Assembly: GCF_020889685.1 (NCBI RefSeq)
Contig: NZ_JACMYO010000007.1
Coordinates: 1-64,000 of the forward strand
From: Bradyrhizobium oropedii
GTDB taxonomy: Bacteria > Pseudomonadota > Alphaproteobacteria > Rhizobiales > Xanthobacteraceae
Direction of reading: 5' to 3'
DNA: 64,000 nt
A program made the translations under genes and the position numbers. This document shows positions 1 through 64,000 of the stretch, piece by piece; the first letter of the stretch is position 1; every line of letters begins with the position of its first letter. Under the pieces are notes generated by a model. That model made no database searches and had not been told where the DNA came from. It was given only the letters and a program-made list of their open reading frames with translations.

Positions 1-22
1 TGCTAGCGCGTTTCAGCCGAAG

Positions 23-223
23 TCAGGGAAAGCGAATCCGCAGCAGCGGCAGCTGCTGAAGCCTGTCGAGCAGGCGCACGATCTGGCCTGCCGCCATGCC
101 GAGGCAGGCGAGGATGAAGTGGCGGCGGGTCAAGCCGCGCTCGCGGTCCACGAATTGCAGGCGCTGAAGACGCGGTTCGGGAGGAGCGTGCGTACGCAGG
201 GCAGGAAGCGTCGTCATCTGCAT
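23..223 (-). CDS. Small hypothetical protein, translationally coupled
   Basis: A 66-residue reading frame whose ATG overlaps the TGA of the upstream gene (TGATG), which suggests translational coupling. The N-terminal half is polar and proline/arginine-rich. The second half has a twin-arginine pair followed by a short hydrophobic stretch (around residues 36-50), which could be a membrane-associated segment. I do not recognise a family. The only support is position and overlap, so it could be spurious. Confidence 0.4.
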   Translation of the reverse strand: MQMTTLPALRTHAPPEPRLQRLQFVDRERGLTRRHFILACLGMAAGQIVRLLDRLQQLPLLRIRFP

Positions 224-1326
224 CAGCCGATCGGAATGCGGATTTCCGGCGCCGCGGTCATCTGCTCGATCGTGGCGTCGAACGACAGGCAATCCGGATT
301 CTCGCCCGGCATCCGGCGCAGGGTCTCGGCCAATTGCTCCTGCTCCAGCAGGAACGAGCGGCCGTCGCGCAGGCGGGCGTAGGCGGCCCACGGCACGAAT
401 TTGGTGAACGGAAACCGGAATCCCTCGCGCGGCGACACGTCGATGTTCAGGCCGGAGACGAACAGGACATTCTTGGCCGCAAATGCCGGCTCGCGCAGAA
501 TGCTCCGGTAGGCGCGGTCGAACTCAGCCTGGGTAACGAAGCGGGCGGCATCCAATGCCGGATGCGGCGACGTCACCAGCGCCGGCATGACCGGAGCGAG
601 CACTGCCTCGAGAATGTCGTGGCCCTCGGGACCCTCGGCCAGCGCACGGCGGAATTGAAACAGATCGGGTGACAACGCCGTGCCGATCGGCGCCGGCGTC
701 TCGCGAAAGAACTCCTCGCCAAGCCGCTCGCGGATCGCCGGGCTCGCGCGAAACAGCTTCGACGTGCTCAGCACGTTGAGCGGCTGCAGCGGCGTCTCGA
801 CCATGCGGTCGAGCGACAGGAAGACGCCGTCGCTGCGGCTGTCGTCGAGATACTGATTGTCGATCTGCAACACCGGCTCGCCGTCGAGCCGGCCGCACTG
901 CACCTGCCGGCACGCGAGCGCGTACTCGTCCTCGTACCAGCGCAGCACGCCGCAGAGCTTTCCGCAGCAGTCCCCGAACCTGCAATCTTCGGTGCGGTGG
1001 CGCTGATAGACACCGAAGCGGCCATCATCGGGATTGTAGCCGACATGGCTGGCCTGGATCAGCACCAGGTGCTCGCCGTGATGGGCAAAAGGCCCGTGGC
1101 GGTTGATCGCGACCTTGCCGCCGACCCGCCCGTGGTCGAACGGAAAGGTTCCGAAATGCTGGGCCAGCAGCATCACCGGATAACCCTGGCTCTCGTCCGA
1201 GCAAAAGGCGCGCGACGGCAGCAAGTGCTGCCGTTCGAAGCCGAGCGAACGGCAGTAATTGTAAAGCCGCGGCACGAAATGCCCGTAGCGCATCGCAAAA
1301 CGGCCAACCCGGAAGGTTTCGATCAT
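223..1326 (-). CDS. LCIB/C-like putative beta-carbonic anhydrase family protein (conserved hypothetical)
   Basis: A 367-residue soluble protein. Around residues 78-125 it has the arrangement I associate with the LCIB/LCIC group of zinc beta-carbonic anhydrases: a Gly-rich GxVGGK run, a histidine in ASHVGY, a DDGRFGVYQRH loop and a Cys-Cys pair in DCCGKL, where the His and Cys would be metal ligands. Carbonic anhydrases interconvert CO2 and bicarbonate. The C-terminal 200 residues have no motif I recognise. No signal peptide or membrane segment is seen. It lies upstream of, and overlaps, a small ORF, and is preceded by an unusual inverted repeat. Family assignment comes from motif recall and is tentative; the alternative is a conserved protein of unknown function. 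Confidence 0.5.
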   Translation of the reverse strand: MIETFRVGRFAMRYGHFVPRLYNYCRSLGFERQHLLPSRAFCSDESQGYPVMLLAQHFGTFPFDHGRVGGKVAINRHGPFAHHGEHLVLIQASHVGYNPDDGRFGVYQRHRTEDCRFGDCCGKLCGVLRWYEDEYALACRQVQCGRLDGEPVLQIDNQYLDDSRSDGVFLSLDRMVETPLQPLNVLSTSKLFRASPAIRERLGEEFFRETPAPIGTALSPDLFQFRRALAEGPEGHDILEAVLAPVMPALVTSPHPALDAARFVTQAEFDRAYRSILREPAFAAKNVLFVSGLNIDVSPREGFRFPFTKFVPWAAYARLRDGRSFLLEQEQLAETLRRMPGENPDCLSFDATIEQMTAAPEIRIPIG

Positions 1327-1335
1327 CCGCTTCCG

Positions 1336-1395
1336 CCTGACCGGTCCGACATATCCAGCGCGCGCGGGGACACCCCGCTCCCCATACCGGTCAGG
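1336..1395 (-). promoter_or_regulatory. Structured leader with long inverted repeat
   Basis: Perfect 10-bp inverted repeat CCTGACCGGT (1336-1345) and ACCGGTCAGG (1386-1395). Between its arms is a second perfect hairpin, GCGGGG-ACA-CCCCGC (1364-1378). In the mRNA sense this sits about 10 nt upstream of the ATG at 1326, so the folded leader would abut the ribosome binding region. Its role is unknown. Confidence 0.45.
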
Positions 1396-1449
1396 AACGG
1401 TAGATGGCGTTGTTGACGGTTATGTGAATGCGGCAGCCGGGTGGAGAGC

Positions 1450-2379
1450 TCAGCGCCCCCAGCGCAGCACGACCGGATCGAGCGTGCGCGCGATCTCGAT
1501 CAGCCCGGCGCGTGTCGCCGGATGCAGCGGTTGCAACGGGTGGCGCACCGCATCCGATTTGATGACGCCGCCCTCGCGCATCAGCACCTTGCAGGCCTGC
1601 AGCCCGCATTGCCGGTTCTCGTAATTGATCAGCGGCAGCCAGCGCGCATAGGCCTGCACGGCCTCGTCGCGGCGGCCGGCGAGGAACGGATCCATGATCT
1701 GGCGGATGCCGTCGGGATAGCCGCCGCCGGTCATTGCCCCGGTGGCGCCGGCATCGAGATCGGCCATCAGCGTGATCGCCTCCTCGCCGTCCCACGGCCC
1801 CTCGATGACGCTGCCGCCCTTCTCGATCAGGCCGCGCAGCTTGTTGGCGGCCATCGGCACCTCGATCTTGAAATACCTGACATTGGCGAGCTCCTTGGCC
1901 ATCCGCGCCAGGAAATCGACCGACAGCGGCGTGCCTGCGACCGGCGCGTCCTGGATCATGATCGGGATACGAATCGCGTCGGAGACCACGCGATAGAACT
2001 CATAGATCGCCGGCTCGCCGACGCGGAAGGTCGCGCCGTGATAGGGCGGCATGATCATCACCATCGCAGCGCCGGCGGCCTCCGCCTCGCGGCTGCGCGC
2101 GGCACACACCACCGAGGAGAAATGCGTCGTCGTGACGATCACGGGGATGCGGCCCGCGACGTGCTCGAGCACGGCATGCATCACGGTCTCGCGCTCGGCA
2201 TCGGTCAGCACGAACTGCTCGGAGAAATTGGCGAGGATGCAGATGCCGTGCGAGCCGGCATCGATCATGAAATCGACGCAGCGCCGCTGTCCGTCGAGGT
2301 CGAGGTTGCCGTTGGCGTCGAAGATGGTCGGCGCGACCGGGAAGACGCCGCGATAGGGACGCTTTGCGATTGTTGCCAT
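1450..2379 (-). CDS. Dihydrodipicolinate synthase family protein (class I aldolase/lyase)
   Basis: A 309-residue protein with the TIM-barrel fold of the DapA/N-acetylneuraminate lyase family. The Schiff-base lysine is at about residue 171 in RYFKIEVP, and the PPY motif is near 113. The ATG at 2379 is chosen because GGGAGG lies at a normal distance upstream. The usual catalytic tyrosine segment (YNVP in DapA) reads QDAP near residues 143-146, so this is unlikely to be true lysine-pathway DapA and is more probably an aldolase or dehydratase for a sugar acid or aromatic intermediate. The following old-yellow-enzyme gene is on the same strand but upstream of it. Substrate unknown. Confidence 0.85.
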   Translation of the reverse strand: MATIAKRPYRGVFPVAPTIFDANGNLDLDGQRRCVDFMIDAGSHGICILANFSEQFVLTDAERETVMHAVLEHVAGRIPVIVTTTHFSSVVCAARSREAEAAGAAMVMIMPPYHGATFRVGEPAIYEFYRVVSDAIRIPIMIQDAPVAGTPLSVDFLARMAKELANVRYFKIEVPMAANKLRGLIEKGGSVIEGPWDGEEAITLMADLDAGATGAMTGGGYPDGIRQIMDPFLAGRRDEAVQAYARWLPLINYENRQCGLQACKVLMREGGVIKSDAVRHPLQPLHPATRAGLIEIARTLDPVVLRWGR

Positions 2380-2415
2380 ATGACGACCTCCCAACTTTCT
2401 TGTCAGCTGTTCTCG

Positions 2416-3582
2416 TTAAACGTTGCGGAACGGCAGCGGCGGGCCTTCGAGCTTGCGCAGGCCCGGTTCGCGCCGTTCCAGCCACCAGCCATACTGCTTC
2501 GGCCAGGACGTGAACACTTCGCCGCTTCCGCCGCCAAGCGCAAGCTCGGCATGCAGCGGCCAGTTCGGATCGAACAACGCCTCGCGGCCGATCGCGACCA
2601 GATCGGCCTGACCGTTGGCCAGAACATCTTCCGCCTGCCGCGGATGCAGGATCAGGCCGACCGCGATGGTGGCGACCTCGGCGGAGCGGCGGATTTCATC
2701 CGCATAAGGCACCTGGAAGCTGTAGCCGCGTGGAATCCGCGCCGCGGTCGCCGAGCCGAGCAGGCCGCCCGACGAGCAATCGATCAGATCGGCGCCGCGC
2801 GCCTTGGCTGCCCTGGCGAACGCGATCTGGTCCTCGAGCGTCAGGCCGCCGTCGACACCGTCGACCGAGGAGATCCGCACCGACAGCGGCCGCTCCGCGG
2901 GCCAGGCAGCGCGCACGGTCTCGATGATCTCGAGCGGATAGCGCATCCGCCCGGCACGGTCGCCGCCATAGGCGTCGTTGCGCCGGTTCGACAATGGCGA
3001 GAGGAATTCGTGCAGCAGATAGCCATGCGCGCAGTGCACCTCGACGAACTCGAAGCCGGCCTCCACCGCGCGCAGCGTGGCGCGCCGCCATTGCTCGCGC
3101 AACGCTGCGAGCTCATCGACCTCGAGCGCGTGCGGCATCAGCCAGCCCTCCTCCATCGGGATCGCGCTCGGCGCCACCGTCCGCCACGGCAGATCGCCGC
3201 GGGCGTGGTCGGCCTCGTCGAGTGCGGCATTGCCGTACCAGGGTCGCTGCATGCTGGCCTTGCGGCCGGCATGCGCGAGCTGGATCGCGGGCACGGCGCC
3301 ATTGTCCTTCAGGAAGGCGGCGATGCGCTCGAGCGGCGCGATCTGCTCGTCGTTCCAGATCCCGACATCGCCATGGGTGATGCGGCCCTCGGCGGCAACC
3401 GCCGCGGCCTCGACCATCACGAGCCCGGCGCCGCCCTGGGCAAATTTACCGAGATGAACAAGGTGCCAATCATTGGCGAGGCCGTCGGTCGCCGAATACT
3501 GGCACATCGGCGAAATCAGGATGCGGTTTCTGGAGGTCACGCCGCGAAGCGTGATCGGCTGAAACAGAAGCGGCTGCGACAT
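2416..3582 (-). CDS. NADH:flavin oxidoreductase, old yellow enzyme (YqjM-like class)
   Basis: A 388-residue FMN-dependent TIM-barrel oxidoreductase. The N-terminus has SPMCQYSA with the cysteine that tunes flavin potential in YqjM-type enzymes. The substrate-binding His pair lies in HCAHGYLLHEF (about residues 183-193), followed by LSNRRNDAYGG, a hallmark of the group. The C-terminal part has the AIGREALFDPNW phosphate-binding segment. These enzymes reduce activated C=C bonds of enones or nitro-olefins with NAD(P)H. The DapA-family gene lies 36 bp downstream on the same strand, so the two may be cotranscribed. Physiological substrate unknown. Confidence 0.92.
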   Translation of the reverse strand: MSQPLLFQPITLRGVTSRNRILISPMCQYSATDGLANDWHLVHLGKFAQGGAGLVMVEAAAVAAEGRITHGDVGIWNDEQIAPLERIAAFLKDNGAVPAIQLAHAGRKASMQRPWYGNAALDEADHARGDLPWRTVAPSAIPMEEGWLMPHALEVDELAALREQWRRATLRAVEAGFEFVEVHCAHGYLLHEFLSPLSNRRNDAYGGDRAGRMRYPLEIIETVRAAWPAERPLSVRISSVDGVDGGLTLEDQIAFARAAKARGADLIDCSSGGLLGSATAARIPRGYSFQVPYADEIRRSAEVATIAVGLILHPRQAEDVLANGQADLVAIGREALFDPNWPLHAELALGGGSGEVFTSWPKQYGWWLERREPGLRKLEGPPLPFRNV

Positions 3583-3829
3583 CGGGACCTGCGGGAGCGT
3601 GTTGGCTGGAGAAATCGTGGCCGAAAGCTAGGCGGCGCGCCGGGGGATCGCAAGTCACACCGCGACGCAGGCGGCAAGACCTGCGCGCATGCGGCACGCA
3701 CGCAGCGGCGCAATCGGCGAAACCCGCAACATTTGCTGCAGAAAATCATCGCGGCTGGTAAACACTTTCCGCCACCGTGGGGTCGAGCCACGGTTCGCAA
3801 TTCGCACCGGACATGCCTACATAGCCGTC

Positions 3830-4849
3830 ATGAAGAAAATCGGATTCCTTTCGTTCGGGCACTGGACGCCCTCGCCGCAATCCCAGGCCCGCTCGGCCGC
3901 AGATGTGCTCCTGCAATCCATCGACCTCGCGGTCGCCGCCGAAGAGCTGGGCGCGGATGGCGCGTATTTTCGCGTCCATCATTTCGCACGCCAGCTCGCC
4001 TCGCCCTTCCCGCTGCTGGCGGCGGTCGGTGCGAAGACCAGCCGGATCGAAATCGGCACCGCCGTGATCGATATGCGCTACGAAAATCCGATGTACATGA
4101 TCGAGGACGCCGGCGCCGCCGACCTGATCGCGAGGGGACGCCTGCAACTCGGCATCAGCCGCGGCTCGCCCGAGCAGGTGATCGATGGCTGGCGCTATTT
4201 CGGCTATCAGCCCGGCGAGGGCGAGACCGACGCCGACATGGGCCGCCGTCATGCCGAGATCTTCCTCGATATGCTGCGCGGCGAGGGATTTGCGCAACCG
4301 AATCCACGGCCGATGTTTCCCAATCCGCCCGGGCTGCTGCGGCTCGAGCCGCTCTCGGAGGGCTTGCGCGAACGGATCTGGTGGGGCGCCGGCTCCAACG
4401 CCACCGCAGTCTGGGCGGCGAAGCTCGGGATGAACCTGCAAAGCTCGACGCTGAAGAGCGACGAGACCGGAGAGGCCTTCCACATCCAGCAGGCCGCGCA
4501 GATCCGGGCATATCGTGCCGCCTGGAAGGAAGCGGGTCACACCCGCGAGCCGCGGGTCTCGGTGAGCCGCAGCATCTTCGCGCTGGTCGACGATCGCGAT
4601 CGCGCCTATTTCGGCAGCGGGCAGGAGGAAGACCAGATCGGCTTCATCGACGAGCGAACGCGCGCGATCTTCGGCCGCGGCTACGCCGCCGAGCCGGAGA
4701 AGCTGATCGAGCAGCTCAAGACGGACGAGGCGATCGCGGAGGCCGACACCCTGCTCCTGACCGTCCCCAATCAGCTCGGCGTCGCCTACAACGCGCATGT
4801 GATCGAGAGCATTTTGACTCACGTCGCGCCTGCCATGGGATGGCGGTGA
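3830..4849 (+). CDS. LLM class flavin-dependent oxidoreductase (luciferase-like)
   Basis: A 339-residue bacterial luciferase-like monooxygenase. It begins MKKIGFLSFGHW and contains the family features GADGAYFRVHHFA (residues 41-53), RIEIGTAVIDMRYENP and a GRLQLGISRGSP segment typical of F420- or FMN-dependent LLM proteins. The ATG at 3830 marks the start of family similarity; the frame upstream is open but does not resemble the family. It is divergent from the OYE gene with about 250 bp between. The oxidised substrate cannot be predicted. Confidence 0.88.
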   Translation: MKKIGFLSFGHWTPSPQSQARSAADVLLQSIDLAVAAEELGADGAYFRVHHFARQLASPFPLLAAVGAKTSRIEIGTAVIDMRYENPMYMIEDAGAADLIARGRLQLGISRGSPEQVIDGWRYFGYQPGEGETDADMGRRHAEIFLDMLRGEGFAQPNPRPMFPNPPGLLRLEPLSEGLRERIWWGAGSNATAVWAAKLGMNLQSSTLKSDETGEAFHIQQAAQIRAYRAAWKEAGHTREPRVSVSRSIFALVDDRDRAYFGSGQEEDQIGFIDERTRAIFGRGYAAEPEKLIEQLKTDEAIAEADTLLLTVPNQLGVAYNAHVIESILTHVAPAMGWR

Positions 4850-5156
4850 GCTTGCGCACGATGCGGACCCGCGGCGGCCGTCCTTCCAGGGGGTGTGGTT
4901 GAAAGCGGACGACCAGCCGCGGGCTTGAACCGACCGTTCTCTGCCGGAGGCTGGCCGGTTCTACAGGGCCAATGCCGGAACCCGCGAGATCGTTCCGGCG
5001 GAACTCTGTTCTCAAACGCGGAGAACTACGGAAACATAACCGCGCGCTGTGAGAAGAACAGGTTGAGTACAGTTCGTTAGGCGTGCACGTTGCGTGAACA
5101 GATCGCCGTAGTATCCCGGGTTAATCGCGGGAGGCCTTTCCGCAGGCTTGCCTCGG
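4850..5156. other. Intergenic region, no gene recognised
   Basis: About 300 bp after the LLM oxidoreductase stop, up to the stop of the next small minus-strand gene. Open frames here have no protein-like composition. Some GC-rich inverted segments near 4985-5010 and 5118-5150 could serve as 3' ends, but none has a clear U-tract. Confidence 0.5.
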
Positions 5157-5333
5157 TCAGGAATCCTGATCGCGATCACGGTGAGCGAGATCGTCGCGGA
5201 GGCGATCGACGCGCTCATCGAGCCGCCGGTTCAGTTCCTCATCCTCTGGCGAATTGCTGCTGCGACGGGCGCGAACGACAAATACGCATCCGACCAGAAC
5301 GATCGCAAGGAGTGCGAAGTACCACCATTCCAT
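5157..5333 (-). CDS. Small single-pass membrane protein (58 aa)
   Basis: An ATG at 5333 opens a 58-residue frame beginning MEWWYFALLAIVLVG. One hydrophobic helix (residues 4-20) is followed by a basic RARR stop-transfer and a highly charged Glu/Asp/Arg-rich tail (residues 28-58) that may be helical or coiled. This topology (N-out, charged cytoplasmic tail) is protein-like and unlikely by chance. The same region contains no better frame. It lies next to a DUF3551 gene on the same strand. Function unknown. Confidence 0.6.
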   Translation of the reverse strand: MEWWYFALLAIVLVGCVFVVRARRSSNSPEDEELNRRLDERVDRLRDDLAHRDRDQDS

Positions 5334-5375
5334 GCATTGATCTCAACTGGGCGCTCGCGAGCGCGAGCACAAAAG

Positions 5376-5627
5376 TTATCGTTCAAGCCTGTAACGGCGC
5401 GCCGACCTTGGCGCGTAGTAGGGGTTGACCAGACAGGTCGCCGGCAGCCCGTTAGCGCCGACCTGGCACTGATCCAGAGACGTGAAGACACAGTCCATCC
5501 GCTCGCCGATCAACACGCCGTAAACATGCATGCAGACCGGGTAGCGCGGATCGTAGGTTTGTGCAGATGCCGGCCTTGTCATCCAAAGCACGCTCAGCGC
5601 AAGCAACAGCGCTCCCAGCAACTTCAC
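5376..5627 (-). CDS. DUF3551 domain-containing secreted small protein
   Basis: An 83-residue protein with a cleavable signal peptide (residues 1-22, ending ASA before QTYDPRYP). The mature part has the DUF3551 pattern YPVCMHVYG, a central Cys in DCVFTSLDQC, and CLVNPYY near the end, giving four cysteines that may form disulfides. The GTG start at 5627 is supported by AGGAG seven bases upstream. DUF3551 proteins are abundant in Bradyrhizobium and of unknown function; the protein is presumed periplasmic. Confidence 0.85.
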   Translation of the reverse strand: MKLLGALLLALSVLWMTRPASAQTYDPRYPVCMHVYGVLIGERMDCVFTSLDQCQVGANGLPATCLVNPYYAPRSARRYRLER

Positions 5628-5671
5628 GTCAGGTCTCCTGCGATTGCCCGTAAAATACTGCGCCCAGAGAC

Positions 5672-5745
5672 TGGAGCGGGCGAAGGGAATCGAACCCTCG
5701 TATGCAGCTTGGGAAGCTGCCGTTCTACCATTGAACTACGCCCGC
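5672..5745 (-). tRNA. tRNA-Gly (anticodon CCC)
   Basis: On the minus strand a 74-nt cloverleaf with acceptor stem GCGGGCG/CGCCCGC, D-loop with AATGGTAGAA, anticodon stem GCAGC/GCTGC with loop TTCCCAA (anticodon CCC), T-arm GAGGGTTCGATTCCCTTC and encoded CCA (positions 5672-5674 on the plus strand are its complement). The discriminator base is T, as expected for tRNA-Gly. It is isolated, between DUF3551 and the glycosyltransferase gene. Confidence 0.97.
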
Positions 5746-5847
5746 GATCTCAATTGCTTGAGGTCGACCCGCTCGGATGCCGGACCATAGCCCGGGCGGA
5801 GGCAGAGGATCAAGCGTACATTCTGGCGGATCGCCTTGCTGTCGCCG

Positions 5848-7365
5848 CTAGTGGCCCATTCTCACGAGCGCGTCATTGATGACGAAGGATGCGGCGGCGG
5901 ATGCGTCGCAGGTGCCGCTGCGCGCGTAGATGCAGGCATCGGCGATGCCGACATGGGCGCAGCTCTGCCGTGAAAAATCCGCCGGCAAGTCGCCCGCTGC
6001 CTCGGGCCGCGCAAGGATGCGGTTGAAGGCCGGCTTGGTCGCCTGCAACAGCGGCGGCAGGATGAGCTCGGCGAGCGGATCGGCCGGCGCAAGCACGTAG
6101 AGCGGCACCGGGCCGACCAATCGTTCCCGCCCCGGCAACAGCTGGAAACGAACGTTGTAGAGCGCAAGGCCGCACATCTGCGGATCGCTGCGTAATTTGG
6201 CGGCGAGCTCCGCCGCGCCGACGCCGCGCGTCCAATAGTCGCGCATCTCCTCGCTGGCGCCGGCGAGCGCCATCGAGAGCAGCGCCCAGCCGCCCAAGAC
6301 GATCGGCAACGCCCCGCGGCGCCATTTGTCGTTGGTGCGCACCGATTGCACCCAATCCGCCGACCCCAGCGCCGCGACGATGATGAACAGCACCACCGAC
6401 AGGAAGACGAAGCGGTCTTCCTTGTGCGCGATCAGGCTGTGGAAGAGGAGGTTGGCGAGCGCTGTCGCCAGCAACAGCGGTGCGTGCCGCCAGCCGCGCC
6501 CGATCGCCGCGAGCGGCAGCACGATCGCAACCGACCATACGATCAGGAAATTGATGAGATACGCCGCAGGCGGTGTCACACCGAATTCGGTGGCGCGATC
6601 GTGCACAAGGTTTTCCTTGATATTCGCGATCAACCAGGCGAACGGCACCGCACCATGTGCAAGATCGATTGCGGCGGCAAGCAACAGCGCAACGAGCCCG
6701 CCGGCGACCAGCGGAATCAGGTTTCGCCAACGCGTCCAGCAGGCGCCGACGGCAAGCACGGCGATCGCGGGCGCATATTGAAAACGGCAGACAAAGGCGA
6801 ACGCAAGCAAGGCGCCGCCGATTGCAAGACGCCGCCGCGACGGTTGATCGGTCACCAACAACGCCGCCGGCACGATCAGCGCTGTCGCCAACGGCTCGCC
6901 CAGCGTGTGCGGCGCGAGCATGATCAATTCGAACCAGACCGCGGCGGCGAAGCCTGCGACGACGGCATGGGTCCGCGAGACCCGCGCGCCGAATAACCAC
7001 GCGCTGACCACGATCGATAGCGACGCACACGCGGCGACCAGACGCGGCACCAGGAAGGCACCAGCGCCATGAGGCGCAATCGCATCACCGAGGGCGACCG
7101 GCCCGGCCAGCAATGTCGGCAGGAACCAGCCGCGAATGCCGTCGCGCCATTCCCACGTCAGGATGCCGTCATGGCCAAGCATCCGCCCCGCCGGCTCGAG
7201 ATATTGAAAGATCTCGTCGGGATACATCACGTTGGGCCAGACCGCGGCCGCAACGCGTATGAGCAGCGCCAACAACAGCACCGCAACGAGCGGGTGAACA
7301 CGCCCGCTCGCGCGCCCGACCATTCCCGCGCTGCCGGGCGCTGGCTCGACGCTCGTGCCCGTCAT
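5848..7365 (-). CDS. GT-C family membrane glycosyltransferase (Alg9/GPI mannosyltransferase-like)
   Basis: A 505-residue polytopic membrane protein with about ten hydrophobic helices from residue 20 onward. Features of the GT22/Alg9-like GT-C fold are the acidic PDEIFQYLEP loop after the first membrane helix, which carries the catalytic Asp/Glu, and HKEDRFVF later in the chain (compare HKExRF in eukaryotic members). Such enzymes transfer a sugar from a polyprenyl-phosphate donor on the periplasmic side. The C-terminal 120 residues are soluble and contain several cysteines. The ATG at 7365 is preferred; a GTG at 7470 in the same frame would add 35 residues without a good ribosome binding site. 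Confidence 0.8.
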   Translation of the reverse strand: MTGTSVEPAPGSAGMVGRASGRVHPLVAVLLLALLIRVAAAVWPNVMYPDEIFQYLEPAGRMLGHDGILTWEWRDGIRGWFLPTLLAGPVALGDAIAPHGAGAFLVPRLVAACASLSIVVSAWLFGARVSRTHAVVAGFAAAVWFELIMLAPHTLGEPLATALIVPAALLVTDQPSRRRLAIGGALLAFAFVCRFQYAPAIAVLAVGACWTRWRNLIPLVAGGLVALLLAAAIDLAHGAVPFAWLIANIKENLVHDRATEFGVTPPAAYLINFLIVWSVAIVLPLAAIGRGWRHAPLLLATALANLLFHSLIAHKEDRFVFLSVVLFIIVAALGSADWVQSVRTNDKWRRGALPIVLGGWALLSMALAGASEEMRDYWTRGVGAAELAAKLRSDPQMCGLALYNVRFQLLPGRERLVGPVPLYVLAPADPLAELILPPLLQATKPAFNRILARPEAAGDLPADFSRQSCAHVGIADACIYARSGTCDASAAASFVINDALVRMGH

Positions 7366-7564
7366 CGTTCCGCCGATCGTCTTTTGGAGCAGCATGCTGG
7401 CGTCCAGATAGCGGGCAAAGCCTTTAAGATGCGTGACCGCAAGACCGTGACCGGACGTTGTCGAGGTCACACAGCACCGGCCGCGACATGCTTAACTAAA
7501 CGTGAAGATTCCGGATGCGCCGGACCGCGGCGATGTTATGGTCGCGCTGGGGGTTGGTGGCGTC

Positions 7565-8143
7565 ATGGCGGGGCGTGGGTACACCATTTTCGACACGGCA
7601 ATCGGCCGATGCGGCATCGCATGGGGCGAAGGTGGCGTCGCCGGTGTCCAGCTTCCCGAGCTCCGCGAAATCGAGACCCGCAAACGGCTATTCCAGCTCC
7701 ACCCCGACGCGCGCGAAATGCGGCCTCCCGAGGAGGTCGATGTCGCGATCGAGGGCATCGCGGCCACCTTGCGTGACGGCAATGGCGATCTCGGCGGCGT
7801 TGCGCTCGACATGAGCGGCATCTCCGCCTTCGACCAGCGCGTCTATCAGACTGTCCGCGCCATTCCCCTTGGCGAGACCCGGACCTATGACGAGGTCGCG
7901 AGCGCCCTGCGCACGTCCGGCGCGGTCTATTCGGTGGCACAGGCGCTCGGCCGCAACCCCTTCATGATCATCGTGCCCTGCCATCGCGTGCTCGAGGCTG
8001 GCCACTACGCCGACCGGATCTCGCCGAACGGCGGCAGCGTCTCCAAGCGGCGGCTGCTCTCGATCGAAGGCGCCCAGCCGACCACCAGCAAGACCCTGTT
8101 TGACGTGCTGCTGCCCGTTGCGCGGCCCCGCCCGCAAGCCTAG
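7565..8143 (+). CDS. ogt: Methylated-DNA--[protein]-cysteine S-methyltransferase
   Basis: A roughly 192-residue suicide repair protein that transfers the O6-alkyl group from guanine to its own cysteine. The active site PCHRV lies at about residues 138-142. It is preceded by the DNA-binding wing region ([24 protein letters not shown]), typical of the Ogt/MGMT C-terminal domain. The start is uncertain: in-frame ATGs at 7538 and 7565 and a GTG at 7502 are possible, and 7565 fits the domain start best. The AraC-type gene begins 10 bp after the stop, so the two are probably cotranscribed. Confidence 0.92.
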
Positions 8144-8153
8144 ATCACGGGGT

Positions 8154-8993
8154 ATGACCCACACCACGCTGTTGCAGCGCGATCGCATCACGGTGAACGA
8201 ATTTCGCTGCACGGCAGCGCCCGGCGACAAGCCGTTCGCCGAGCAATTCGCCTGCCATTCCGTGTCCTATGTGCGCAGCGGCAGCTTCGGCTGCCATTGC
8301 CGCGGCCGCTTCCACGAGCTGGTGGCAGGCTCGATCCTGGTCGGCCATCCCGGCGACGAATACACCTGCACGCACGACCATGTGGTCGGCGACGAATGCC
8401 TGTCGTTCTTCCTGGACCCGGAGCTGGTCGAGACGATCGGCGACCGCACGTCGGTCTGGCAGGTCGGCTCGGTGCCGCCGCTGCCGGAATTGATGGTGAT
8501 CGGAGAGCTCGCCCAAACGGCGGCAGGTGGCAATAGCGATGTCGGGCTCGACGAGGTCGGCCACCTCCTCGCCAGCCGCCTTGTCGAACTGGTGTCCGAC
8601 CGCAAGGCAAGGCCCCTCACCGCGAGCCTGCGCGATCGCCGCCGCGCCGTCGAGGCTGCGCTGTGGATCGACGGCAATTCGCATCATCAGATCGATCTCG
8701 ACGATGCCGCCGAGCAAGTGGGCTTAAGCACGTTCCATTTCCTGCGGCTGTTCTCCGCGGTGCTCGGCGTCACCCCGCATCAATACCTCGTGCGCTCGCG
8801 GCTGCGCCATGCGGCGCGGCGGCTCGTCGACGACGACAGCCCGGTCACCGACATCGCCTATGACGTCGGCTTCGGCGATCTCTCCAATTTCGTGCGCAGC
8901 TTCCACCGCGCCGCCGGCGCCTCGCCGCTGAAGTTCCGGCAGGCCTCCCGCGGCGACCGCAAGATTCTCCAAGAACGCCTTGCGCTGCAATAG
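8154..8993 (+). CDS. AraC family transcriptional regulator
   Basis: A 279-residue protein. The N-terminal 110 residues resemble a cupin-type sensor domain with several Cys/His residues. The C-terminal 100 residues carry two helix-turn-helix motifs, ending in the conserved [30 protein letters not shown] signature region. The ATG at 8154 lies behind a GGGG stretch. Location directly behind ogt suggests a link to an alkylation or oxidative response, but the Ada-type zinc-cysteine domain is absent. Ligand unknown. Confidence 0.9.
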
Positions 8994-9050
8994 CTAGGGT
9001 TCGTCCGGTTCGCGCGTCGATCGACGCGCCCAACGACTGGAGGTCCCATC

Positions 9051-9410
9051 ATGTACGACCACATCGGATTGCGCGTTAGCGACCTCGACGCCAGCGTGCG
9101 CTTCTACACTGCGGTGCTGGCGCCGCTCGGCTTCGTGCTCTGCTCGCGTGACGACAGCGGCGCGGGTTTCGGTCCAAAGGGCGAGCCCGCGCTCTGGCTG
9201 CATCTGCACAAGGGCAAGAGCCAAGGCGGCGCGCATATCGCGTTCCGCGCACCGAGCCACGACGCGATCAAGACATTCCATACCGAGGGCCTCAAGACCG
9301 GCGGCAAGGACAATGGCGCGGCGGGCCATCGCAAGGACTACAGCCCGACCTACTACGCGGCCTTCCTGCTCGACCCCGACGGCAACAATGTCGAGGCGGT
9401 GAGCACCTAG
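9051..9410 (+). CDS. VOC family protein (glyoxalase/bleomycin-resistance-like)
   Basis: A 119-residue single vicinal-oxygen-chelate domain. It starts MYDHIGLRVSDLDASVRFY, with the first metal-ligand histidine at residue 4, a second histidine in GAHIAFRA near 64, and the terminal FLLDPDGNNVEAV motif with its glutamate. GGAGG lies upstream of the ATG. VOC proteins of this size form dimers and act as isomerases, dioxygenases or resistance proteins. Substrate unknown. It follows the AraC gene by 57 bp in the same direction. Confidence 0.9.
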   Translation: MYDHIGLRVSDLDASVRFYTAVLAPLGFVLCSRDDSGAGFGPKGEPALWLHLHKGKSQGGAHIAFRAPSHDAIKTFHTEGLKTGGKDNGAAGHRKDYSPTYYAAFLLDPDGNNVEAVST

Positions 9411-9428
9411 CACCCCACAAACTCCGCC

Positions 9429-9512
9429 GTCATTGCGAGCGGAGCGAAGCAATCCATAGCGCCGCATGCGAGGAAGCATGGATTGCTTCGTCGCTTCGCT
9501 CCTCGCAATGAC
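9429..9512. repeat. Dispersed palindromic repeat (GTCATTGCGAGC family), copy 1
   Basis: Two inverted arms beginning GTCATTGCGAGC and ending CTCGCAATGAC flank a core containing GCAATCCAT/ATGGATTGC. A close relative is at 36258-36340. It lies in the gap between the VOC and SRPBCC genes. It is most likely a REP/MITE-like intergenic element that can form a long hairpin in RNA. Confidence 0.85.
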
Positions 9513-9543
9513 AGATTCACTATTTATCGAAGGACCCAATTCC

Positions 9544-9960
9544 ATGGCTTCCATCCACAAGGACATCCCGATCGACGCGCCGGCCGACCACGTCTGGGAC
9601 GCACTGCGCGATTTCGGCGCGCTGCATACCCGGCTGGTGCCGGGCTTCGTCACCGACACGCAGCTCGACGGCGACGTCCGCACCGTCACTTTCAGCAACG
9701 GCACCGTGGCGCGCGAGACGCTGGTCGATTGCGACGACAAACGGCAACGGCTGGTCTATGCGATCACCAGCGAACGGCTGAAGCAGCATTCCGCCTCGGT
9801 GCAAGTGTTTGCCGACGGCGACGCGCGCTGCCGGGTGGTGTGGATCGCCGACGTGCTGCCGCACGAGGTCGCGCCCTACATGGACGCGCAGATGGACCTC
9901 GGCGCGGCCGCAATGCAGGCCGCGCAGGCCCGATCGGCCAGGGGAGAGGACGCGGCGTAA
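9544..9960 (+). CDS. SRPBCC family protein
   Basis: A 138-residue START/Bet v 1-like protein. It opens with MASIHKDIPIDAPADHVWDALRDF, the usual first strand and helix of the fold, and ends in a long C-terminal helix around VAPYMDAQMDLGAAAMQ. These helix-grip proteins bind hydrophobic ligands in a cavity. The ATG at 9544 follows GAAGGA; the upstream in-frame extension runs through a dispersed repeat and is not part of the protein. Ligand unknown. Confidence 0.88.
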   Translation: MASIHKDIPIDAPADHVWDALRDFGALHTRLVPGFVTDTQLDGDVRTVTFSNGTVARETLVDCDDKRQRLVYAITSERLKQHSASVQVFADGDARCRVVWIADVLPHEVAPYMDAQMDLGAAAMQAAQARSARGEDAA

Positions 9961-9999
9961 GCTGTTGGGTTGCACGACCGGCCACGCAATCAGACCGTG

Positions 10000-10134
10000 C
10001 CCGTCACCCTGAGGAGGCCGCGAAGCGGCCGTCTCGAAGGGCGACAGCCCGGCTGCTTCCAGGAGCGAGCGCCGAAGCAGCGGGGCCGTCGATCCTTCGA
10101 GACGCCGCTTCGCGGCTCCTCAGGATGACGGGTG
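10000..10134. repeat. Dispersed palindromic repeat (CACCCTGAGGAGGCC family), copy 1
   Basis: Inverted arms CCGTCACCCTGAGGAGGC and CTCCTCAGGATGACGG enclose secondary inverted segments (CGTCTCGAAGG / CCTTCGAGACG). A related, shorter copy is at 51495-51575. It lies between the convergent SRPBCC and MATE genes and may also act as a bidirectional 3' hairpin. Confidence 0.8.
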
Positions 10135-10141
10135 TAACGGC

Positions 10142-11584
10142 CTACGACAGCGCCGGCTGCACTTCTGCGACCGGCGCAGACTTGCCCCAGCGCGTCAGGA
10201 TCACGCTGAGGCAGGACAGCACGCCGAGCACACCCATCGAGGCGGCGGCGAGTGTGAAGAAGTTTTGCGCACTCGCCTCATGTGTCGAGAGCCACCAGCC
10301 GCCGGTGCCGATGAAGATCAGCCGCGCGGTCTGTGCCAGCACTGGGCCGAGCACCTTCGCCGCGCCCTGCGAGGAGAAATACATCGACATGGCGAGGCCG
10401 ATGAAAGCGTACATCGGCGCGGCAGTCGACAGGTACTGATGGCTGGTCGCCCGCACATGCGGATCGCTGGTGAACAGATTGACCCAGAGGTCGGGGAACA
10501 CGGCGATGAAGCTGCCGACGATGCCGACCGAAAGGAACGACAGCGTGCCGGCGGTCCAGGCGGTCCGCCGGGCACGCGCGACGCGGTCGGCGCCGACCGC
10601 CATGCCGATCATCGGCACCGAGGCGATGCCGACCGCGAACGCGACCGAGGTCAGCATGAATTCGAGCCGCGCGCCGATGCCGTAGCCGGCGAGCACCGCG
10701 GTGCCGAACTGCGCCAGCATATGGGTGAAGATCGAGATCGTCAGAACCGATTGCAGCGGCGAGAAGCAGGAGACCGCGCCGACCCTGAGGATGTCGATGA
10801 ACATCACCCATTGCACGCGCAGCCCCCTCAGCTTCGGCTTCACGCGGGCGCGGCCCGAGAACAGGTACCAGCCCATCACGCTGATGCTGATCGAATAGGC
10901 GATCAGCGAACCCGCGGCGACGCCGCGCATGCCGAACTGCGGCACTGGACCGAGGCCGAGCCCGAGCGTGCCGCCGAGAATGATCTGGCACACCGCCGAG
11001 GACAGGATCATGGTCGACGGCAGCTTCATGTTGCCGGTGCCGCGCAGGATGCCGGCCATCGTGTTCATCAGCCACGGCAGGATCGCCCCGCCGAAGAAGA
11101 TCTGCGAATAGGCGATCGCCTGCGCCAGCACGTTGCCGCGGCCGCCGAGCAGTTCGAGCAGGCGCGGACCGAAGATCAGCATGCCGAACATGAACGTCAA
11201 ACCGAAGGTCAGGCCGATCATCAGCGCATGCATTGCGAGCGTCGAGGCACGCTCGATCTCGCCGGCACCGAGCGCACGCGCAATCGCGGATGCGACGCCG
11301 CCACCCATCGCGCCGCCCGACATCGTCATGGTCAGGATCACGCAGGGAAACAGCAGCGCCATCGCCGCGAGCGACTCGACGCCGAGCCGGCCGATATAGG
11401 ACGTCTCCGCGATCACCACGCAGGTGCCGGCCGAGAGCGCGATCACGTTCGGCCAGGCCAGCCATAACAGCGTGCGCAGGATCGGCCCGTCGAGCAGCGC
11501 GTTGCGCGCCGGTCTGGTCACCGGCGGCGGCAGCGGCCGCTCTTGTTCGTCGACAGGTATTTCGGCGAGGCCGAGGTCGGACAT
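10142..11584 (-). CDS. MATE family efflux transporter
   Basis: A 480-residue protein with about twelve membrane helices in two similar halves, as expected for multidrug and toxic compound extrusion antiporters driven by Na+ or H+. Recognisable segments include LAWPNVIALSAGTCVVIAET in helix 1 and the GGAMGGGVASAIARALGAG loop. The ATG at 11584 is selected because GGGAG lies six bases upstream. The substrate range cannot be predicted. A CCATGGT inverted repeat lies upstream. Confidence 0.9.
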   Translation of the reverse strand: MSDLGLAEIPVDEQERPLPPPVTRPARNALLDGPILRTLLWLAWPNVIALSAGTCVVIAETSYIGRLGVESLAAMALLFPCVILTMTMSGGAMGGGVASAIARALGAGEIERASTLAMHALMIGLTFGLTFMFGMLIFGPRLLELLGGRGNVLAQAIAYSQIFFGGAILPWLMNTMAGILRGTGNMKLPSTMILSSAVCQIILGGTLGLGLGPVPQFGMRGVAAGSLIAYSISISVMGWYLFSGRARVKPKLRGLRVQWVMFIDILRVGAVSCFSPLQSVLTISIFTHMLAQFGTAVLAGYGIGARLEFMLTSVAFAVGIASVPMIGMAVGADRVARARRTAWTAGTLSFLSVGIVGSFIAVFPDLWVNLFTSDPHVRATSHQYLSTAAPMYAFIGLAMSMYFSSQGAAKVLGPVLAQTARLIFIGTGGWWLSTHEASAQNFFTLAAASMGVLGVLSCLSVILTRWGKSAPVAEVQPALS

Positions 11585-11617
11585 TTCTACTCCCACGCGC
11601 GCAGTCTGGGAGCCGCG

Positions 11618-11639
11618 CCATGGTGTTTCCCTACCATGG
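11618..11639. promoter_or_regulatory. Inverted repeat upstream of MATE gene (candidate operator)
   Basis: CCATGGT (11618-11624) and ACCATGG (11633-11639) form a 7-bp inverted repeat with an 8-nt spacer, 34-55 bp upstream of the MATE start. No regulator gene is adjacent, so its role is speculative. Confidence 0.25.
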
Positions 11640-11704
11640 CAGCGGCGGAATCCACGTGCGCGGGACGCAAGGGGGGCCTGCGCGATTGCAGGTGAACCTC
11701 TAAT

Positions 11705-12760
11705 CTAGCCGACCGACCAGACGAACGGCGCGCCGGCGCTGCTATTCGGCTTCAGATGCACCGGAATGTGCCGTCCGCAGCCGGCCGCCAGCCCTTCAAG
11801 CAGACCTGTCAGCACGCTGGCGCAGGCCGGATGATAATCGGCGACATCGGCCATCAGCTTCCAGCCCTGCTGGCGGATTTCGAACTGGCCCTCGGACTCG
11901 CTGATGACTGCGACATCGTCCTGCGACTCGAAGAGCGTGCGCAGGAATGCGGCAAATTCCGTGGCGCGGCCACGGCTGCCGCCGAGCGCCTGCGCGACCT
12001 CGTCGAAATACTGCATGCCAATCAGCTTACCGGTGAGATGCAGCAGATAGCTCGCATCCTCGGGCCCGAACACCTGCACGATGACAGGCGCGGCCGTCTT
12101 CACATATTCCATCGCGTAGTTGCGATAGGCCTTCTCCAGCCGCGGCTTCGGCCAGCTGTCGACCGGCAGCGCCGGTGCGGTCTTCGCATCGAACAGTGGC
12201 GCCTCGAGATGGCGCGCGAACACCAGGCGCTGGTCGAGTTCGAGCGGATGATCATATTCGCAGTAATAGCCCTCGAGCCCGTCCTGGCCGTCGACGCTCT
12301 GCTTGGTGCAGACGAAGCCGAGCCGGAGATCGCCGAGCGCGACACCATTGTTGGCGTGCCAGCCACGCAGCATCGCGCGCGAGACCTCGCCGGGCACGCC
12401 GCAAATCGCGGTGCCCTTCCAGATCCAGCGCGGCGGCGGATAGCGGATCCAGGCCTTGCGGTCGGTCTCGTACATGTATTCGACATGCACGCCGCCGATC
12501 CAGTTGGAGAGATAGTGATACTGCGCGGCCGCGACCGCCGGCGGCAGGCCGTCGAGGCCGAGCTTCTTCAAGCCGGGCAGGAAGCGCTCCTGCTGCTGGC
12601 GGCGAAACACGCGGAAGACGAATTCGGCGGCGTCAGCCGTGCCGCGCCGCGTGACCACGGTGAGGATCAGCCCGGTGAAGAAGGCGTGATAGAGATCGGC
12701 GACGCTGCGCCACTTCCGCCACTGCGCCTCTTGCTGCGCTGAATCTGTTGCGGCGTTCAT
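11705..12760 (-). CDS. Conserved hypothetical protein (about 351 aa)
   Basis: A soluble 351-residue protein of a family I cannot name. It starts at ATG 12760 with GGGAG upstream. Visible features are a WRKWRSVADLYHAFF N-terminal helix, a YLSNWIGG-containing segment, aromatic-rich IRYPPPRWIWKG, a CGVPGEVSRAMLRGWHANNG segment that might be catalytic, and a C-terminal helical region. No signal peptide or membrane helix is seen. The composition and cysteine/histidine placement recall L-2-amino-thiazoline-4-carboxylate hydrolase-like proteins, but that is only an impression. Confidence 0.7.
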   Translation of the reverse strand: MNAATDSAQQEAQWRKWRSVADLYHAFFTGLILTVVTRRGTADAAEFVFRVFRRQQQERFLPGLKKLGLDGLPPAVAAAQYHYLSNWIGGVHVEYMYETDRKAWIRYPPPRWIWKGTAICGVPGEVSRAMLRGWHANNGVALGDLRLGFVCTKQSVDGQDGLEGYYCEYDHPLELDQRLVFARHLEAPLFDAKTAPALPVDSWPKPRLEKAYRNYAMEYVKTAAPVIVQVFGPEDASYLLHLTGKLIGMQYFDEVAQALGGSRGRATEFAAFLRTLFESQDDVAVISESEGQFEIRQQGWKLMADVADYHPACASVLTGLLEGLAAGCGRHIPVHLKPNSSAGAPFVWSVG

Positions 12761-12829
12761 GTTCACTCCCGGTTTGTTGTTTTCTGGAATGTGTCATCGC
12801 CGAAGCGACGGCGCAACCAACACACACAC

Positions 12830-13000
12830 CGTCATCGCCCGACTTGCCGCCTCCGCTGAAGCTCCGGCGCGCCTGAGACAGTTGGCCGCGTCGAAGCCTT
12901 GGCGTAGACGGGATCGGGCGATCCAGTATTCCAGAGACAGTCGTTGTCGATGGAGAGGCCGCGGCGTACTGGATTCCCCGCTTTCGCGGGGAATGACGGC
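12830..13000. repeat. Dispersed repeat (GATCCAGTATTCCAGAGACAG family), copy 1
   Basis: This 170-bp element fills the gap between the hypothetical gene and dcd. It contains GTCATCGCCCG at one edge, CGATCCAGTATTCCAGAGAC and GGCCGCGGCGTACTGGAT in the middle, and GGGGAATGACG at the other edge. A second copy is at 46270-46380. No coding potential. Confidence 0.8.
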
Positions 13001-13053
13001 GGAGAATGATGCGAAATCCGGGCTACGGAATTACACGCGCGCGCGAAATGGAA

Positions 13054-14160
13054 TTACACGCGAAAATGCTTGGAGAGCTTCAAGCCCTGCGCCTGGTAGT
13101 TCGAGCCGATCCGCTGGCCGTAGAGCGCGTCGGGACGCTCCAGCATGCGCTCATAGACGAGACGGCCGACGATCTGGCCGTGCTCGAGAATGAACGGCAC
13201 CTCGCGCGAGCGTACTTCCAGCACGGCGCGCGCGCCCTTGCCGCCGGCGCCGGCATAGCCGAAGCCGGGATCGAAGAAGCCGGCATAGTGGACACGGAAT
13301 TCGCCGACCAGCGGGTCGAACGGCACCATCTCCGCGGCGTAATCCGGCGGCACCTGCACGGCCTCTTTTGAAGCCAGGATGTAGAACTCGCCGGGATCGA
13401 GGATGAGGCTGCCGTCGGAGCGCGCCTTGATCGGCTCCCAGAATTCGTCGACCGAATAGCCGCCGCGGCGATCGACGTCGACCACGCCGGTGTGGCGCTT
13501 GGCGCGATAGCCGACGAAACCGCCCGAGTTCTCGCCGGAGAGATCGACCGACAGCGCGACACCATGGGTGAGATCGGCATTGTCGGCATCGACCAGCCGC
13601 TCGGCGGCATGCAGCGCATCGAGCTCGTCGGCGGTCAAGGTCGCCTCACCGATCCGGAAGCGGACCTGGCTGAGCCGCGAGCCCTCGCGCAGCAGCACGG
13701 GAAACGTCTTCGGTGAGATCTCGGCATAGAGCGGGCCGTGATAGCCGGCGCCGATCATGTCGAAGCGGCGGGTGCCGTCGGCGATCACACGGGTGAAGAC
13801 GTCGAGCCGTCCGGTCGAGCTCTTCGGGTTGGCGGCAGCCACGATCTCCGGCGGCAGCGCCAGGCTTTCGAGCAGCGGGACGATGTAGACGCAATTGGTC
13901 TCCAGCACCGCGCCGTCGGAGAGATCGATCTCATGCAGCTTCAGCTGGTCGATCCGCTCGGCGACGGTGGCATCGGGCCCCGGCAGGAAGCTGGCGCGGA
14001 CGCGGTAGGCGATGTCGCCGAGACGCAGATCGAGGCTCGCCGGCTGGATCTGGCTCTCGACAAAGTCGTAGGCGGGCAGAATGAGGCCGGCCTCCGCCAT
14101 CTCCGCGATCATGCGGTCGGGCAGAATTCCGTTGGATTCATCTTCCAGCGTGAACGACAC
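13054..14160 (-). CDS. dcd: 2'-deoxycytidine 5'-triphosphate deaminase (long form)
   Basis: A 368-residue two-domain member of the dCTP deaminase/dUTPase superfamily. It converts dCTP to dUTP for thymidylate synthesis. Characteristic segments are ESQIQPASLDLRLGD near residue 40 and NPKSSTGRLDVFTRVI around residues 113-128, with a second similar barrel half afterwards (the long alphaproteobacterial form). The GTG at 14160 has GAGGGA at a good distance. An ATG at 14217 would add 19 residues outside the family. It is divergent from the metZ riboswitch leader. Confidence 0.88.
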   Translation of the reverse strand: MSFTLEDESNGILPDRMIAEMAEAGLILPAYDFVESQIQPASLDLRLGDIAYRVRASFLPGPDATVAERIDQLKLHEIDLSDGAVLETNCVYIVPLLESLALPPEIVAAANPKSSTGRLDVFTRVIADGTRRFDMIGAGYHGPLYAEISPKTFPVLLREGSRLSQVRFRIGEATLTADELDALHAAERLVDADNADLTHGVALSVDLSGENSGGFVGYRAKRHTGVVDVDRRGGYSVDEFWEPIKARSDGSLILDPGEFYILASKEAVQVPPDYAAEMVPFDPLVGEFRVHYAGFFDPGFGYAGAGGKGARAVLEVRSREVPFILEHGQIVGRLVYERMLERPDALYGQRIGSNYQAQGLKLSKHFRV

Positions 14161-14300
14161 GATGCGGTCCCTCGGCGATCCCTCGAGATGGCCCAAAATC
14201 AACCTCTGAGCGGCCATCAAGCCCCAAAATATGGGCTTTTACGGGTTATCCGATGACCGTCTTGACGGAAAGGGCGCGAGGGAATATCAGCTGCACTTAT

Positions 14301-14357
14301 CCCGTGGTGATTTGAGCCGGCCGGCTTGCAGCCACGTTAAATAAGTCGCTAAACAGG
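14301..14357 (+). ncRNA. SAM-II riboswitch aptamer
   Basis: The sequence carries the SAM-II hallmarks in order: CGTGGTGATTTG, a GCCGGCCGGCTTGCAGCCACG segment whose CCACG pairs with CGTGG (P1), TTAAATAAGT, then CGCTAAA for the pseudoknot. SAM-II aptamers bind S-adenosylmethionine and reduce expression of methionine biosynthesis genes in alphaproteobacteria. It lies 92 nt upstream of the metZ start, farther than in the compact examples I know, with additional hairpins between. Confidence 0.92.
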
Positions 14358-14374
14358 CCGGGGACAGTGTGATC

Positions 14375-14409
14375 CCGGCTTGTGGAGGTTTCTCCAGGCC
14401 GGTTTTTTT
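14375..14409 (+). terminator. Intrinsic terminator (attenuator) downstream of SAM-II aptamer
   Basis: Stem CCGGC/GCCGG plus TGGAG/CTCCA with a small internal loop and a GTTT apical loop, followed by seven T residues (14403-14409). It competes with the upstream hairpin GCCGGGGA...TCCCGGC (14357-14379), which shares the CCGGC arm and could act as an antiterminator. A further 9-bp hairpin, TGGCCATTT/AAATGGCCA (14411-14435), precedes the ribosome binding site. Confidence 0.75.
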
Positions 14410-14448
14410 GTGGCCATTTTCAGAGGAAATGGCCACTTCGGAGGTCAC

Positions 14449-15657
14449 ATGTCTGAGTCCAAATCTTCTGAAGCCAAGACTACCGCCCATTTTCGTCCCG
14501 AAACCCGCCTCGTCCATGGCGGCACGCTCCGCTCGCAATTCGGGGAGACGTCGGAAGGGCTGTTTCTCACCCAGGGTTACGTCTACGACACCGCCGAGCA
14601 ATGCGAGGCGCGCTTCAAGGGACAGGATCCCGGCTTCATCTATTCGCGCTATTCCAATCCGACGATTGCGATGTTCGAGCGCCGCATGATCGAGCTCGAG
14701 GGCGCGGAAGCCGCGCGCTCGACCGCGACCGGCATGGCCGCTGTGACCACTGCGATCCTCGCGCCGCTGAAGGCCGGCGATCACGTGGTGGCGTCGAAGG
14801 CGCTGTTCGGCTCCTGCCTTTACGTCGTGCAGGACCTGCTGCCGCGTTACGGCATCGAGACGACGCTGGTCGACGGCCTCGATCTCGACCAGTGGCAGCG
14901 CGCGTTGCGGCCGAACACCAAGACCTTCTTCCTGGAGAGCCCGACCAACCCGACGCTCGACGTGCTCGATATCGGTGCGATCGCAGAGATCGCGCATAGC
15001 GGCGGCGCCCGGCTGATCGTCGACAACGTGTTCGCGACGCCGATCTGGCAGAGCCCGCTGTCGCTCGGCGCCGACGTCGTGGTCTATTCCGCGACCAAGC
15101 ACATCGACGGCCAGGGCCGCTGCCTCGGCGGCGTCATCCTGTCGTCGGAGGCCTTCATCGCCGAGCACATCCACAATTTCATGCGCCAGACCGGCCCGTC
15201 GCTGTCACCGTTCAACGCCTGGGTGCTGCTGAAGGGGCTGGAGACGCTCGGCGTCCGCGTTCGCGCGCAGACCGAGAACGCGGCGAAGATCGCCGAGGCG
15301 CTGGCGAAACATCCGAAGATCACGCGGCTGGTCTATCCCGGCCGCCCCGACCATCCGCAGGCCGCGACGGTGAAGAAGCAGATGGGCGCCGGCTCGACGC
15401 TGGTCGGCTTCGAGGTGAAGGACGGCAAGGCCGGCGCCTTCCGCTGCCTCAACGCGCTGAAGATCTCGCGCATCTCCAACAATCTCGGCGACGCCAAGAG
15501 CCTGGTCACCCATCCTGCCACCACGACGCATCAGCGTCTGGTGCCCGAGGCCCGCGCCGAGCTCGGCATCAGCGAGGGCTTTATTCGCTTCTCGGCCGGG
15601 CTGGAGCATCCCGACGATTTGATCGAGGATTTCGAGCGGGCGCTGGAGCAGGTCTGA
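14449..15657 (+). CDS. metZ: O-succinylhomoserine sulfhydrylase
   Basis: A 402-residue PLP-dependent enzyme of the Cys/Met metabolism family. It forms homocysteine directly from O-succinylhomoserine and sulfide (direct sulfhydrylation). The PLP lysine is K217 in YSATKHIDGQG. FIYSRYSNPT (phosphate-binding region), GMAAVTTAILAPLKAGDHV and LVTHPATTTHQRL are typical of MetZ. The start at 14449 follows GGAGGTCAC. The SAM-II riboswitch and attenuator upstream predict repression when S-adenosylmethionine is abundant. Confidence 0.95.
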   Translation: MSESKSSEAKTTAHFRPETRLVHGGTLRSQFGETSEGLFLTQGYVYDTAEQCEARFKGQDPGFIYSRYSNPTIAMFERRMIELEGAEAARSTATGMAAVTTAILAPLKAGDHVVASKALFGSCLYVVQDLLPRYGIETTLVDGLDLDQWQRALRPNTKTFFLESPTNPTLDVLDIGAIAEIAHSGGARLIVDNVFATPIWQSPLSLGADVVVYSATKHIDGQGRCLGGVILSSEAFIAEHIHNFMRQTGPSLSPFNAWVLLKGLETLGVRVRAQTENAAKIAEALAKHPKITRLVYPGRPDHPQAATVKKQMGAGSTLVGFEVKDGKAGAFRCLNALKISRISNNLGDAKSLVTHPATTTHQRLVPEARAELGISEGFIRFSAGLEHPDDLIEDFERALEQV

Positions 15658-15686
15658 GGCTGCTTGAGCGAAGATCTCTAGACGTC

Positions 15687-15773
15687 GTCATGGCCGGGCT
15701 TGTCCCGGCCATCCACGTCTTGCTCGCAGCAACCGCCAAAGACGTGGATGCCCGGCACAAGGCCGGGCATGAC
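15687..15773. repeat. Dispersed inverted repeat (GTCATGGCCGGGCTTGTCCCGGCC family)
   Basis: Arms GTCATGGCCGGGCTTGTC and CAAGGCCGGGCATGAC enclose ATCCACGTCT / GACGTGGATG. It lies between the convergent metZ and SDR genes and can form one long hairpin. Probably a mobile palindromic intergenic element that may also stop transcription. Confidence 0.8.
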
Positions 15774-15818
15774 GAATTTGTGGAGTGGCAGCGCGCTATT
15801 CCGTAAGGCGACCGAACC

Positions 15819-16592
15819 TTACGTCGCCGCCGTCGTCACACCGCCGTCGACCACGATGGTCTGGCCGGTCATGAACGTCGAGGCGTCGGAAGCGAGATAG
15901 GCCACGGCGCCGGCGATCTCGTCGGGCTCGCCGATGCGGCGGAGCGGCGTCGACGCGGTGCGGCGCTTCAGATTGTCCGGATCTTCCCACAGCGCGCGGG
16001 CGAAATCGGTTTTCACGAGGCCCGGCGCCACGCAATTGACCCGCACGCCCTTCGGTCCCCATTCGCCGGCGAGGCTGCGGCACAGCGCAAAGTCCGCCGC
16101 CTTGGAGATGCCGTAGGCGCCGATCACGGTCGAGCCGCGCAAGCCGCCGATCGAGGAGATGATCACGACCGAGCCCTTGCCGCGTTCGGCCATCTGCGGG
16201 ATCGCCAGTGCGGAAAGCCAGATGTTGCTCTTGACGTTCGAGCCCATGATCTTGTCGAAGGCTTCGTCGGTGATGTCGAGCAGCGGGCCGTAGTAGGGAT
16301 TCACCGCGGCGTTGCAGACCAGGATGTCGATCTTGCCGTAATGCTTGATGGTGCCCGAGACCAGCGCCTCGACCTCCGCGCGGCGCGCGATGTTGCAGGG
16401 AATGACGAGCGCGTCACCGCCGGCCTTCTTGATGCCGTCGGCAACCTCCTGGCAGGCATCCGCCTTGCGCGAGGAGACCACGACCTTGGCGCCGAGCTTG
16501 GCCAAAAGCTCCGCCGAGGAGCGGCCGATGCCGCGGCTCGAGCCGGTAATGACGGCGACCTGGCCGGTGAGATCGAACGGGGTGTTTTTCAT
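15819..16592 (-). CDS. SDR family oxidoreductase
   Basis: A 257-residue short-chain dehydrogenase/reductase. The nucleotide-binding TGSSRGIG motif is at residues 16-23, NAAVN near 93, catalytic Ser in IISSIGG and the Tyr-Lys pair in YGISK (about residues 157-161), ending in a DGG-containing C-terminus. It is the last gene of the pim-like minus-strand run, separated from pimD by a dispersed repeat. It may carry out a dehydrogenation step or have an unrelated role. Confidence 0.92.
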   Translation of the reverse strand: MKNTPFDLTGQVAVITGSSRGIGRSSAELLAKLGAKVVVSSRKADACQEVADGIKKAGGDALVIPCNIARRAEVEALVSGTIKHYGKIDILVCNAAVNPYYGPLLDITDEAFDKIMGSNVKSNIWLSALAIPQMAERGKGSVVIISSIGGLRGSTVIGAYGISKAADFALCRSLAGEWGPKGVRVNCVAPGLVKTDFARALWEDPDNLKRRTASTPLRRIGEPDEIAGAVAYLASDASTFMTGQTIVVDGGVTTAAT

Positions 16593-16615
16593 TGTTGTTG
16601 CCTCCCGGATCGGCC

Positions 16616-16719
16616 GTCATTCCGGGGCTCGCGAAGCGAGAACCCGGAATCCATTGGGCCGCATCATTGGTGGTGAAATGGATTCCGGGTTCGCCGCGTT
16701 GCGGCGCCCCGGAATGACG
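16616..16719. repeat. Dispersed inverted repeat (GTCATTCCGGGGC family), copy 1
   Basis: Arms GTCATTCCGGGGC and GCCCCGGAATGAC with inner ACCCGGAATCCAT / ATGGATTCCGGGT. A second version is at 21226-21332. It occupies the gap between pimD and the SDR gene. Confidence 0.85.
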
Positions 16720-16728
16720 TGAGTGGGC

Positions 16729-17874
16729 TCAGGCCAACAGCCCGCCGCCTTCGCTGACGCGACGGAGGTGGTAGTCGGTGTCGCCGAGTGTGTTCTCGAT
16801 CATGGTCAGCCGCTTGAAGTAGTGGCCGATCTTGGCTTCCATGGTCATGCCAATGCCGCCGTGAAGCTGGATCGACTGCTGGCCGACGAACTTCAGCGAC
16901 TTGCCGACTTGCACCTTGGCGGCCGCGACCGCGGACGAACGCTCCTTGGCATCGGTGAAGTCGGACGCCATGGTCGCGAACATCGACATGCTGCGGGCCT
17001 GCTCCAGCGCCACGAACATGTCGGCGGCACGGTGCTGCAGGCTCTGGAAAGAGCCGATCGCAACGCCGAACTGCTTGCGGGTCTTGATGTACTCGACGGT
17101 CTCCTTCAGCGACTCGTCCATCGCGCCGACCGCTTCCGCGCACAGCGCAATGCGGGCTTCGTCCGCGACGCGCTCGATCAACGGCAGGCCGTTCTCGGGA
17201 TCGCCGATCGCAGCGTCAGCACCGACCTCGACATTGGTGAAGGTGATGTCGGCCGCGTGCAGGCCGTCCTGCGTCGGATAGCCCTTCCTGGTGACGCCCT
17301 TGGCATCCGCCGGGACGAGAAATACGCCGATGCCGGCCTTGTCGCGCTGGCCGCCCTTGGTGCGCGCGGTCACGACAAGCGTGTCGGCGTTCTCGCCGTT
17401 GAGCACGACGAACTTCTCGCCGTCGATCACCCAGCCGTCGCCCTTCTTCTTGGCCGTGGTCACGACGTCGAACAGGTCGTAGCGCGAGTTCTTCTCGAGC
17501 TGGGCAAAGCCGAAGGTCTTGCTGCCGTCGATGATGCCCGGGATGTACTTGGCCTTCTGCTCGGCCGAGCCGCCATGGCGCAGGAAGCCGCCGGCGACCA
17601 CGACAGTGGCCAGATACGGCTCGACCACCAGCGCCTTGCCGAGTGCTTCCATCACGATCATGGTCTCGACCGCGCCGGCGCCGAAGCCGCCATCGGTCTC
17701 CGCAAAGGGCAGACCAAGCAGGCCCTGCTCGGCGAGCTTGCCCCAGAGCGCTTTGCTCCAGCCGCCCTTCTCCTTCATGTACTTCTTGCGCGCATCGAAG
17801 TCGTAGGCATCCGCCAGCAACCCGTCGACGCTTTCCTTGAGAAGCCGCTGCTCCTCGGACAGATCAAAATCCAT
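16729..17874 (-). CDS. pimD: Acyl-CoA dehydrogenase, pimeloyl-CoA dehydrogenase small-subunit type
   Basis: A 381-residue FAD-dependent acyl-CoA dehydrogenase with the N-terminal helical, middle beta and C-terminal helical domains. It begins MDFDLSEEQRLLKESVDG and contains GFAQLEKNSRYD in the middle domain and QLHGGIGMTMEAKIGHYFKR near the C-terminus. By gene order it matches the small subunit of the R. palustris pimeloyl-CoA dehydrogenase, which oxidises dicarboxyl-CoA to the enoyl-CoA. AAGGGA lies upstream of the ATG at 17874. The large-subunit gene lies upstream. Confidence 0.9.
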   Translation of the reverse strand: MDFDLSEEQRLLKESVDGLLADAYDFDARKKYMKEKGGWSKALWGKLAEQGLLGLPFAETDGGFGAGAVETMIVMEALGKALVVEPYLATVVVAGGFLRHGGSAEQKAKYIPGIIDGSKTFGFAQLEKNSRYDLFDVVTTAKKKGDGWVIDGEKFVVLNGENADTLVVTARTKGGQRDKAGIGVFLVPADAKGVTRKGYPTQDGLHAADITFTNVEVGADAAIGDPENGLPLIERVADEARIALCAEAVGAMDESLKETVEYIKTRKQFGVAIGSFQSLQHRAADMFVALEQARSMSMFATMASDFTDAKERSSAVAAAKVQVGKSLKFVGQQSIQLHGGIGMTMEAKIGHYFKRLTMIENTLGDTDYHLRRVSEGGGLLA

Positions 17875-17914
17875 GTTCGTTCCCTTAAACTGAAAGTCGT
17901 TAGCGAAACCGGGA

Positions 17915-18115
17915 CCTCTTCACCTCGCCCCGCTTGCGGGGAGAGGCGTAGGCCGCCTCCGGCGGCCGTTCCTGAAGAACGCCGAAGCGAAGCTTCGGCT
18001 ACGTCGCATCGCCAGATGCGGTCCGGGTGAGGGGGTACAGGTCTCTCCGCAATTCCCTGCGCGGAGAGAAGCCCCTCACCCCAACCCTCTCCCCGCAAGA
18101 GCGGGGCGAGGGAGC
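17915..18115. repeat. Dispersed repeat (CTCTCCCCGC family), copy 1
   Basis: A 200-bp block with arms CTCGCCCCGCTTGCGGGGAG and CTCTCCCCGCAAGAGCGGGG and internal GGTGAGGGGGTACAGGTCTC and GCCCCTCACCCCAACC. A related copy is at 48815-48980. It lies between pimC and pimD without carrying a gene. Confidence 0.85.
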
Positions 18116-18122
18116 AGAGAAA

Positions 18123-19313
18123 TCAAAGTCCCAGCACGGCCTTGCTGATGATGTTGCGCTGGATCTCGTTGGAGCCGCCGTAGATCGAAACCTTGCGGTT
18201 GTTGAAATAGCTCGGCGCGATCTGCGCGGTCCAATCCATGCTCTCGTTGGAGCCGGCATCGCCGTGCTCGTCATAGGGCGCGGCGAACGGACCGATGATC
18301 TCCATCAGCAGCTCGGTCGTGGTCTGCTGGATTTCCGAGCCCTTGATCTTGAGCACCGAGGACGCCGGGTTGGGCTTGCCCTTGCCGTGCTTGCCCTCGT
18401 CGGCGACGACGCGGAGCTGGGTCAGCTCGAGCGCCTTCAGCTCGATCTCGCAGGCCGTGAGCTTCTCGCGGAACGCCGGATCCTCGATGACGGGACGGCC
18501 GCCGGACTCGACCTTGGAGGCCAGCGCGCGGATGCGGCGCAGCCGCTCCTTCGACACGCCGACCCGGGCGATGCCGGTGCGCTCGTTGCCGAGCAGGAAT
18601 TTGGCATAATCCCAGCCCTTGTTCTCCTCGCCGATCAGGTTCTCGTAGGGTACTTCGACGTCGTCGAAGAACACCTCGTTGACCTCGTGGCCGCCGTCGA
18701 TGGTCTGGATCGGACGCACGGTGACGCCCTTCGACTTCATGCTGAACACGATGAAGGAGATGCCCATCTGCTTCTTCGCGTTGTTGTCGGTGCGGCAGAG
18801 GCAGAAGATCATGTCGGCGTGCTGGGCCAGCGTGGTCCAGGTCTTCTGGCCGTTGATGATCCACTTGTCGCCACGGCGCTCGGCCTTGGTCTTCAGCGAG
18901 GCAAGGTCCGAACCCGAACCCGGCTCCGAGAAGCCCTGGCACCACCAGTCGTCGACGCTGGCGATGCGCGGCAGGTATTCCTTCTTCTGCTTCTCGTTGC
19001 CGAAGGTGTAGATGACCGGGCCGACCATGCTGACGCCGAAGGCGAGCGGCTGCGGCGCGGGATAGGATTGCAGCTCTTCATTGAAGATGTAGTGCTGCAC
19101 GGTGGTCCAGCCGGTGCCGCCATATTCCTTCGGCCAGTGGGTGACGCCCCAGCCCTTCTTGTTGAGGATGCGCCACCAGGTGACCATCTCGTCCTTCGAC
19201 AGATGACGGCCTTCCTGCAGCTTGCGCCGGGTCTCCGGCGGCACGTTGTTCTTGAAGAACTCCCGTACCTCCTCGCGAAACGCTATCTCTTCCTTGGTGA
19301 AAGCGAGATCCAT
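18123..19313 (-). CDS. pimC: Acyl-CoA dehydrogenase, pimeloyl-CoA dehydrogenase large-subunit type
   Basis: A 396-residue acyl-CoA dehydrogenase. It starts MDLAFTKEEIAFREEVREFF and includes CQGFSEPGSGSDLASLKT (FAD/substrate region, about residues 117-134), GQKTWTTLAQHADM and the C-terminal YGGSNEIQRNIISK signature. AGGAGG lies at an ideal distance from the ATG at 19313; the upstream in-frame extension runs into a dispersed repeat. Expected to form a heteromer with the pimD product and introduce the 2,3-double bond into (di)carboxyl-CoA. Confidence 0.92.
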   Translation of the reverse strand: MDLAFTKEEIAFREEVREFFKNNVPPETRRKLQEGRHLSKDEMVTWWRILNKKGWGVTHWPKEYGGTGWTTVQHYIFNEELQSYPAPQPLAFGVSMVGPVIYTFGNEKQKKEYLPRIASVDDWWCQGFSEPGSGSDLASLKTKAERRGDKWIINGQKTWTTLAQHADMIFCLCRTDNNAKKQMGISFIVFSMKSKGVTVRPIQTIDGGHEVNEVFFDDVEVPYENLIGEENKGWDYAKFLLGNERTGIARVGVSKERLRRIRALASKVESGGRPVIEDPAFREKLTACEIELKALELTQLRVVADEGKHGKGKPNPASSVLKIKGSEIQQTTTELLMEIIGPFAAPYDEHGDAGSNESMDWTAQIAPSYFNNRKVSIYGGSNEIQRNIISKAVLGL

Positions 19314-19357
19314 CGGATCCTCCTTTTGAAGTTCAATAAGTTCACAACGCGCTCGCC

Positions 19358-19488
19358 GTCGTCCCTGCGAAAGCAGGGACCCATAACCACCGGCCATCGC
19401 AACTGGCAAAGCCGGTTGCCGCGTGTGCCTTTTGCAGAGGCCGCGGCGTATGGGTCCCGGCTCGCGCTTCGCTTGGCCGGGACGACGG
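19358..19488. repeat. Dispersed repeat (GTCGTCCCTGCGAAAGCAGGGAC family), copy 1
   Basis: It begins GTCGTCCCTGCGAAAGCAGG and ends GGCCGGGACGAC, with CCATAACCAC and GCGGCGTATGGGTCCC inside. Further copies are at 46107-46231 and 59500-59620. It sits between pimA and pimC. Confidence 0.85.
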
Positions 19489-19517
19489 AATGACTGCAAC
19501 AGCTCGAACAGGCCCGG

Positions 19518-21197
19518 TCATGAGCGAGACACCGATGCGTGTTGCGGCTGAGATGCTTTCGGCTGCTGCTGGCGCAGTTCGTGACGCGACAGCTTGCCGA
19601 CCGGGGTGCGCGGCAGTTCGGCGACGAACTCGACCGCCGCCGGCAATTCATGCTTGCCGACCTTGCCGGTAAGGAATGTGCGCAGCTCGTCGACCGAGAA
19701 CGCCTTCTCGCCGTCGCGCAGCTTGATGAAGGCCTTGGCCGCCTCGCCGCGGTAATCGTCGGGAATGCCGATCACGATTACCTCCTGCACGGCCGGATGG
19801 GTGTAGATCGCCTGCTCGATCATCTGCGGATAGACGTTGAAGCCGCCGGAGATGATCATGTCCTTCTTGCGGTCGACCAGATAGAAATAGCCGTCCGTGT
19901 CCATGTAGCCGATGTCGCCGGTCAGGAAGCGGTCGCCGACGAAGGCCTCCGCGGTCTCCGCCTGCCTGTTCCAGTAACCCTTGGTGACGTTCGGGCCGCG
20001 GATGCGGATTTCACCGACCTCGCCGACCGGCATCACCCTGGTGGAATCCTCCAGCGACACCACGTCCATCTCGATGCCGGGCAGCATCAGTCCGATCGAG
20101 CCCGGCTTCTCCGGGCCTTCCTTGGGGTGGCCGGTGCCGGGCGAGCAGGTCTCGGTCATGCCCCAGCCGCTCTTCAACTTCATGCCGACGCGGCGCTCGA
20201 ACACCTTTGCGACCTCGACCGGCAGCGGCGCGCCGCCGGAGCCGGCGACCACCAGCGAGGAGAGATCGCGCTTGTCGAGATCGGGCAGCGAGGCGATCGC
20301 GATCCACATCGTCGGCACGCCGGGAAACACCGTCGCGCGCTTGACCTCGATATCGCGCATCACGGCTTCGACGTCGAAGCGCTGGTGCAGCGAGATCAGA
20401 TGGCCGCGCCGGATCGCCGACAGCAGCACGACGGTCAGCGCATAGATATGAAACAGCGGCAGCACGCAGATCACGCGCTCGACCGCATTGCGTTCGAGCC
20501 GCGCGGGCTTGCCCCAGACATCATAGATCGACACCGCCGCGGTGAGATTGCCGTGGCTGAGCATGGCGCCCTTGGGCAGGCCCGTGGTGCCGCCGGTATA
20601 TTGCAGCAGCGCGACGTCCTCGACGTCGACCGCGGGCCACTGCGCCGGCCTGGTCGCGCCGTCGATGAACTGCTTGTGCGTGATGATCGCAGGATTGTCG
20701 GGCAACGCCGTCTGCGGCGTGCCGGCCTTGCCCCAATTGTCGTCCTCGCAAACGATCAATCGGTCGAGCAGACCCTTGGCGAGGAATTTCAGCGCAGTCG
20801 GCAGCAGCGCCGCGAGGTTGCTGGTGACCAGCACGCGCGCGCCGGAATCAGAGAGCTTGTGCGACAGCGCGATCTCGCCGTCGAGCGGCGACAGATGCAC
20901 CACGCGGGCGCCGGCCTTCAGCGCGCCGAAGAAATTGATCGGATGGTCAGGCGAATTGCCGAGAAACAGCGCGACCGAGGTGCCCTTGCCGTAACCGGCG
21001 CGCAGGAAGGCGGCGGCGGCGGTCTCAACCAGCGACTCGAGCTCGCTGTAGCTGATCGGCCGGTCGCGGAATTCGAGCACCGGGCGCGCGCCATATTCGG
21101 CGGCCGCGGTCGAGAGCAGATCCGGCAGCGTGCCGCGCGTGATCCCGTCGCTCCACTTCACGCCGCTCGGATAATATTGTTCGCCGGGATAGGTCAT
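19518..21197 (-). CDS. pimA: Dicarboxylate/long-chain fatty acid--CoA ligase
   Basis: A 559-residue ANL-superfamily adenylating enzyme. The AMP-binding P-loop is YTGGTTGLPKGA (about residues 205-216), GWGMTETCSPG follows in the middle, and the hinge/A10 region has DRKKDMIISGGFNVYP and a terminal PRTPVGKLSRHEL with the catalytic lysine. It forms acyl-CoA from a (di)carboxylic acid, ATP and CoA, the activation step for the adjacent acyl-CoA dehydrogenases. Gene order (after the pimF-like gene, before pimC) supports PimA; substrate chain length is inferred. Confidence 0.9.
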   Translation of the reverse strand: MTYPGEQYYPSGVKWSDGITRGTLPDLLSTAAAEYGARPVLEFRDRPISYSELESLVETAAAAFLRAGYGKGTSVALFLGNSPDHPINFFGALKAGARVVHLSPLDGEIALSHKLSDSGARVLVTSNLAALLPTALKFLAKGLLDRLIVCEDDNWGKAGTPQTALPDNPAIITHKQFIDGATRPAQWPAVDVEDVALLQYTGGTTGLPKGAMLSHGNLTAAVSIYDVWGKPARLERNAVERVICVLPLFHIYALTVVLLSAIRRGHLISLHQRFDVEAVMRDIEVKRATVFPGVPTMWIAIASLPDLDKRDLSSLVVAGSGGAPLPVEVAKVFERRVGMKLKSGWGMTETCSPGTGHPKEGPEKPGSIGLMLPGIEMDVVSLEDSTRVMPVGEVGEIRIRGPNVTKGYWNRQAETAEAFVGDRFLTGDIGYMDTDGYFYLVDRKKDMIISGGFNVYPQMIEQAIYTHPAVQEVIVIGIPDDYRGEAAKAFIKLRDGEKAFSVDELRTFLTGKVGKHELPAAVEFVAELPRTPVGKLSRHELRQQQPKASQPQHASVSRS

Positions 21198-21225
21198 GGA
21201 TGCCTTCGCAGGGACTCTATGAAGT

Positions 21226-21332
21226 CGTCATTCCGGGATGGCCCGAAGGGCCAGACCCGGAATCCATCAATCCACACGCGCCGGGGCCCGATGGGTTCCG
21301 GGTTCATCGCTTTCGCGATGCCCCGGAACGAC
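21226..21332. repeat. Dispersed inverted repeat (GTCATTCCGGG family), copy 2
   Basis: Arms CGTCATTCCGGGATGGCC and GATGCCCCGGAACGAC flank CAGACCCGGAATCCAT and GGTTCCGGGTTCATCG. It lies in the pimF-like/pimA gap. Confidence 0.8.
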
Positions 21333-21354
21333 ATGTGATCAGGCCTTCGGCCAA

Positions 21355-23451
<2,097 letters not shown>

Positions 23452-23530
23452 CGGGACTCTCCCTGGATGCTTGTTCTTGAACTTGTGTTGAGTAGCTGCC
23501 CGACTTGCGTCGAGCCGCTACGACTAGACC

Positions 23531-23549
23531 AATTTCGCACTGCGAAATT
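23531..23549. promoter_or_regulatory. Perfect 19-bp palindrome, candidate IclR operator
   Basis: AATTTCGCA-C-TGCGAAATT is a perfect hyphenated palindrome in the 181-bp region between the divergent pimF-like and IclR genes. AT-rich palindromes with an AAATT edge suit an IclR dimer. It probably controls both directions. Confidence 0.65.
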
Positions 23550-23632
23550 TAATTCCACATCTTGACACGGAGGGTTATTTTGAAGCACGAGCCTTGTCAA
23601 CGAGCATAACAAGGGCAGGACAAGGATTAGGG

Positions 23633-24499
23633 ATGAAGCGCGCCAGCAAGAAAGCAGCGACCGATCGCAATTTCGTCGTCGCGCTTTCCCGCGGACTGGA
23701 CGTCCTGCGCGCATTTCAACCCAATGACGGGCTGCTCGGCAATCAGGAGATTGCAGCCCGCACCAAACTACCGAAGCCAACCATTTCCCGGCTGACCTAC
23801 ACGCTAACCAAGCTGGGATACCTTACACCTGTACCGAAATTCGAGAAGTATCAGCTCGCGCCGTCGGCGATGGCGCTCGGCTATGCCGCGCTCGCCAATC
23901 TCGGCGTTCGGCATTTGTCCGAGCCCTATCGAGAAGAAGTGATGCGCGCGACCGGCGGTGCCGTCGCGGTCGGCGGCCGCGACCGTCACAGCATGATCTA
24001 TTTCGGCCAGAGCCGGAACGGCCTGGCGCTCGGCGTGCAGCTCGACGTCGGCTCGCGGGTGCCGATCGCGACCACCGCAATGGGACGTGCCTATATTTGG
24101 GCATTGCCACCCGAAGAGCGTGCGGCTTTATTACGCGAGCTGCGGGATCACTACGGCAGCCGCTGGGCCAAGATGCGCGACGGCATCGAGCGCGCCGGCG
24201 AGACGGTGGCGAAGCACGGCTTCACCATGTCGACCGGCGACTGGCAGAACGACGTCGCCGCGGTTGGCGTTGCATTGAGACTGAACGACGGAACCGGTCC
24301 TTACGCCTTCAATTGCGGCGCGCCGGCATTCCGCTTCACGGAAGATAGATTGCTCAACGACATTGGACCTCGTCTTGTCGCGATGGTAAGGAACATCGAG
24401 CAGGCGCTCGGTGGGATGGCGCCGCAATCCAAAAAAGAACAAAGCAAAAAGTCTAGAGTAGGAGGGAAAGTTGCACGTTTGGCCGAGGGGATCAGATAG
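23633..24499 (+). CDS. IclR family transcriptional regulator
   Basis: A 288-residue regulator. An N-terminal winged helix (residues 20-80: SRGLDVLRAFQPNDGLLGNQEIAARTKLPKPT region) is followed by the IclR effector domain, with LGVQLDVGSRVPIATTAMGRAYIWALP typical of the ligand pocket. The last 25 residues are lysine-rich. IclR proteins usually sense organic acids. It is divergent from the pim-like operon and 69 bp upstream of livG in the same direction, so it probably coordinates degradation and uptake of the same compounds. Confidence 0.9.
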   Translation: MKRASKKAATDRNFVVALSRGLDVLRAFQPNDGLLGNQEIAARTKLPKPTISRLTYTLTKLGYLTPVPKFEKYQLAPSAMALGYAALANLGVRHLSEPYREEVMRATGGAVAVGGRDRHSMIYFGQSRNGLALGVQLDVGSRVPIATTAMGRAYIWALPPEERAALLRELRDHYGSRWAKMRDGIERAGETVAKHGFTMSTGDWQNDVAAVGVALRLNDGTGPYAFNCGAPAFRFTEDRLLNDIGPRLVAMVRNIEQALGGMAPQSKKEQSKKSRVGGKVARLAEGIR

Positions 24500-24568
24500 C
24501 CTCAATCACGTCCGGCGAAGCACACCGCAGGATAGCTCGCACCGCTCGAAGACGGCGGGCGAGACGAG

Positions 24569-25366
24569 ATGACGCAGGCACAGCTCGCGCAGGGGAATGA
24601 TCCCCTGCTCGCGGTTCGCGACGTCAGCGTCGTGTTCGGCGGCATCATCGCACTCAATGGCGTGTCGTTCGACATGCGCCATGGACAGATCCTCGGCTTG
24701 ATCGGGCCGAACGGCGCCGGCAAGACGACGCTGTTCAATTGCCTGTCGCGGCTTTATCAGCCGTCGTCCGGCGACATCCTGATGGAAGGCAAGAGCATCC
24801 TGTCGCGGCCGCCGCATCGGATCGCCGAGATCGGCATCGGCCGCACCTTCCAGAACGTCGCGCTGTTTCCCAACCTGTCCGTGATCGACAATGTGCGCGT
24901 CGGCGCGCATGCGCGCACCTCGAGCGACATCGTCAGCGACTCGCTGCGGCTCGCCTGGGTCCGGCGCGGCGAGAGCGACATGAACAAGAAGGTGCACGGC
25001 ATCCTCGGCTATCTCGATCTCGAGGACGTCGCCCACACCGTGGTTTCGGGACTTCCCTTCGGCACTCAGAAGCGCGTCGAGCTGGCGCGCGCTTTGGCCG
25101 CGGATCCGAAGATCCTGCTGCTCGACGAGCCGGCCGGCGGCCTCAATCACGAGGAAGTCTATGTGCTCGGCGACCTGATCCGCAAAATCCGCGACGACCG
25201 TAAAATTACGGTGCTGCTGGTCGAGCATCACATGGGTCTCGTGATGTCGATCGCCGACCACGTCGTCGCGCTCAATTTCGGCCGCAAGCTGGCCGAAGGC
25301 ACGCCGGCCCAGGTCCAGGCCGACCCTGATGTCATCAAGGCCTATCTGGGGAGCAAGGACCAATGA
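24569..25366 (+). CDS. ABC transporter ATP-binding protein, LivG type
   Basis: A 265-residue ATPase of the branched-chain amino acid/HAAT transporter family. Walker A is GPNGAGKTT (around residues 50-58), the signature region is GLPFGTQKRVELARALAADP, Walker B is LLLDEPAGG and the switch His lies in LLVEHHM. The C-terminal [20 protein letters not shown] is the LivG tail. It overlaps the following livF-type gene by 4 bp (ATGA). It energises the adjacent LivH/LivM permease. Confidence 0.95.
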   Translation: MTQAQLAQGNDPLLAVRDVSVVFGGIIALNGVSFDMRHGQILGLIGPNGAGKTTLFNCLSRLYQPSSGDILMEGKSILSRPPHRIAEIGIGRTFQNVALFPNLSVIDNVRVGAHARTSSDIVSDSLRLAWVRRGESDMNKKVHGILGYLDLEDVAHTVVSGLPFGTQKRVELARALAADPKILLLDEPAGGLNHEEVYVLGDLIRKIRDDRKITVLLVEHHMGLVMSIADHVVALNFGRKLAEGTPAQVQADPDVIKAYLGSKDQ

Positions 25367-26076
25367 CCACGATGCTCAACGTCAAGGACCTGCGCGCCTA
25401 TTACGGCCAGGTCCAGGCCCTGCACGGCCTCAGCTTTTCCCTCAACGAGGGGTCGCTGACCACGCTGCTCGGCGCCAACGGCGCCGGCAAGACCACCACG
25501 CTGCGGGCGATCTGCAACATGGTGCGCTCGACCGGCGCGATCGAGTTCGAGGGCAAGCCGATCGGCACGCGCTCGACCGAAAACGTGGTCCGGCTCGGCA
25601 TCGCCCATGTGCCGCAAGGCCGCGGCACCTTCACCAACATGACGGTGGAGGAAAACCTGCAGCTCGGCGCCATCAGCCGTCCGGACAAGAAGGCAATCGG
25701 CTCCGACATCGAGCGGATGTACGAGCATTTCCCGGTGCTGAAGCAGCGCTACACCCAGCAGGCCGGCACGCTGTCCGGTGGTGAGCAGCAGATGCTCGCG
25801 GTGGCGCGCGCGCTGATGCTGCGGCCGCGCCTGATGCTGCTCGACGAGCCGTCATTCGGCCTCGCGCCGCTGATCGTGCGCGACCTATTCCGCATCCTCG
25901 GCAAGATCAATCGCGAGGAAAAGGTGACCATCCTGGTGGTCGAGCAGAATGCGCAGCTCGCGCTCGAGCTCGCCGACCAGGCCTATGTGATCGAAACCGG
26001 ACGGATCGTGATGTCGGGCAATGCCAAGGACATCGCGAACAACGAAGACGTCCGCAAATCCTATCTCGGCTACTGA
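25363..26076 (+). CDS. ABC transporter ATP-binding protein, LivF type
   Basis: A 237-residue ATPase. Walker A is GANGAGKTTT, the signature LSGGEQQMLAVARALM, and Walker B LLDEPSFGLAPLIV, the latter typical of LivF. Its start overlaps the livG-type stop. It forms a heterodimer with the LivG-type ATPase. Confidence 0.95.
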   Translation: MTTMLNVKDLRAYYGQVQALHGLSFSLNEGSLTTLLGANGAGKTTTLRAICNMVRSTGAIEFEGKPIGTRSTENVVRLGIAHVPQGRGTFTNMTVEENLQLGAISRPDKKAIGSDIERMYEHFPVLKQRYTQQAGTLSGGEQQMLAVARALMLRPRLMLLDEPSFGLAPLIVRDLFRILGKINREEKVTILVVEQNAQLALELADQAYVIETGRIVMSGNAKDIANNEDVRKSYLGY

Positions 26077-26088
26077 GGAGCTGGCACA

Positions 26089-26967
26089 ATGGAGCTTTTT
26101 GCCAACCAGGTCCTGGCCGGCATCGCCACCGGCGCGATCTATGCCTGCATGGCGCTCGCGGTCGTGATGATCTACCAGGCCATCGACCATCTGAATTTCG
26201 CCCAGGGCGAAATGGCGATGTTTTCGACCTTCGTGTCCTGGCAGCTGATGCAATGGGGTGTGCCGTATTGGGGCGCCTTCGTGCTCACCGTCGCCTTTTC
26301 GTTTGCCGCCGGCATCGTCATCGAGCGGTTGCTGTTCAAGCCGCTGGCCAAGGCGCCGATCCTGACCAATGTCGCCGGCTTCATCGCGCTTTACGCGATC
26401 ATCAACTCGGTCGCCGGACTGATCTGGGACTTCACCATCAAGCAGTATCCGACGCCGTTCGGCTCCTCACCGTTCCTCGGCAGCCAGCTGATCTCGACCC
26501 ACCAGGCCGGCATGATCGGCATCACGCTGTTGATGCTGGTCCTGCTGTTCTTCTTCTTCCGCTTCACCCGGGTCGGCCTTGCGATGCGCGCCGCCGCATC
26601 GCTGCCGGAATCGGCCCGCCTGGTCGGCATCAACACCTCGTGGATGATCGCGTTGGGCTGGGGCATGGCCGCGGCGATCGGCTCGATCGCCGGCATGATG
26701 ATCGCCCCCGTGGTGTTCCTCGAGCCCAACATGATGCTCGGCGTGCTGATCTACGGATTTGCCGCAGCCGTGCTCGGCGGCCTGACCAGTCCGTTCGGCG
26801 CTGTGATGGGCGGTTTCCTGGTCGGCATCTTCGAGAACCTGGTCGGCACCTACATCCCCGGTGTCGGCAATGAACTGAAACTTCCGATCGCGCTTGCGCT
26901 GATCATCGTCGTCCTGGTCGTTAAACCGGCAGGCCTGTTCGGCCGCGCCATCGTCAAGCGAGTTTGA
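26089..26967 (+). CDS. Branched-chain amino acid-type ABC transporter permease, LivH type
   Basis: A 292-residue inner-membrane permease with about eight helices. The N-terminus has GIATGAIYACMALAVVMIYQAIDHLNFAQGE, the classic LivH signature, and the ending is LALIIVVLVVKPAGLFGR. GAGGAG precedes the ATG. It forms the channel together with the next gene product. Confidence 0.95.
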   Translation: MELFANQVLAGIATGAIYACMALAVVMIYQAIDHLNFAQGEMAMFSTFVSWQLMQWGVPYWGAFVLTVAFSFAAGIVIERLLFKPLAKAPILTNVAGFIALYAIINSVAGLIWDFTIKQYPTPFGSSPFLGSQLISTHQAGMIGITLLMLVLLFFFFRFTRVGLAMRAAASLPESARLVGINTSWMIALGWGMAAAIGSIAGMMIAPVVFLEPNMMLGVLIYGFAAAVLGGLTSPFGAVMGGFLVGIFENLVGTYIPGVGNELKLPIALALIIVVLVVKPAGLFGRAIVKRV

Positions 26968-26969
26968 TC

Positions 26970-27992
26970 ATGAGCGCCGCTGAAGAAGTCGAAGTTGTCA
27001 CCGAAGGCCAGGCTGTCGAGGCCGTTCCCAAGCGCGCCATGACGCTCGGCTACGGCACCTCGCTTATCGTGCTCGCCGTGCTCATCCTGATCCCGCTGTT
27101 CGTGAAGAACTTCATCATCTTCCAGATGACGATGCTTCTGATCTACGCCCTTGCGGTGATGGCGCTCAACATCCTGACCGGCGGAAGCGGCCAGTTCTCG
27201 CTCGGCCAGAGCGCGTTCTACGCCGTCGGCGCCTATACGTCGGCGATCCTGATGGAGCATGCGGGCATGAACTATGCCCTCACGCTGCCGGTCGCGGGCA
27301 TCGTCTGCTTCGGCTTCGGCTTCCTGTTCGGCCAGCCGGCGCTGCGGCTATCGGGCGTCTATCTGGCGCTCGCGACCTTTGCGCTCGCCACCGCAATGCC
27401 GCAGCTCCTCAAGCTCGGCTATTTCGAGCACTGGACCGGCGGCGTGCAGGGCCTCGTCGTCACCAAGCCGGATGCCCCGTTCGGGCTGCCGATGGGGCAG
27501 GACATGTGGCTCTATTATTTCACCCTGGCGGTCTCGATCGGAATCTACCTCGCCTCGGTGAACCTGCTGCGGTCGCGCTCCGGCCGCGCCTTCATGGCGA
27601 TCCGCGACAACGAGATCGCGGCCTCCGCGATGGGCGTTGACGTCGCGCTGTACAAGACGCTGGCGTTCGGCGTCTCGGCCGGCATCACCGGCGTTGCCGG
27701 CGGTCTCGGCGCCATCGCAGTGCAGTTCGTGGCGCCGGATGGCTACACCATCCAGCTCGCGATCTCGCTGTTCCTCGGCATGGTGGTCGGCGGCGTCGGC
27801 TGGCTGCCCGGCTCGATCGTCGGAAGCGCCTTCATCATCTTCGTGCCCAATATCGCGGAAGGCATTTCCAAGGGCCTTTCCGGTGCCGTGTTCGGCGTGC
27901 TGCTGTTCCTCGTCATCTTCCTCGTGCCGCACGGCGCCAGGCAGGTTGCGATCATCGCCCAGCAACTGGCCGCAAAGCTCAAGAAAAACTAA
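26970..27992 (+). CDS. Branched-chain amino acid-type ABC transporter permease, LivM type
   Basis: A 340-residue permease with about nine or ten helices. It contains ALNILTGGSGQFSLGQSAFYAVGAY and the RSRSGRAFMAIRDNEIAASAMGVD loop that docks with the ATPase (EAA-like), both LivM features. The ATG at 26970 lies 2 bp after the LivH-type stop. The first roughly 25 residues are an acidic cytoplasmic extension. The binding-protein array starts 29 bp downstream. Confidence 0.95.
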   Translation: MSAAEEVEVVTEGQAVEAVPKRAMTLGYGTSLIVLAVLILIPLFVKNFIIFQMTMLLIYALAVMALNILTGGSGQFSLGQSAFYAVGAYTSAILMEHAGMNYALTLPVAGIVCFGFGFLFGQPALRLSGVYLALATFALATAMPQLLKLGYFEHWTGGVQGLVVTKPDAPFGLPMGQDMWLYYFTLAVSIGIYLASVNLLRSRSGRAFMAIRDNEIAASAMGVDVALYKTLAFGVSAGITGVAGGLGAIAVQFVAPDGYTIQLAISLFLGMVVGGVGWLPGSIVGSAFIIFVPNIAEGISKGLSGAVFGVLLFLVIFLVPHGARQVAIIAQQLAAKLKKN

Positions 27993-28021
27993 GAATCCTT
28001 AGAACCCAACCAGGAGACATT

Positions 28022-29251
28022 ATGCGTTCTACCGTTCGGATCGCCGCGATTTCCGCGGCGATCGTCGCTGTTGCCGCGACGTCCACTGCCGCATTCGCCC
28101 AAAAGAAATACGACACCGGCGCGAGCGATACCGAGATCAAGGTCGGCAACATCATCCCCTATTCGGGACCGGCCTCCGCCTACGGCGTGATCGGCAAGAC
28201 CGAAGAAGCCTACTTCAAGATGATCAACGATCGCGGCGGCATCAACGGCCGCAAGGTCAATTTCGTCAGCTATGACGACGCCTATTCGCCGCCCAAGGCG
28301 GTCGAGCAGGTGCGCAAGCTGGTCGAGAGCGACGAGGTGCTGCTGGTCTTCAACCCGCTCGGCACGCCGTCCAACACCGCGATCCAGAAGTACCTGAACT
28401 CCAAGAAGATCCCGCAGCTGTTCGTCGCCACCGGCGCGACCAAGTGGAACGACCCGAAGAACTTCCCGTGGACCATGGGCTGGCAGCCGAGCTACCAGAG
28501 CGAAGCCCAGATCTACGCCAAATGGCTAATGAAGGAGAAGCCCGACGCCAAGGTCGCGATCCTCTTTCAGAACGACGATTTCGGCAAAGACTACCTCAAG
28601 GGTACCAAGGATGGATTCGGCGCCAAGGCCGCCTCCAGCATCATCATGGAGGAGAGCTACGAGATCTCCGAGCCGTCGATCGACAGCCACATCGTCAAGA
28701 TCAAGGCCGCCAATCCGGACGTCCTGCTGATCTACACGACGCCGAAATTCGGCGCGCAGACCATCAAGAAGACCGCCGAGCTCGGCTGGAAGCCGCTGCA
28801 GATCATCACCAACGTGTCGGCCTCGGTCGGCAGCGTGATGCAGCCGGCCGGCTTCGACAACGCCCAGGGCGTGCTGTCGGCAGCCTATGCCAAGGACGGC
28901 GCCGATCCGCAGTGGGCCAACGATCCGAACATGAAGAAGTGGGCTGAGTTTCTCGACAAGTACATGCCGGGCGCCGACAAGACCGACGGCGGCTACGTCT
29001 ACGGCTATGGTGCCGCGCAGACGCTTGCCAAGGTGCTCGAAATGTGCGGCGACGACTTGACCCGCGCCAACGTCATGAAGCAGGCCGCGAGCCTGAAGGA
29101 CTTCACGCCCGATACCCTGCTGCCCGGCGTCAAGATCAACACCTCGGCCACCGACTTCGCCCCGATCGCCCAGCTGCAGATGCAGCGCTTCAAGGGTCAG
29201 AAATGGGAACTGTTCGGTGACATCATTTCCGGCGACGTTCCCTCAGAATAA
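28022..29251 (+). CDS. ABC transporter substrate-binding protein 1 of 5 (LivJ/HAAT type I fold)
   Basis: A 409-residue periplasmic binding protein with a signal peptide (cleavage after AFA near residue 26). The mature N-terminus QKKYDTGASDTEIKVGN is shared by all five tandem paralogues. Two Rossmann-like lobes follow. The ligand-cleft loops read FNPLGTPSN and FVATGATKWND. AGGAG lies upstream of the ATG, 29 bp after the LivM-type stop, so it is the primary binding protein of the operon. It is followed by a strong terminator. Ligand is unknown; nearby beta-oxidation genes suggest an organic acid rather than an amino acid. Confidence 0.93.
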   Translation: MRSTVRIAAISAAIVAVAATSTAAFAQKKYDTGASDTEIKVGNIIPYSGPASAYGVIGKTEEAYFKMINDRGGINGRKVNFVSYDDAYSPPKAVEQVRKLVESDEVLLVFNPLGTPSNTAIQKYLNSKKIPQLFVATGATKWNDPKNFPWTMGWQPSYQSEAQIYAKWLMKEKPDAKVAILFQNDDFGKDYLKGTKDGFGAKAASSIIMEESYEISEPSIDSHIVKIKAANPDVLLIYTTPKFGAQTIKKTAELGWKPLQIITNVSASVGSVMQPAGFDNAQGVLSAAYAKDGADPQWANDPNMKKWAEFLDKYMPGADKTDGGYVYGYGAAQTLAKVLEMCGDDLTRANVMKQAASLKDFTPDTLLPGVKINTSATDFAPIAQLQMQRFKGQKWELFGDIISGDVPSE

Positions 29252-29277
29252 CGTTGCACTGCGGAAATAAACAACGG

Positions 29278-29308
29278 GCCTCCGCGATATCAGTCGCGGG
29301 GGCTTTTT
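29278..29308 (+). terminator. Intrinsic terminator after binding protein 1
   Basis: Ten-base-pair stem GCCTCCGCGA/TCGCGGGGGC, loop of six, then TTTTT (29304-29308). It follows the stop by 26 bp. Confidence 0.85.
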
Positions 29309-29369
29309 GTTGACGCCCTGTGCCGATCGTATTGAATACTCAGAACCAAGAACCTGAGGTGGGGAAAAC

Positions 29370-30596
29370 ATGACTGCCGTACGTCCGTCCCTGACGGCGC
29401 TGTTGTCCGCATTCGCTCTAATCCTGACGAGCTGCAATGTCGCGCTGGCGCAGAAGAAATACGACACCGGTGCCAGCGACACCGAGATCAAGATCGGCAA
29501 CACCGTGCCCTACAGCGGTCCCGCCTCCGCCTATGGCGTGATCGGCAGGACCGAGGCCGCCTACTTCAAGATGATCAACGAGGCCGGCGGCATCCACGGC
29601 CGCAAGATCACGTTCATTTCCTATGACGACAGCTACTCGCCGGCCAAGACCGTGGAGCAAACCCGCAAGCTGGTCGAGGACGACGAGGTGCTGCTGGTGT
29701 TCGGCTCGGTCGGTACCGCAACCAACGCTTCGATCCGAAAGTACATGAACGAGAAGGAGGTGCCGCAGCTGTTCGTCGGTTCCGGCGGCTCCAAGTGGAA
29801 CGACCCCAAGAACTATCCGTGGACCATGGGCTGGCAGCCGTCCTACCAGGACGAGGCGCGGGTCTACGCAAAATACATCATGAAGCACAAGCCCGACGCC
29901 AAGGTTGCCGTGCTCTACCAGAATGACGATTTCGGCAAGGACTACCTCAAGGGCCTGAAGGACGCCTTCGGCGACAAGGCTTCGATGATCGTCGCCGAGG
30001 AGGCGTATGAAACCTCCGAACCCGCGATCGACAATCACATCGTCAAGCTGAAGGCCGCCGGCGCCGACACCTTCATCAGCATCACGTCACCGAAATTCGC
30101 CGCGCAGGCGATCAAGAAGGCCGCCGAGATCGCATGGACGCCAATGCAGATCGTCGCCAATGTCTCGGCCTCGGTCGGCGGCGTGATGCAGCCGGCCGGC
30201 TTCGAGAATTCGCAGGGCATCCTGTCGGCGTCTTATCTCAAGGACGGCGCCGATCCGCAATGGAACAAGGATCCCGGCATGGAGAAATTCCTGGCCTTCC
30301 TCAAGAAGAATTATCCCGACGCCAACAAGCTCGACGGCGCGACTTCCTACGGTTACGCCGCCGCGCAGACCATGGTGCAGGTGCTGGAGATGTGCGGTGA
30401 CGATCTCACCCGTGCCAACATCATGAAGCAGGCCGCGAGCCTGAAGGATTATGTCCCCGGCACGCTGCTGCCGGGCATCAGCATCAACACTTCGGCCACC
30501 GATTTCGCGCCGATCAAGCAATTGCGCTTGATGCGGTTCAAGGGCGAGAAGTGGGAGTTGTTCGGCGACATCATTTCGAGCGGGCTCAGCAACTAG
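29370..30596 (+). CDS. ABC transporter substrate-binding protein 2 of 5
   Basis: A 408-residue paralogue of the preceding gene. Its cleft loops diverge most: FGSVGTATN and FVGSGGSKWND in place of the FNxLGTPxN and FVATGATKWND seen in three of the other four, which predicts a different ligand. The signal peptide ends ALA before QKKYD but also contains LTSC (Cys22), a lipobox-like sequence, so lipoprotein processing cannot be excluded. GAGGTGGGG precedes the ATG. It follows the terminator at 29278-29308, with a TTGACG box about 17 bp upstream of TGAATA as a possible own promoter (29310-29338). Confidence 0.92.
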   Translation: MTAVRPSLTALLSAFALILTSCNVALAQKKYDTGASDTEIKIGNTVPYSGPASAYGVIGRTEAAYFKMINEAGGIHGRKITFISYDDSYSPAKTVEQTRKLVEDDEVLLVFGSVGTATNASIRKYMNEKEVPQLFVGSGGSKWNDPKNYPWTMGWQPSYQDEARVYAKYIMKHKPDAKVAVLYQNDDFGKDYLKGLKDAFGDKASMIVAEEAYETSEPAIDNHIVKLKAAGADTFISITSPKFAAQAIKKAAEIAWTPMQIVANVSASVGGVMQPAGFENSQGILSASYLKDGADPQWNKDPGMEKFLAFLKKNYPDANKLDGATSYGYAAAQTMVQVLEMCGDDLTRANIMKQAASLKDYVPGTLLPGISINTSATDFAPIKQLRLMRFKGEKWELFGDIISSGLSN

Positions 30597-30687
30597 GACG
30601 ACGCACGGTCTTCACGCAAACGCTTCGCGTGTGTCGTGAGGCGATTCCGCGGCGCCGGCTTCCTCACATCGCGTTCGACTAAATGAC

Positions 30688-30718
30688 GCCCTCCGCGGCA
30701 GCGCCGCGGGGGGCTTTC
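30688..30718 (+). terminator. Intrinsic terminator after binding protein 2
   Basis: Twelve-base-pair stem GCCCTCCGCGGC/GCCGCGGGGGGC with a three-base loop, followed by TTTCTG. The same GC-rich hairpin-plus-T design as after proteins 1, 3 and 4. Confidence 0.8.
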
Positions 30719-30821
30719 TGTTGCTGGCACCAGACGAAAGGTATTCAATGCCGCGAGGAGCCGCGAAGTGCTCCCACTCCAAAAATCGTGACACATTCAC
30801 CGTGATCCATGGGAGATCAAA

Positions 30822-32051
30822 ATGCCTGCTATCCATTTGCGGTTGGGGGCCTTTTCGGCTGCCCTCGCATTGCTCGCGGCAACCACGACCCCCTCCGTCG
30901 CCCAGAAGAAATACGACACCGGCGCCAGCGACACCGAGATCAAGATCGGCAACATCATGCCCTACAGCGGAGCGGCTTCCGCCTATGGCGTGATCGGCAA
31001 GACCGAGGAGGCCTATTTCCGCAAGCTCAACGCCGAGGGCGGCATCAACGGCCGCAAGATCACCTTCATCAGCTACGACGACGCCTACACGCCGCCGAAG
31101 ACGGTCGAGCAGGCGCGCAAGCTGGTCGAGAGCGACGAGGTGCTGATGATCTTCAATTCGCTCGGCACGCCGCCGAACTCGGCGATCCAGAAATACATGA
31201 ACCAGAAGAAGGTGCCGCAACTGTTCGTCGCCACCGGCGCCACCAAGTGGAATGACCCGAAGGAGTTTCCGTGGACGATGGGCTGGCAGCCCAACTACCA
31301 GAGCGAGTCCATCATCTATGCGAAGTACATCCTGAAGAACAAGCCGAACGCCAAGATCGCGGTGCTCTACCAGAACGACGATTACGGCAAGGATTATCTG
31401 AAGGGATTCAAGGACGGGCTCGGCAGCAAGGCAGCGTCCATGATCGTCGCCGAGGACAGCTACGAGGTGACGGAGCCGACCATCGACTCCCACATCGTCA
31501 GGCTCAAGGCCTCCGGCGCAGACGTGTTCTTCAACATCACGACGCCGAAGTTCGCCGCGCAGGCGATCAAGAAGAACGCCGAGCTCGGCTGGCATCCGCT
31601 GCACTTCCTCAACAACGTCTCGTCCTCGATCGGCAGCGTGATCAAGCCGGCCGGCTTCGAGGCCGCCCAGGGCATCATCTCGTCGCAGTACCTGAAGGAT
31701 CCGACCGATCCGCAGTGGAAGACCGACAAGGCAATGATCGCCTGGAACGAATTCCTCGATAAGTATTATCCGGAAGCGAACCGGGCCGACGCCTCCGTGA
31801 TGTACGCCTACATCGTCTCGCAAGGCCTGGTGCATGTGCTCAAGGCCTGCGGCGACAATCTGACCCGCGAGAACATCATGAAGCAGGCGGCCAGCATTCG
31901 CGATTACGAACCCGGCGGCCTGTTGCCCGGCGTCAAGGTCAACACCTCGGCGACCGACTTCGCGCCGCTTTCCCAACTGCAACTGATGCAGTTCAAGGGC
32001 GAGACCTGGGACCGCTTTGGTGAAATTTTGAGCGGCGACGTCGGCGGCTAG
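30822..32051 (+). CDS. ABC transporter substrate-binding protein 3 of 5
   Basis: A 409-residue periplasmic binding protein with a Sec signal peptide (residues 1-27) and the shared QKKYDTGASDTEIKIGN mature start. The cleft loops are FNSLGTPPN and FVATGATKWND. The later segment NNVSSSIGSVIKPAGFE groups it with protein 4 rather than 1, 2 or 5. GGGAG lies upstream of the ATG. A 103-bp gap after the terminator holds GTATTCAATGC (30739-30749) and TGACACATTC, both of which recur near other members of the array. Confidence 0.92.
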   Translation: MPAIHLRLGAFSAALALLAATTTPSVAQKKYDTGASDTEIKIGNIMPYSGAASAYGVIGKTEEAYFRKLNAEGGINGRKITFISYDDAYTPPKTVEQARKLVESDEVLMIFNSLGTPPNSAIQKYMNQKKVPQLFVATGATKWNDPKEFPWTMGWQPNYQSESIIYAKYILKNKPNAKIAVLYQNDDYGKDYLKGFKDGLGSKAASMIVAEDSYEVTEPTIDSHIVRLKASGADVFFNITTPKFAAQAIKKNAELGWHPLHFLNNVSSSIGSVIKPAGFEAAQGIISSQYLKDPTDPQWKTDKAMIAWNEFLDKYYPEANRADASVMYAYIVSQGLVHVLKACGDNLTRENIMKQAASIRDYEPGGLLPGVKVNTSATDFAPLSQLQLMQFKGETWDRFGEILSGDVGG

Positions 32052-32076
32052 CCGGGAATTGTCGACTAAAGACGCG

Positions 32077-32105
32077 GCCCCTGCGGCATTGTCGCAGGGG
32101 CTTTT
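32077..32105 (+). terminator. Intrinsic terminator after binding protein 3
   Basis: Perfect 9-bp stem GCCCCTGCG/CGCAGGGGC followed by TTTTC. Confidence 0.85.
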
Positions 32106-32209
32106 CATTGAGGCGACCCGCCTAAGCTGGTAATTTCACCCGATAACAACAGAGCCCTCGAAACAGGGGGCCATGACACATTCGTCTGACAACAGGGAGA
32201 GAGACATCA

Positions 32210-33436
32210 ATGTCCGCTACCACACGACTTGCGGTCCTCGGGGCCGCACTGGCGCTCGTCGCGACGTCGGGCAGCGCTGCGTTTGCCCAGAAGAAATACG
32301 ACACCGGCGCCACCGACACCGAGATCAAGATCGGCAACATCATGCCCTACAGCGGACCCGCGTCCGCCTACGGCATCATCGGCCGCACCGAGGCCGCCTA
32401 TTTCAAGAAGATCAACGACGCCGGCGGCATCAACGGCCGCAAGATCAACTTCATCTCCTACGATGACGCCTACTCGCCGCCAAAGGCGGTGGAGCAGGCC
32501 CGCAAGCTGGTCGAAAGCGACGAGGTGCTGCTGATCTTCAACTCGCTCGGCACGCCGTCGAACTCGGCGATCCAGAAATACATGAACTCCAAGAAGGTGC
32601 CGCAGCTGTTCGTCGCCACCGGCGCCACCAAATGGAACGACCCGAAGGACTTTCCCTGGACCATGGGCTGGCAGCCCAACTACCAGAGCGAGACCCAGAT
32701 CTACGCAAAATACATCCTGAAGAACATGCCGAACGCCAAGATCGCGGTGCTGTTCCAGAACGACGATTACGGCAAGGACTATCTGAAGGGTTTGAAGGAC
32801 GGCCTCGGCCAGAAGGCCGCGAGCATGATCGTCGCCGAGGAGAGCTTCGAGACGTCCCAGCCGACCATCGACAGCAACATCGTCAAGCTGAAGGCGAGCA
32901 ACGCCGACGTCTTCATCGACATCGCGACGCCGAAATTCGCCGCCCAGGCGATCAAGAAGGTCGCCGAGATCGGCTGGAAGCCGACCCACTTCCTCAACAA
33001 CGTGTCGGCCTCGGTCGGCAGCGTGATCAAGCCGGCCGGCTTCGAGAACGCGCAGGACATCATCTCCGCCGCCTATCTGAAGGATGCTTCCGACAAGCAA
33101 TGGGACAATGATCCCGGCATGAAGGAATTCTACGCTTTCATGGCCAAGGACTTCCCCGAGGGCGACAAGCTCGACGGCGGCACCGTGGTCGGCTTCGGCG
33201 TGGCGCAGACGCTGGTCCAGGTGCTCAAGCAGTGCGGCGACAACCTCACCCGCGAGAACATCATGAAGCAGGCGGCGAACCTGCAGGACTTCCGCACTGA
33301 AGTGCTGCTGCCCGGCATCAAGATCAACACCGCCGCGAACGATTTCGCGCCGATCAGTCAGTTGCAGCTGATGAAGTTCAAGGGCGAGAAATGGGAACTG
33401 TTTGGTGACATCATCAGCGCCGACGTCGGCGGCTGA
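32210..33436 (+). CDS. ABC transporter substrate-binding protein 4 of 5
   Basis: A 408-residue paralogue, closest to protein 3 (shared KPTHFLNNVS-type and SVIKPAGFE segments). The signal peptide ends AFA before QKKYD. The cleft loops are FNSLGTPSN and FVATGATKWND. GGGAGAGAGA precedes the ATG. The leader contains TGACACATTC at 32174-32183, also present upstream of protein 3, supporting a shared control element or recent duplication. Confidence 0.92.
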   Translation: MSATTRLAVLGAALALVATSGSAAFAQKKYDTGATDTEIKIGNIMPYSGPASAYGIIGRTEAAYFKKINDAGGINGRKINFISYDDAYSPPKAVEQARKLVESDEVLLIFNSLGTPSNSAIQKYMNSKKVPQLFVATGATKWNDPKDFPWTMGWQPNYQSETQIYAKYILKNMPNAKIAVLFQNDDYGKDYLKGLKDGLGQKAASMIVAEESFETSQPTIDSNIVKLKASNADVFIDIATPKFAAQAIKKVAEIGWKPTHFLNNVSASVGSVIKPAGFENAQDIISAAYLKDASDKQWDNDPGMKEFYAFMAKDFPEGDKLDGGTVVGFGVAQTLVQVLKQCGDNLTRENIMKQAANLQDFRTEVLLPGIKINTAANDFAPISQLQLMKFKGEKWELFGDIISADVGG

Positions 33437-33463
33437 TTTCCCGCCAACGATCGACTGAAAATG

Positions 33464-33493
33464 GCCCCCTGCGATATCGTCGCAGGGGCTTTT
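33464..33493 (+). terminator. Intrinsic terminator after binding protein 4
   Basis: Nine-base-pair stem CCCCTGCGA/TCGCAGGGG with a five-base loop, followed by CTTTTC. Confidence 0.8.
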
Positions 33494-33498
33494 CATGC

Positions 33499-33566
33499 GA
33501 GCGTTTTCAAGCGAAGCGGATACCGGTCCGCGCCGAGAAAACACGTCCAAAACAATAGCCTAGAGC
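33499..33566. repeat. Dispersed repeat (TTTCAAGCGAAGCGGATACCGG family)
   Basis: GAGCGTTTTCAAGCGAAGCG-GATACCGGTCCGCG-...-GAAAACACGTCCAAAACA resembles a very common Bradyrhizobium/Rhodopseudomonas intergenic repeat related to the element at 41903-41952. It separates the terminator of protein 4 from protein 5. About 130 bp of otherwise featureless sequence follows before the next gene. Confidence 0.65.
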
Positions 33567-33699
33567 CATGGCGCCGCCTCAGACCGGCCCGGGGCGATGC
33601 CTGCTTACACTTTGCCCGCCAATGCGCTAGGAAATCCGCCAAGAACCGAAGAGAACCCGGCGCCCCTGCGCGCCGGCAACAACAAGGAGTTTTCGGGAA

Positions 33700-34932
33700 A
33701 TGCCGAAGCCGATCCGTCACCGTGTTGCAACCGCCCTGCTCGGCCTCGCCGTCGCCGCCATGACCGGCAATGCCGCATGGGCGCAGAAGAAGTACGACAC
33801 GGGCGCCACCGACACCGAGATCAAGATCGGCAACATCGTGCCCTATAGCGGCCCGGCGTCGGCCTATGGCGTGGTCGGCAAGGCGATGGCCGCGGTGTTC
33901 AAGAAGGTCAACGACGACGGCGGTATCAACGGGCGCAAGATCACCTTCGTCTCCTATGATGACGCCTATTCGCCGCCGAAGGCGGTCGAGCAGGCGCGCA
34001 AGCTGGTCGAGAGCGACGAGGTGCTGTTCCTGTTCGGCACGCTCGGCACCGCCTCCAACACCGCGATCCAGAAATATCTCAACGCCAAGAAGGTGCCGCA
34101 GCTGTTCGTCGCCACCGGCGCGACCAAGTGGAATGACCCGAAGACCTTCCCATGGACCATGGGCTGGCTGCCCAGCTACCAGAGCGAGTCGCGGATCTAC
34201 GCGAAATATCTGCTCAAGGAGAAGCCCGCCGCCAAGGTCGCGGTGCTCTACCAGAACGACGACATGGGCAAGGACTACCTCAAGGGCCTGGAGGACGGCT
34301 TTGCCGGCGATCCGGCGCGGATCGTCGCCAAGGAAAGCTACGAGGTCGCCGAGCCGACCATCGATTCCCACGTGGTGCGGCTGAAATCATCCAACCCCGA
34401 TGTCATCATCTTCTTCACCACGCCGAAGTTCGGCGCCCAGGCGATCAAGAAGCTCGGCGAGATGAACTGGAAGCCGGTGACGATCGTCTCCAACGTCTCT
34501 GCCTCCACCGCAACGGTGATGCGTCCGGCCGGGCTCGACAATGCGCAGGGCGTGATCTCGGCGGCCTACGCCAAGGATGCCAGCGATCCGCAGTGGAAGG
34601 ACGACGCCGGCATGAAGGCGTTCGACGAGCTGCTCGCCAGGTACATGCCCGACACCAACCGCGTCGATGCCTCGGCGATGACCGGCTACAACATGGCGAC
34701 CACCATGGTCGAGGTGCTGCGCCGCTGCGGCGATGACCTCACCCGCGCCAATGTGATGAAGCAGGCCGCAAGCCTGAAGCAGTTTGCGCAAGGTGGACTG
34801 TTGCCGGGCGTAACGCTGTCGACCGGCCCGAGCGACTTCCAGCCGATCGAGCAACTGCAACTGATGCAGTTCAAGGGCGAGCGCTGGCAATTGTTCGGCG
34901 ACGTCATCAGCGGCGAGATCGCCGCAAACTGA
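33700..34932 (+). CDS. ABC transporter substrate-binding protein 5 of 5
   Basis: A 410-residue paralogue with a signal peptide (residues 1-28, AWA before QKKYD). The cleft loops read FGTLGTASN and FVATGATKWND. WLPSYQ replaces WQPSYQ or WQPNYQ, and NVSASTATVMRPAGLD replaces the usual NVSASVGSV segment, so its pocket also differs. AAGGAG lies upstream of the ATG. There is no terminator behind it; the glycerate kinase gene follows after 22 bp. Confidence 0.92.
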   Translation: MPKPIRHRVATALLGLAVAAMTGNAAWAQKKYDTGATDTEIKIGNIVPYSGPASAYGVVGKAMAAVFKKVNDDGGINGRKITFVSYDDAYSPPKAVEQARKLVESDEVLFLFGTLGTASNTAIQKYLNAKKVPQLFVATGATKWNDPKTFPWTMGWLPSYQSESRIYAKYLLKEKPAAKVAVLYQNDDMGKDYLKGLEDGFAGDPARIVAKESYEVAEPTIDSHVVRLKSSNPDVIIFFTTPKFGAQAIKKLGEMNWKPVTIVSNVSASTATVMRPAGLDNAQGVISAAYAKDASDPQWKDDAGMKAFDELLARYMPDTNRVDASAMTGYNMATTMVEVLRRCGDDLTRANVMKQAASLKQFAQGGLLPGVTLSTGPSDFQPIEQLQLMQFKGERWQLFGDVISGEIAAN

Positions 34933-34954
34933 TCCGTCTTACAAAGGCACAACC

Positions 34955-36238
34955 ATGACCGACCGTCGTCCTTTCCTGCGTTCGATCTTCGATGCTGCGG
35001 TAGCGGCTGCGCATCCCGATGTCGTGCTGGCATCGCGACTGCGGCCGGCGCCGAAAGGCCGCGTGATCTGCCTCGCCGCCGGCAAGGGCGCCGGCGCCAT
35101 GGCGGCGGCGGCGGAGCGGCACTATCTCGACACGCTCGGCCTCGAACCGTCGCGGCTGGTCGGGATCGCCACCACCCGCCACGGCCATGGCGTGCCGACC
35201 CGCCGCATCAAGGTGGTCGAGGCCGGCCACCCCGTGCCCGATGAAGCCGGCCTGCGCGGGGCCGACGATACGCTGCGGCTGGCGGCTGAAGCTGCGCCCG
35301 ACGATCTGCTGCTGGTGCTGCTGACCGGCGGCGGTTCGGCCAACTGGATCGCACCGGTCGAGGGCGTGAGTTTCGCCCAGAAGCAGCAGGTCAACCGCGC
35401 GCTGCTGCGCTCCGGCGCGCCGATCGGCGAGATGAACATCGTCCGCAAGCATCTGTCGCGGATCAAGGGCGGGCGGCTGGCGCGCGCCGGCCGGCACGCC
35501 GCCGAGATCGTCACGCTGGCGATCTCGGACGTGCCGCATGACGATCCGTCCGCGATCGCCTCGGGCCCGACGGTGCCGGATCCGACCACGCTCGCCGATG
35601 CCCGCGCGCTGGTCGCCAAATACAATCTCTCCGTCGATGACGCGGTCCGCCGCGCGCTCGACGATCCCAGGAATGAGAGCTGCAAGCCCGGCGATCCCGC
35701 CTTTGCGCGGGCGACATTCGAGTTGCTGGCGAAGCCGAAAGCCTCGATCGACGCCGCGGTGAAGGTCGCGCAGGACGCCGGCTACGAGACGATCGCGCTC
35801 GGCGCCGATCTCGAAGGCGAAGCCCGCGACATCGCGGCTGCGCACGCGCAGCTCGCCTTGAAGGCGCGCAGCGAAGGCAAGCGCGTCGCGATCATCTCCG
35901 GCGGCGAGCTCACGGTGACCGTGCGCGGCAACGGCCGCGGCGGTCCCAACCAGGAATACGCGCTGGCGCTGGCCGACCTGCTCAAGGACGCGCCCGACAT
36001 CGCGGCGCTTGCCGCCGACACCGACGGCGCCGATGGCGGCGCCGGCAGCGCGACCGATCCCGCCGGCGCGGTGATCGATCAGGCGACATTCGCCAAGATG
36101 AAATCGATCGGCCTCGATCCCAAGGCCTATCTCGAGAACAACGATGCCACGGGCTTCTTCGCGCAGACCGGGGATTTGCTGCTGACCGGGCCGACGCTGA
36201 CCAACGTGAATGATGTCAGGGTGATCCTGGTGGATTGA
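34955..36238 (+). CDS. Glycerate 2-kinase family protein (MOFRL/TtuD type)
   Basis: A 427-residue kinase of the DUF4147-MOFRL type. The N-terminal domain contains LAAGKGAGAMA and the substrate region TGGGSANWIAPVEG, then NIVRKHLSRIKGG (conserved Arg/Lys/His). The C-terminal MOFRL domain has GGELTVTVRGNGRGGPNQEYALALA and TDGADGG. It phosphorylates D-glycerate, usually to 2-phosphoglycerate, linking tartrate, hydroxypyruvate or glyoxylate metabolism to glycolysis. It is probably cotranscribed with binding protein 5, hinting that this protein's ligand might enter the glycerate pathway. Confidence 0.93.
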   Translation: MTDRRPFLRSIFDAAVAAAHPDVVLASRLRPAPKGRVICLAAGKGAGAMAAAAERHYLDTLGLEPSRLVGIATTRHGHGVPTRRIKVVEAGHPVPDEAGLRGADDTLRLAAEAAPDDLLLVLLTGGGSANWIAPVEGVSFAQKQQVNRALLRSGAPIGEMNIVRKHLSRIKGGRLARAGRHAAEIVTLAISDVPHDDPSAIASGPTVPDPTTLADARALVAKYNLSVDDAVRRALDDPRNESCKPGDPAFARATFELLAKPKASIDAAVKVAQDAGYETIALGADLEGEARDIAAAHAQLALKARSEGKRVAIISGGELTVTVRGNGRGGPNQEYALALADLLKDAPDIAALAADTDGADGGAGSATDPAGAVIDQATFAKMKSIGLDPKAYLENNDATGFFAQTGDLLLTGPTLTNVNDVRVILVD

Positions 36239-36257
36239 TGCGCACTGCTCTCTCCCC

Positions 36258-36340
36258 GTCATTGCGAGCGCAGCGAAGCAATCCATCGCGCCGCTTGCCG
36301 AGACATGGATTGCTTCGTCGCTGTCGCTCCTCGCAATGAC
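36258..36340. repeat. Dispersed palindromic repeat (GTCATTGCGAGC family), copy 2
   Basis: Same arms as 9429-9512: GTCATTGCGAGCGCAGCG and GTCGCTCCTCGCAATGAC around GCAATCCAT/ATGGATTGC. Between convergent glycerate kinase and MarR genes. Confidence 0.85.
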
Positions 36341-36361
36341 GCGGAGGGGCCGTCGCGCCCC

Positions 36362-36880
36362 TCAAAACTCCTGCGCGAGCTTTGCCAGCATCTCCAGCAG
36401 CGCGGCGTGGTTGGCCGGGCCGAGCACCTCGATCAGCCGGGCCTCGTGCTTGTTGGCGACCAGCTTCTTGGCGCGCGCCAGCACGGCGCGGCCCCTGTCG
36501 GTCAGGACGAGGATGTGGGAGCGGCGGTCGTTGGTCGAGCGCATCCGCGCGCAAAGGTCGCGGCTCTCCAGCGCGTCGAGCATCGCGACGAAATTCGGCC
36601 TGAGGATGCCGAGCGTGTTGGCGATCTCGGTCTGGTTGCGGCCGGGATTCTTGTCGAGCAGCAGCAGCACCGAGAACTGCGCCGGCGTCAGCTGCAACGG
36701 CGCAACGCAGCGCAGGAAGTCCTCGAATACCCTGAGCTGCGCACGCTTCAGCGAATAGCCGAGCAATCCGGACAGTTCGCCCAGTTGCAGCATGCTGTCG
36801 TCCCCGGCAGGATCGACCGGTTCCTTGCGCAGGGCACGCGACGATCGGACGGCATCGGAGGCGGTCTTGGAAACAGTCAT
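36362..36880 (-). CDS. MarR family transcriptional regulator (CouR-like by context)
   Basis: A 172-residue winged-helix repressor. The recognition region GRNQTEIANTLGILRPNFVAMLDALE (about residues 80-105) and wing STNDRRSHILVLTDRG are typical of MarR. The ATG at 36880 follows TGGAG. It sits at one edge of a transporter plus feruloyl-CoA synthase/hydratase cluster, as CouR does in R. palustris, where the ligand is p-coumaroyl-CoA. Function as aryl-CoA-responsive repressor is inferred from that arrangement. Confidence 0.88.
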   Translation of the reverse strand: MTVSKTASDAVRSSRALRKEPVDPAGDDSMLQLGELSGLLGYSLKRAQLRVFEDFLRCVAPLQLTPAQFSVLLLLDKNPGRNQTEIANTLGILRPNFVAMLDALESRDLCARMRSTNDRRSHILVLTDRGRAVLARAKKLVANKHEARLIEVLGPANHAALLEMLAKLAQEF

Positions 36881-36939
36881 CGCTCCAGGCTCGCAATCCC
36901 GGTACAAAAACCCGGCGGGACGATCGGGGACCTTGAGAT

Positions 36940-36973
36940 TATATCTAATAATTGTTATCCGCTATATCTAATA
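36940..36973. promoter_or_regulatory. Direct repeats TATATCTAATA in MarR/livH intergenic region
   Basis: TATATCTAATA at 36940-36950 and again at 36963-36973, start-to-start 23 bp, in the AT-rich divergent region between the MarR gene and the LivH-type operon. Probable regulator binding sites or overlapping promoter. Confidence 0.5.
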
Positions 36974-37059
36974 TCAGCGGCTATCAACAGCCGATATCGG
37001 CCGACCCGACCGGCATAGCCGGCTGCGGCGGCCCGACGCTTAAGGGGGAGCGCTCGGCC

Positions 37060-38100
37060 TTGAACACAACGATCATGCTGTTCCTGCTGCAGGACGGCAT
37101 CACCAATGGCGCGATCTACGCACTGCTCGGGCTGGCCCTGGTGCTGGTGTTCGCCGTGACGCGGGTGATCCTGATCCCGCAGGGCGAATTCGTGACCTAC
37201 GGCGCGCTGAGCTACGCCATGCTGGCGACCGGGCAGGTACCGGGCACGGCGCGGCTCGCGGTCGCGATGGGCCTCGTCGCTTTCGCCCTCGACCTGTTCT
37301 TCGCCCGCAAGGCGCTGCATGCCCGGCTGGTGATGCGCTCGGTCGCGCTCAACATTGTCTTCCCTGTGGCGCTGCTCGGCCTCGTCTATGCGCTGGTTGG
37401 CCCCCATACGCCGGTCGCCGTCAACATCGCGCTCGCCCTCCTGATCGTCGCGGCGATCGGACTGTTTCTCTATCGCATCGCCTTCCAGCCGATCGCGCAC
37501 ACCTCCGTGCTGGTGCTGCTGATCGCCTCGGTCGGCTGCCATCTGGCGTTGCAGGGCCTGGGCCTCGTGTTCTTCGGCGCCGAAGGCCTGCGCGGCCCGG
37601 CGCTGTCGGGTGCCGCGGTGACCGCGGGTCCGCTGCGCTTCACCGGCCAGAGCCTTGCCGTCTACGGCCTGACGGTCGGCTTCATCGTCGCCCTGTGGCT
37701 GTTCTTCGGCTACACCAGGACCGGCAAGGCGCTGCGCGCCACCGCGGTCAATCGCCTCGGCGCCCGCCTGGTCGGTATCCGCACCACGCTATCGGGCCAG
37801 ATCGCATTCCTGCTCGCTTCCGTGATCGGCGCGATTTCCGGCATCCTGATCGTGCCGATCACCACGCTCTATTACGACACCGGCTTTTTGATCGGCCTGA
37901 AGGGCTTCATCGCCGCGATCATCGGCGGCCTGGTCAGCTATCCCCTGACCGCGGTCGCGGCCATCGTGGTCGGCATCGTCGAGGCCTTCTCGTCGTTCTA
38001 CGCCAGCAATTTCAAGGAAGTCATCGTGTTCACGCTGATCCTTCCCGTCCTGGTGCTGCGTTCGCTCGCAGCGCCCCAGGTCGAAGAAGAGAAGGATTGA
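37060..38100 (+). CDS. ABC transporter permease, LivH type (second cluster)
   Basis: A 346-residue permease, longer than a usual LivH (about 290-300). GITNGAIYALLGLALVLVFAVTRVILIPQGE is the LivH signature near the N-terminus. An extra hydrophobic region (residues 50-130) adds two or three helices before the conserved core, which ends with the GFIAAIIGGL segment. The TTG at 37060 is chosen because AGGGGGAG lies nine bases upstream; an ATG at 37075 is the alternative. First gene of the second Liv-type operon. Confidence 0.9.
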   Translation: MNTTIMLFLLQDGITNGAIYALLGLALVLVFAVTRVILIPQGEFVTYGALSYAMLATGQVPGTARLAVAMGLVAFALDLFFARKALHARLVMRSVALNIVFPVALLGLVYALVGPHTPVAVNIALALLIVAAIGLFLYRIAFQPIAHTSVLVLLIASVGCHLALQGLGLVFFGAEGLRGPALSGAAVTAGPLRFTGQSLAVYGLTVGFIVALWLFFGYTRTGKALRATAVNRLGARLVGIRTTLSGQIAFLLASVIGAISGILIVPITTLYYDTGFLIGLKGFIAAIIGGLVSYPLTAVAAIVVGIVEAFSSFYASNFKEVIVFTLILPVLVLRSLAAPQVEEEKD

Positions 38101-38105
38101 GCGCG

Positions 38106-39875
38106 ATGACGCAGCGGCTCCCTCTCATCATCTTCGCGCTCGTGCTGGCGGTGATCCCGCTTCTGCCGGGCATCCCGCCGTTCTGGATCGTGCTGCTCGA
38201 CAATATCGGCCTCGCCGCGCTGGTCGCGATGGGGCTGGTGCTGCTCACCGGCGTCGGCGGCCTCACCTCGTTCGGGCAGGCTGCGTTCTGCGGCTTCGGC
38301 GCCTACACCACCGCGGTGCTGACTACCGCCTATGGCGTGTCGCCATGGCTGACGCTGCCGGCTTCGCTCTTGGTCAGCGGCATTGCGGCCGTGCTGCTCG
38401 GCCTCGTCACGGTGCGACTGTCCGGCCATTATCTGCCGCTCGGCACCATCGCCTGGGGCATCGGCCTGTTCTATCTGTTCAGCAAGCTCGAATTCCTCGG
38501 CCGCAACGACGGCATTTCCGGCATCCCGCCGCTCTCGATCGGCTCGTTCAAGATGCTGAGCCCGGATACGATCTATTACGCGATCTGGGTCGCGGTACTG
38601 CTCGCGGCGCTATTGACCATGAACCTGCTGGACTCCCGCACCGGGCGCGCCATCCGCGCGCTGCGGCGCGGCCATATCGCCGCTGAAGCGTTCGGCGTCC
38701 AGACGCCGCGCGCGAAGCTCCTGGTGTTCATCTACGCGGCGGTGCTGGCCGGCCTGTCCGGCTGGCTCTATGCGCATTTCCAGCGCGCCGCCAACCCGAC
38801 GCCGTTCGGCGCGCAGGCCGGCATCGAGTATCTGTTCATCGCCGTCGTCGGCGGCGCCGGCTACGTCTGGGGCGGCGTGCTCGGCGCAGGGATCGTCGTG
38901 ATCCTCAAGGAAGTGCTGCAGAGCTACTTGCCCTACATCTTCGGCGGCCAGAGCCAGCTCGAGACCATCGTGTTCGGCATCATGCTGGTGCTGCTGTTGC
39001 AGCTCGCACCGCAGGGCGTCTGGCCCTGGCTGATGTCGAAGCTGCCGTTCAAGCCGGCCCGCAAGACCCCGGACACGTCGGTGAAGCTGGAACACCGCGA
39101 ACGGGCGCCGGGAACGTCATCGGTGCTGCTGCACATCGACAAGGCGCGAAAACAGTTCGGCGGCGTGCTCGCGGTGAACGACGTGTCGTTCGACGTCAAC
39201 GCCCGCGAGATCGTCGCGCTGATCGGCCCAAACGGGGCCGGCAAGAGCACGACCTTCAACCTGATCACCGGCGTGCTGGCCGCAACCGGCGGCAAGATCT
39301 CCGTGCTCGGCAACGAGGTCGCGAACGCCCCGCCCCAGGAAGTGGTCAAGCTCGGCGTCAGCAGAACGTTCCAGCACGTCAAGCTGGTGCCCGACATGAC
39401 CGTGCTGGAGAACGTCGCGATCGGCGCGCATCTGCGCGGCAATTCCGGCGCGATCTCCAGCATGCTGCGGCTCGACCGCACTGACGAGGCGAAGCTGCTG
39501 GCGGAGGCGGCGCGGCAGATCGCGCGCGTCGGGCTGTCCGACCAGATCGATCAGCTCGCCGGTTCGCTGTCGCTCGGGCAGCAGCGCATCGTCGAAATTG
39601 CGCGCGCGCTGTGCGTCGATCCGATGCTGCTGTTGCTCGACGAACCGGCCGCCGGCCTGCGCCACATGGAGAAGCAACGGCTGGCCGCGCTGCTCCGGCA
39701 ATTGCGCGACGGCGGCATGTCGGTGCTCTTGGTCGAACATGACATGGGGTTCGTGATGGATCTCGCCGACCGCATCGTGGTGCTGGATTTCGGCACCAAG
39801 ATCGCCGAGGGCACGCCGGCCTCGATCAAACGCAACCCCGACGTGATCAAGGCCTACCTCGGAGCCGCCGCATGA
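38106..39875 (+). CDS. Fused LivM-type permease/LivG-type ATPase
   Basis: A 589-residue fusion. Residues 1-315 form a LivM-type permease ([20 protein letters not shown], about nine helices). A short charged linker (315-340) joins an ABC ATPase with Walker [10 protein letters not shown] near 373, signature [15 protein letters not shown] near 487 and Walker [12 protein letters not shown] near 508. It therefore supplies one membrane and one ATPase subunit of an HAAT transporter in a single chain. It starts 5 bp after the LivH-type stop and overlaps the LivF-type gene by 4 bp. Confidence 0.93.
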
Positions 39876-40603
39876 GCGCACTGCTGTCGGTAACCGACGT
39901 CCACATCTCCTACGGCAAGGTCGAGGCCGTGCGCGGCGTCTCGCTCGACGTCGCTGCCAATGAGATCGTCACCATCATCGGCGCCAACGGCGCCGGCAAG
40001 ACCACGCTTCTGAACGCCGTCATGGGTGTGCTGCCGCTGAGGGGCCGCACCACTTTCGCCGGCGTCGACATGGCGCCGCTCGATATCGAGGATCGCGTCG
40101 CCACCGGCCTGAGCCTCGTGCCGGAGCATCGCGAGTTGTTCGGCACCATGAATGTCGAGGACAATCTCGAGCTCGGCGCCTTCCGGATTGCAAAATCGAC
40201 GGCGGCCGTCTCGCTGGAGCGGGTCTACACGCTGTTTCCGCGGCTCAAGGAACGGCGCAAGCAGCTCGCCTGCACGCTGTCCGGCGGCGAGCAGCAGATG
40301 CTGGCGATGGGCCGCGCGCTGATGGGCGCGCCGAAACTCTTGATGCTGGACGAGCCGAGCCTCGGCCTCGCCCCGATCATCGTCGCCGACATCTTCCGCA
40401 TCGTCGGCGAGCTCCGCTCAGCCGGCGTCTCGGTGCTGCTGGTCGAGCAGAATGCCCAGGCGGCACTACAGATCGCCGACCGCGCCTATGTGATGGAGCT
40501 CGGCGAGTTCGTGCTGTCCGGCACCGCCAAGGACATCGCCGCCAACAAGGGCGTCGCCGCGAGCTATCTCGGCTTCCAGCACGAAGGCGAGAGCGCGATT
40601 TAG
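39872..40603 (+). CDS. ABC transporter ATP-binding protein, LivF type (second cluster)
   Basis: A 243-residue ATPase. Walker A is GANGAGKTTLLN, the signature LSGGEQQMLAMGRALM and Walker B LMLDEPSLGLAPIIV. It is translationally coupled to the fusion gene (ATGA). A GC-rich terminator follows, facing the convergent binding-protein gene. Confidence 0.95.
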   Translation: MSALLSVTDVHISYGKVEAVRGVSLDVAANEIVTIIGANGAGKTTLLNAVMGVLPLRGRTTFAGVDMAPLDIEDRVATGLSLVPEHRELFGTMNVEDNLELGAFRIAKSTAAVSLERVYTLFPRLKERRKQLACTLSGGEQQMLAMGRALMGAPKLLMLDEPSLGLAPIIVADIFRIVGELRSAGVSVLLVEQNAQAALQIADRAYVMELGEFVLSGTAKDIAANKGVAASYLGFQHEGESAI

Positions 40604-40628
40604 ACTCTGCCCACTCAGGGGAGGGTAA

Positions 40629-40660
40629 GAAAAAGCCGGCCCATATCGGGGCCGGCGTCT
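40629..40660. terminator. Bidirectional terminator between LivF-type and binding-protein genes
   Basis: Perfect 8-bp stem GCCGGCCC/GGGCCGGC with AAAAA on the left (a U-tract for the minus strand) and a T-rich GTCTTCGTTTC on the right. It serves both convergent transcription units. Confidence 0.8.
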
Positions 40661-40683
40661 TCGTTTCACGGATGGCGACCAGC

Positions 40684-41835
40684 TCACATTGCCGGGACGT
40701 ATTTGCCGTCCTTGACCGTCAGCAGGATGCGCGAGCGGTCATCGAGGCCGTAGCGGTCCTTTTCGGTCCAGTTGTAGACGCCCTGGGTCGCGACGATCTC
40801 CTTCTCGGAAATCAGCGCCTGGCGGATCGCCTCGCGGAATTCCAGCGTGCCCGGCTTGGCGGTCTTCAGCGCCGTCGGGATGACGCGCTTCAGCACCTGG
40901 AACGCGTCGTAGGAGTGACCGGCGAACTGGCTGCGGCTGTTGGCGCCGTATTTAGCTTCATAGGCCGTGTTCAGCTCGAGGCCCGGCTTCTTGGTCAGCG
41001 CGCTGTCCGCCTGGGTCTCCGGCGACATGATCGGGCCGGCCGACATGATGACGCCTTCCGCGGACGCACCTGCGATGCGGATGAAGTCCATGCTGGCGGC
41101 GCCGTGGGTCTGGTAGATCAGGCCCTTGTAGCCGCGCTCGCGCAGTGAACTCTGCGGCAGCGCCGCGGCGGTGCCGGAGGCGCCGATCAGGATGGCGTCG
41201 GGATTGGCGGCGACGAGCTTCAGCACCTGGCCGGCGACCGAAGTATCCGGACGCGCGAAGCGCTCCTCATCGGTCATGGTCAGACCCATCGGCACGGCCT
41301 GCGCCTTGAAGTCGTTGACCCAGAGGTCGCCGTAGGAATCCGAATAACCGATATAGCCGACGGTCTTGATGTTGTGCGCCTTCATGTGCTCGTAAAGCAC
41401 CTTGCCCATGATCGGGATCGACTGCGGCAGGTCGACCGACCATTTTGCGCGGGCGTCGTTGATCGGGAACGGCGCGAGACCGAAATGCGGGATGCCGGCC
41501 TCGTTGGCGACCGTCGACACCGCGATCGTCGTCGGCGTGATGCAGGAGCCCATGATGATGTCGGCCTTGGACTCGGTGACGAAGCGCCGCGCGTTGGTGG
41601 TCGCAGCCGTCGGATCGCCGCCGTCGTCGAGCACGATCAGCTTCAGCGGCACGCCGGCGATCTCCTTCGGCACGAAATCGAGCGCATTGCGCTCGGGGAT
41701 ACCGAGCGCCGCGGCGGGGCCCGTGGTCGAGAGCGAGATGCCGATCGTGATTTCATTGGTCTGCGCCAGTGCGGGCGCGCCCGGCAGCGCGATGACGGCT
41801 GCGAGCGCTGCTGCGGCGAGAGTGGCCTTCCTCAT
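40684..41835 (-). CDS. ABC transporter substrate-binding protein (CouP-like by context)
   Basis: A 383-residue periplasmic type I binding protein. Signal peptide residues 1-24 end ALA before QTNEITIG. The two-lobed fold has ITIGISLSTTGPAAALGIPERNAL and GSCITPTTIAVSTVANEAGIPHFG in the cleft. It is not close in sequence to the five tandem proteins. GGGAGG lies upstream of the ATG. Convergent with the second Liv-type operon and next to aryl-CoA genes, so it probably delivers phenylpropenoate or a related aromatic acid to that transporter. Confidence 0.92.
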   Translation of the reverse strand: MRKATLAAAALAAVIALPGAPALAQTNEITIGISLSTTGPAAALGIPERNALDFVPKEIAGVPLKLIVLDDGGDPTAATTNARRFVTESKADIIMGSCITPTTIAVSTVANEAGIPHFGLAPFPINDARAKWSVDLPQSIPIMGKVLYEHMKAHNIKTVGYIGYSDSYGDLWVNDFKAQAVPMGLTMTDEERFARPDTSVAGQVLKLVAANPDAILIGASGTAAALPQSSLRERGYKGLIYQTHGAASMDFIRIAGASAEGVIMSAGPIMSPETQADSALTKKPGLELNTAYEAKYGANSRSQFAGHSYDAFQVLKRVIPTALKTAKPGTLEFREAIRQALISEKEIVATQGVYNWTEKDRYGLDDRSRILLTVKDGKYVPAM

Positions 41836-41902
41836 TCATTCCTCCCTGCGGATAAGTTTTTTGGTTTAAACCGATTTTGCGGGCCAATTCAGCCCCTTCT
41901 TT

Positions 41903-41952
41903 AGAGCATGATCCCGAAAAGTGGAAACCGGTTTTCCGAGAGGATCATGCTC
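41903..41952. repeat. Dispersed inverted repeat (GAGCATGATCC family)
   Basis: GAGCATGATCC (41904-41914) and GGATCATGCTC (41942-41952) flank CGAAAAGTGGAAACCGGTTTTC. This is a widely scattered palindromic element in Bradyrhizobium-type genomes. Between the thioesterase and binding-protein genes. Confidence 0.85.
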
Positions 41953-41999
41953 CAAAAGTCGAGTCATGAGGGGCCGCGAGTCAGCCCATCACGAACACG

Positions 42000-42419
42000 T
42001 CAGCCATTCATGAAGCGGTCGATGATCTCCTGCGGAAACGGCGCCGATTTCAGCCTGGCCGGATCGTCCGGGTGACGACCGACCAGTACCCTGGTCTCGA
42101 ACGCCTCGATCGCCAGCGCCTCGCCCTTGAACACGCGGTGCACAACCTCGAAGCTCGAGCGCTTGATGCTCTCGATCCGGCTCTCGATGGTAATCCAGTC
42201 GCCATGGGTCGACGGGATGTGGAATTTCGCCCGCGTGTCGACCATGGGAATGCCGACCAGGCCGTATTTGTGAACGAGGTCCTGCTTCGAGCAACCGGCG
42301 GCCTCGAACATGATCGAGGTCGAGTCGTCGAACATCGCGAAGTAGCGCGGGTAATAGACGATGTTGGCGGGGTCGCAGTCGCCCCACTGGATCTGCACGT
42401 CGCGCCGATTGACGAACAT
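42000..42419 (-). CDS. Acyl-CoA thioesterase, 4-hydroxybenzoyl-CoA thioesterase family
   Basis: A 139-residue single hotdog-fold protein. The signature WGDCDPANIVYYPRYFAMFD at residues 12-31 contains the catalytic Asp of 4-hydroxybenzoyl-CoA thioesterases. It hydrolyses an (aryl) acyl-CoA to acid and CoA as a tetramer. Its place in a feruloyl/p-coumaroyl-CoA cluster fits release of 4-hydroxybenzoate or vanillate from its CoA ester, but activity on other acyl-CoAs is possible. Confidence 0.88.
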   Translation of the reverse strand: MFVNRRDVQIQWGDCDPANIVYYPRYFAMFDDSTSIMFEAAGCSKQDLVHKYGLVGIPMVDTRAKFHIPSTHGDWITIESRIESIKRSSFEVVHRVFKGEALAIEAFETRVLVGRHPDDPARLKSAPFPQEIIDRFMNG

Positions 42420-42444
42420 GGTTTATCCTCGATTGAGCATGAGC

Positions 42445-42475
42445 GATCCGGAAGCGCGTCAAGCTCTTCCGGATC
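42445..42475. terminator. Hairpin between SDR and thioesterase genes
   Basis: GATCCGGAAG / CTTCCGGATC (10-bp arms, 11-nt loop) sits just after the SDR stop. There is no clear U-tract, so it may be an attenuating or processing hairpin, or a repeat derivative of the GAGCATGATCC family. Confidence 0.5.
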
Positions 42476-42480
42476 ATGCG

Positions 42481-43242
42481 TCAGCGCGGCGCCATTCGGA
42501 GCGCGGCATCGAGCCGCACCACTTCGCCGTTCAGATAGGGATTGTCGATCATGTGCAGCACCAGCGAGGCGAACTCGTCGGCCTGGCCGAGCCGGCGCGG
42601 GAACGGGATCGCGGCGGCGAGTGAATCCTGCGCTTCCTGTGGCAGGCCGGCCAGCAAGGGCGTCATGAACAGGCCGGGCGCAATCGTCAGCACGCGGATG
42701 CCGAATTGCGCGAGCTCGCGCGCGATCGGCAGCGTCATCGCGACGATGCCGCCCTTGGAGGCCGAATAGGCCGCCTGCCCGATCTGGCCGTCATAGGCTG
42801 CGACCGAAGCCGTCGAGATCACGACGCCGCGCTCGCCGGTTGCGAGCGGCTCGAGCTTGGCCATCTCCGATGTCGCAAGCCGCAGCATGTTGAAGGAGCC
42901 GATCAGGTTGACCTTGATCACCTTGTCGAAATCGGCCAGCGCCATCGGCCCTTCGCGGCCGATCACGCGTTTTGCCACCCCGATGCCGGCGCAGTTCACC
43001 AGCACGCGCGCCGGGCCATGCGCCTTGGCGGCGGCAGCGACCGCGGCTTCAGCGGCCGCCGCATCGGCGACGTCGCAGACCACGGCAATGCCGCCGATCT
43101 CGGCCGCGACGCTCTCGGCGAGCTTGGCGTTGAGATCGCAGACCGCGACCTTGGCGCCCTGCGCAGCCAGCCGGCGCGCGGTCGCAGCCCCCAATCCCGA
43201 TGCGCCGCCGGTGACGATGGCGCCTTGGTCCTTCAACTGCAT
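42481..43242 (-). CDS. SDR family 3-hydroxyacyl-CoA dehydrogenase-type oxidoreductase
   Basis: A 253-residue short-chain dehydrogenase similar to type II 3-hydroxyacyl-CoA dehydrogenase (HSD10). TGGASGLG lies at residues 10-17, a Gln/Asp-containing CDLNAKLAE NAD loop follows, NCAGIG, and the active site STASVAAYDGQIGQAAYSASKGG. Ending DNPYLNGEVVRLDAALRMAP is typical of the HSD10 group. It probably oxidises the 3-hydroxyacyl-CoA formed by the neighbouring hydratase. Confidence 0.9.
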   Translation of the reverse strand: MQLKDQGAIVTGGASGLGAATARRLAAQGAKVAVCDLNAKLAESVAAEIGGIAVVCDVADAAAAEAAVAAAAKAHGPARVLVNCAGIGVAKRVIGREGPMALADFDKVIKVNLIGSFNMLRLATSEMAKLEPLATGERGVVISTASVAAYDGQIGQAAYSASKGGIVAMTLPIARELAQFGIRVLTIAPGLFMTPLLAGLPQEAQDSLAAAIPFPRRLGQADEFASLVLHMIDNPYLNGEVVRLDAALRMAPR

Positions 43243-43262
43243 GGCATTCTCCTCTTCGAGAG

Positions 43263-45146
43263 TCAGACTGACGTGATCACCGATGCCGGCGGCACCGGCG
43301 CATAGAGCGCTTCGATGATGTCGGTGCGATGCTCCAGCACCGCGCGCTGGTTGATCGAGCCCTTGTCGGTGACCTCGCCGCGATCGATCGACAGCGGCGT
43401 ATCGAGCAGGATCGCCCGCGCGATCCGGTTCGACGAACCGGTGGCGCTCGCAAGCACGCGCGCGAAGCGTTCGCGAAAGGCGGCACGCACCAGCGGATCA
43501 TTGGCCGCGGCGGCGATGTCGCCGGAGGCAAGCGCCGGATTGATCAGGCGGCAGCCATCGAGATCGAGGATCACGATCGCTGCAAGCTCGTCGCGATTGA
43601 GCCCCGCAATCACGACGTCGCGCACCAGCGGCGCGCAGGTGCCGACAAAGCGCGCCCGCAACGGCCCGACGCTGACCCAGGTGCCGCTCGCCAGCTTGAA
43701 ATCCTCGGCGATGCGGCCGTCGAAATCGAAACCGGCATCGAGATCACCAGGGTTGGCGGGCTTCAGCGCATCGCCGAACTTGTAGAAGCCTTCCTCGTCG
43801 AACGCCTTGGCGGTCAGGTCCGGCTGCCGCCAGTAGCCGGGCGTCACGTTCGGGCCCTTGGCGCGGACCTCGAACTTGCCGTTGTTGGGGACGAGCTTCG
43901 CGTCATTGCCCGACACCGGAAGCCCGACATGGCCGGAACGGCTGGTATCGGGCCGCACCGACATGAAGAACGGCGAGGTCTCGGTGGCGCCGAGCCCTGT
44001 CAGCATGGGCACGCGATAGCCTTTCTCCTGCACGGCGAGCGCATCGAGGCTGTTCCAGACGAACGGCGACAGCGCGGCGCCCGAAAAGAACATCGCATGC
44101 AGCCGGTGGAAGAATTTCGCCCGCAGGGCCGCGTCATCGCGCAGATAGGGCAGCAGCGATTCATAGCCCTTGGGCACGTTGAAATAGACCGTCGGCGAGA
44201 TCTCGCGCAGGTTTCGCACGGTCTCGTCGATGCCGCCGGGCATCGGCTTGCCCTCATCGAGATACATCGAGCCGCCGTTGAACAGCGTCAGCCCGACATT
44301 GTGGTTGCCGCCGAACGTGTGATTCCACGGCAGCCAGTCGACGATGACAGGCGGCTCGTCCTTCAGGAACGCCAGCGTCTCGCGCAGCATCACCTGATTG
44401 GCGCAGATCATGCGCTGGGTGTTGATGACAGCCTTGGGATTTCCGGTCGAACCCGACGTCAGCAGGAACTTCGCGATCGTATCCGGCCCGATCGCCGCAT
44501 GGGTCGCGTCGAGGCGCGGATCCTCGGGCGTCGCCATCAGGCCGGCGAGCCGCGTCACCTCGCGGCCCGGCACTGCGCCGCGGCTTGCCGCGATCTCGAC
44601 ATCGGGTCCGACATTGGCGCGCAGCGCATCGGCAAATTTGTCGGCGTCGTCGACGAAGACCAGGCCCGGCGTCAGCAGCTTAATGACGAAGCCGAGCTTG
44701 CCGTAATCGCGCGACACCAGCGAATAGGCCGGCGAGACCGGGCAGAACGGAACGCCGGCATAGAGCGCGCCGAGTGCGATCAGCGCGTGATCAATCGAAT
44801 TGCCCGACAGGATCACGATCGGCCGCTCAGCCGACAATCCGCGCGCGATCAGCGCGGAAGCGATGCGCCGCGTGGCCTCATACAATTGCGCGTAGGTGAT
44901 CTGCCGCCAGCCGCCGCCGGCTGCGCGCTCGGCCATGAACACGCGGTTCGGCTCGGCGTTTGCCCAGTGATGCAGGCGGTCGGTGAGGCGAACCGGAAAC
45001 TCGGCGAGCCTGAGCTTCGGACGGAGATAGATCGTACCGTCGTCGCGGCGCTCGACGGTGACATCAGGATTGCCGAACGAGATCGGACGCAGCGGATGCG
45101 CGCTCGCAGTGGACGCGGACGCAGATATGTCAGCCCTGGCACTCAT
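43263..45146 (-). CDS. Feruloyl-CoA synthase (hydroxycinnamate--CoA ligase)
   Basis: A 627-residue ANL-family ligase. It opens with a disordered Ala/Ser stretch, then RPISFGNPDVTVERRDDGTIYLRPKLRL typical of bacterial FerA/CouB proteins. P-loop LLTSGSTGNPKAVINTQ is near residues 218-234, GLGATETSPFF in the middle and DRGEVTDKGSINQR close to the C-terminus. It activates ferulate or p-coumarate with ATP and CoA. The start overlaps the hydratase stop (ATGA). In R. palustris the equivalent is couB. Confidence 0.92.
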   Translation of the reverse strand: MSARADISASASTASAHPLRPISFGNPDVTVERRDDGTIYLRPKLRLAEFPVRLTDRLHHWANAEPNRVFMAERAAGGGWRQITYAQLYEATRRIASALIARGLSAERPIVILSGNSIDHALIALGALYAGVPFCPVSPAYSLVSRDYGKLGFVIKLLTPGLVFVDDADKFADALRANVGPDVEIAASRGAVPGREVTRLAGLMATPEDPRLDATHAAIGPDTIAKFLLTSGSTGNPKAVINTQRMICANQVMLRETLAFLKDEPPVIVDWLPWNHTFGGNHNVGLTLFNGGSMYLDEGKPMPGGIDETVRNLREISPTVYFNVPKGYESLLPYLRDDAALRAKFFHRLHAMFFSGAALSPFVWNSLDALAVQEKGYRVPMLTGLGATETSPFFMSVRPDTSRSGHVGLPVSGNDAKLVPNNGKFEVRAKGPNVTPGYWRQPDLTAKAFDEEGFYKFGDALKPANPGDLDAGFDFDGRIAEDFKLASGTWVSVGPLRARFVGTCAPLVRDVVIAGLNRDELAAIVILDLDGCRLINPALASGDIAAAANDPLVRAAFRERFARVLASATGSSNRIARAILLDTPLSIDRGEVTDKGSINQRAVLEHRTDIIEALYAPVPPASVITSV

Positions 45147-45946
45147 GTCGGCTTCACCTTGGCGGTCTTGCGATCCAGGAACGCGCGGATCCGCTTCTTG
45201 GCTTCCTTGTCGCTCTGCGCCACCGTCGCCATCAGCGATTCCATCAGGAGGCCGGTCTGCGGATTGGCTTCGGCGATCATCGGCAGCGCCTGCAACACGG
45301 CGAAGTTGGTCAGCGGCGCGTTGGCGGCGACGCGCTCGGCGAGTTCCAGCGCTTTCGGCAGCGCGCCGTCGGCCTCGGTGAGATATTGCGAGAAACCGTA
45401 GGCGGCGCCCTCGGTTGCCGAATAGACGCGGCCGGTCAGCATCATGTCCGCCATCCGCGGCACGCCGATCAACCGCGGCAGCCGCACCGATCCGCCGCCG
45501 CCGACGAAGATGCCGCGCTGGCCCTCGGGCAGCGCGAAATAGGCCGACGGCTCGGCAACCCGGATATGCGCGGCGCAGGCCAGCTCCAGCCCGCCGCCGA
45601 TCACCGCGCCCTTCAGTGCTGCGATAACGGGCACGCGGCAATACTGGATGCGGTCGAACACCCGGTGCCACATCTGGGAATGCACCAGGCCCTCGGTGGC
45701 GTCACGCTCGGTCAATTCGGAGAGATCGAGGCCCGACGAGAAATGGTCGCCGACCCCGTGGATGACGACGGCTCCGACCGTGTCGGGAATCGCGGAAAAG
45801 CAATCCTGCAGCGCCAGGATGATGCCGTCGTTCAGCGCATTGCGCTTGGCAGGCCGGTTGAGCCCGACCGTCAGCACCGCCCCTCGCGTCTCGATCCTGA
45901 GCAGCGAGGCGTCACCCGCGTCGGCAGCGTCGGCAGCGTTTCCCAT
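45143..45946 (-). CDS. Crotonase/enoyl-CoA hydratase family protein
   Basis: A 267-residue crotonase. Both catalytic glutamates appear to be present, in GGGLELACAAH (about residue 121) and LPEGQRGIF (about residue 141). The oxyanion-hole segment is HFSSGLDLSEL. It is expected to hydrate feruloyl- or p-coumaroyl-CoA; whether it also performs the aldol cleavage of hydratase/lyases cannot be told from sequence. In gene order it corresponds to couA. First gene of the operon, preceded by a perfect inverted repeat. Confidence 0.9.
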   Translation of the reverse strand: MGNAADAADAGDASLLRIETRGAVLTVGLNRPAKRNALNDGIILALQDCFSAIPDTVGAVVIHGVGDHFSSGLDLSELTERDATEGLVHSQMWHRVFDRIQYCRVPVIAALKGAVIGGGLELACAAHIRVAEPSAYFALPEGQRGIFVGGGGSVRLPRLIGVPRMADMMLTGRVYSATEGAAYGFSQYLTEADGALPKALELAERVAANAPLTNFAVLQALPMIAEANPQTGLLMESLMATVAQSDKEAKKRIRAFLDRKTAKVKPT

Positions 45947-45969
45947 GGCGTTATTGTTTCCTGTTCAGA

Positions 45970-45990
45970 ATAGTTATGTTTTATAACTAT
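45970..45990. promoter_or_regulatory. Perfect inverted repeat upstream of the hydratase/ligase operon
   Basis: ATAGTTAT-GTTTT-ATAACTAT (8-bp arms, 5-bp spacer) lies 24-44 bp upstream of the hydratase start. It has the symmetry and AT-richness of a MarR-dimer site and is a good candidate operator for the MarR protein at 36362-36880. Confidence 0.65.
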
Positions 45991-46106
45991 CATCGCAGGA
46001 GTCAAGATGGGTCGATCGAGACATCCGAGAGCAACCGTCGGCATTGCGCCCCCACACGACCGCCGACCCATCATCGGTTCGAGCTGATACACGCAACTCC
46101 CTCCAG

Positions 46107-46231
46107 TCGTCGTCCCTGCGAAAGCAGGGACCCATAACCACAAATGGTCATTGTTGCGCGACGCGGAACGACGAGTCCCGTTCACAACGCAGGCCGCGGA
46201 GTATGGGTCCCTGCTTTCGCAGGGACGACGG
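46107..46231. repeat. Dispersed repeat (GTCGTCCCTGCGAAAGCAGGGAC family), copy 2
   Basis: It starts GTCGTCGTCCCTGCGAAAGC and ends GCTTTCGCAGGGACGAC, with CCATAACCAC and GAGTATGGGTCC inside. With the next element it fills most of the 45947-46442 gap, where I see no gene. Confidence 0.9.
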
Positions 46232-46269
46232 TGAGGATGGGTCTCGATCCAAGATGCCGACCAACGCAA

Positions 46270-46380
46270 TGTCATCACCCGCCTTCGCTTTCGCGGGTGA
46301 TCCAGTATTCCAGAGACAGCAGCGCTTGAGCCGAGAGGCCGCGGCGTACTGGATCGCCCGGTCGAGCCCTACGATGACAG
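46270..46380. repeat. Dispersed repeat (GATCCAGTATTCCAGAGACAG family), copy 2
   Basis: Shares GTGATCCAGTATTCCAGAGAC and GAGGCCGCGGCGTACTGGAT with the element at 12830-13000. Confidence 0.85.
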
Positions 46381-46442
46381 TGCGGGTGCCTCCGCCTTCT
46401 CGTCATTGTCCGATACGCAACTGCGCACCTGAGGGCGCGCCC

Positions 46443-46904
46443 TCACAACACCTGATGCAAGTCGATCACGACGCGGTCGGCGTGGCGGGCGGCGGAGCCG
46501 ATGAAGATGTGCTCCATCAGCCAGCGGTACTGTTCGGCACCGGTTTCGAATTTCGGCACGGTGCGGAAATAGATCAGCTTCGGATCGACCGGCTCGCCGC
46601 GCTTCAACCTCTCGAGCAGATCGACCGGCCCGAAGCGGATGCCCTTGTTCTCGACATAGACGACGGCGCCGTCGTCGGTTTCGAAGGCATATTTTGCCTC
46701 CAGCTCGATCAGCTCGTTGGGCCGGATGATCTGGAAGTCTGCGCCGAAGCCAAGCACCTTGCCATTGATGCCCTCGCCTTTCACCTCACCGCCGATGATC
46801 GGAATGATGCGGCGGACGCCGGTGCCGATGTCGCCGGCGGAGGTCACGTCGGCAATCCGGGCGGTGATGGTGAAGACGTACTTGGTGAGCAGCTCGGGGG
46901 CCAT
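46443..46904 (-). CDS. DUF3237 domain-containing protein
   Basis: A 153-residue single-domain protein. Features of DUF3237 are TGVRRIIPIIGGEVKGEGINGKVLGFGADFQ, ENKGIRFGP, and DPKLIYFRTVPKFETGAEQYRWL near the C-terminus. Biochemical function is unknown. It begins 4 bp after the DctM-type gene, so it is part of the TRAP transporter operon and may act on the imported compound. Confidence 0.92.
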   Translation of the reverse strand: MAPELLTKYVFTITARIADVTSAGDIGTGVRRIIPIIGGEVKGEGINGKVLGFGADFQIIRPNELIELEAKYAFETDDGAVVYVENKGIRFGPVDLLERLKRGEPVDPKLIYFRTVPKFETGAEQYRWLMEHIFIGSAARHADRVVIDLHQVL

Positions 46905-46908
46905 GGAG

Positions 46909-48225
46909 CTAACCTATCATGCGCTGTGGCAACCATGTCGCGAGCAACGGGAACAGGATCAGGATCACCAGCCGGATCAGATCGGTGATCACGAACGGCA
47001 GCACACCGACAAAGATCGTCGACATGTTGACGTCCTTGATCACGCTCTTGATCACGAACACGTTCATGCCGACCGGCGGATGGATCAAGCCGAGCTCCAC
47101 CGTCATGACGATGATGATGCCGAACCAGATCGGGTCGAAGCCGAGCGCCGTCACCACCGGAAACACGATCGGCACGGTGAGGATCACCATCGCCATCGCA
47201 TCCATCAGGCAGCCCAGCACCAGGTACATCAGAAGGATCAGCGCCAGCACGCCATAGGGGCCGATACCGAGCCCGGTGAGGAATTCGGTGACGTTCTGCG
47301 GCGTCTGGGTGATGGTGAGGAAATAGCCGAAGCAGAGCGCGCCGATCAGCACGGTGAACACCGCCGCCGCGGTGCGCGTCGCCTGCAGCAGCGATTGCAG
47401 GATGCCCTCTTTGGTCAGCTTGCCTCTGAGGATGCCGATGATGAAGGCACCGACTGCGCCGACCGCGCCGGCTTCGGTTGGAACGAAGAAGCCGCCATAG
47501 AGGCCGCCGATCACGAACAGGAACAGCAGCAGCGGCGACCAGACGTCGCGCATGGCCATCGCACGCTCGCCCCACGATGCCTTCTTGCCCGCCGGCAGGA
47601 AGCCCGGCCGCGTCACGCCGATGATGCCGATCGTGATCATGTGCATCAGGATCGCGAGCAGACCCGGGACCACGCCCGCGATGAACAGCTTGCCGATGTC
47701 CTGCTGGGTGATGATGCCGTAGACCGCGAGCACGGTGGACGGCGGCAGCATCGCCCCGAGCGTGCCGCCGACTGCGATCACGCCGGTGGAGAAGGATTGC
47801 GGATAGCCGAAGCGGCGCATCTCGGGATAGGCCACCGCCGAGAAGGTCGCGGCGGTCGCGACCGACGAGCCCGAGATCGCGGCAAAGCCGCCGCAGGCCG
47901 CGATGGTCGCAATGCCGAGCCCGCCCTTCCAATGGCCGACGAAGGTGTTGGCAGCACGGAACAGCTCGCGGCTGATGCCCGAGACGGACACGAAGGCGCC
48001 CATCAAGAGGAACATCGGGATCACGCCGAAGGAGTAATCCGTCACCGTGCGCATGGTGGTCTGGCCGACCAGCTTGAGCGCCGGCGCGAAGCCCGTGAGG
48101 TAACCGAAGCCGGTGATGCCGACGAGGCCCATCGCCATGCCGACGGGCACGCGGAGCAGCATCAGCGCGAACAGGCAGACAAAGCCGATGACGGCGACAG
48201 CCTCGGGACTCAGATCAAGACTCAT
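46909..48225 (-). CDS. TRAP transporter large permease subunit (DctM type)
   Basis: A 438-residue polytopic protein of about twelve helices plus re-entrant hairpins. It includes SGSSVATAATFSAVAYPEMRRFGY (residues 114-137) and the hairpin GTLGAMLPPSTVLAVYG, both typical of DctM/TRAP large permeases. It couples Na+ influx to solute uptake. It starts 6 bp after the DctQ-type gene. Confidence 0.95.
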   Translation of the reverse strand: MSLDLSPEAVAVIGFVCLFALMLLRVPVGMAMGLVGITGFGYLTGFAPALKLVGQTTMRTVTDYSFGVIPMFLLMGAFVSVSGISRELFRAANTFVGHWKGGLGIATIAACGGFAAISGSSVATAATFSAVAYPEMRRFGYPQSFSTGVIAVGGTLGAMLPPSTVLAVYGIITQQDIGKLFIAGVVPGLLAILMHMITIGIIGVTRPGFLPAGKKASWGERAMAMRDVWSPLLLFLFVIGGLYGGFFVPTEAGAVGAVGAFIIGILRGKLTKEGILQSLLQATRTAAAVFTVLIGALCFGYFLTITQTPQNVTEFLTGLGIGPYGVLALILLMYLVLGCLMDAMAMVILTVPIVFPVVTALGFDPIWFGIIIVMTVELGLIHPPVGMNVFVIKSVIKDVNMSTIFVGVLPFVITDLIRLVILILFPLLATWLPQRMIG

Positions 48226-48231
48226 GGACCT

Positions 48232-48798
48232 CTACTCCGCAGTCTTGATCTTGGCATCGTGGATATCTTCCGGATGGAAGATCAGGCGGTAGGTGCGGAT
48301 CGCGATCAGCAGCACGGCGGAGACGTCGCCGATCCACGACACCAGGAAGAACGGCCAGACCGGCACGCCGAGATCCATGGTGACGATGTGGCTGTTTTTG
48401 GTGTCGATCACCTTGTCGACCAGCGTGTAGGTCTGCACGCTCACCACGAACAGCAGCACCAGCGTCGCGAAGATGTCGATCCAGCGCTGGTAGCGCGGCG
48501 TGGCATTGGCCCAGACCAGATCGACGGTGATGTGGGTACCGCGATAGCTGGTCGCCGCGATGCCCCAGAAGATCAGGATGCCGAGCAGGAACTGGCCGAA
48601 ATTATAGTAGTCCGGGATCGTCACCGCGAAGAACTTGCGCATGAACACCGCGGTGAAGGTGTTGAGCGCGACGACGCCGACGAAGAAGGCCGCCACCCAT
48701 TCGATCGAATCGATGAAGCGGTCCATGAAATTCTTGCGCACCGGCTCGGGTGGCCCGGTGATCGCGCCGTCCTGGGTGACTTCGGCAGATTGCGTCAT
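48232..48798 (-). CDS. TRAP transporter small permease subunit (DctQ type)
   Basis: A 188-residue protein with four membrane helices from about residue 30. It contains FMRKFFAVTIPDYYNFGQFLLGILIFWGIAATSYRGTHITVDLV, matching the DctQ core with the conserved G-HI-VD stretch. The ATG at 48798 is preferred; the upstream in-frame sequence is a dispersed repeat. It works with the DctM-type subunit. Confidence 0.92.
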   Translation of the reverse strand: MTQSAEVTQDGAITGPPEPVRKNFMDRFIDSIEWVAAFFVGVVALNTFTAVFMRKFFAVTIPDYYNFGQFLLGILIFWGIAATSYRGTHITVDLVWANATPRYQRWIDIFATLVLLFVVSVQTYTLVDKVIDTKNSHIVTMDLGVPVWPFFLVSWIGDVSAVLLIAIRTYRLIFHPEDIHDAKIKTAE

Positions 48799-48814
48799 GC
48801 GCTGCTCGATAGGC

Positions 48815-48980
48815 TCCCTCGCCCCGCTCTTGCGGGGAGAGGGTTGGGGTGAGGGGCTGCTTCCACGTGTCGTGAATGCGGTGAGACCTGTACCCCCCTC
48901 ACCCGGATCGCACCGGACAATGCTTCGCATTGCCGGGGGCGATCCGACCTCTCCCCGCAAGCGGGGAGAGGTGAAGGGGC
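48815..48980. repeat. Dispersed repeat (CTCTCCCCGC family), copy 2
   Basis: It holds CCTCGCCCCGCTCTTGCGGG, GGTTGGGGTGAGGGG and CCTCTCCCCGCAAGCGGGGAG, closely related to 17915-18115. It separates the DctP-type and DctQ-type genes within the operon. Confidence 0.85.
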
Positions 48981-48988
48981 GCGCGAGA

Positions 48989-50011
48989 TCAGATCCCCGC
49001 TTCGTACTTCTTCAGCGTGGCCTGCAGATCGGCATCGATCTTCTCTGCGTCGCCGCCGGCCTTCTTCACGGCCTCGGCCCAGCTGTCGTGCAGCGGCTTG
49101 ACCGCCTTCTTCCACTCGGCGAGCTGGTCAGGAGTCAGCGGATAGACCTCGTGGCCTTGCAGCGCCTTCATCTTGGTGCGGCCGTTGGCCTCGAAATCGA
49201 TCCAGGGGTCTGTGACCTTGGAAGCCCATTCCGGCGAGCAGTGATCGTCGATCACCTTCTTCTGGGCATCCGACATCGAGTTATATTTGGCGAGGTTCAT
49301 GTTGTAGGTGAACACCGTCGTGTAAAGCGGCACGTCCATGTGGTACTTCACCACCTTGTCGATGCCGAACAGGAAGATCGAGCCCCAGGGGAAGGTGATC
49401 TCGTCGGCCACGCCGCGCTCGATCGCGTCGCGAGATTCCGGCGCGGAGGCCTGCACATTGGTGCCGCCGAACATCTTGACCATCTCGCCGATCGTGCTCT
49501 GCGCGGGACGCACTTTGATGCCGGAGAGGTCGCTCGGCAGCACGATCTTCTTCTTGCCGTGCAGCGCGCCCGGATCGTGGATGAAGGCGAAGCAGAGCTT
49601 GGTGTCCTTCATCTCGGTCGGCGCGTATTTGTGGTACCACTCGTTCAGCGCCAGCGTGCCCTTCTTGCCGTCGGAGAACACGAACGGGAGCTGACCTGCG
49701 GCGGCGATCGGGAAACGGCCCGGCTGATAGCCGGGATTGACATAGGTGACGTCGGCGATGCCGTCGCGCGCCATGTCGTAATGGTCAAACGCCTTGCCGA
49801 GCTGCTCGGACGGGAACACGGTGACCTTGATGGTGCCGCCCGACGCCTTCTCGATGTCGGCGGCCCAGGCCTGCGTCGCCGGCACCAGCGGATGCGCCGG
49901 CGGGACCCATAGCGACACCTTAAGATTGACGGTCTTGTCCTGCGCCACGGCAGGTGCCGCGGCCGGCACGATGGCGGCCGCCATCAGCAGCGCCAGCAAA
50001 CTCTTCCTCAT
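48989..50011 (-). CDS. TRAP transporter substrate-binding protein (DctP type)
   Basis: A 340-residue periplasmic protein. Signal peptide residues 1-23 end AVA before QDKTVNLKVS. WVPPAHPLVPATQAWAADIEKASGG and GIKVRPAQSTIGEMVKMFGG are DctP features, the arginine of the latter being the usual carboxylate-binding residue. A GTG three bases upstream is possible, but the ATG at 50011 follows GGAGGAG well. It captures an organic or aromatic acid for the TRAP permease. It is divergent from pobA, so the substrate may be 4-hydroxybenzoate or a similar acid (inference). Confidence 0.92.
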   Translation of the reverse strand: MRKSLLALLMAAAIVPAAAPAVAQDKTVNLKVSLWVPPAHPLVPATQAWAADIEKASGGTIKVTVFPSEQLGKAFDHYDMARDGIADVTYVNPGYQPGRFPIAAAGQLPFVFSDGKKGTLALNEWYHKYAPTEMKDTKLCFAFIHDPGALHGKKKIVLPSDLSGIKVRPAQSTIGEMVKMFGGTNVQASAPESRDAIERGVADEITFPWGSIFLFGIDKVVKYHMDVPLYTTVFTYNMNLAKYNSMSDAQKKVIDDHCSPEWASKVTDPWIDFEANGRTKMKALQGHEVYPLTPDQLAEWKKAVKPLHDSWAEAVKKAGGDAEKIDADLQATLKKYEAGI

Positions 50012-50061
50012 CACGTCTCCTCCTCTCCAGGACGGCGGGCTTCGTGCCCGGTCTCATTACT

Positions 50062-50087
50062 TAACATGTTATCTAATTCGCGCGAAT
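50062..50087. promoter_or_regulatory. Two adjacent palindromes in the DctP/pobA divergent region
   Basis: TAACATGTTA (50062-50071) and ATTCGCGCGAAT (50076-50087) are both perfect palindromes, 51-76 bp upstream of the DctP-type start. Probable operators for the TRAP operon. Confidence 0.45.
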
Positions 50088-50180
50088 ATTCAAGCCGAAA
50101 TCCGCCGGGCGGACGCCACGTCGCACCCGGCCCCTCCGGCATCTTGCGCTGCGGCGAACGCACGCCCCCTGCAAATCCGC

Positions 50181-51452
<1,272 letters not shown>

Positions 51453-51494
51453 GCTCGAGACGATCCCCGGCCCTTCATCCTTGTAAGTCAGGAC

Positions 51495-51575
51495 GCGTCT
51501 CGAAGGATGCACGGCCACCGACCGGGCCGTCGACCCTTCGAGACGGCCGCTCCGCGGCCTCCTCAGGGTGACGGG
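51495..51575. repeat. Dispersed palindromic repeat (CACCCTGAGGAGGCC family), copy 2
   Basis: Contains CGTCTCGAAGGATGC, CCTTCGAGACGGCCGC and GGCCTCCTCAGGGTGACGGG, related to 10000-10134. Located after pobA. Confidence 0.8.
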
Positions 51576-51646
51576 ATCGAGATCGTGCTTGCATCGTGCG
51601 ATCGCGGCGTCCAGCTTCCGCATCACACGATCCGGGAGCGGCCCCC

Positions 51647-52225
51647 ATGTTCACCCTCTATTTCGCACCGGGCGCGAGCTCGATGGCCGTGCACATCGCC
51701 TTGCACGAGATCGGTATCGGCTTCGAGGCCCGGCCGATGTCGTTCAAGCGAAACGACATGCAGGCGCTGGGCTATCTCGCGCTCAATCCGGAAGGTAAGG
51801 TCCCGACGCTCGTGATCGACGGCCGGCCGCTGACCGAGGTCGCGGCGATCCTGTTCTATCTTGCGAGGTGCTTTCCCGAAGCAAACCTGCTGCCGCGCGA
51901 CGATCTCGAGGCCGAGGCGCAGGCGCTGTCATGGATGTCCTTCATCGCTTCGACACTGCATCCGGCAAGGGCGCGCGGTCTCGATCACGCGAAGGCGGTG
52001 TGGGGCATCGCCGACCGTCGCCTGGGCAGCGGCTGGGCGATCGGCAGCTACTCGATCGCCGATATCCATCTGTTTCGTCTGTACTGGCGGCTCGCCAATT
52101 CGCTGAAGCTGCCGCCGGACACGTTCCCTCACCTCACGGCGCATTACGAAAGGATGATGGCGCGGCCTGCGGTGCAGAAGACGATCGAGGTCGAAAGCGA
52201 CGTCGGCTACGAATTGCCGACGTGA
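51647..52225 (+). CDS. Glutathione S-transferase family protein (short)
   Basis: A 192-residue protein with an N-terminal thioredoxin-like domain: MFTLYFAPGASSMAVHIALHEIG gives the Ser active-site region, and GKVPTLVIDG with the cis-Pro follows, then LTEVAAILFYLA. The C-terminal helical domain is shorter than usual (about 110 residues) but retains the SIADIHLFRLYWR N-capping box region. Function is likely glutathione conjugation or isomerisation. The short leader has a CGGGAG box. Confidence 0.9.
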   Translation: MFTLYFAPGASSMAVHIALHEIGIGFEARPMSFKRNDMQALGYLALNPEGKVPTLVIDGRPLTEVAAILFYLARCFPEANLLPRDDLEAEAQALSWMSFIASTLHPARARGLDHAKAVWGIADRRLGSGWAIGSYSIADIHLFRLYWRLANSLKLPPDTFPHLTAHYERMMARPAVQKTIEVESDVGYELPT

Positions 52226-52347
52226 CCGATCGGCGCGTTGCCGCATTCAAACACGAACGCAAATCCCGTTTAAAACTTTGTAGGCGGTGAAACCGTCATC
52301 GACATCGCGTTCAATGGCGTCAACCCAACGTCACAAGCGAGATTCAG

Positions 52348-52803
52348 ATGACCACCGAAACGCAAGTCGCCCCCGACATCCCCCAGGACGTCCCGCAAGG
52401 CTTCGAGCCGCTGTTCCGCAAGAGCCCGCTCACCGAGCCATGGGAGCCGCTGTACCAGAAGAAAACCGAGAGGTCCGTCATCATCGGTCTGCGGCTGGCG
52501 AGGCCGCACACCAACGGGCGCGGCCTGATCCATGGCGGGCTGATCGCAGCGCTCGCCGACAACGCGATGGGCTATAGCTGCGGCCAGGCGACCGGCTGGA
52601 CCACCTCGTATGTGACGATCTCGCTGACGATCGATTTCGTCGGCTCCGCCAATGTCGGGCAGTGGCTCGCGATCGAGAGCGATGTGATCAAGACCGGCAG
52701 CACGATCTGCTTCGCGCAGAGTTTGATCAAGGCCGATGGCGTGATCATCGCGCGTGCCAGCGGCACTTTCCGCGTCGTGCCGAAGAAGCCGCCGGTGAGC
52801 TAA
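52348..52803 (+). CDS. PaaI family thioesterase (hotdog fold)
   Basis: A 151-residue protein. The hotdog signature is NGRGLIHGGLIAALADNAMGY (about residues 56-76), with the PaaI-type HGG and conserved Asp in ALADNAMG. Such thioesterases release CoA from phenylacetyl-CoA intermediates or acyl-CoAs. The ATG at 52348 follows a GAGATTC. No operon partner is obvious. Confidence 0.88.
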   Translation: MTTETQVAPDIPQDVPQGFEPLFRKSPLTEPWEPLYQKKTERSVIIGLRLARPHTNGRGLIHGGLIAALADNAMGYSCGQATGWTTSYVTISLTIDFVGSANVGQWLAIESDVIKTGSTICFAQSLIKADGVIIARASGTFRVVPKKPPVS

Positions 52804-52820
52804 AGCGCTTTCGCGCTGAT

Positions 52821-53714
52821 CTAGCCGAAGTGCCAGTCGGTAATCTCGGTGACGAGATCGATGAAGGTCCGCACCTTGGCCGACAGCAGCCGGGATGTCG
52901 GGTAGACGACGTGGATCGGCACCGGCGGCTGCTCGAACGCGGCCAGCACGATTCGGACCCGCTTCGCCTTCAGTGATTCGGCGGCCTGATACGCCATCAC
53001 CCGCGTCAGCCCGCCGTCCTGCTCGGCGTACTGGATGGCGGCATCCGAACTGTTGCTGGTGAAGCGCGGCGTAGGTGCGATGCGAATTTCCTGGCCGTCT
53101 TCCATAAAGCGCCAATCCGGCACAGCCGTCATGGCGCCGAACTGGATCGTGTCATGGGCAGTGAGCTCGGCCGGCCGCTTCGGCTCGCCACGAAGCTTGA
53201 GATAGCCGTGCGAGGCCACCACGATGCGGCGCATCTGGCCGACATGCCGTGCCACCAGCGTCGAATCCGGCAGATGCCCGAGCCTGACCGCGAGGTCGAC
53301 GCCGTCCTCGACGAGATTGATCCGGCGGTCCGACAGCCGCAGGTCGACGCCGACATCGGGATAGCGTTTCAAATAGGCTGTCACGACCGGGCTGACATGC
53401 AGCCGCCCGAAGCCGAACGGCGCCGAGATCACGAGGCGGCCTTCGGGGCGGGTACGCTCGCTCTCCACGGCGTCCTCGGCCTCCTCGACATCGGCGAGGA
53501 TCCGCCGCGCCCGCTCCAGATAGCGGGAGCCGGCGTCGGTGAGCGTCACCTGCCGCGTGGTCCGCTGCAGCAGCCGCGCGCCAAGCCGCTCCTCCAGCGC
53601 TGCGATCAGCCGCGTGATTGCAGAGGGCGACAGGCCGAGCTTGCGGGCGGCGGGGGCAAACCCCTCGAGGTCCGCCACCGCGACGAAGGCCTGCATGGCA
53701 TCGATCCGGTCCAT
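52821..53714 (-). CDS. LysR family transcriptional regulator
   Basis: A 297-residue LTTR. The N-terminal helix-turn-helix spans residues 1-60 (MDRIDAMQAFVAVADLEGFAPAARKLGLSPSAITRLIAALEE region), and the effector domain follows (about 90-290). The ATG at 53714 is the family start. It is divergent from the flavin-binding PNPOx-like gene, with a T-N11-A box between, so it likely controls that gene and itself. Confidence 0.93.
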   Translation of the reverse strand: MDRIDAMQAFVAVADLEGFAPAARKLGLSPSAITRLIAALEERLGARLLQRTTRQVTLTDAGSRYLERARRILADVEEAEDAVESERTRPEGRLVISAPFGFGRLHVSPVVTAYLKRYPDVGVDLRLSDRRINLVEDGVDLAVRLGHLPDSTLVARHVGQMRRIVVASHGYLKLRGEPKRPAELTAHDTIQFGAMTAVPDWRFMEDGQEIRIAPTPRFTSNSSDAAIQYAEQDGGLTRVMAYQAAESLKAKRVRIVLAAFEQPPVPIHVVYPTSRLLSAKVRTFIDLVTEITDWHFG

Positions 53715-53718
53715 GGAA

Positions 53719-53739
53719 CTATTGCATAATCGGCAATAG
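53719..53739. promoter_or_regulatory. LysR-type box between lysR and PNPOx-like genes
   Basis: CTATTGC-N7-GCAATAG is a perfect 7-bp inverted repeat and contains the LTTR T-N11-A pattern (T at 53723, A at 53735). It lies 5-25 bp upstream of the LysR start and about 105 bp from the divergent gene. Confidence 0.65.
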
Positions 53740-53843
53740 TGAAGTGTCAATTCACAAGATTGCTTGCGATCCGGAAACACCCATCTTAGGCCGTGGAAAG
53801 GACCGTTTGGCGCCGGTCATGGCACCCTTCCAGGGAGGCTCAG

Positions 53844-54479
53844 ATGTCAGACGTTCGCAGCTACGCGAGCGATATCGCATTCAGTCCGGCGGTGAAGGCG
53901 ATCCAGACCCGCAAGGGCTCGCGCGACACCTATGCCGAGGTCGAGGCGCACCGCGGCTGGCGCACCGAGGTCGATGAGAACCTGGCCGCCTTCCTCGCCA
54001 ACACCAACAGCTTCTATTTCGCGACCGCCTCGGCCGATGGCCAACCCTACATCCAGCATCGCGGCGGGCCGAAGGGCTTCATCAAGGTGCTCGACAAGGA
54101 CACCATCGCGTTCGCCGATTACAGCGGCAACCGGCAGTTCATCACGCAGGGCAATCTCTCGGAGAATGCGAAGGCCTATATCTTCGTGATGGATTATGCG
54201 CACCGCCAGCGCGTGAAGCTGTGGGGCGAAGCGCGCATCGTCGAAGACGATCCGGCGCTGACACGCGCGCTGATGCCGCAGGGCTATCGCGCGCGGCCCG
54301 AGCAGGTGATCCTGTTCAAGATCGCGGCGTGGGACACCAACTGCCCGCAGCACATTCCGCAGAAGTTCGACGCGGCCGACGTGGCAGCAGCGCTGACCTC
54401 ACGCGACCAGCGCATCGCCGAACTCGAGGCGGAGCTGGCCGCATTGAAGGGCCAGCCCGCTCCCACGGCAACAAGCTAG
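53844..54479 (+). CDS. Pyridoxamine 5'-phosphate oxidase family protein
   Basis: A 211-residue FMN-binding split-barrel protein. Around residues 45-70, FYFATASADGQPYIQHRGGPKGF gives the phosphate-binding strand-loop; IAFADYSGNRQFITQGNLSENAKAYIF follows, both typical of PNPOx-like flavoproteins. The C-terminal 30 residues form a charged coiled-coil-like helix (SRDQRIAELEAELAALKG). GGGAGG precedes the ATG at 53844. Substrate unknown, likely regulated by the divergent LysR. Confidence 0.92.
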   Translation: MSDVRSYASDIAFSPAVKAIQTRKGSRDTYAEVEAHRGWRTEVDENLAAFLANTNSFYFATASADGQPYIQHRGGPKGFIKVLDKDTIAFADYSGNRQFITQGNLSENAKAYIFVMDYAHRQRVKLWGEARIVEDDPALTRALMPQGYRARPEQVILFKIAAWDTNCPQHIPQKFDAADVAAALTSRDQRIAELEAELAALKGQPAPTATS

Positions 54480-55204
54480 GCCGCCTGCTGTAGCGGTGCC
54501 CAGGCGAACTCCGGATAGTATTGCTGCATCATCCGGCCGACATAGGCGGTGAGATTGTCGAACTTCTCGGTGCGTTCGCGCAGCGGCGAATCGAAGAATG
54601 GCGTCAGGATTCCCGCCAAGGCGCCGAACGCGGTGGCATCGGTGCCGCACGGGGCGTTGCCCATCAGATAGGGCTTGTCGCCGAGCTGCACCGACAGCGC
54701 AAACAACGAGCGGAGCGCGAGATCGACGTCCTCGTCGGGGCCGTGACGGCCGAGACCGCTGAGCAGATAGTTCTCGGCAACGCGGAACTGGGCATCCTCG
54801 CGCATCTTGTCACGCATGTGATCGGGCGCGCCGTCGAAGAAATGCGCAGGCCCCTTGGCGAAATTCGTGTCGTCGACCCAGCGCGCGCCGACCAGCGCCC
54901 AGTAGACGTGATGCTCGATCATGCGCTCGAAGGCCCAGGCCTGAGCGCGCGCCTGCAGGCTCAGCGGCGCATCGAAATCGAAGCCGTATTTGCCCTCGAT
55001 GTGGGCGCGGATGAAGGTCGAATCGGCGATCGTCTCGCCGTCGTCGGCGATGAACGGCAGCTGGCCCTTGGGAGAGGCCGGCGGCATCGCCTTTTCCTTG
55101 GTGTAGGCAAGCCCGGCCATCTTGAGCTGGACCTCGGTCTTGGTCACGAAGGGGCTGATTTCAGGCAGACCGAAGCCCGTGCCAAAGCCAAAAAGCGTAA
55201 TCAT
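54476..55204 (-). CDS. Glutathione S-transferase family protein
   Basis: A 242-residue GST of the Fax/metaxin-like group. Thioredoxin-type N-domain (GFGLPEISPFVTKTEVQLKMAGLAY, then SPKGQLPFIADDGETIADSTFI) is followed by a helical C-domain with the NAPCGTDATAFGALAG motif. The ATG at 55204 follows GGGAGC. It converges with and overlaps the PNPOx-like gene by 4 bp. A 24-bp palindrome lies 48-71 bp upstream, the same as in front of the WYL regulator. Confidence 0.92.
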   Translation of the reverse strand: MITLFGFGTGFGLPEISPFVTKTEVQLKMAGLAYTKEKAMPPASPKGQLPFIADDGETIADSTFIRAHIEGKYGFDFDAPLSLQARAQAWAFERMIEHHVYWALVGARWVDDTNFAKGPAHFFDGAPDHMRDKMREDAQFRVAENYLLSGLGRHGPDEDVDLALRSLFALSVQLGDKPYLMGNAPCGTDATAFGALAGILTPFFDSPLRERTEKFDNLTAYVGRMMQQYYPEFAWAPLQQAA

Positions 55205-55251
55205 ATGAAGCTCCCGATCGCCTGTAGTCATGAATTGAAGCTAGCGGCCCC

Positions 55252-55275
55252 CTGCTGCCAGCATGGTGTCAGCAG
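55252..55275. promoter_or_regulatory. 24-bp palindrome, copy 1 (upstream of GST)
   Basis: Arms CTGCTG and CAGCAG around a central CATG, with CA and TG symmetric between; 20 of 24 positions are symmetric. It is identical at 22 of 24 positions to the palindrome at 55549-55572. Candidate operator of the WYL-type regulator. It overlaps the 3' end of the 77-residue gene. Confidence 0.7.
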
Positions 55276-55502
55276 TAGTGGCATTCACTGTCGAGCGGGC
55301 CGACGGGCGCGAGGCGGCGAACCGCCTCGCGAACGCGCTTGACCAGCCGTGCCCGCCCGTAGGACCAAACCGTGCTGATCGACTGTGCGATCAGCGCGAC
55401 CAGGGCCCAGCGCAGGTCGCCGGAGGTGGAGTAGACCGTGACCATTTGTTCCAGCGCGAAGCTGTGCGCTTGCCGGAAACCGAGTTCATCAAGATTCGTC
55501 AT
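55269..55502 (-). CDS. Small hypothetical protein (77 aa)
   Basis: Starts at ATG 55502 behind AAGGGAA, reads MTNLDELGFRQAHSFA, has a moderately hydrophobic helix (LRWALVALIAQSISTVWSYG, about residues 31-50) and a basic C-terminal part with a final Cys pair (CHYC). Possibly membrane-associated. I do not recognise a family. It sits between two copies of the palindrome and shares its promoter region with the WYL regulator. Confidence 0.6.
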   Translation of the reverse strand: MTNLDELGFRQAHSFALEQMVTVYSTSGDLRWALVALIAQSISTVWSYGRARLVKRVREAVRRLAPVGPLDSECHYC

Positions 55503-55548
55503 GGACAAATTCCCTTCACTTGAGGTGTTGTCCTGATATAGCCCCCAC

Positions 55549-55572
55549 CTGCTGCCAACATGCTGTCAGCAG
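55549..55572. promoter_or_regulatory. 24-bp palindrome, copy 2 (upstream of WYL regulator)
   Basis: Same architecture as 55252-55275. It lies about 90 bp upstream of the regulator start and 47 bp upstream of the divergent 77-residue gene, so it may serve both. Confidence 0.7.
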
Positions 55573-55660
55573 CAGTGACAGGGGGCGCGAAAAGGCGACG
55601 GGTCGAGACACCACGAGATCCGTCAAGACACTCGTCAAGAGAGCGATCAAGAGAGTTGCA

Positions 55661-56359
55661 ATGAGGCGCGCCGACCGGCTGTTTCAGATCATCCAGGTGC
55701 TCCGCCGCACCCGTAAGCCATTGACCGCAGATGCGATCGCGGCCGAGCTCGAGACCTCGAAGCGGACGATCTATCGCGACATCGCAAGCCTGATCGAGCA
55801 GCGGGTGCCGATTCGCGGCGAGGCCGGCATGGGCTACATCCTGGAGAAGGGTTTCGACCTGCCGCCCCTGATGCTGACACCCGATGAGATCGAGGCCTGC
55901 GTGCTCGGCGCGCAATGGGTGGTCGGTCACGCCGATCCGGCGCTGGCGCGCGCGGCCGAGGACCTGATGGCCAAGATCGCCGAGACCGTGCCCGATCGCC
56001 TGCGGCCGTTTGTGCTGGAGCCGGCGAGCCGCGCCCGCTCGGCCTGGAACCGGGAGCCGGACCGCATCGATATGGTCCGGACCCGCAGCCAGATCCACGA
56101 GGGCAAGAAGATCACGCTCAATTATCGCGACGAGCATGGCCGCGACTCAGAGCGCACCGTCTGGCCAATCGCGGTCGGCTATCACGAGGCGGTGCGGCTG
56201 CTCGCCGCCTGGTGCGAGCTGCGCAGGGATTTCCGCAGCTTCCGCACCGACCGCGTGGTCACGGCGGTCTATCACGACGAGAAATATCCGGAGCGGCGCG
56301 ACCTGCTCAGGGCACGCTGGCGGCGCAGCCTGGTCTGGGAAGCACCGAAGGACACCTGA
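55661..56359 (+). CDS. HTH/WYL domain transcriptional regulator (YafY family)
   Basis: A 232-residue regulator. N-terminal HTH_11 domain MRRADRLFQIIQVLRRTRK... has the recognition helix TSKRTIYRDIASL (residues 30-42). A WYL-like domain from about 140 has ITLNYRDEHGRDSERTVWPIAVGYHEAVRLLAAWCELRRDFRSFR. The ATG at 55661 is the family start. The next gene overlaps its stop (TGATG). Confidence 0.93.
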   Translation: MRRADRLFQIIQVLRRTRKPLTADAIAAELETSKRTIYRDIASLIEQRVPIRGEAGMGYILEKGFDLPPLMLTPDEIEACVLGAQWVVGHADPALARAAEDLMAKIAETVPDRLRPFVLEPASRARSAWNREPDRIDMVRTRSQIHEGKKITLNYRDEHGRDSERTVWPIAVGYHEAVRLLAAWCELRRDFRSFRTDRVVTAVYHDEKYPERRDLLRARWRRSLVWEAPKDT

Positions 56360-56694
56360 TGGCCGGCGACGCAATCGACATGGCCGGCGAAAGCCCCTGC
56401 CAATCCTGCGGTGCCTGCTGCAGTTATTCGGAGAACTGGCCGCGCTTCACGATCGAGGATGACGCGCAGCTCGATCTGATTCCGGCGCAATTCGTCAATG
56501 CGCGACAATCAGGCATGCGCTGCGAGGGCGACCGCTGCTCGGCGCTGTCGGGGAAGATCGGAGAGGCAACCCGCTGCGTGGTCTATGCGGTGCGGCCGGA
56601 TGTGTGCCGGACCTGCCAGCCGGGCGACGCAGAATGCGCGATGGCGCGGCGCCGCCACGGGCTGCCGCTGATTCCGAGCGCGCAGCCGAACTGA
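56359..56694 (+). CDS. YkgJ family cysteine cluster protein
   Basis: A 111-residue protein with the CxxCxxCC cluster (CQSCGACC, around residues 14-21) followed by CEGDRCSAL, CVVY and VCRTCQPGD. The pattern fits the zinc/iron-chelating CxxCxCC family. It is translationally coupled to the WYL regulator by a TGATG overlap. The role may be metal binding. The overlap suggests co-regulation. Confidence 0.92.
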   Translation: MAGDAIDMAGESPCQSCGACCSYSENWPRFTIEDDAQLDLIPAQFVNARQSGMRCEGDRCSALSGKIGEATRCVVYAVRPDVCRTCQPGDAECAMARRRHGLPLIPSAQPN

Positions 56695-56707
56695 GTGCGC
56701 GCCAGGC

Positions 56708-57115
56708 TTAGGCCGTCACAGTCACCGTCTCGCTGACGTCCTCGTCGTCGAGTTCGTCATCGACGACGGGCGCGAAGGTCGACAACGGTTTGGTCGACAG
56801 CGTGATCGGCTTGCGGCCGCCATGCGACACGGTCGCGACGCGGGCCGGCTCACGCGACAGCGCGTAGAGCGTCGACCCGACACGGCCGCCGAAATTCACC
56901 AGCTCCCACTCGCTGCAGCTCGACGCAATCGCCACCGCGAGTGCGTGCAGATGGCTGCGGCGATAGCAGAACAGCGCCAGCCTCGCCCTGTCATCGGGCG
57001 CGACATTGGCAACCAGCAGCGAAAGCCCGTTGGGATTGGCGCGGTACATCTGGCCGAGCAGGTCGTCCGCAACTGGGCAGGCATCGTTCTCGAAGGCGTC
57101 GCGGCTTGAAAACAT
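56708..57115 (-). CDS. Conserved hypothetical protein (135 aa)
   Basis: Starts at ATG 57115 behind GGGGG. N-terminal half is alpha-helical (LLGQMYRANPNGLSLLVANVAPDDRARLALFCYRRSHLHALAVAIA), the C-terminal part is acidic (DDELDDEDVSE). One Cys in SSCSEWELV. No signal peptide or membrane helix. I do not recognise a named family. Function unknown. Confidence 0.65.
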   Translation of the reverse strand: MFSSRDAFENDACPVADDLLGQMYRANPNGLSLLVANVAPDDRARLALFCYRRSHLHALAVAIASSCSEWELVNFGGRVGSTLYALSREPARVATVSHGGRKPITLSTKPLSTFAPVVDDELDDEDVSETVTVTA

Positions 57116-57284
57116 TTGCAAATCCCCCTCGATCGGGAAGATGCCGCGCAATCCTCTAACGAAAGGTTAACCACGGCCCCCGGTCGTCCCCGGAGAGGCT
57201 TGCCCGTTGCACGCGAATCACATCCGCCCCGCGCAAGCGGGTGGTCGGTTACTCGAAATGAAGGAAGAGCCGTCCGTCAGCCGC

Positions 57285-57677
57285 TCAGTTCGCGGCCATG
57301 TAGATCGACAGCGCGAATCCGGTGAGGTGGTGCAGCGCCTGGTCGACCCCGATCAGGGTCCAGAACCAGGGATGACCGGACTCCAGCGTCACGCCGAAAT
57401 GCGAGGCGCAGATGCCCTTGCAGCGATCGACGATGATGTGGATCACGAAGTCGATGAAGGCGACGTACCAGAACCGCGGCGCCACCACCAGGATCAGCGC
57501 CAGCGCGACCGCGAGATGGATCAGGCAATGCGCGAGCAGCGGCTTGGCCCAGCCGGTCTTCTGGTCCTTGCCGATCGCCATCCAGGCGTTCTGCAGCATG
57601 AAGTCGGCGATGATGTGCTTCGCCGTGAGAAGCAACATCCATCCCACCAGGGCACCAACCGACACCGACGATGACAT
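57285..57677 (-). CDS. DUF3307 domain-containing membrane protein
   Basis: A 130-residue inner-membrane protein with about four helices. The start of the domain is LTAKHIIADFMLQNAWMAIGKDQKTGWAKPLLAHCLIHL, the DUF3307 hallmark with its His residues; IDFVIHIIVDRCKG follows. The His/Asp motifs suggest a metal- or phosphoryl-handling site, but the function is unknown. Confidence 0.88.
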   Translation of the reverse strand: MSSSVSVGALVGWMLLLTAKHIIADFMLQNAWMAIGKDQKTGWAKPLLAHCLIHLAVALALILVVAPRFWYVAFIDFVIHIIVDRCKGICASHFGVTLESGHPWFWTLIGVDQALHHLTGFALSIYMAAN

Positions 57678-57712
57678 GGCAGGAAACAACAAGCTGACGC
57701 CCTTTTACTTCG

Positions 57713-58048
57713 GTGAATGTGATTGCAAGAAATCCGGGTCAGGCCGTCAGCACAATTCCGCAAAACCAAGCGTGTCTCATTTATGACATCTCCGGCGGCG
57801 GAATGCACCTGCGGCTCTCTCGAAAATCACATCTGGGTTGGGGCGTCGATAGTGGCGATGGTCATGTGGCATCGCGGCGCAGACCAACCGAGATTGAGGT
57901 TACGGCCGGCGGGCCGGTTTGCATTCCCTCCGGGGAGGTATATCGTCGGCAGCATAGAAAATTTTCTTTCTTTTATAGTCATTTACGGATTCACCGGGCA
58001 GCGCGGCGCCGATTGGATTGCGGGCGGCGGGCCGTCCCGGACGGGTGA
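57713..58048 (+). pseudogene. PilZ-like fragment, possibly degenerate
   Basis: GTG at 57713 opens a frame whose first 35 residues (VIARNPGQAVSTIP, then CLIYDISGGGMHLRL) resemble the second half of a PilZ c-di-GMP-binding domain (DxSxxG). The rest is arginine/serine-rich and does not look like a PilZ strand region. The N-terminal RxxxR is missing. It may be a remnant; a chance resemblance is possible. Apart from this the 57678-58066 gap holds no gene I can see. Confidence 0.3.
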
Positions 58049-58066
58049 TGAGCCAGGTGATAAGCC

Positions 58067-59467
58067 ATGAGCGCCGAAGCCCCCGCGCCTTCGCCGATGC
58101 CGCCACGGCCACGCCCACCGGTCGCCAAGAGCAACCGTGCGCAGATCATCATCTTCACCCTGCTGACGCTGCTCTTGAGCGCGATCACCGTGGTCGGCGG
58201 CCGCCTCTGGCTGCGCGATTCGGAAACGCTGGTGTTCGCGGTCGGCGATGCCAATGGCCCGGAGGCCAGGTTCGCCGCCAAGCTCGCGGCCGTGCTGAAG
58301 GCCAATTCGTCGCGGCTGCGGCTGAAGATCGCGCCGAACCCCGACAACGCCAAGGCGCTGGCGCAGTTCGATCGCCGCGACGCGACGCTTGCCATCCTGC
58401 GCACCGATGCAAAGGTGCCGCCGCGCGCCCGCGCCGTCGCGATCCTCGAGCATGATGTGGTGCTGGTGCTCAGCCCCGGCGGCAAGAAGATCAAGTCGCT
58501 GGCGGAGCTCAAGAAGAAGCGGATCGCGGTGATCGGCGACGGCGAGAACAGCGTGAATTTCGTCCGCGGCGCGCTGGAGATTTCCGACAGCCCGGATGCG
58601 GCGCAGCGAGTGCAGCAGGCGCCGCCGAACACGCCGTTCGACAAACTGTTCGCTTCGGGTTTTGGCGCCGTGGTTGCGATCGAGCATGCCTCGAAGATCG
58701 TCAAGGACAAGGCCTACGAGCAATATGCCAAGCGCTCCGGCGGCTTCACTTTGAATGCGATCGACGCGGCCAAGGCGCTGGCGCGCAAATACCCGGCAAT
58801 ATCGGAGGAAACCGTCTCGACCGGCATGCTGTCATCCGCGCCGGCGATTCCCGACGACGAGGTCGACACCATCGGGCTGGAATGGCTGCTGGTGGCGCAA
58901 TCCTCGATGTCCACGACGACGGCCGCCGAGCTCGCGCGCATCGTCTACGAGAACAAGTCCGAGCTCGTGCTCGACGACGGCTTCGCCTCCAAGATCGAGC
59001 CCGCGGCGACCGACAAGGACGCCTTCATCGTCGCGCATCAGGGCGCGGCCGAATACATCAACGACGACACCAAGTCGTTCATGGATCGCTACAGCGACGT
59101 GATGTATCTCGCCGCGGCCGCGCTCAGCATCATCGGCTCGATCTTCGCCGCGATTTACACCAAGATCACCCGCGTCGCGCCGGAGAAGGCCAGCGAACTG
59201 GCGGGCCGGATCCTCGACATCGGCGAGCGCGTCGCGCATACCACCTGCGCCGACGACCTCGACGCATTGCAGGACGAGCTCGAGGCGATCCTGCGCGGCG
59301 CGGTGATCGGCCTGCGCGACGGCACTGTTTCCGGCGACGGGATGGACACATTCAAGCTCGGCTACGAGCTGGTCCGCGACGAGATCGCGCTGCGCCGCGA
59401 TCACCTCAAGCGCCACCCGCCGGCAGCGGACGAGAATCTCGTGGTGGTGAAGACCGCGAACGGGTGA
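58067..59467 (+). CDS. TAXI family TRAP-type solute-binding protein, membrane-anchored
   Basis: A 466-residue protein. A proline-rich cytoplasmic N-terminus (residues 1-23) is followed by a membrane helix (24-46), a periplasmic TAXI/NMT1-like binding domain (50-330; LVFAVGDANGPEARF, then LAELKKKRIAVIGDGENSVN), a second membrane helix (about 345-367) and a roughly 95-residue cytoplasmic helical domain. No permease gene is adjacent. The double-anchored layout suggests a sensor or signalling role rather than simple delivery. Confidence 0.85.
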   Translation: MSAEAPAPSPMPPRPRPPVAKSNRAQIIIFTLLTLLLSAITVVGGRLWLRDSETLVFAVGDANGPEARFAAKLAAVLKANSSRLRLKIAPNPDNAKALAQFDRRDATLAILRTDAKVPPRARAVAILEHDVVLVLSPGGKKIKSLAELKKKRIAVIGDGENSVNFVRGALEISDSPDAAQRVQQAPPNTPFDKLFASGFGAVVAIEHASKIVKDKAYEQYAKRSGGFTLNAIDAAKALARKYPAISEETVSTGMLSSAPAIPDDEVDTIGLEWLLVAQSSMSTTTAAELARIVYENKSELVLDDGFASKIEPAATDKDAFIVAHQGAAEYINDDTKSFMDRYSDVMYLAAAALSIIGSIFAAIYTKITRVAPEKASELAGRILDIGERVAHTTCADDLDALQDELEAILRGAVIGLRDGTVSGDGMDTFKLGYELVRDEIALRRDHLKRHPPAADENLVVVKTANG

Positions 59468-59499
59468 GGCTTGCCGTTGGTTGCGCCACATACACAACT

Positions 59500-59620
59500 G
59501 TCGTCCCTGCGAAAGCAGGGACCCATACGCCGCGGCGGATGTTGTGAACGGGAATCGTCGTTCCGGCGTCGTTCAACGATAACTATTTGTGGTTATGGGT
59601 CCTTGCTTTCGCAGGGACGG
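59500..59620. repeat. Dispersed repeat (GTCGTCCCTGCGAAAGCAGGGAC family), copy 3
   Basis: GTCGTCCCTGCGAAAGCAGG and CCTTGCTTTCGCAGGGACGG at its edges, CCATACGCCGCGG and GGTTATGGGTCC inside. Third copy, after 19358-19488 and 46107-46231. Confidence 0.85.
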
Positions 59621-59954
59621 CACCGAATGTGTGGCACGGCCAGTGAGCCATACGTTCGCATTCTCGCGACATGATTCGCCCGAGCTTTGCATCTCGACCG
59701 CCCTCCTCACACAGAGGGCGCAGGGAAAGGCGGGTGCCGATCGCACCCATGGAGCTCCGCTCGGCGCCGGCCAGATTCAAAAAGCACGCTGCCCCTGCGC
59801 AACGATGGTCATGGCGGATGTCTTACAATAGGAACCATTGGAACGGATCGGTCCGGCCTGATTTGATTCTCCATATCCTATTCCGTGGGACGCCTTCGGA
59901 GCGTTGCCTACCCACTGCGGACCTGCCCGACCGATCGGGCGAAAGGTGCGCAGC
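59621..59954. other. Region upstream of Crp/Fnr gene, no gene recognised
   Basis: About 330 bp. Open frames are arginine/serine-rich and not protein-like. Two GGAAC boxes (59832, 59842) are present, but neither has a GTT at the right spacing for an EcfG promoter. Presumably carries the Crp/Fnr promoter. Confidence 0.5.
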
Positions 59955-60638
59955 ATGGACAATCCGCTTCGCAACGAACTCCTGGCACTTCTCCCTCCTC
60001 GGGACTTGCAATCGATGACCGCGAAGTTGCATGTCGTGGAGTTCGCTCAGGGCAAAGTCATCCAGAACGAGCACGAGGAAGTCAGGGACACTTACTTCCC
60101 GCTATCGGGCATGCTCTCGCTCCTGGTTGTCCTGAGTGACGGGCGGATGGCTGAGACCTCCGTCGTCGGGAGGGAAGGCTTGATCGGTGCCCGCGCCGGC
60201 CTTGGCTCACAAATGTCGCTGGTCCGGGTCGTCGCGCAGTTGCCCGTGCGAGCCTTGAGGATTTCGATGAAAGACTTCCGGGAGGTCCTGGCAAGCAGTG
60301 CCGTGCTGGCGGAATTATGCCTCAAGAATGCTGACGTATTGCTCGATCAGGCCCGGATCACTGCCGCCTGCAACTCGCTTCACCTCGTCGAGGAGCGCTT
60401 CTGTCGCTGGTTGCTCCATACTGCTGACCGGGCAGAGAGCGACCAATTCGATCTCAAACAGGAATTGCTCTCCCAGATGCTCGGGGTGCGCCGCACCACG
60501 ATCACGGATACCGCCAAAACCCTTCAAAAGAAGGGAACGATCACTTATTCGCGCGGGAAAATGCAAATACTCAATCGCCTCGCCCTGCAGCGTCATTCGT
60601 GCGAGTGTTACGAGTTGCTGAAGCGAACCAGCTCCTAA
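59955..60638 (+). CDS. Crp/Fnr family transcriptional regulator
   Basis: A 227-residue regulator. N-terminal cupin-like cNMP-binding domain (LHVVEFAQGKVIQNEHEEVRDTYFPLSGMLSLL, then TSVVGREGLIGARAG) lacks an obvious cAMP-binding RxS motif. C-terminal HTH has LLSQMLGVRRTTITDTAKTLQKKGTITYSRGKMQIL. Cysteines near residues 133, 147, 160 and 217-219 do not form an FNR Fe-S pattern. The ATG at 59955 is the family start. It precedes the island of small genes. Ligand unknown. Confidence 0.92.
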   Translation: MDNPLRNELLALLPPRDLQSMTAKLHVVEFAQGKVIQNEHEEVRDTYFPLSGMLSLLVVLSDGRMAETSVVGREGLIGARAGLGSQMSLVRVVAQLPVRALRISMKDFREVLASSAVLAELCLKNADVLLDQARITAACNSLHLVEERFCRWLLHTADRAESDQFDLKQELLSQMLGVRRTTITDTAKTLQKKGTITYSRGKMQILNRLALQRHSCECYELLKRTSS

Positions 60639-60751
60639 TTCTTTATCGCTGTCCGCGAAGAATTAAGTCGACAACCCGACATAAGAGGAATCTACTTCCC
60701 CCATCACTGCCCCGCCATCGGCATCTATCAGTGATGAGAACGCCAGTTGCG

Positions 60752-60771
60752 CTCCCGCCCGGCAAGGGGAG
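60752..60771 (+). promoter_or_regulatory. Hairpin containing the ribosome binding site of small gene 1
   Basis: CTCCC (60752-60756) can pair with GGGAG (60767-60771) of the ribosome binding site, leaving a 10-nt loop. The same layout precedes the paralogue at 61634. Possible translational control. Confidence 0.4.
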
Positions 60772-60778
60772 TTGCGCC

Positions 60779-60979
60779 ATGACAGAGCGGCGTCGTTTCA
60801 AGCAAATACTAACTCTTCAAGAGCGGCTGACCTCCTACGCACAGGAAGCGCGCGAGGATGCTGCCCTCTTGCCCCCTTGCGCCGAGAAAGAGGACCTGCT
60901 CCGCAGGGCGCGGCAGGCCGATACGGCATCGCATCTGGACGAGTGGATCTCCTCGCCCGGACTGCAGCCGCCGAGATAG
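60779..60979 (+). CDS. Small protein, paralogue family member 1 (66 aa)
   Basis: ATG at 60779 behind AAGGGGAG. It starts MTERRRFKQILTLQERL and has ARQADTASHLDEWISSPGLQPP at the end. It is clearly related to the proteins at 61634 and 63292: shared basic start, LxLxxRL, central RxxAxxLP, E+ExLLxxARQ and terminal H-xxxW-xSPGL-xxP. All helix, no membrane segment or signal peptide. Function unknown. Confidence 0.85.
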   Translation: MTERRRFKQILTLQERLTSYAQEAREDAALLPPCAEKEDLLRRARQADTASHLDEWISSPGLQPPR

Positions 60980-60981
60980 TC

Positions 60982-61182
60982 ATGTACGAGAAAAGACCTG
61001 CCAACTTCGCGGTTTCGGGCGCCGGCCTTTCCTCAACATCTGTCATCGTTCTCGATCTGACAGACGAGGAAACTGCACTCGACATCGGTCGACGGATTGC
61101 CGCGCTAACCGGACGCACGCTGACAGTCAGGAATGAGGAGGGACTGCCTCTCGCAACCTTCGAGGGCGCGAGAAAAAATTAG
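60982..61182 (+). CDS. Small hypothetical protein (66 aa)
   Basis: ATG at 60982, two bases after the preceding stop. Reads MYEKRPANFAVSG, then VIVLDLTDEETALDIGRRIAALTGRTLTVRNEEG: a compact alpha/beta pattern with a strand, helix and strand. Probably cotranscribed with the preceding small gene. Family not recognised. Confidence 0.7.
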   Translation: MYEKRPANFAVSGAGLSSTSVIVLDLTDEETALDIGRRIAALTGRTLTVRNEEGLPLATFEGARKN

Positions 61183-61213
61183 GAACCTCCTTTGGTTCCG
61201 CACATTTCTCATT

Positions 61214-61453
61214 ATGCCACGATTTTATTTCGACTTCCTCGACGATGGCGGGACCTCGGTCGATGAGACCGGCGCGGAATTTCCGAGCCGGGAAGCAGCG
61301 AAGCGAGAGGCGTTGGAAACGCTTGGGGTGATTGCTCGCGATCTCGGTCATCGGCACTTGCAAGGCCACGTCGCAATCCACGTCCGAGACGACGGCGATC
61401 CGCCGTTTCTCGAAGTTGCGGTTACGTTGGAAGTCAAACCTGTCAGCAAATAA
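61214..61453 (+). CDS. DUF6894 family small protein
   Basis: A 79-residue protein starting MPRFYFDFLDDGGTSVDETG and containing EAAKREALETLG, the N-terminal hallmark of DUF6894. Family members are common in rhizobia and of unknown function. The gap to the preceding gene holds a small GGAACC/GGTTCC hairpin (61182-61199). Confidence 0.8.
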   Translation: MPRFYFDFLDDGGTSVDETGAEFPSREAAKREALETLGVIARDLGHRHLQGHVAIHVRDDGDPPFLEVAVTLEVKPVSK

Positions 61454-61602
61454 GGCGCGACACCTGGATACGCGCCGCCATCGATCTCACGGACTTGTGA
61501 GTCCGGTTTCCGACTTATAGCAACCTTTCCTGAACCGAACCGTTTGCACACATCACCGGCCGAGGCGTAGCCCGTAGGCGTCGGTGGCTGAGAGACTGTC
61601 GT

Positions 61603-61627
61603 GCTCCCGCCTGCAAAACAAGGGAGC
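61603..61627 (+). promoter_or_regulatory. Hairpin containing the ribosome binding site of small gene 2
   Basis: GCTCCC (61603-61608) pairs with GGGAGC (61622-61627) of the ribosome binding site, 13-nt loop. Parallel to 60752-60771. Confidence 0.4.
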
Positions 61628-61633
61628 AGCGCC

Positions 61634-61837
61634 ATGACCAAACGGCGTCGTCGCGTGCCTCAAACCCAATCGTTGGAACTGCGGCTCACCCAAGAGGCAT
61701 ACGATCTGCGTGAGACGGCGAAAGCCCTCCCTCTCGGCCGCGAGCGCGAGTCGCTGCTTCGCAAGGCTCGGCAGGACGAGACAGCCGCCCATCTGACCGA
61801 GTGGCTGACTTCGCCCGGCCTGAGGTCACCGAGCTGA
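61634..61837 (+). CDS. Small protein, paralogue family member 2 (67 aa)
   Basis: ATG at 61634 behind AAGGGAG. It begins MTKRRRRVPQTQSLELRL and ends with LLRKARQDETAAHLTEWLTSPGL-type sequence. Same family as 60779 and 63292. The leader (AAGGGAGCAGCGCCATGAC) also resembles that of member 1, so duplication included the ribosome binding site. Function unknown. Confidence 0.85.
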   Translation: MTKRRRRVPQTQSLELRLTQEAYDLRETAKALPLGRERESLLRKARQDETAAHLTEWLTSPGLRSPS

Positions 61838-62255
61838 GACCCCGCTGGGTTCTGCTTGGAGCAGTGTAGCAGCAGTGAAGAGGGCATCGGCATGCTTTTC
61901 TTTTTCTGGCGCCTAGCAGGCCTGCCGACCCTGCCGACTTAGTCCGTACGGTGCGGCCTATCGCGATGCACACGACAGCGGATGACCGGCTACCGGTGCG
62001 GCTCGCGCCTTTCCTGGTTTGAATATCCTCAACAAGAAGGCCGCTGACTGTGAGATCAACGGCCTACTGGGTTTCAAACAATACGAAATGAAACAGCTTC
62101 GCCCTCCTCCCCAGCGCTCGAAATCATCGGGGAGAATTCATGTTCGGGAAATCACCTATGTGAATCGACGTAGCCTATCCTTGCGGCCGAATGTCCTGAC
62201 TGCGACCGCGTCGGGGCGCCGGCGTCATTCCGTCGCTTCGAGGCGCAGAAGGAAC
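61838..62255. other. Intergenic region with no gene recognised
   Basis: About 420 bp. The longest plausible starts give peptides of fewer than 20 residues (for example an ATG at 61891). An open frame from 62019 joins the next gene but its first 79 residues are low-complexity and basic, so I start the next gene at 62256. No clear repeat. Confidence 0.5.
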
Positions 62256-62546
62256 ATGCGTTTTTACCACCAGTTGATTCCCCATCTGGCCGGGAGCGCT
62301 ACGGTGGTCAAAACGCTGATTTTGGCAAAGGACCTGGAGTTGACTGCCCTGCAGGAAATTCGAGCCTTTCCCGGCGCTAAATATGTGGTCTCGGTTCATC
62401 TCGAACATGCCGGCGTCACATGGACGCTCGTCGTAAGCGCGAGGGAAGGTGCCGATCTCGATCGTATCCATTATGCCGTGCGGACGACTGAAGAGCGCCT
62501 GAAACATCGATACAAGCTGCGACATGATCCGGGGCCTTCGCAATAG
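62256..62546 (+). CDS. Small hypothetical protein (96 aa)
   Basis: ATG at 62256, just behind AAGGA. Reads MRFYHQLIPHLAGSATVVKTLILAKDLEL, then ALQEIRAFPGAKYVVSVHLEHAGVTWTLVVSAREG: an alpha/beta pattern with strands alternating with helices. The C-terminus is basic. No family recognised. An in-frame extension to 62019 is open but unlike a protein. Confidence 0.6.
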   Translation: MRFYHQLIPHLAGSATVVKTLILAKDLELTALQEIRAFPGAKYVVSVHLEHAGVTWTLVVSAREGADLDRIHYAVRTTEERLKHRYKLRHDPGPSQ

Positions 62547-62683
62547 ATCCTCTTGGAACGAACCGCACCCCGCAGAGTCGAATCAAAACCTCCCGGCTCC
62601 TCAGCACGAAGCACCTCCGGAGGAATGCCCGGTGCTGCGGCGTACCTCGCGGCGCCGAGCAGCCTTTCGGAAGGCGCCGACCG

Positions 62684-62887
62684 ATGACGAGTTTGAAAAT
62701 GCCAGTCGACGAGATCGAGTATCAAGGGCATCGACTAGTCATCGTCGAACAACGAGGCGGCGGCTATTTGGTTGAAATCACACCCCTTGCCGGCGGCCCA
62801 ACGATTAGAACGCAGACCTTCCAAAGCACTCAAGAGGCGATCGCCAGGGCCAAGGCGACTGTGGCGAAACATCCCGGCAAGCGATGA
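62684..62887 (+). CDS. Small hypothetical protein (67 aa)
   Basis: ATG at 62684 (alternative at 62699). Contains IEYQGHRLVIVEQRGGGYLVEITPLAGG and TFQSTQEAIARAKATVAKH: a beta-hairpin followed by a helix, which resembles small DUF-type proteins in rhizobia. Ribosome binding site weak. Function unknown. Confidence 0.65.
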   Translation: MTSLKMPVDEIEYQGHRLVIVEQRGGGYLVEITPLAGGPTIRTQTFQSTQEAIARAKATVAKHPGKR

Positions 62888-62921
62888 GCATCCCGACCCG
62901 GCGCGGTGGCATGAGGCGGCC

Positions 62922-63053
62922 TTACTGTTTCCATGGCGGGCCGTCCTCCTGCTCCAGGGCTTCGGCCAGCTTCAGCCAATCGGCGGCGAGGTCCAACCAT
63001 GTTGCTGCATCGAATTCGCTCCGTGCCTTATCCGCACCGTGCCTTGTCCGCAT
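62922..63053 (-). CDS. Small hypothetical protein or fragment related to the 63826 gene
   Basis: Minus-strand frame ending at 62922. Its last 30 residues contain ATWLDLAADWLKLAEALEQED, similar to EAWLRAAAEWSKLAQEAEQR of the gene at 63826. The start is uncertain (63053 chosen; a longer frame runs to 63182 but looks non-coding). Could be a truncated copy. Confidence 0.4.
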   Translation of the reverse strand: MRTRHGADKARSEFDAATWLDLAADWLKLAEALEQEDGPPWKQ

Positions 63054-63216
63054 TCGTGCGGCACCGCTCCGTTCTCTCGCGGCATTCATCCGCCAGGGTC
63101 GATCCACGCATCTGAAAGAAAGGGCTGTTCGCCAAACTCGCAGCGCGTCACCGCGCGCTGGCCGATGAGGTCGAGCGGGCACTGGGCGCCGCCGCCAAGC
63201 CCGATTCGCAATCCCA

Positions 63217-63241
63217 GGAACCCGGCCGATCCCGCGGCGTT
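63217..63241 (+). promoter_or_regulatory. EcfG-type general stress promoter candidate
   Basis: GGAAC (63217-63221) and GTT (63239-63241, preceded by C) with a 17-bp spacer match the alphaproteobacterial sigma-EcfG consensus. It lies about 50 bp upstream of small gene 3. Confidence 0.55.
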
Positions 63242-63291
63242 ATGACTCCCGTTTTTAGGTCAGTCATTTTGCGTTGTGGGAAAGAGCAGAG

Positions 63292-63495
63292 ATGAAGCAG
63301 CAACGACGGCGCGTTAAGCAGGTTTTGTCCCTTGAAGAGAGATTGAATCTCGAAGCGCAACAGCTGAGGCAGCGCGCCAACGAGCTGCCTCCGGGGATCG
63401 AGAAAGAGGCTGTATTGGAGCAAGCCCGGCAACACGATGCCGCTGCTCACATGACTGCATGGCTGGCTTCTCCCGGGCTCTCGCTACCCGAATAG
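63292..63495 (+). CDS. Small protein, paralogue family member 3 (67 aa)
   Basis: ATG at 63292. MKQQRRRVKQVLSLEERL, central LRQRANELPPG, then EKEAVLEQARQHDAAAHMTAWL and SPGLSLPE: third member of the family at 60779 and 61634. Preceded by the EcfG-like promoter, which suggests a general-stress role for this copy. Function unknown. Confidence 0.85.
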   Translation: MKQQRRRVKQVLSLEERLNLEAQQLRQRANELPPGIEKEAVLEQARQHDAAAHMTAWLASPGLSLPE

Positions 63496-63825
63496 CCCCG
63501 CGCTGCGAATTCTTCCGGCGTGCGCCGGCGCCCGAGCGGGCACTCGGCCACGTAACGGAGTGACCCCGCCTGACTAGCACTGGTGGTCTGCCCCGCAGGC
63601 TAAGCCGACGACAATCTGACCAAAGCCGCGTTGCGGTTTCGTAACGGCGCGTTCGCGGCTCCGACATTGCGAACCTTGAGTACCGCTTTTGGAATAGCAA
63701 CTTTGCCGAGTCTCGGCCGTATCCCTTGTGCTGGAGGATTGCAGTTTCCAGTTTGAGTGCCAACGTCGCCAGGCATTATTCAGCCTGGCCGCGTTGTGCG
63801 CTTGAACTTCCAACTTCCGATGTGC
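63496..63825. other. Intergenic region before the last gene
   Basis: About 330 bp. No convincing frame on either strand. A GCGTGCGCCGGCGC inverted segment near 63519 could be part of a 3' hairpin for the preceding gene. No EcfG-like box with correct spacing seen. Confidence 0.45.
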
Positions 63826-64000
63826 ATGTCCGATCATCAAGAGATCGCACGATTCCGCGCACAGGCCGAAGAGTACCGGCTGCAAGCGGAACGCGCCGTT
63901 AGTCCCCTCGACAAGGAAGCATGGCTCCGCGCCGCTGCCGAATGGAGCAAACTGGCGCAGGAAGCCGAACAGCGCGGACGGTGTGGCCGCCTTATGTGGC
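63826..64000 (+). CDS. Small hypothetical protein, cut by the window end
   Basis: ATG at 63826; at least 58 residues. MSDHQEIARFRAQAEEYRLQ, then RAVSPLDKEAWLRAAAEWSKLAQEAEQR: a strongly helical, charged protein of a type common in Bradyrhizobium. The gene runs off the window. Function unknown. Confidence 0.75.
   Translation, partial: MSDHQEIARFRAQAEEYRLQAERAVSPLDKEAWLRAAAEWSKLAQEAEQRGRCGRLMW

Follow-up and report, generated by a model that had tools for sequence, protein, structure and literature searches.

A candidate translation-gating RNA leader precedes two of three paralogous small-protein genes in Bradyrhizobium oropedii

What do three related genes for proteins of 66 or 67 residues, placed among other tiny genes behind a Crp/Fnr-type regulator, contribute to Bradyrhizobium oropedii, and what switches them on? 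For most bacterial small proteins, neither function nor trigger is known. We analyzed the first 64,000 nucleotides of contig NZ_JACMYO010000007.1 (here called the window), which contain the following genes.

59955 to 60638, + strand: Crp/Fnr-type regulator, 5' of the cluster (cNMP_binding, 4.4e-11; HTH_Crp_2, 9.1e-13)
60779 to 60979, + strand: copy 1 of the 66-aa family, an ORF of 66 aa
60982 to 61182, + strand: 66-aa ORF, a conserved neighbor with orthologues in other loci
61214 to 61453, + strand: DUF6894 protein (DUF6894, 1.9e-15)
61634 to 61837, + strand: copy 2 of the 66-aa family, an ORF of 67 aa
62256 to 62546, + strand: 96-aa ORF with few relatives (4 tblastn matches in 80 named loci)
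62684 to 62887, + strand: 67-aa ORF, 91 to 95% identical in loci L056 to L058
63292 to 63495, + strand: copy 3 of the 66-aa family, an ORF of 67 aa without a leader
63826 to 64000, + strand: small ORF cut off by the end of the window (full length on the contig, 96 codons)

The 66-aa family and its neighbors

The preliminary description reported three paralogues, and our comparison bore this out: all three ORFs lie on the + strand, identity to copy 1 is 53% for copy 2 and 52% for copy 3, and 27 of 67 alignment columns are invariant in copies 1 to 3. The Crp/Fnr and DUF6894 neighbors that it named are real matches, and the proteins are uncharacterized, as it had said, with none of the three copies reaching a Pfam or NCBIfam curated cutoff. 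A profile built from the three sequences found 12 places in the host genome at an E of ≤1e-3, and the paralogues are therefore not specific to an island. Two of these are further places on the same contig, just beyond the window (67745 to 67939, - strand, and 70873 to 71043, + strand). At the same threshold, each of 25 same-genus genomes (host included) holds 2 to 27 family places. Because the profile matches recur in the host genome and in all of these genomes, the likeness of the three copies is not a matter of chance. We concluded that the 66-aa family is large, undescribed, and multicopy in Bradyrhizobium and its relatives.

The frames were expected to be conserved in relatives, and we found orthologous loci in three named Bradyrhizobium genomes (L056 to L058). 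There, the orthologues of the regulator gene, copy 1, the ORF at 60982 (partial in L058), copy 2, and the ORF at 62684 are kept together, and an adjacent DUF6894 orthologue is present at two of the three loci. Copies 1 and 2 differ from their orthologues by a dN of 0.14 to 0.19 and a dS of 0.31 to 0.54, giving dN/dS values of about 0.34 to 0.58 for copy 1 and about 0.37 to 0.53 for copy 2. Judged from these rates, both copies are under moderate purifying selection. The corresponding values were a dN of 0.088 and a dS of 0.45 to 0.51 for the ORF at 60982 in L056 and L057 (codon counts from the partial match in L058 were left out) and a dN of 0.03 to 0.08 and a dS of 0.45 to 0.55 for the ORF at 62684 in L056 to L058.

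The AlphaFold2 model of copy 2 is a helical hairpin with a mean pLDDT of 86, and the predicted 66-aa product is a hairpin of two helices, basic at its N terminus and ending in a WxxSPGLxxP tail. Foldseek returned no match at an E of ≤0.001, and the best VIA-align Z score was 6.5, in a range common among helical models. One of 66 family members matched DUF6381 (Pfam PF19908; 6.7e-5), but the other 65 had no match at an E of ≤0.01. Kinship of the 66-aa family to further helical small proteins (A6, among them the ORF at 63826) was rejected, with an hhalign probability of 0.7%. Phage or defense genes were rejected on the finding of no families at an E of ≤0.1 in PHROGs (seven window proteins) or PADLOC (five window proteins), searches with no curated cutoff shown. 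Our guess is that the product is an adaptor or binding protein used in times of stress and diversified by duplication.

A leader that ends at the start codons of copies 1 and 2

The preliminary description missed a structured RNA leader that two of the three copies carry and that is common to unrelated small genes. Its parts in the window, and the promoter-like motifs near the copies, are as follows.

60700 to 60781, + strand: leader of copy 1, to its ATG (covariance model R1, 77.7 bits, E of 4.0e-12 in the genome)
60703 to 60709 and 60729 to 60735, + strand: P1 arms of leader 1, read from the sequence (alignment A3)
60749 to 60756 and 60767 to 60775, + strand: Shine-Dalgarno (SD) hairpin arms of leader 1, read from the sequence (alignment A3)
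61520 to 61544, + strand: weak promoter-like GCAAC-N16-CGTT directly 5' of leader 2, by sequence reading
61549 to 61636, + strand: leader of copy 2 (CTGAGAGACT variant), to its ATG (R1, 53.2 bits; R2, 58.3 bits)
61552 to 61558 and 61582 to 61587, + strand: P1 arms of leader 2
61601 to 61608 and 61622 to 61630, + strand: SD hairpin arms of leader 2
63217 to 63241, + strand: perfect EcfG-type match GGAAC-N16-CGTT, 75 nt 5' of copy 3

The leader is conserved over about 85 nt, and its 3' end is the start codon. The P1 hairpin pairs AUCACCG with CGGUGAU, and in the second hairpin the SD sequence is predicted to pair with the 5' arm GCGCUCCC. Covariance model R2 scored leader 1 at 78.8 bits, against a best window background of 15.2, and found no leader match near copy 3; both leaders of the window precede 66-aa family genes. 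Rfam release 15 gave no gathering-score match to the leader in 27 stretches, in which only a tRNA, at another place in L074, reached its gathering score; snR67 overlaps leader 1 at chance level (16.9 bits against a gathering score of 55; E of 4.6).

The motifs of Corbino and coworkers are said to be the Rfam families SAM-II, metA, speF, serC, suhB, and ybhL, none of which is among the Rfam matches listed for the 27 stretches. That study identified structured leaders by comparison in the Alphaproteobacteria, the class to which the host belongs (Corbino et al. 2005, PMC1273637). The Rhizobiales-1 motif is a candidate RNA of the order, given without an Rfam accession in a table that seems to class it among RNAs that are not cis-regulatory (Weinberg 2010, PMC2864571); the leader could conceivably be the same RNA. 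In the part of the literature that we searched, we recognized no description of the leader or of the 66-aa family, and five lineage terms were absent from the main text of PMC8632094 and PMC11109978.

We consider it probable, at about 0.7, that copies 1 and 2 are members of a small-protein regulon gated by one cis-acting RNA leader. From sequence comparison, we read the leader as a new translation-gating RNA with a regulon that may be partly linked to stress. According to this model, the mRNA would start close to the leader's 5' edge; a minority of leaders would have promoters of the EcfG (general stress) type, and others would have sigma70-like promoters. The hairpin would keep the ribosome-binding site closed until it was opened by a signal, which might be a ligand, an RNA or protein acting in trans, or the loading of ribosomes, and the set of small proteins would then be made together.

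Predicted folding, promoters, and alternatives

Predicted SD openness was 0.18 in 141 leaders versus 0.34 at 132 other gene starts, and it rose from the native 0.18 to 0.30 when the 5' part was shuffled. The SD sequence is thus predicted to be paired in the folded leader. Single leaders folded no better than shuffled sequences (z of -0.67 and -0.49 for the two of the window; the lowest among seven folded was -1.69). The minimum free energy fold of the copy 1 leader has P1 and a shifted SD hairpin, and that of the copy 2 leader has the SD hairpin and a shifted P1. Single-sequence folds of some leaders showed other hairpins in place of P1, which may possibly represent a switch.

ROSE elements, thermometers found several per genome in the genus of the host, are generally arranged in this way, with an SD-sequestering hairpin near the starts of numerous small genes. 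ROSE elements and the leader are alike in being short, 5', and multicopy with the SD sequence in a hairpin (for the leader, by prediction), and heat could therefore melt the leader in the same way. However, predicted SD openness is nearly flat from 30 to 50°C (0.18, 0.185, and 0.19), and the leader precedes diverse small proteins. ROSE was not among the Rfam matches listed for the 27 stretches, and no small heat shock protein was found behind leaders, among 12 proteins scanned in Pfam (ten plus two) and the others judged by eye. A thermometer is unlikely, and we rejected a simple one given the absence of predicted melting.

To the folding predictions we can add covariation. In alignment A3 (55 leaders), 90.6% of cells pair, versus 28 to 43% with the arms slid, and the covariation score was 0.109 versus 0.090 for shuffled alignments, none of 500 of which scored as high. 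Double changes occurred in 4 of 15 pairs, a number equaled by 30 of 500 shuffles, and unconstrained RNAalifold on A3 found P1 and did not find the SD helix. Alignment A4 (119 leaders), which had been fitted to the R1 structure, has two-sided changes in 9 of 15 pairs (5.1 expected; 2 of 500 shuffles) and in 26 cells (9.2 expected; 0 of 500 shuffles); the last P2 pair and the first P1 pair are broken in about half of its rows. With these caveats of A3 and A4, covariation supports both helices. A pseudoknot of GGC or GGU in the P1 loop with GCC in the P2 loop was unsupported, as the GCC side hardly varies (A4, by eye). A putative resemblance of AUCACC and CUCC in the leader to the 3' tail of 16S rRNA was rejected, as P1 covariants break it.

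We also examined the sequences 5' of the leader. The general stress (EcfG/PhyR) promoter motif is GGAAC-N16/17-CGTT. Across 145 nonredundant leaders, TTGAC peaks at -40 to -36 (14 occurrences), GGAAC at -30 to -26 (15 occurrences), and [CA]GTT at -10 to -6 (31 occurrences), so that recognizable promoter motifs peak at fixed distances. GGAAC starts within -46 to -30 in 14 of the 145 (shuffle mean, 2.2; maximum, 6), and of 116 regions upstream of family genes, 9 contain the strict EcfG motif (mean of 0.16 in shuffles). A complete EcfG-like promoter, in relaxed form, lies directly 5' of only 12 of 163 leaders. Other leaders follow TTGAC-type motifs. Copy 3 has the perfect motif, copy 1 has no EcfG-type motif, and the motif before leader 2 differs from the EcfG -35 motif by a single base.

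Could the leader itself be a DNA element, an operator or composite promoter bound by a transcription factor? Its sequence is conserved beyond the needs of the helices, above all in GCGCTCCCGCC. In contrast, both helices are kept by compensatory changes, the promoter-like motifs peak 5' of the leader in fixed register, and the leader finishes exactly at the start codon. We regard this explanation as quite unlikely.

The preliminary description also proposed a small-protein island, perhaps for stress. This is partly supported: the paralogues are not specific to an island, as the family is genome wide, but a stress link is plausible because five GGAAC-N16/17-CGTT matches lie in the 8.0 kb from 63217 to 71206 of this contig, versus about 0.14 predicted from the genome-wide density, a comparison made post hoc. 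The pattern was not enriched genome wide (161 matches in 9.04 Mb; reversed-pattern control, 199), and the match before copy 3 is not significant by itself, with 2 matches in the window against an expectation of 0.90.

Spread of the leader and the genes behind it

With model R1, the leader was found in 24 of 25 same-genus genomes, at 1 to 30 copies each, and in none of 16 genomes of other families. Within the family, at most 28 of 47 genera have it (E of ≤0.01), which is an upper bound; searches of the order and class, with at most 17 candidates scored per genome, give lower bounds. Weak matches in L143, L144, and L259 looked false by eye, and a Nitrobacter family member (L135) had no R2 match at an E of ≤0.01. 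The strict leader pattern is missing in 74 of 148 family members, several of which match by eye.

Among 163 distinct leaders, 160 end at ATG, GTG, or TTG; 96 precede 66-aa family genes and 67 precede other ORFs, and only 3 have ORFs of >150 aa behind them. The 67 comprise 13 BLASTP clusters of at least 2 (44 proteins), 14 singletons, and 9 ORFs under 25 aa. Among the unrelated products encoded behind the leader are zinc ribbons, several clusters of which may be distantly related, as well as DUF6894 proteins at other loci, helical proteins, and single-transmembrane peptides. In two cases (L250 and L297) the gene encodes a Crp/Fnr regulator, to each of which the regulator of the window is 39% identical. 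For one search, the downstream ORFs of 50 of 51 leader matches were read, with the weakest left out. In two single-contig genomes, R2 gave 24 matches at an E of ≤1e-3 (13 in G021 and 11 in G161), all ending at a start codon, a result that is not fully independent because the last three positions of R2 are the start codon. The ORFs that follow are 26 to 84 aa long in 23 cases and a 244-aa Crp/Fnr protein in the other. One leader before many unrelated tiny genes suggests one shared switch for small proteins.

The number of copies per genome, and the very short or broken ORFs that some leaders precede, would also fit a REP-like element, mobile or copied along with gene duplications and without a regulatory role. 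That is very unlikely, given that the 24 copies lie at start codons rather than at random intergenic sites and that the same leader precedes unrelated genes in many genera. According to passages of PMC5082802, the B. japonicum repeats Br-REP1 and Br-REP2 lie in 3'-UTRs and have a consensus unlike the leader, and the BjsR RNAs are described there as sRNAs of the orphan type; these resemble the leader as repeated structured elements of the same genus, and we did not find a start-codon leader described in those passages. The least probable reading, with only a slight chance, is that the conserved sequence is coding, with ATGAGAACG as the true start or in a leader peptide: ATGAGA or ATGAGG is present in 49 of 65 nonredundant leaders, and in copy 1 this ATG shares the frame of the 66-aa ORF with no stop between, but 16 of 65 have neither (the CTGAGAG variant lacks any), loop lengths vary so that frame is not kept, and the phase to the main start is 0, 1, or 2 in 20, 17, and 12 leaders, on which ground we rejected an N-terminal extension or leader peptide.

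The sequence WxSPGLxxP ends 83 of 132 family members (those of 60 to 80 aa). Many zinc-ribbon proteins have C-terminal forms such as GWLxGELxPPx (by eye), and the leader lies directly 5' of the zinc-ribbon frame in 15 of 30 zinc-ribbon loci, by position and strand. A C-terminal tag common to the two groups stays a lead, because a count across every closed frame of the loci showed no enrichment of the loose motif in proteins other than the 66-aa family (22 such frames, versus 26 in reversed and 33 in shuffled controls taken over all frames).

Beyond the regulon reading for copies 1 and 2, we tentatively entertain a broader possibility, to which we give less than even odds. The leader might be a new RNA class, one translational switch for some twelve or more groups of unrelated small proteins in many alphaproteobacterial genera, jointly opened under stress by one ligand or trans-acting factor, with several of the proteins carrying a W-L-x-x-x-L-x-x-P C-terminal tag for a common partner. 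The leader spans Bradyrhizobium, a genus of soybean symbionts, and as many as 27 others within the family. Because it marks the start codon, it offers a route to small genes missed by annotation. Identifying what opens the leader would reveal the condition in which the whole small-protein set is made.

The 66-aa family and its constraint

We found the three look-alike ORFs of the preliminary description where it had placed them, with 27 of 67 columns invariant and 52 to 53% identity. The relevant features are as follows.

60700-60781: leader of copy 1 (an ~85-nt RNA element ending at the start codon)
60779-60979, + strand: copy 1 of the 66- to 67-aa protein
61549-61636: leader of copy 2
61634-61837, + strand: copy 2
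63217-63241: strict match to the EcfG-type promoter pattern (GGAAC-N16/17-CGTT), copy 3
63292-63495, + strand: copy 3, which has no leader
60947-60976, 61805-61834, and 63463-63492: C-terminal tails of copies 1, 2, and 3

The profile search proposed there, using the three sequences, matched 12 places in the host genome at E ≤ 1e-3, so the family extends beyond the window. Five of these places are on contig C7, between 60779 and 71043 (the genome is 9.04 Mb in 513 contigs, and the window is bases 1 to 64000 of C7). The same search found 2 to 27 places in every one of 25 same-genus genomes and none in the 16 genomes that represent the order's other families. The family was present in 37 of 149 Xanthobacteraceae genomes and 9 of 47 genera (E ≤ 1e-3). 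A 66-row profile matched 9 of 249 Rhizobiales genomes, eight in the same family and one weakly, with a stop. We kept 80 of 142 named loci, which come from Bradyrhizobium plus one Nitrobacter and one unclassified Hyphomicrobiales. Annotated family places on Bradyrhizobium plasmids (8 records) are labelled "hypothetical protein."

Copies 1 to 3 reached no cutoff in Pfam or NCBIfam. When 66 family members were scanned against Pfam, one matched DUF6381 (6.7e-5), and one or two each weakly matched Med12, Ish1, and PX (best, 9e-4). AlphaFold2, given the 66-row alignment, predicted a two-helix hairpin (14-31 and 36-52, with a short 54-58; mean pLDDT, 86.1; pTM, 0.62); fold searches were uninformative. 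Against orthologues in loci L056 to L058, copies 1 and 2 gave a dN of 0.14 to 0.19 and a dS of 0.31 to 0.54. Constraint was tighter on the small neighbours orf60982 (compared with L056 and L057), the DUF6894 gene (L057 and L058), and orf62684 (all three loci), with a dN of 0.03 to 0.11 and a dS of 0.37 to 0.55. Judged from these sequence comparisons, the dN/dS of copies 1 and 2 and the small neighbours is a sign of selection, short of proof of protein.

The family tail (WxSPGLxxP) resembles that of unrelated zinc ribbons (GWLxGELxPPx), as seen in the window and in L196, L294, and L316. This common tail could be a recognition tag or could reflect chance. A loose tail motif showed no overall enrichment.

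A structured leader upstream of small genes

We compared the upstream regions of 148 distinct family members and found that many hold a conserved block ending at the start codon, CAUCACCGC-n-GGC-nn-AUCGGUGAUGAGAACGCC-n-GCGCUCCCGCC-n-GGAGCAGCGCC-AUG, with the variant CGGUGRCUGAGAGACC. The strict pattern catches 74 of the 148, and several of the remaining 74, including copy 1, fit by eye. We rejected the block as an N-terminal extension because the upstream ATG keeps no phase (20/17/12) and is absent in 16 of 65.

The leader is predicted to form two helices, P1 and P2, with the Shine-Dalgarno (SD) sequence paired to a 5′ arm in P2. In an alignment of 55 leaders, 90.6% of cells pair, versus 28 to 43% with slid partners. 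In 119 leaders the values are 88.5% versus 35 to 53%, in an alignment built using the covariance model, a weak point for its pairing statistics. Both-side changes exceeded shuffles in both sets, clearly so in the 119-leader set (26 cells versus 9.2; 0/500 shuffles). The copy 1 leader is itself covariant, with ACUG:CAGU in place of ACCG:CGGU. RNAalifold run alone missed the SD helix, single-sequence folding energies were unremarkable, and the minimum free energy (MFE) folds of the window's two leaders each had only one hairpin in register. The 5′ arm GCGCUCCCGCC is conserved beyond its pairing needs, which hints at a possible second partner.

A different arrangement, type II, was observed in 16 of the 148 members (e.g., L065:3950-4003 and L071:3950-4003), in the order GGAAC, GCATATT, ACCC-n-CGG-n-TTAGGACCCGTAAG, GAGG, ATG. 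It may be another shared element.

The first covariance model, R1, found the leader in 24 of 25 same-genus genomes (1 to 30 copies) and in none of 16 genomes outside the family. At E ≤ 0.01 it matched up to 67 of 149 Xanthobacteraceae genomes and up to 28 of 47 genera, a wider spread than the protein's 9. A second model, R2, found seven leaders in the host genome at E ≤ 1e-3. It also matched at least one genome elsewhere in the order (G285, upstream of a DUF6894 ORF; 7.1e-19) and at least one in the rest of the class (G596, where a 91-aa ORF follows a clear leader).

We inspected 40 regions of matches away from the 66-aa family, then 20 more plus ready loci. These leaders precede zinc ribbons, DUF6894 (6.4e-10), 32- to 40-aa single-TM peptides, a 73-aa "MPISRLL" family, several helical families, and degenerate 66-aa members. 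They also precede Crp/Fnr regulator genes in L250 and L297, from two different genomes (L297 from the census below), each product being 39% identical to the window regulator at 59955-60638. Upstream of that regulator, window 59500-59625 holds by eye an inverted pair, CCCTGCGAAAGCAGGGACCCAT and its near reverse complement, which looks like a REP-type repeat.

In a census without selection of all leaders at E ≤ 1e-3 in two single-contig genomes (13 and 11), 24 of 24 ended at a start codon, and 23 of the 24 ORFs encode 26 to 84 aa. Among 163 distinct leaders, a set partly picked for not adjoining the 66-aa family, 160 are at ATG, GTG, or TTG, the median ORF is 66 aa, and three ORFs exceed 150 aa; besides the 66-aa family, the proteins form 13 clusters and 14 singletons. 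Three host leaders lie upstream of a 22-codon single-TM-like ORF (C26:22229-22307, +), a 20-codon DUF6894-like ORF (C26:22693-22774, −), and an intact 32-aa single-TM peptide (C306:6130-6209, −). Some leader-bearing regulon genes appear to be decaying in the host genome.

Promoter motifs and the predicted state of the SD

Relative to the leader 5′ end (145 nonredundant), GGAAC peaks at −30 to −26, TTGAC at −40 to −36, and [CA]GTT at −10 to −6; promoter-like motifs are recognisable in a minority of leaders. This register suggests that transcription starts at the leader's 5′ end or close to it, and that promoters of two or more classes lie in front. The ~85-nt leader counts as long, because B. 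japonicum 5′ UTRs are typically 20 to 40 nt (PMC4842269). A complete EcfG-like promoter lies directly upstream of 12 of 163 leaders. Of 116 regions upstream of family genes, 9 contain a strict EcfG-type promoter, against a mean of 0.16 in shuffles. Genome-wide, the pattern is at background (161 matches versus 199 for the reversed-pattern control). Five matches fall within 8.0 kb of C7 (63217-71206, the window end and beyond); one is upstream of a PRC-barrel protein (70506, −) and one is upstream of a 77-aa protein, secreted-looking by eye (64712, +). A recurring TGTGTGCACAAGTGGACA-like sequence at the promoter position of several leaders (L107, L104, L103, and L082) is perhaps a candidate operator.

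Predicted SD openness at 30°C was 0.18 in 141 leaders versus 0.34 at 132 other gene starts, rose to 0.30 when the 5′ part of the leaders was shuffled, and was still 0.19 at 50°C. This modelling favours a closed SD state that would be opened by a factor other than heat. In some MFE folds P1 is replaced: its 3′ arm pairs with a downstream CGCCG in L086, and the GGC of its loop pairs with the CGCC of that same stretch in L042 and L112. These alternative folds are a candidate switch.

Rfam scans of 27 leader-bearing stretches gave no gathering-level match to the leaders; one chance-level match, snR67 (E 4.6), overlaps leader 1. We did not find the leader described in the portions of the literature searched. 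The Rhizobiales-1 motif, listed without an Rfam accession in a table of PMC2864571, could be the same element. We regard the leader as a putative translational leader RNA that stands out because many unrelated small-protein groups share it.
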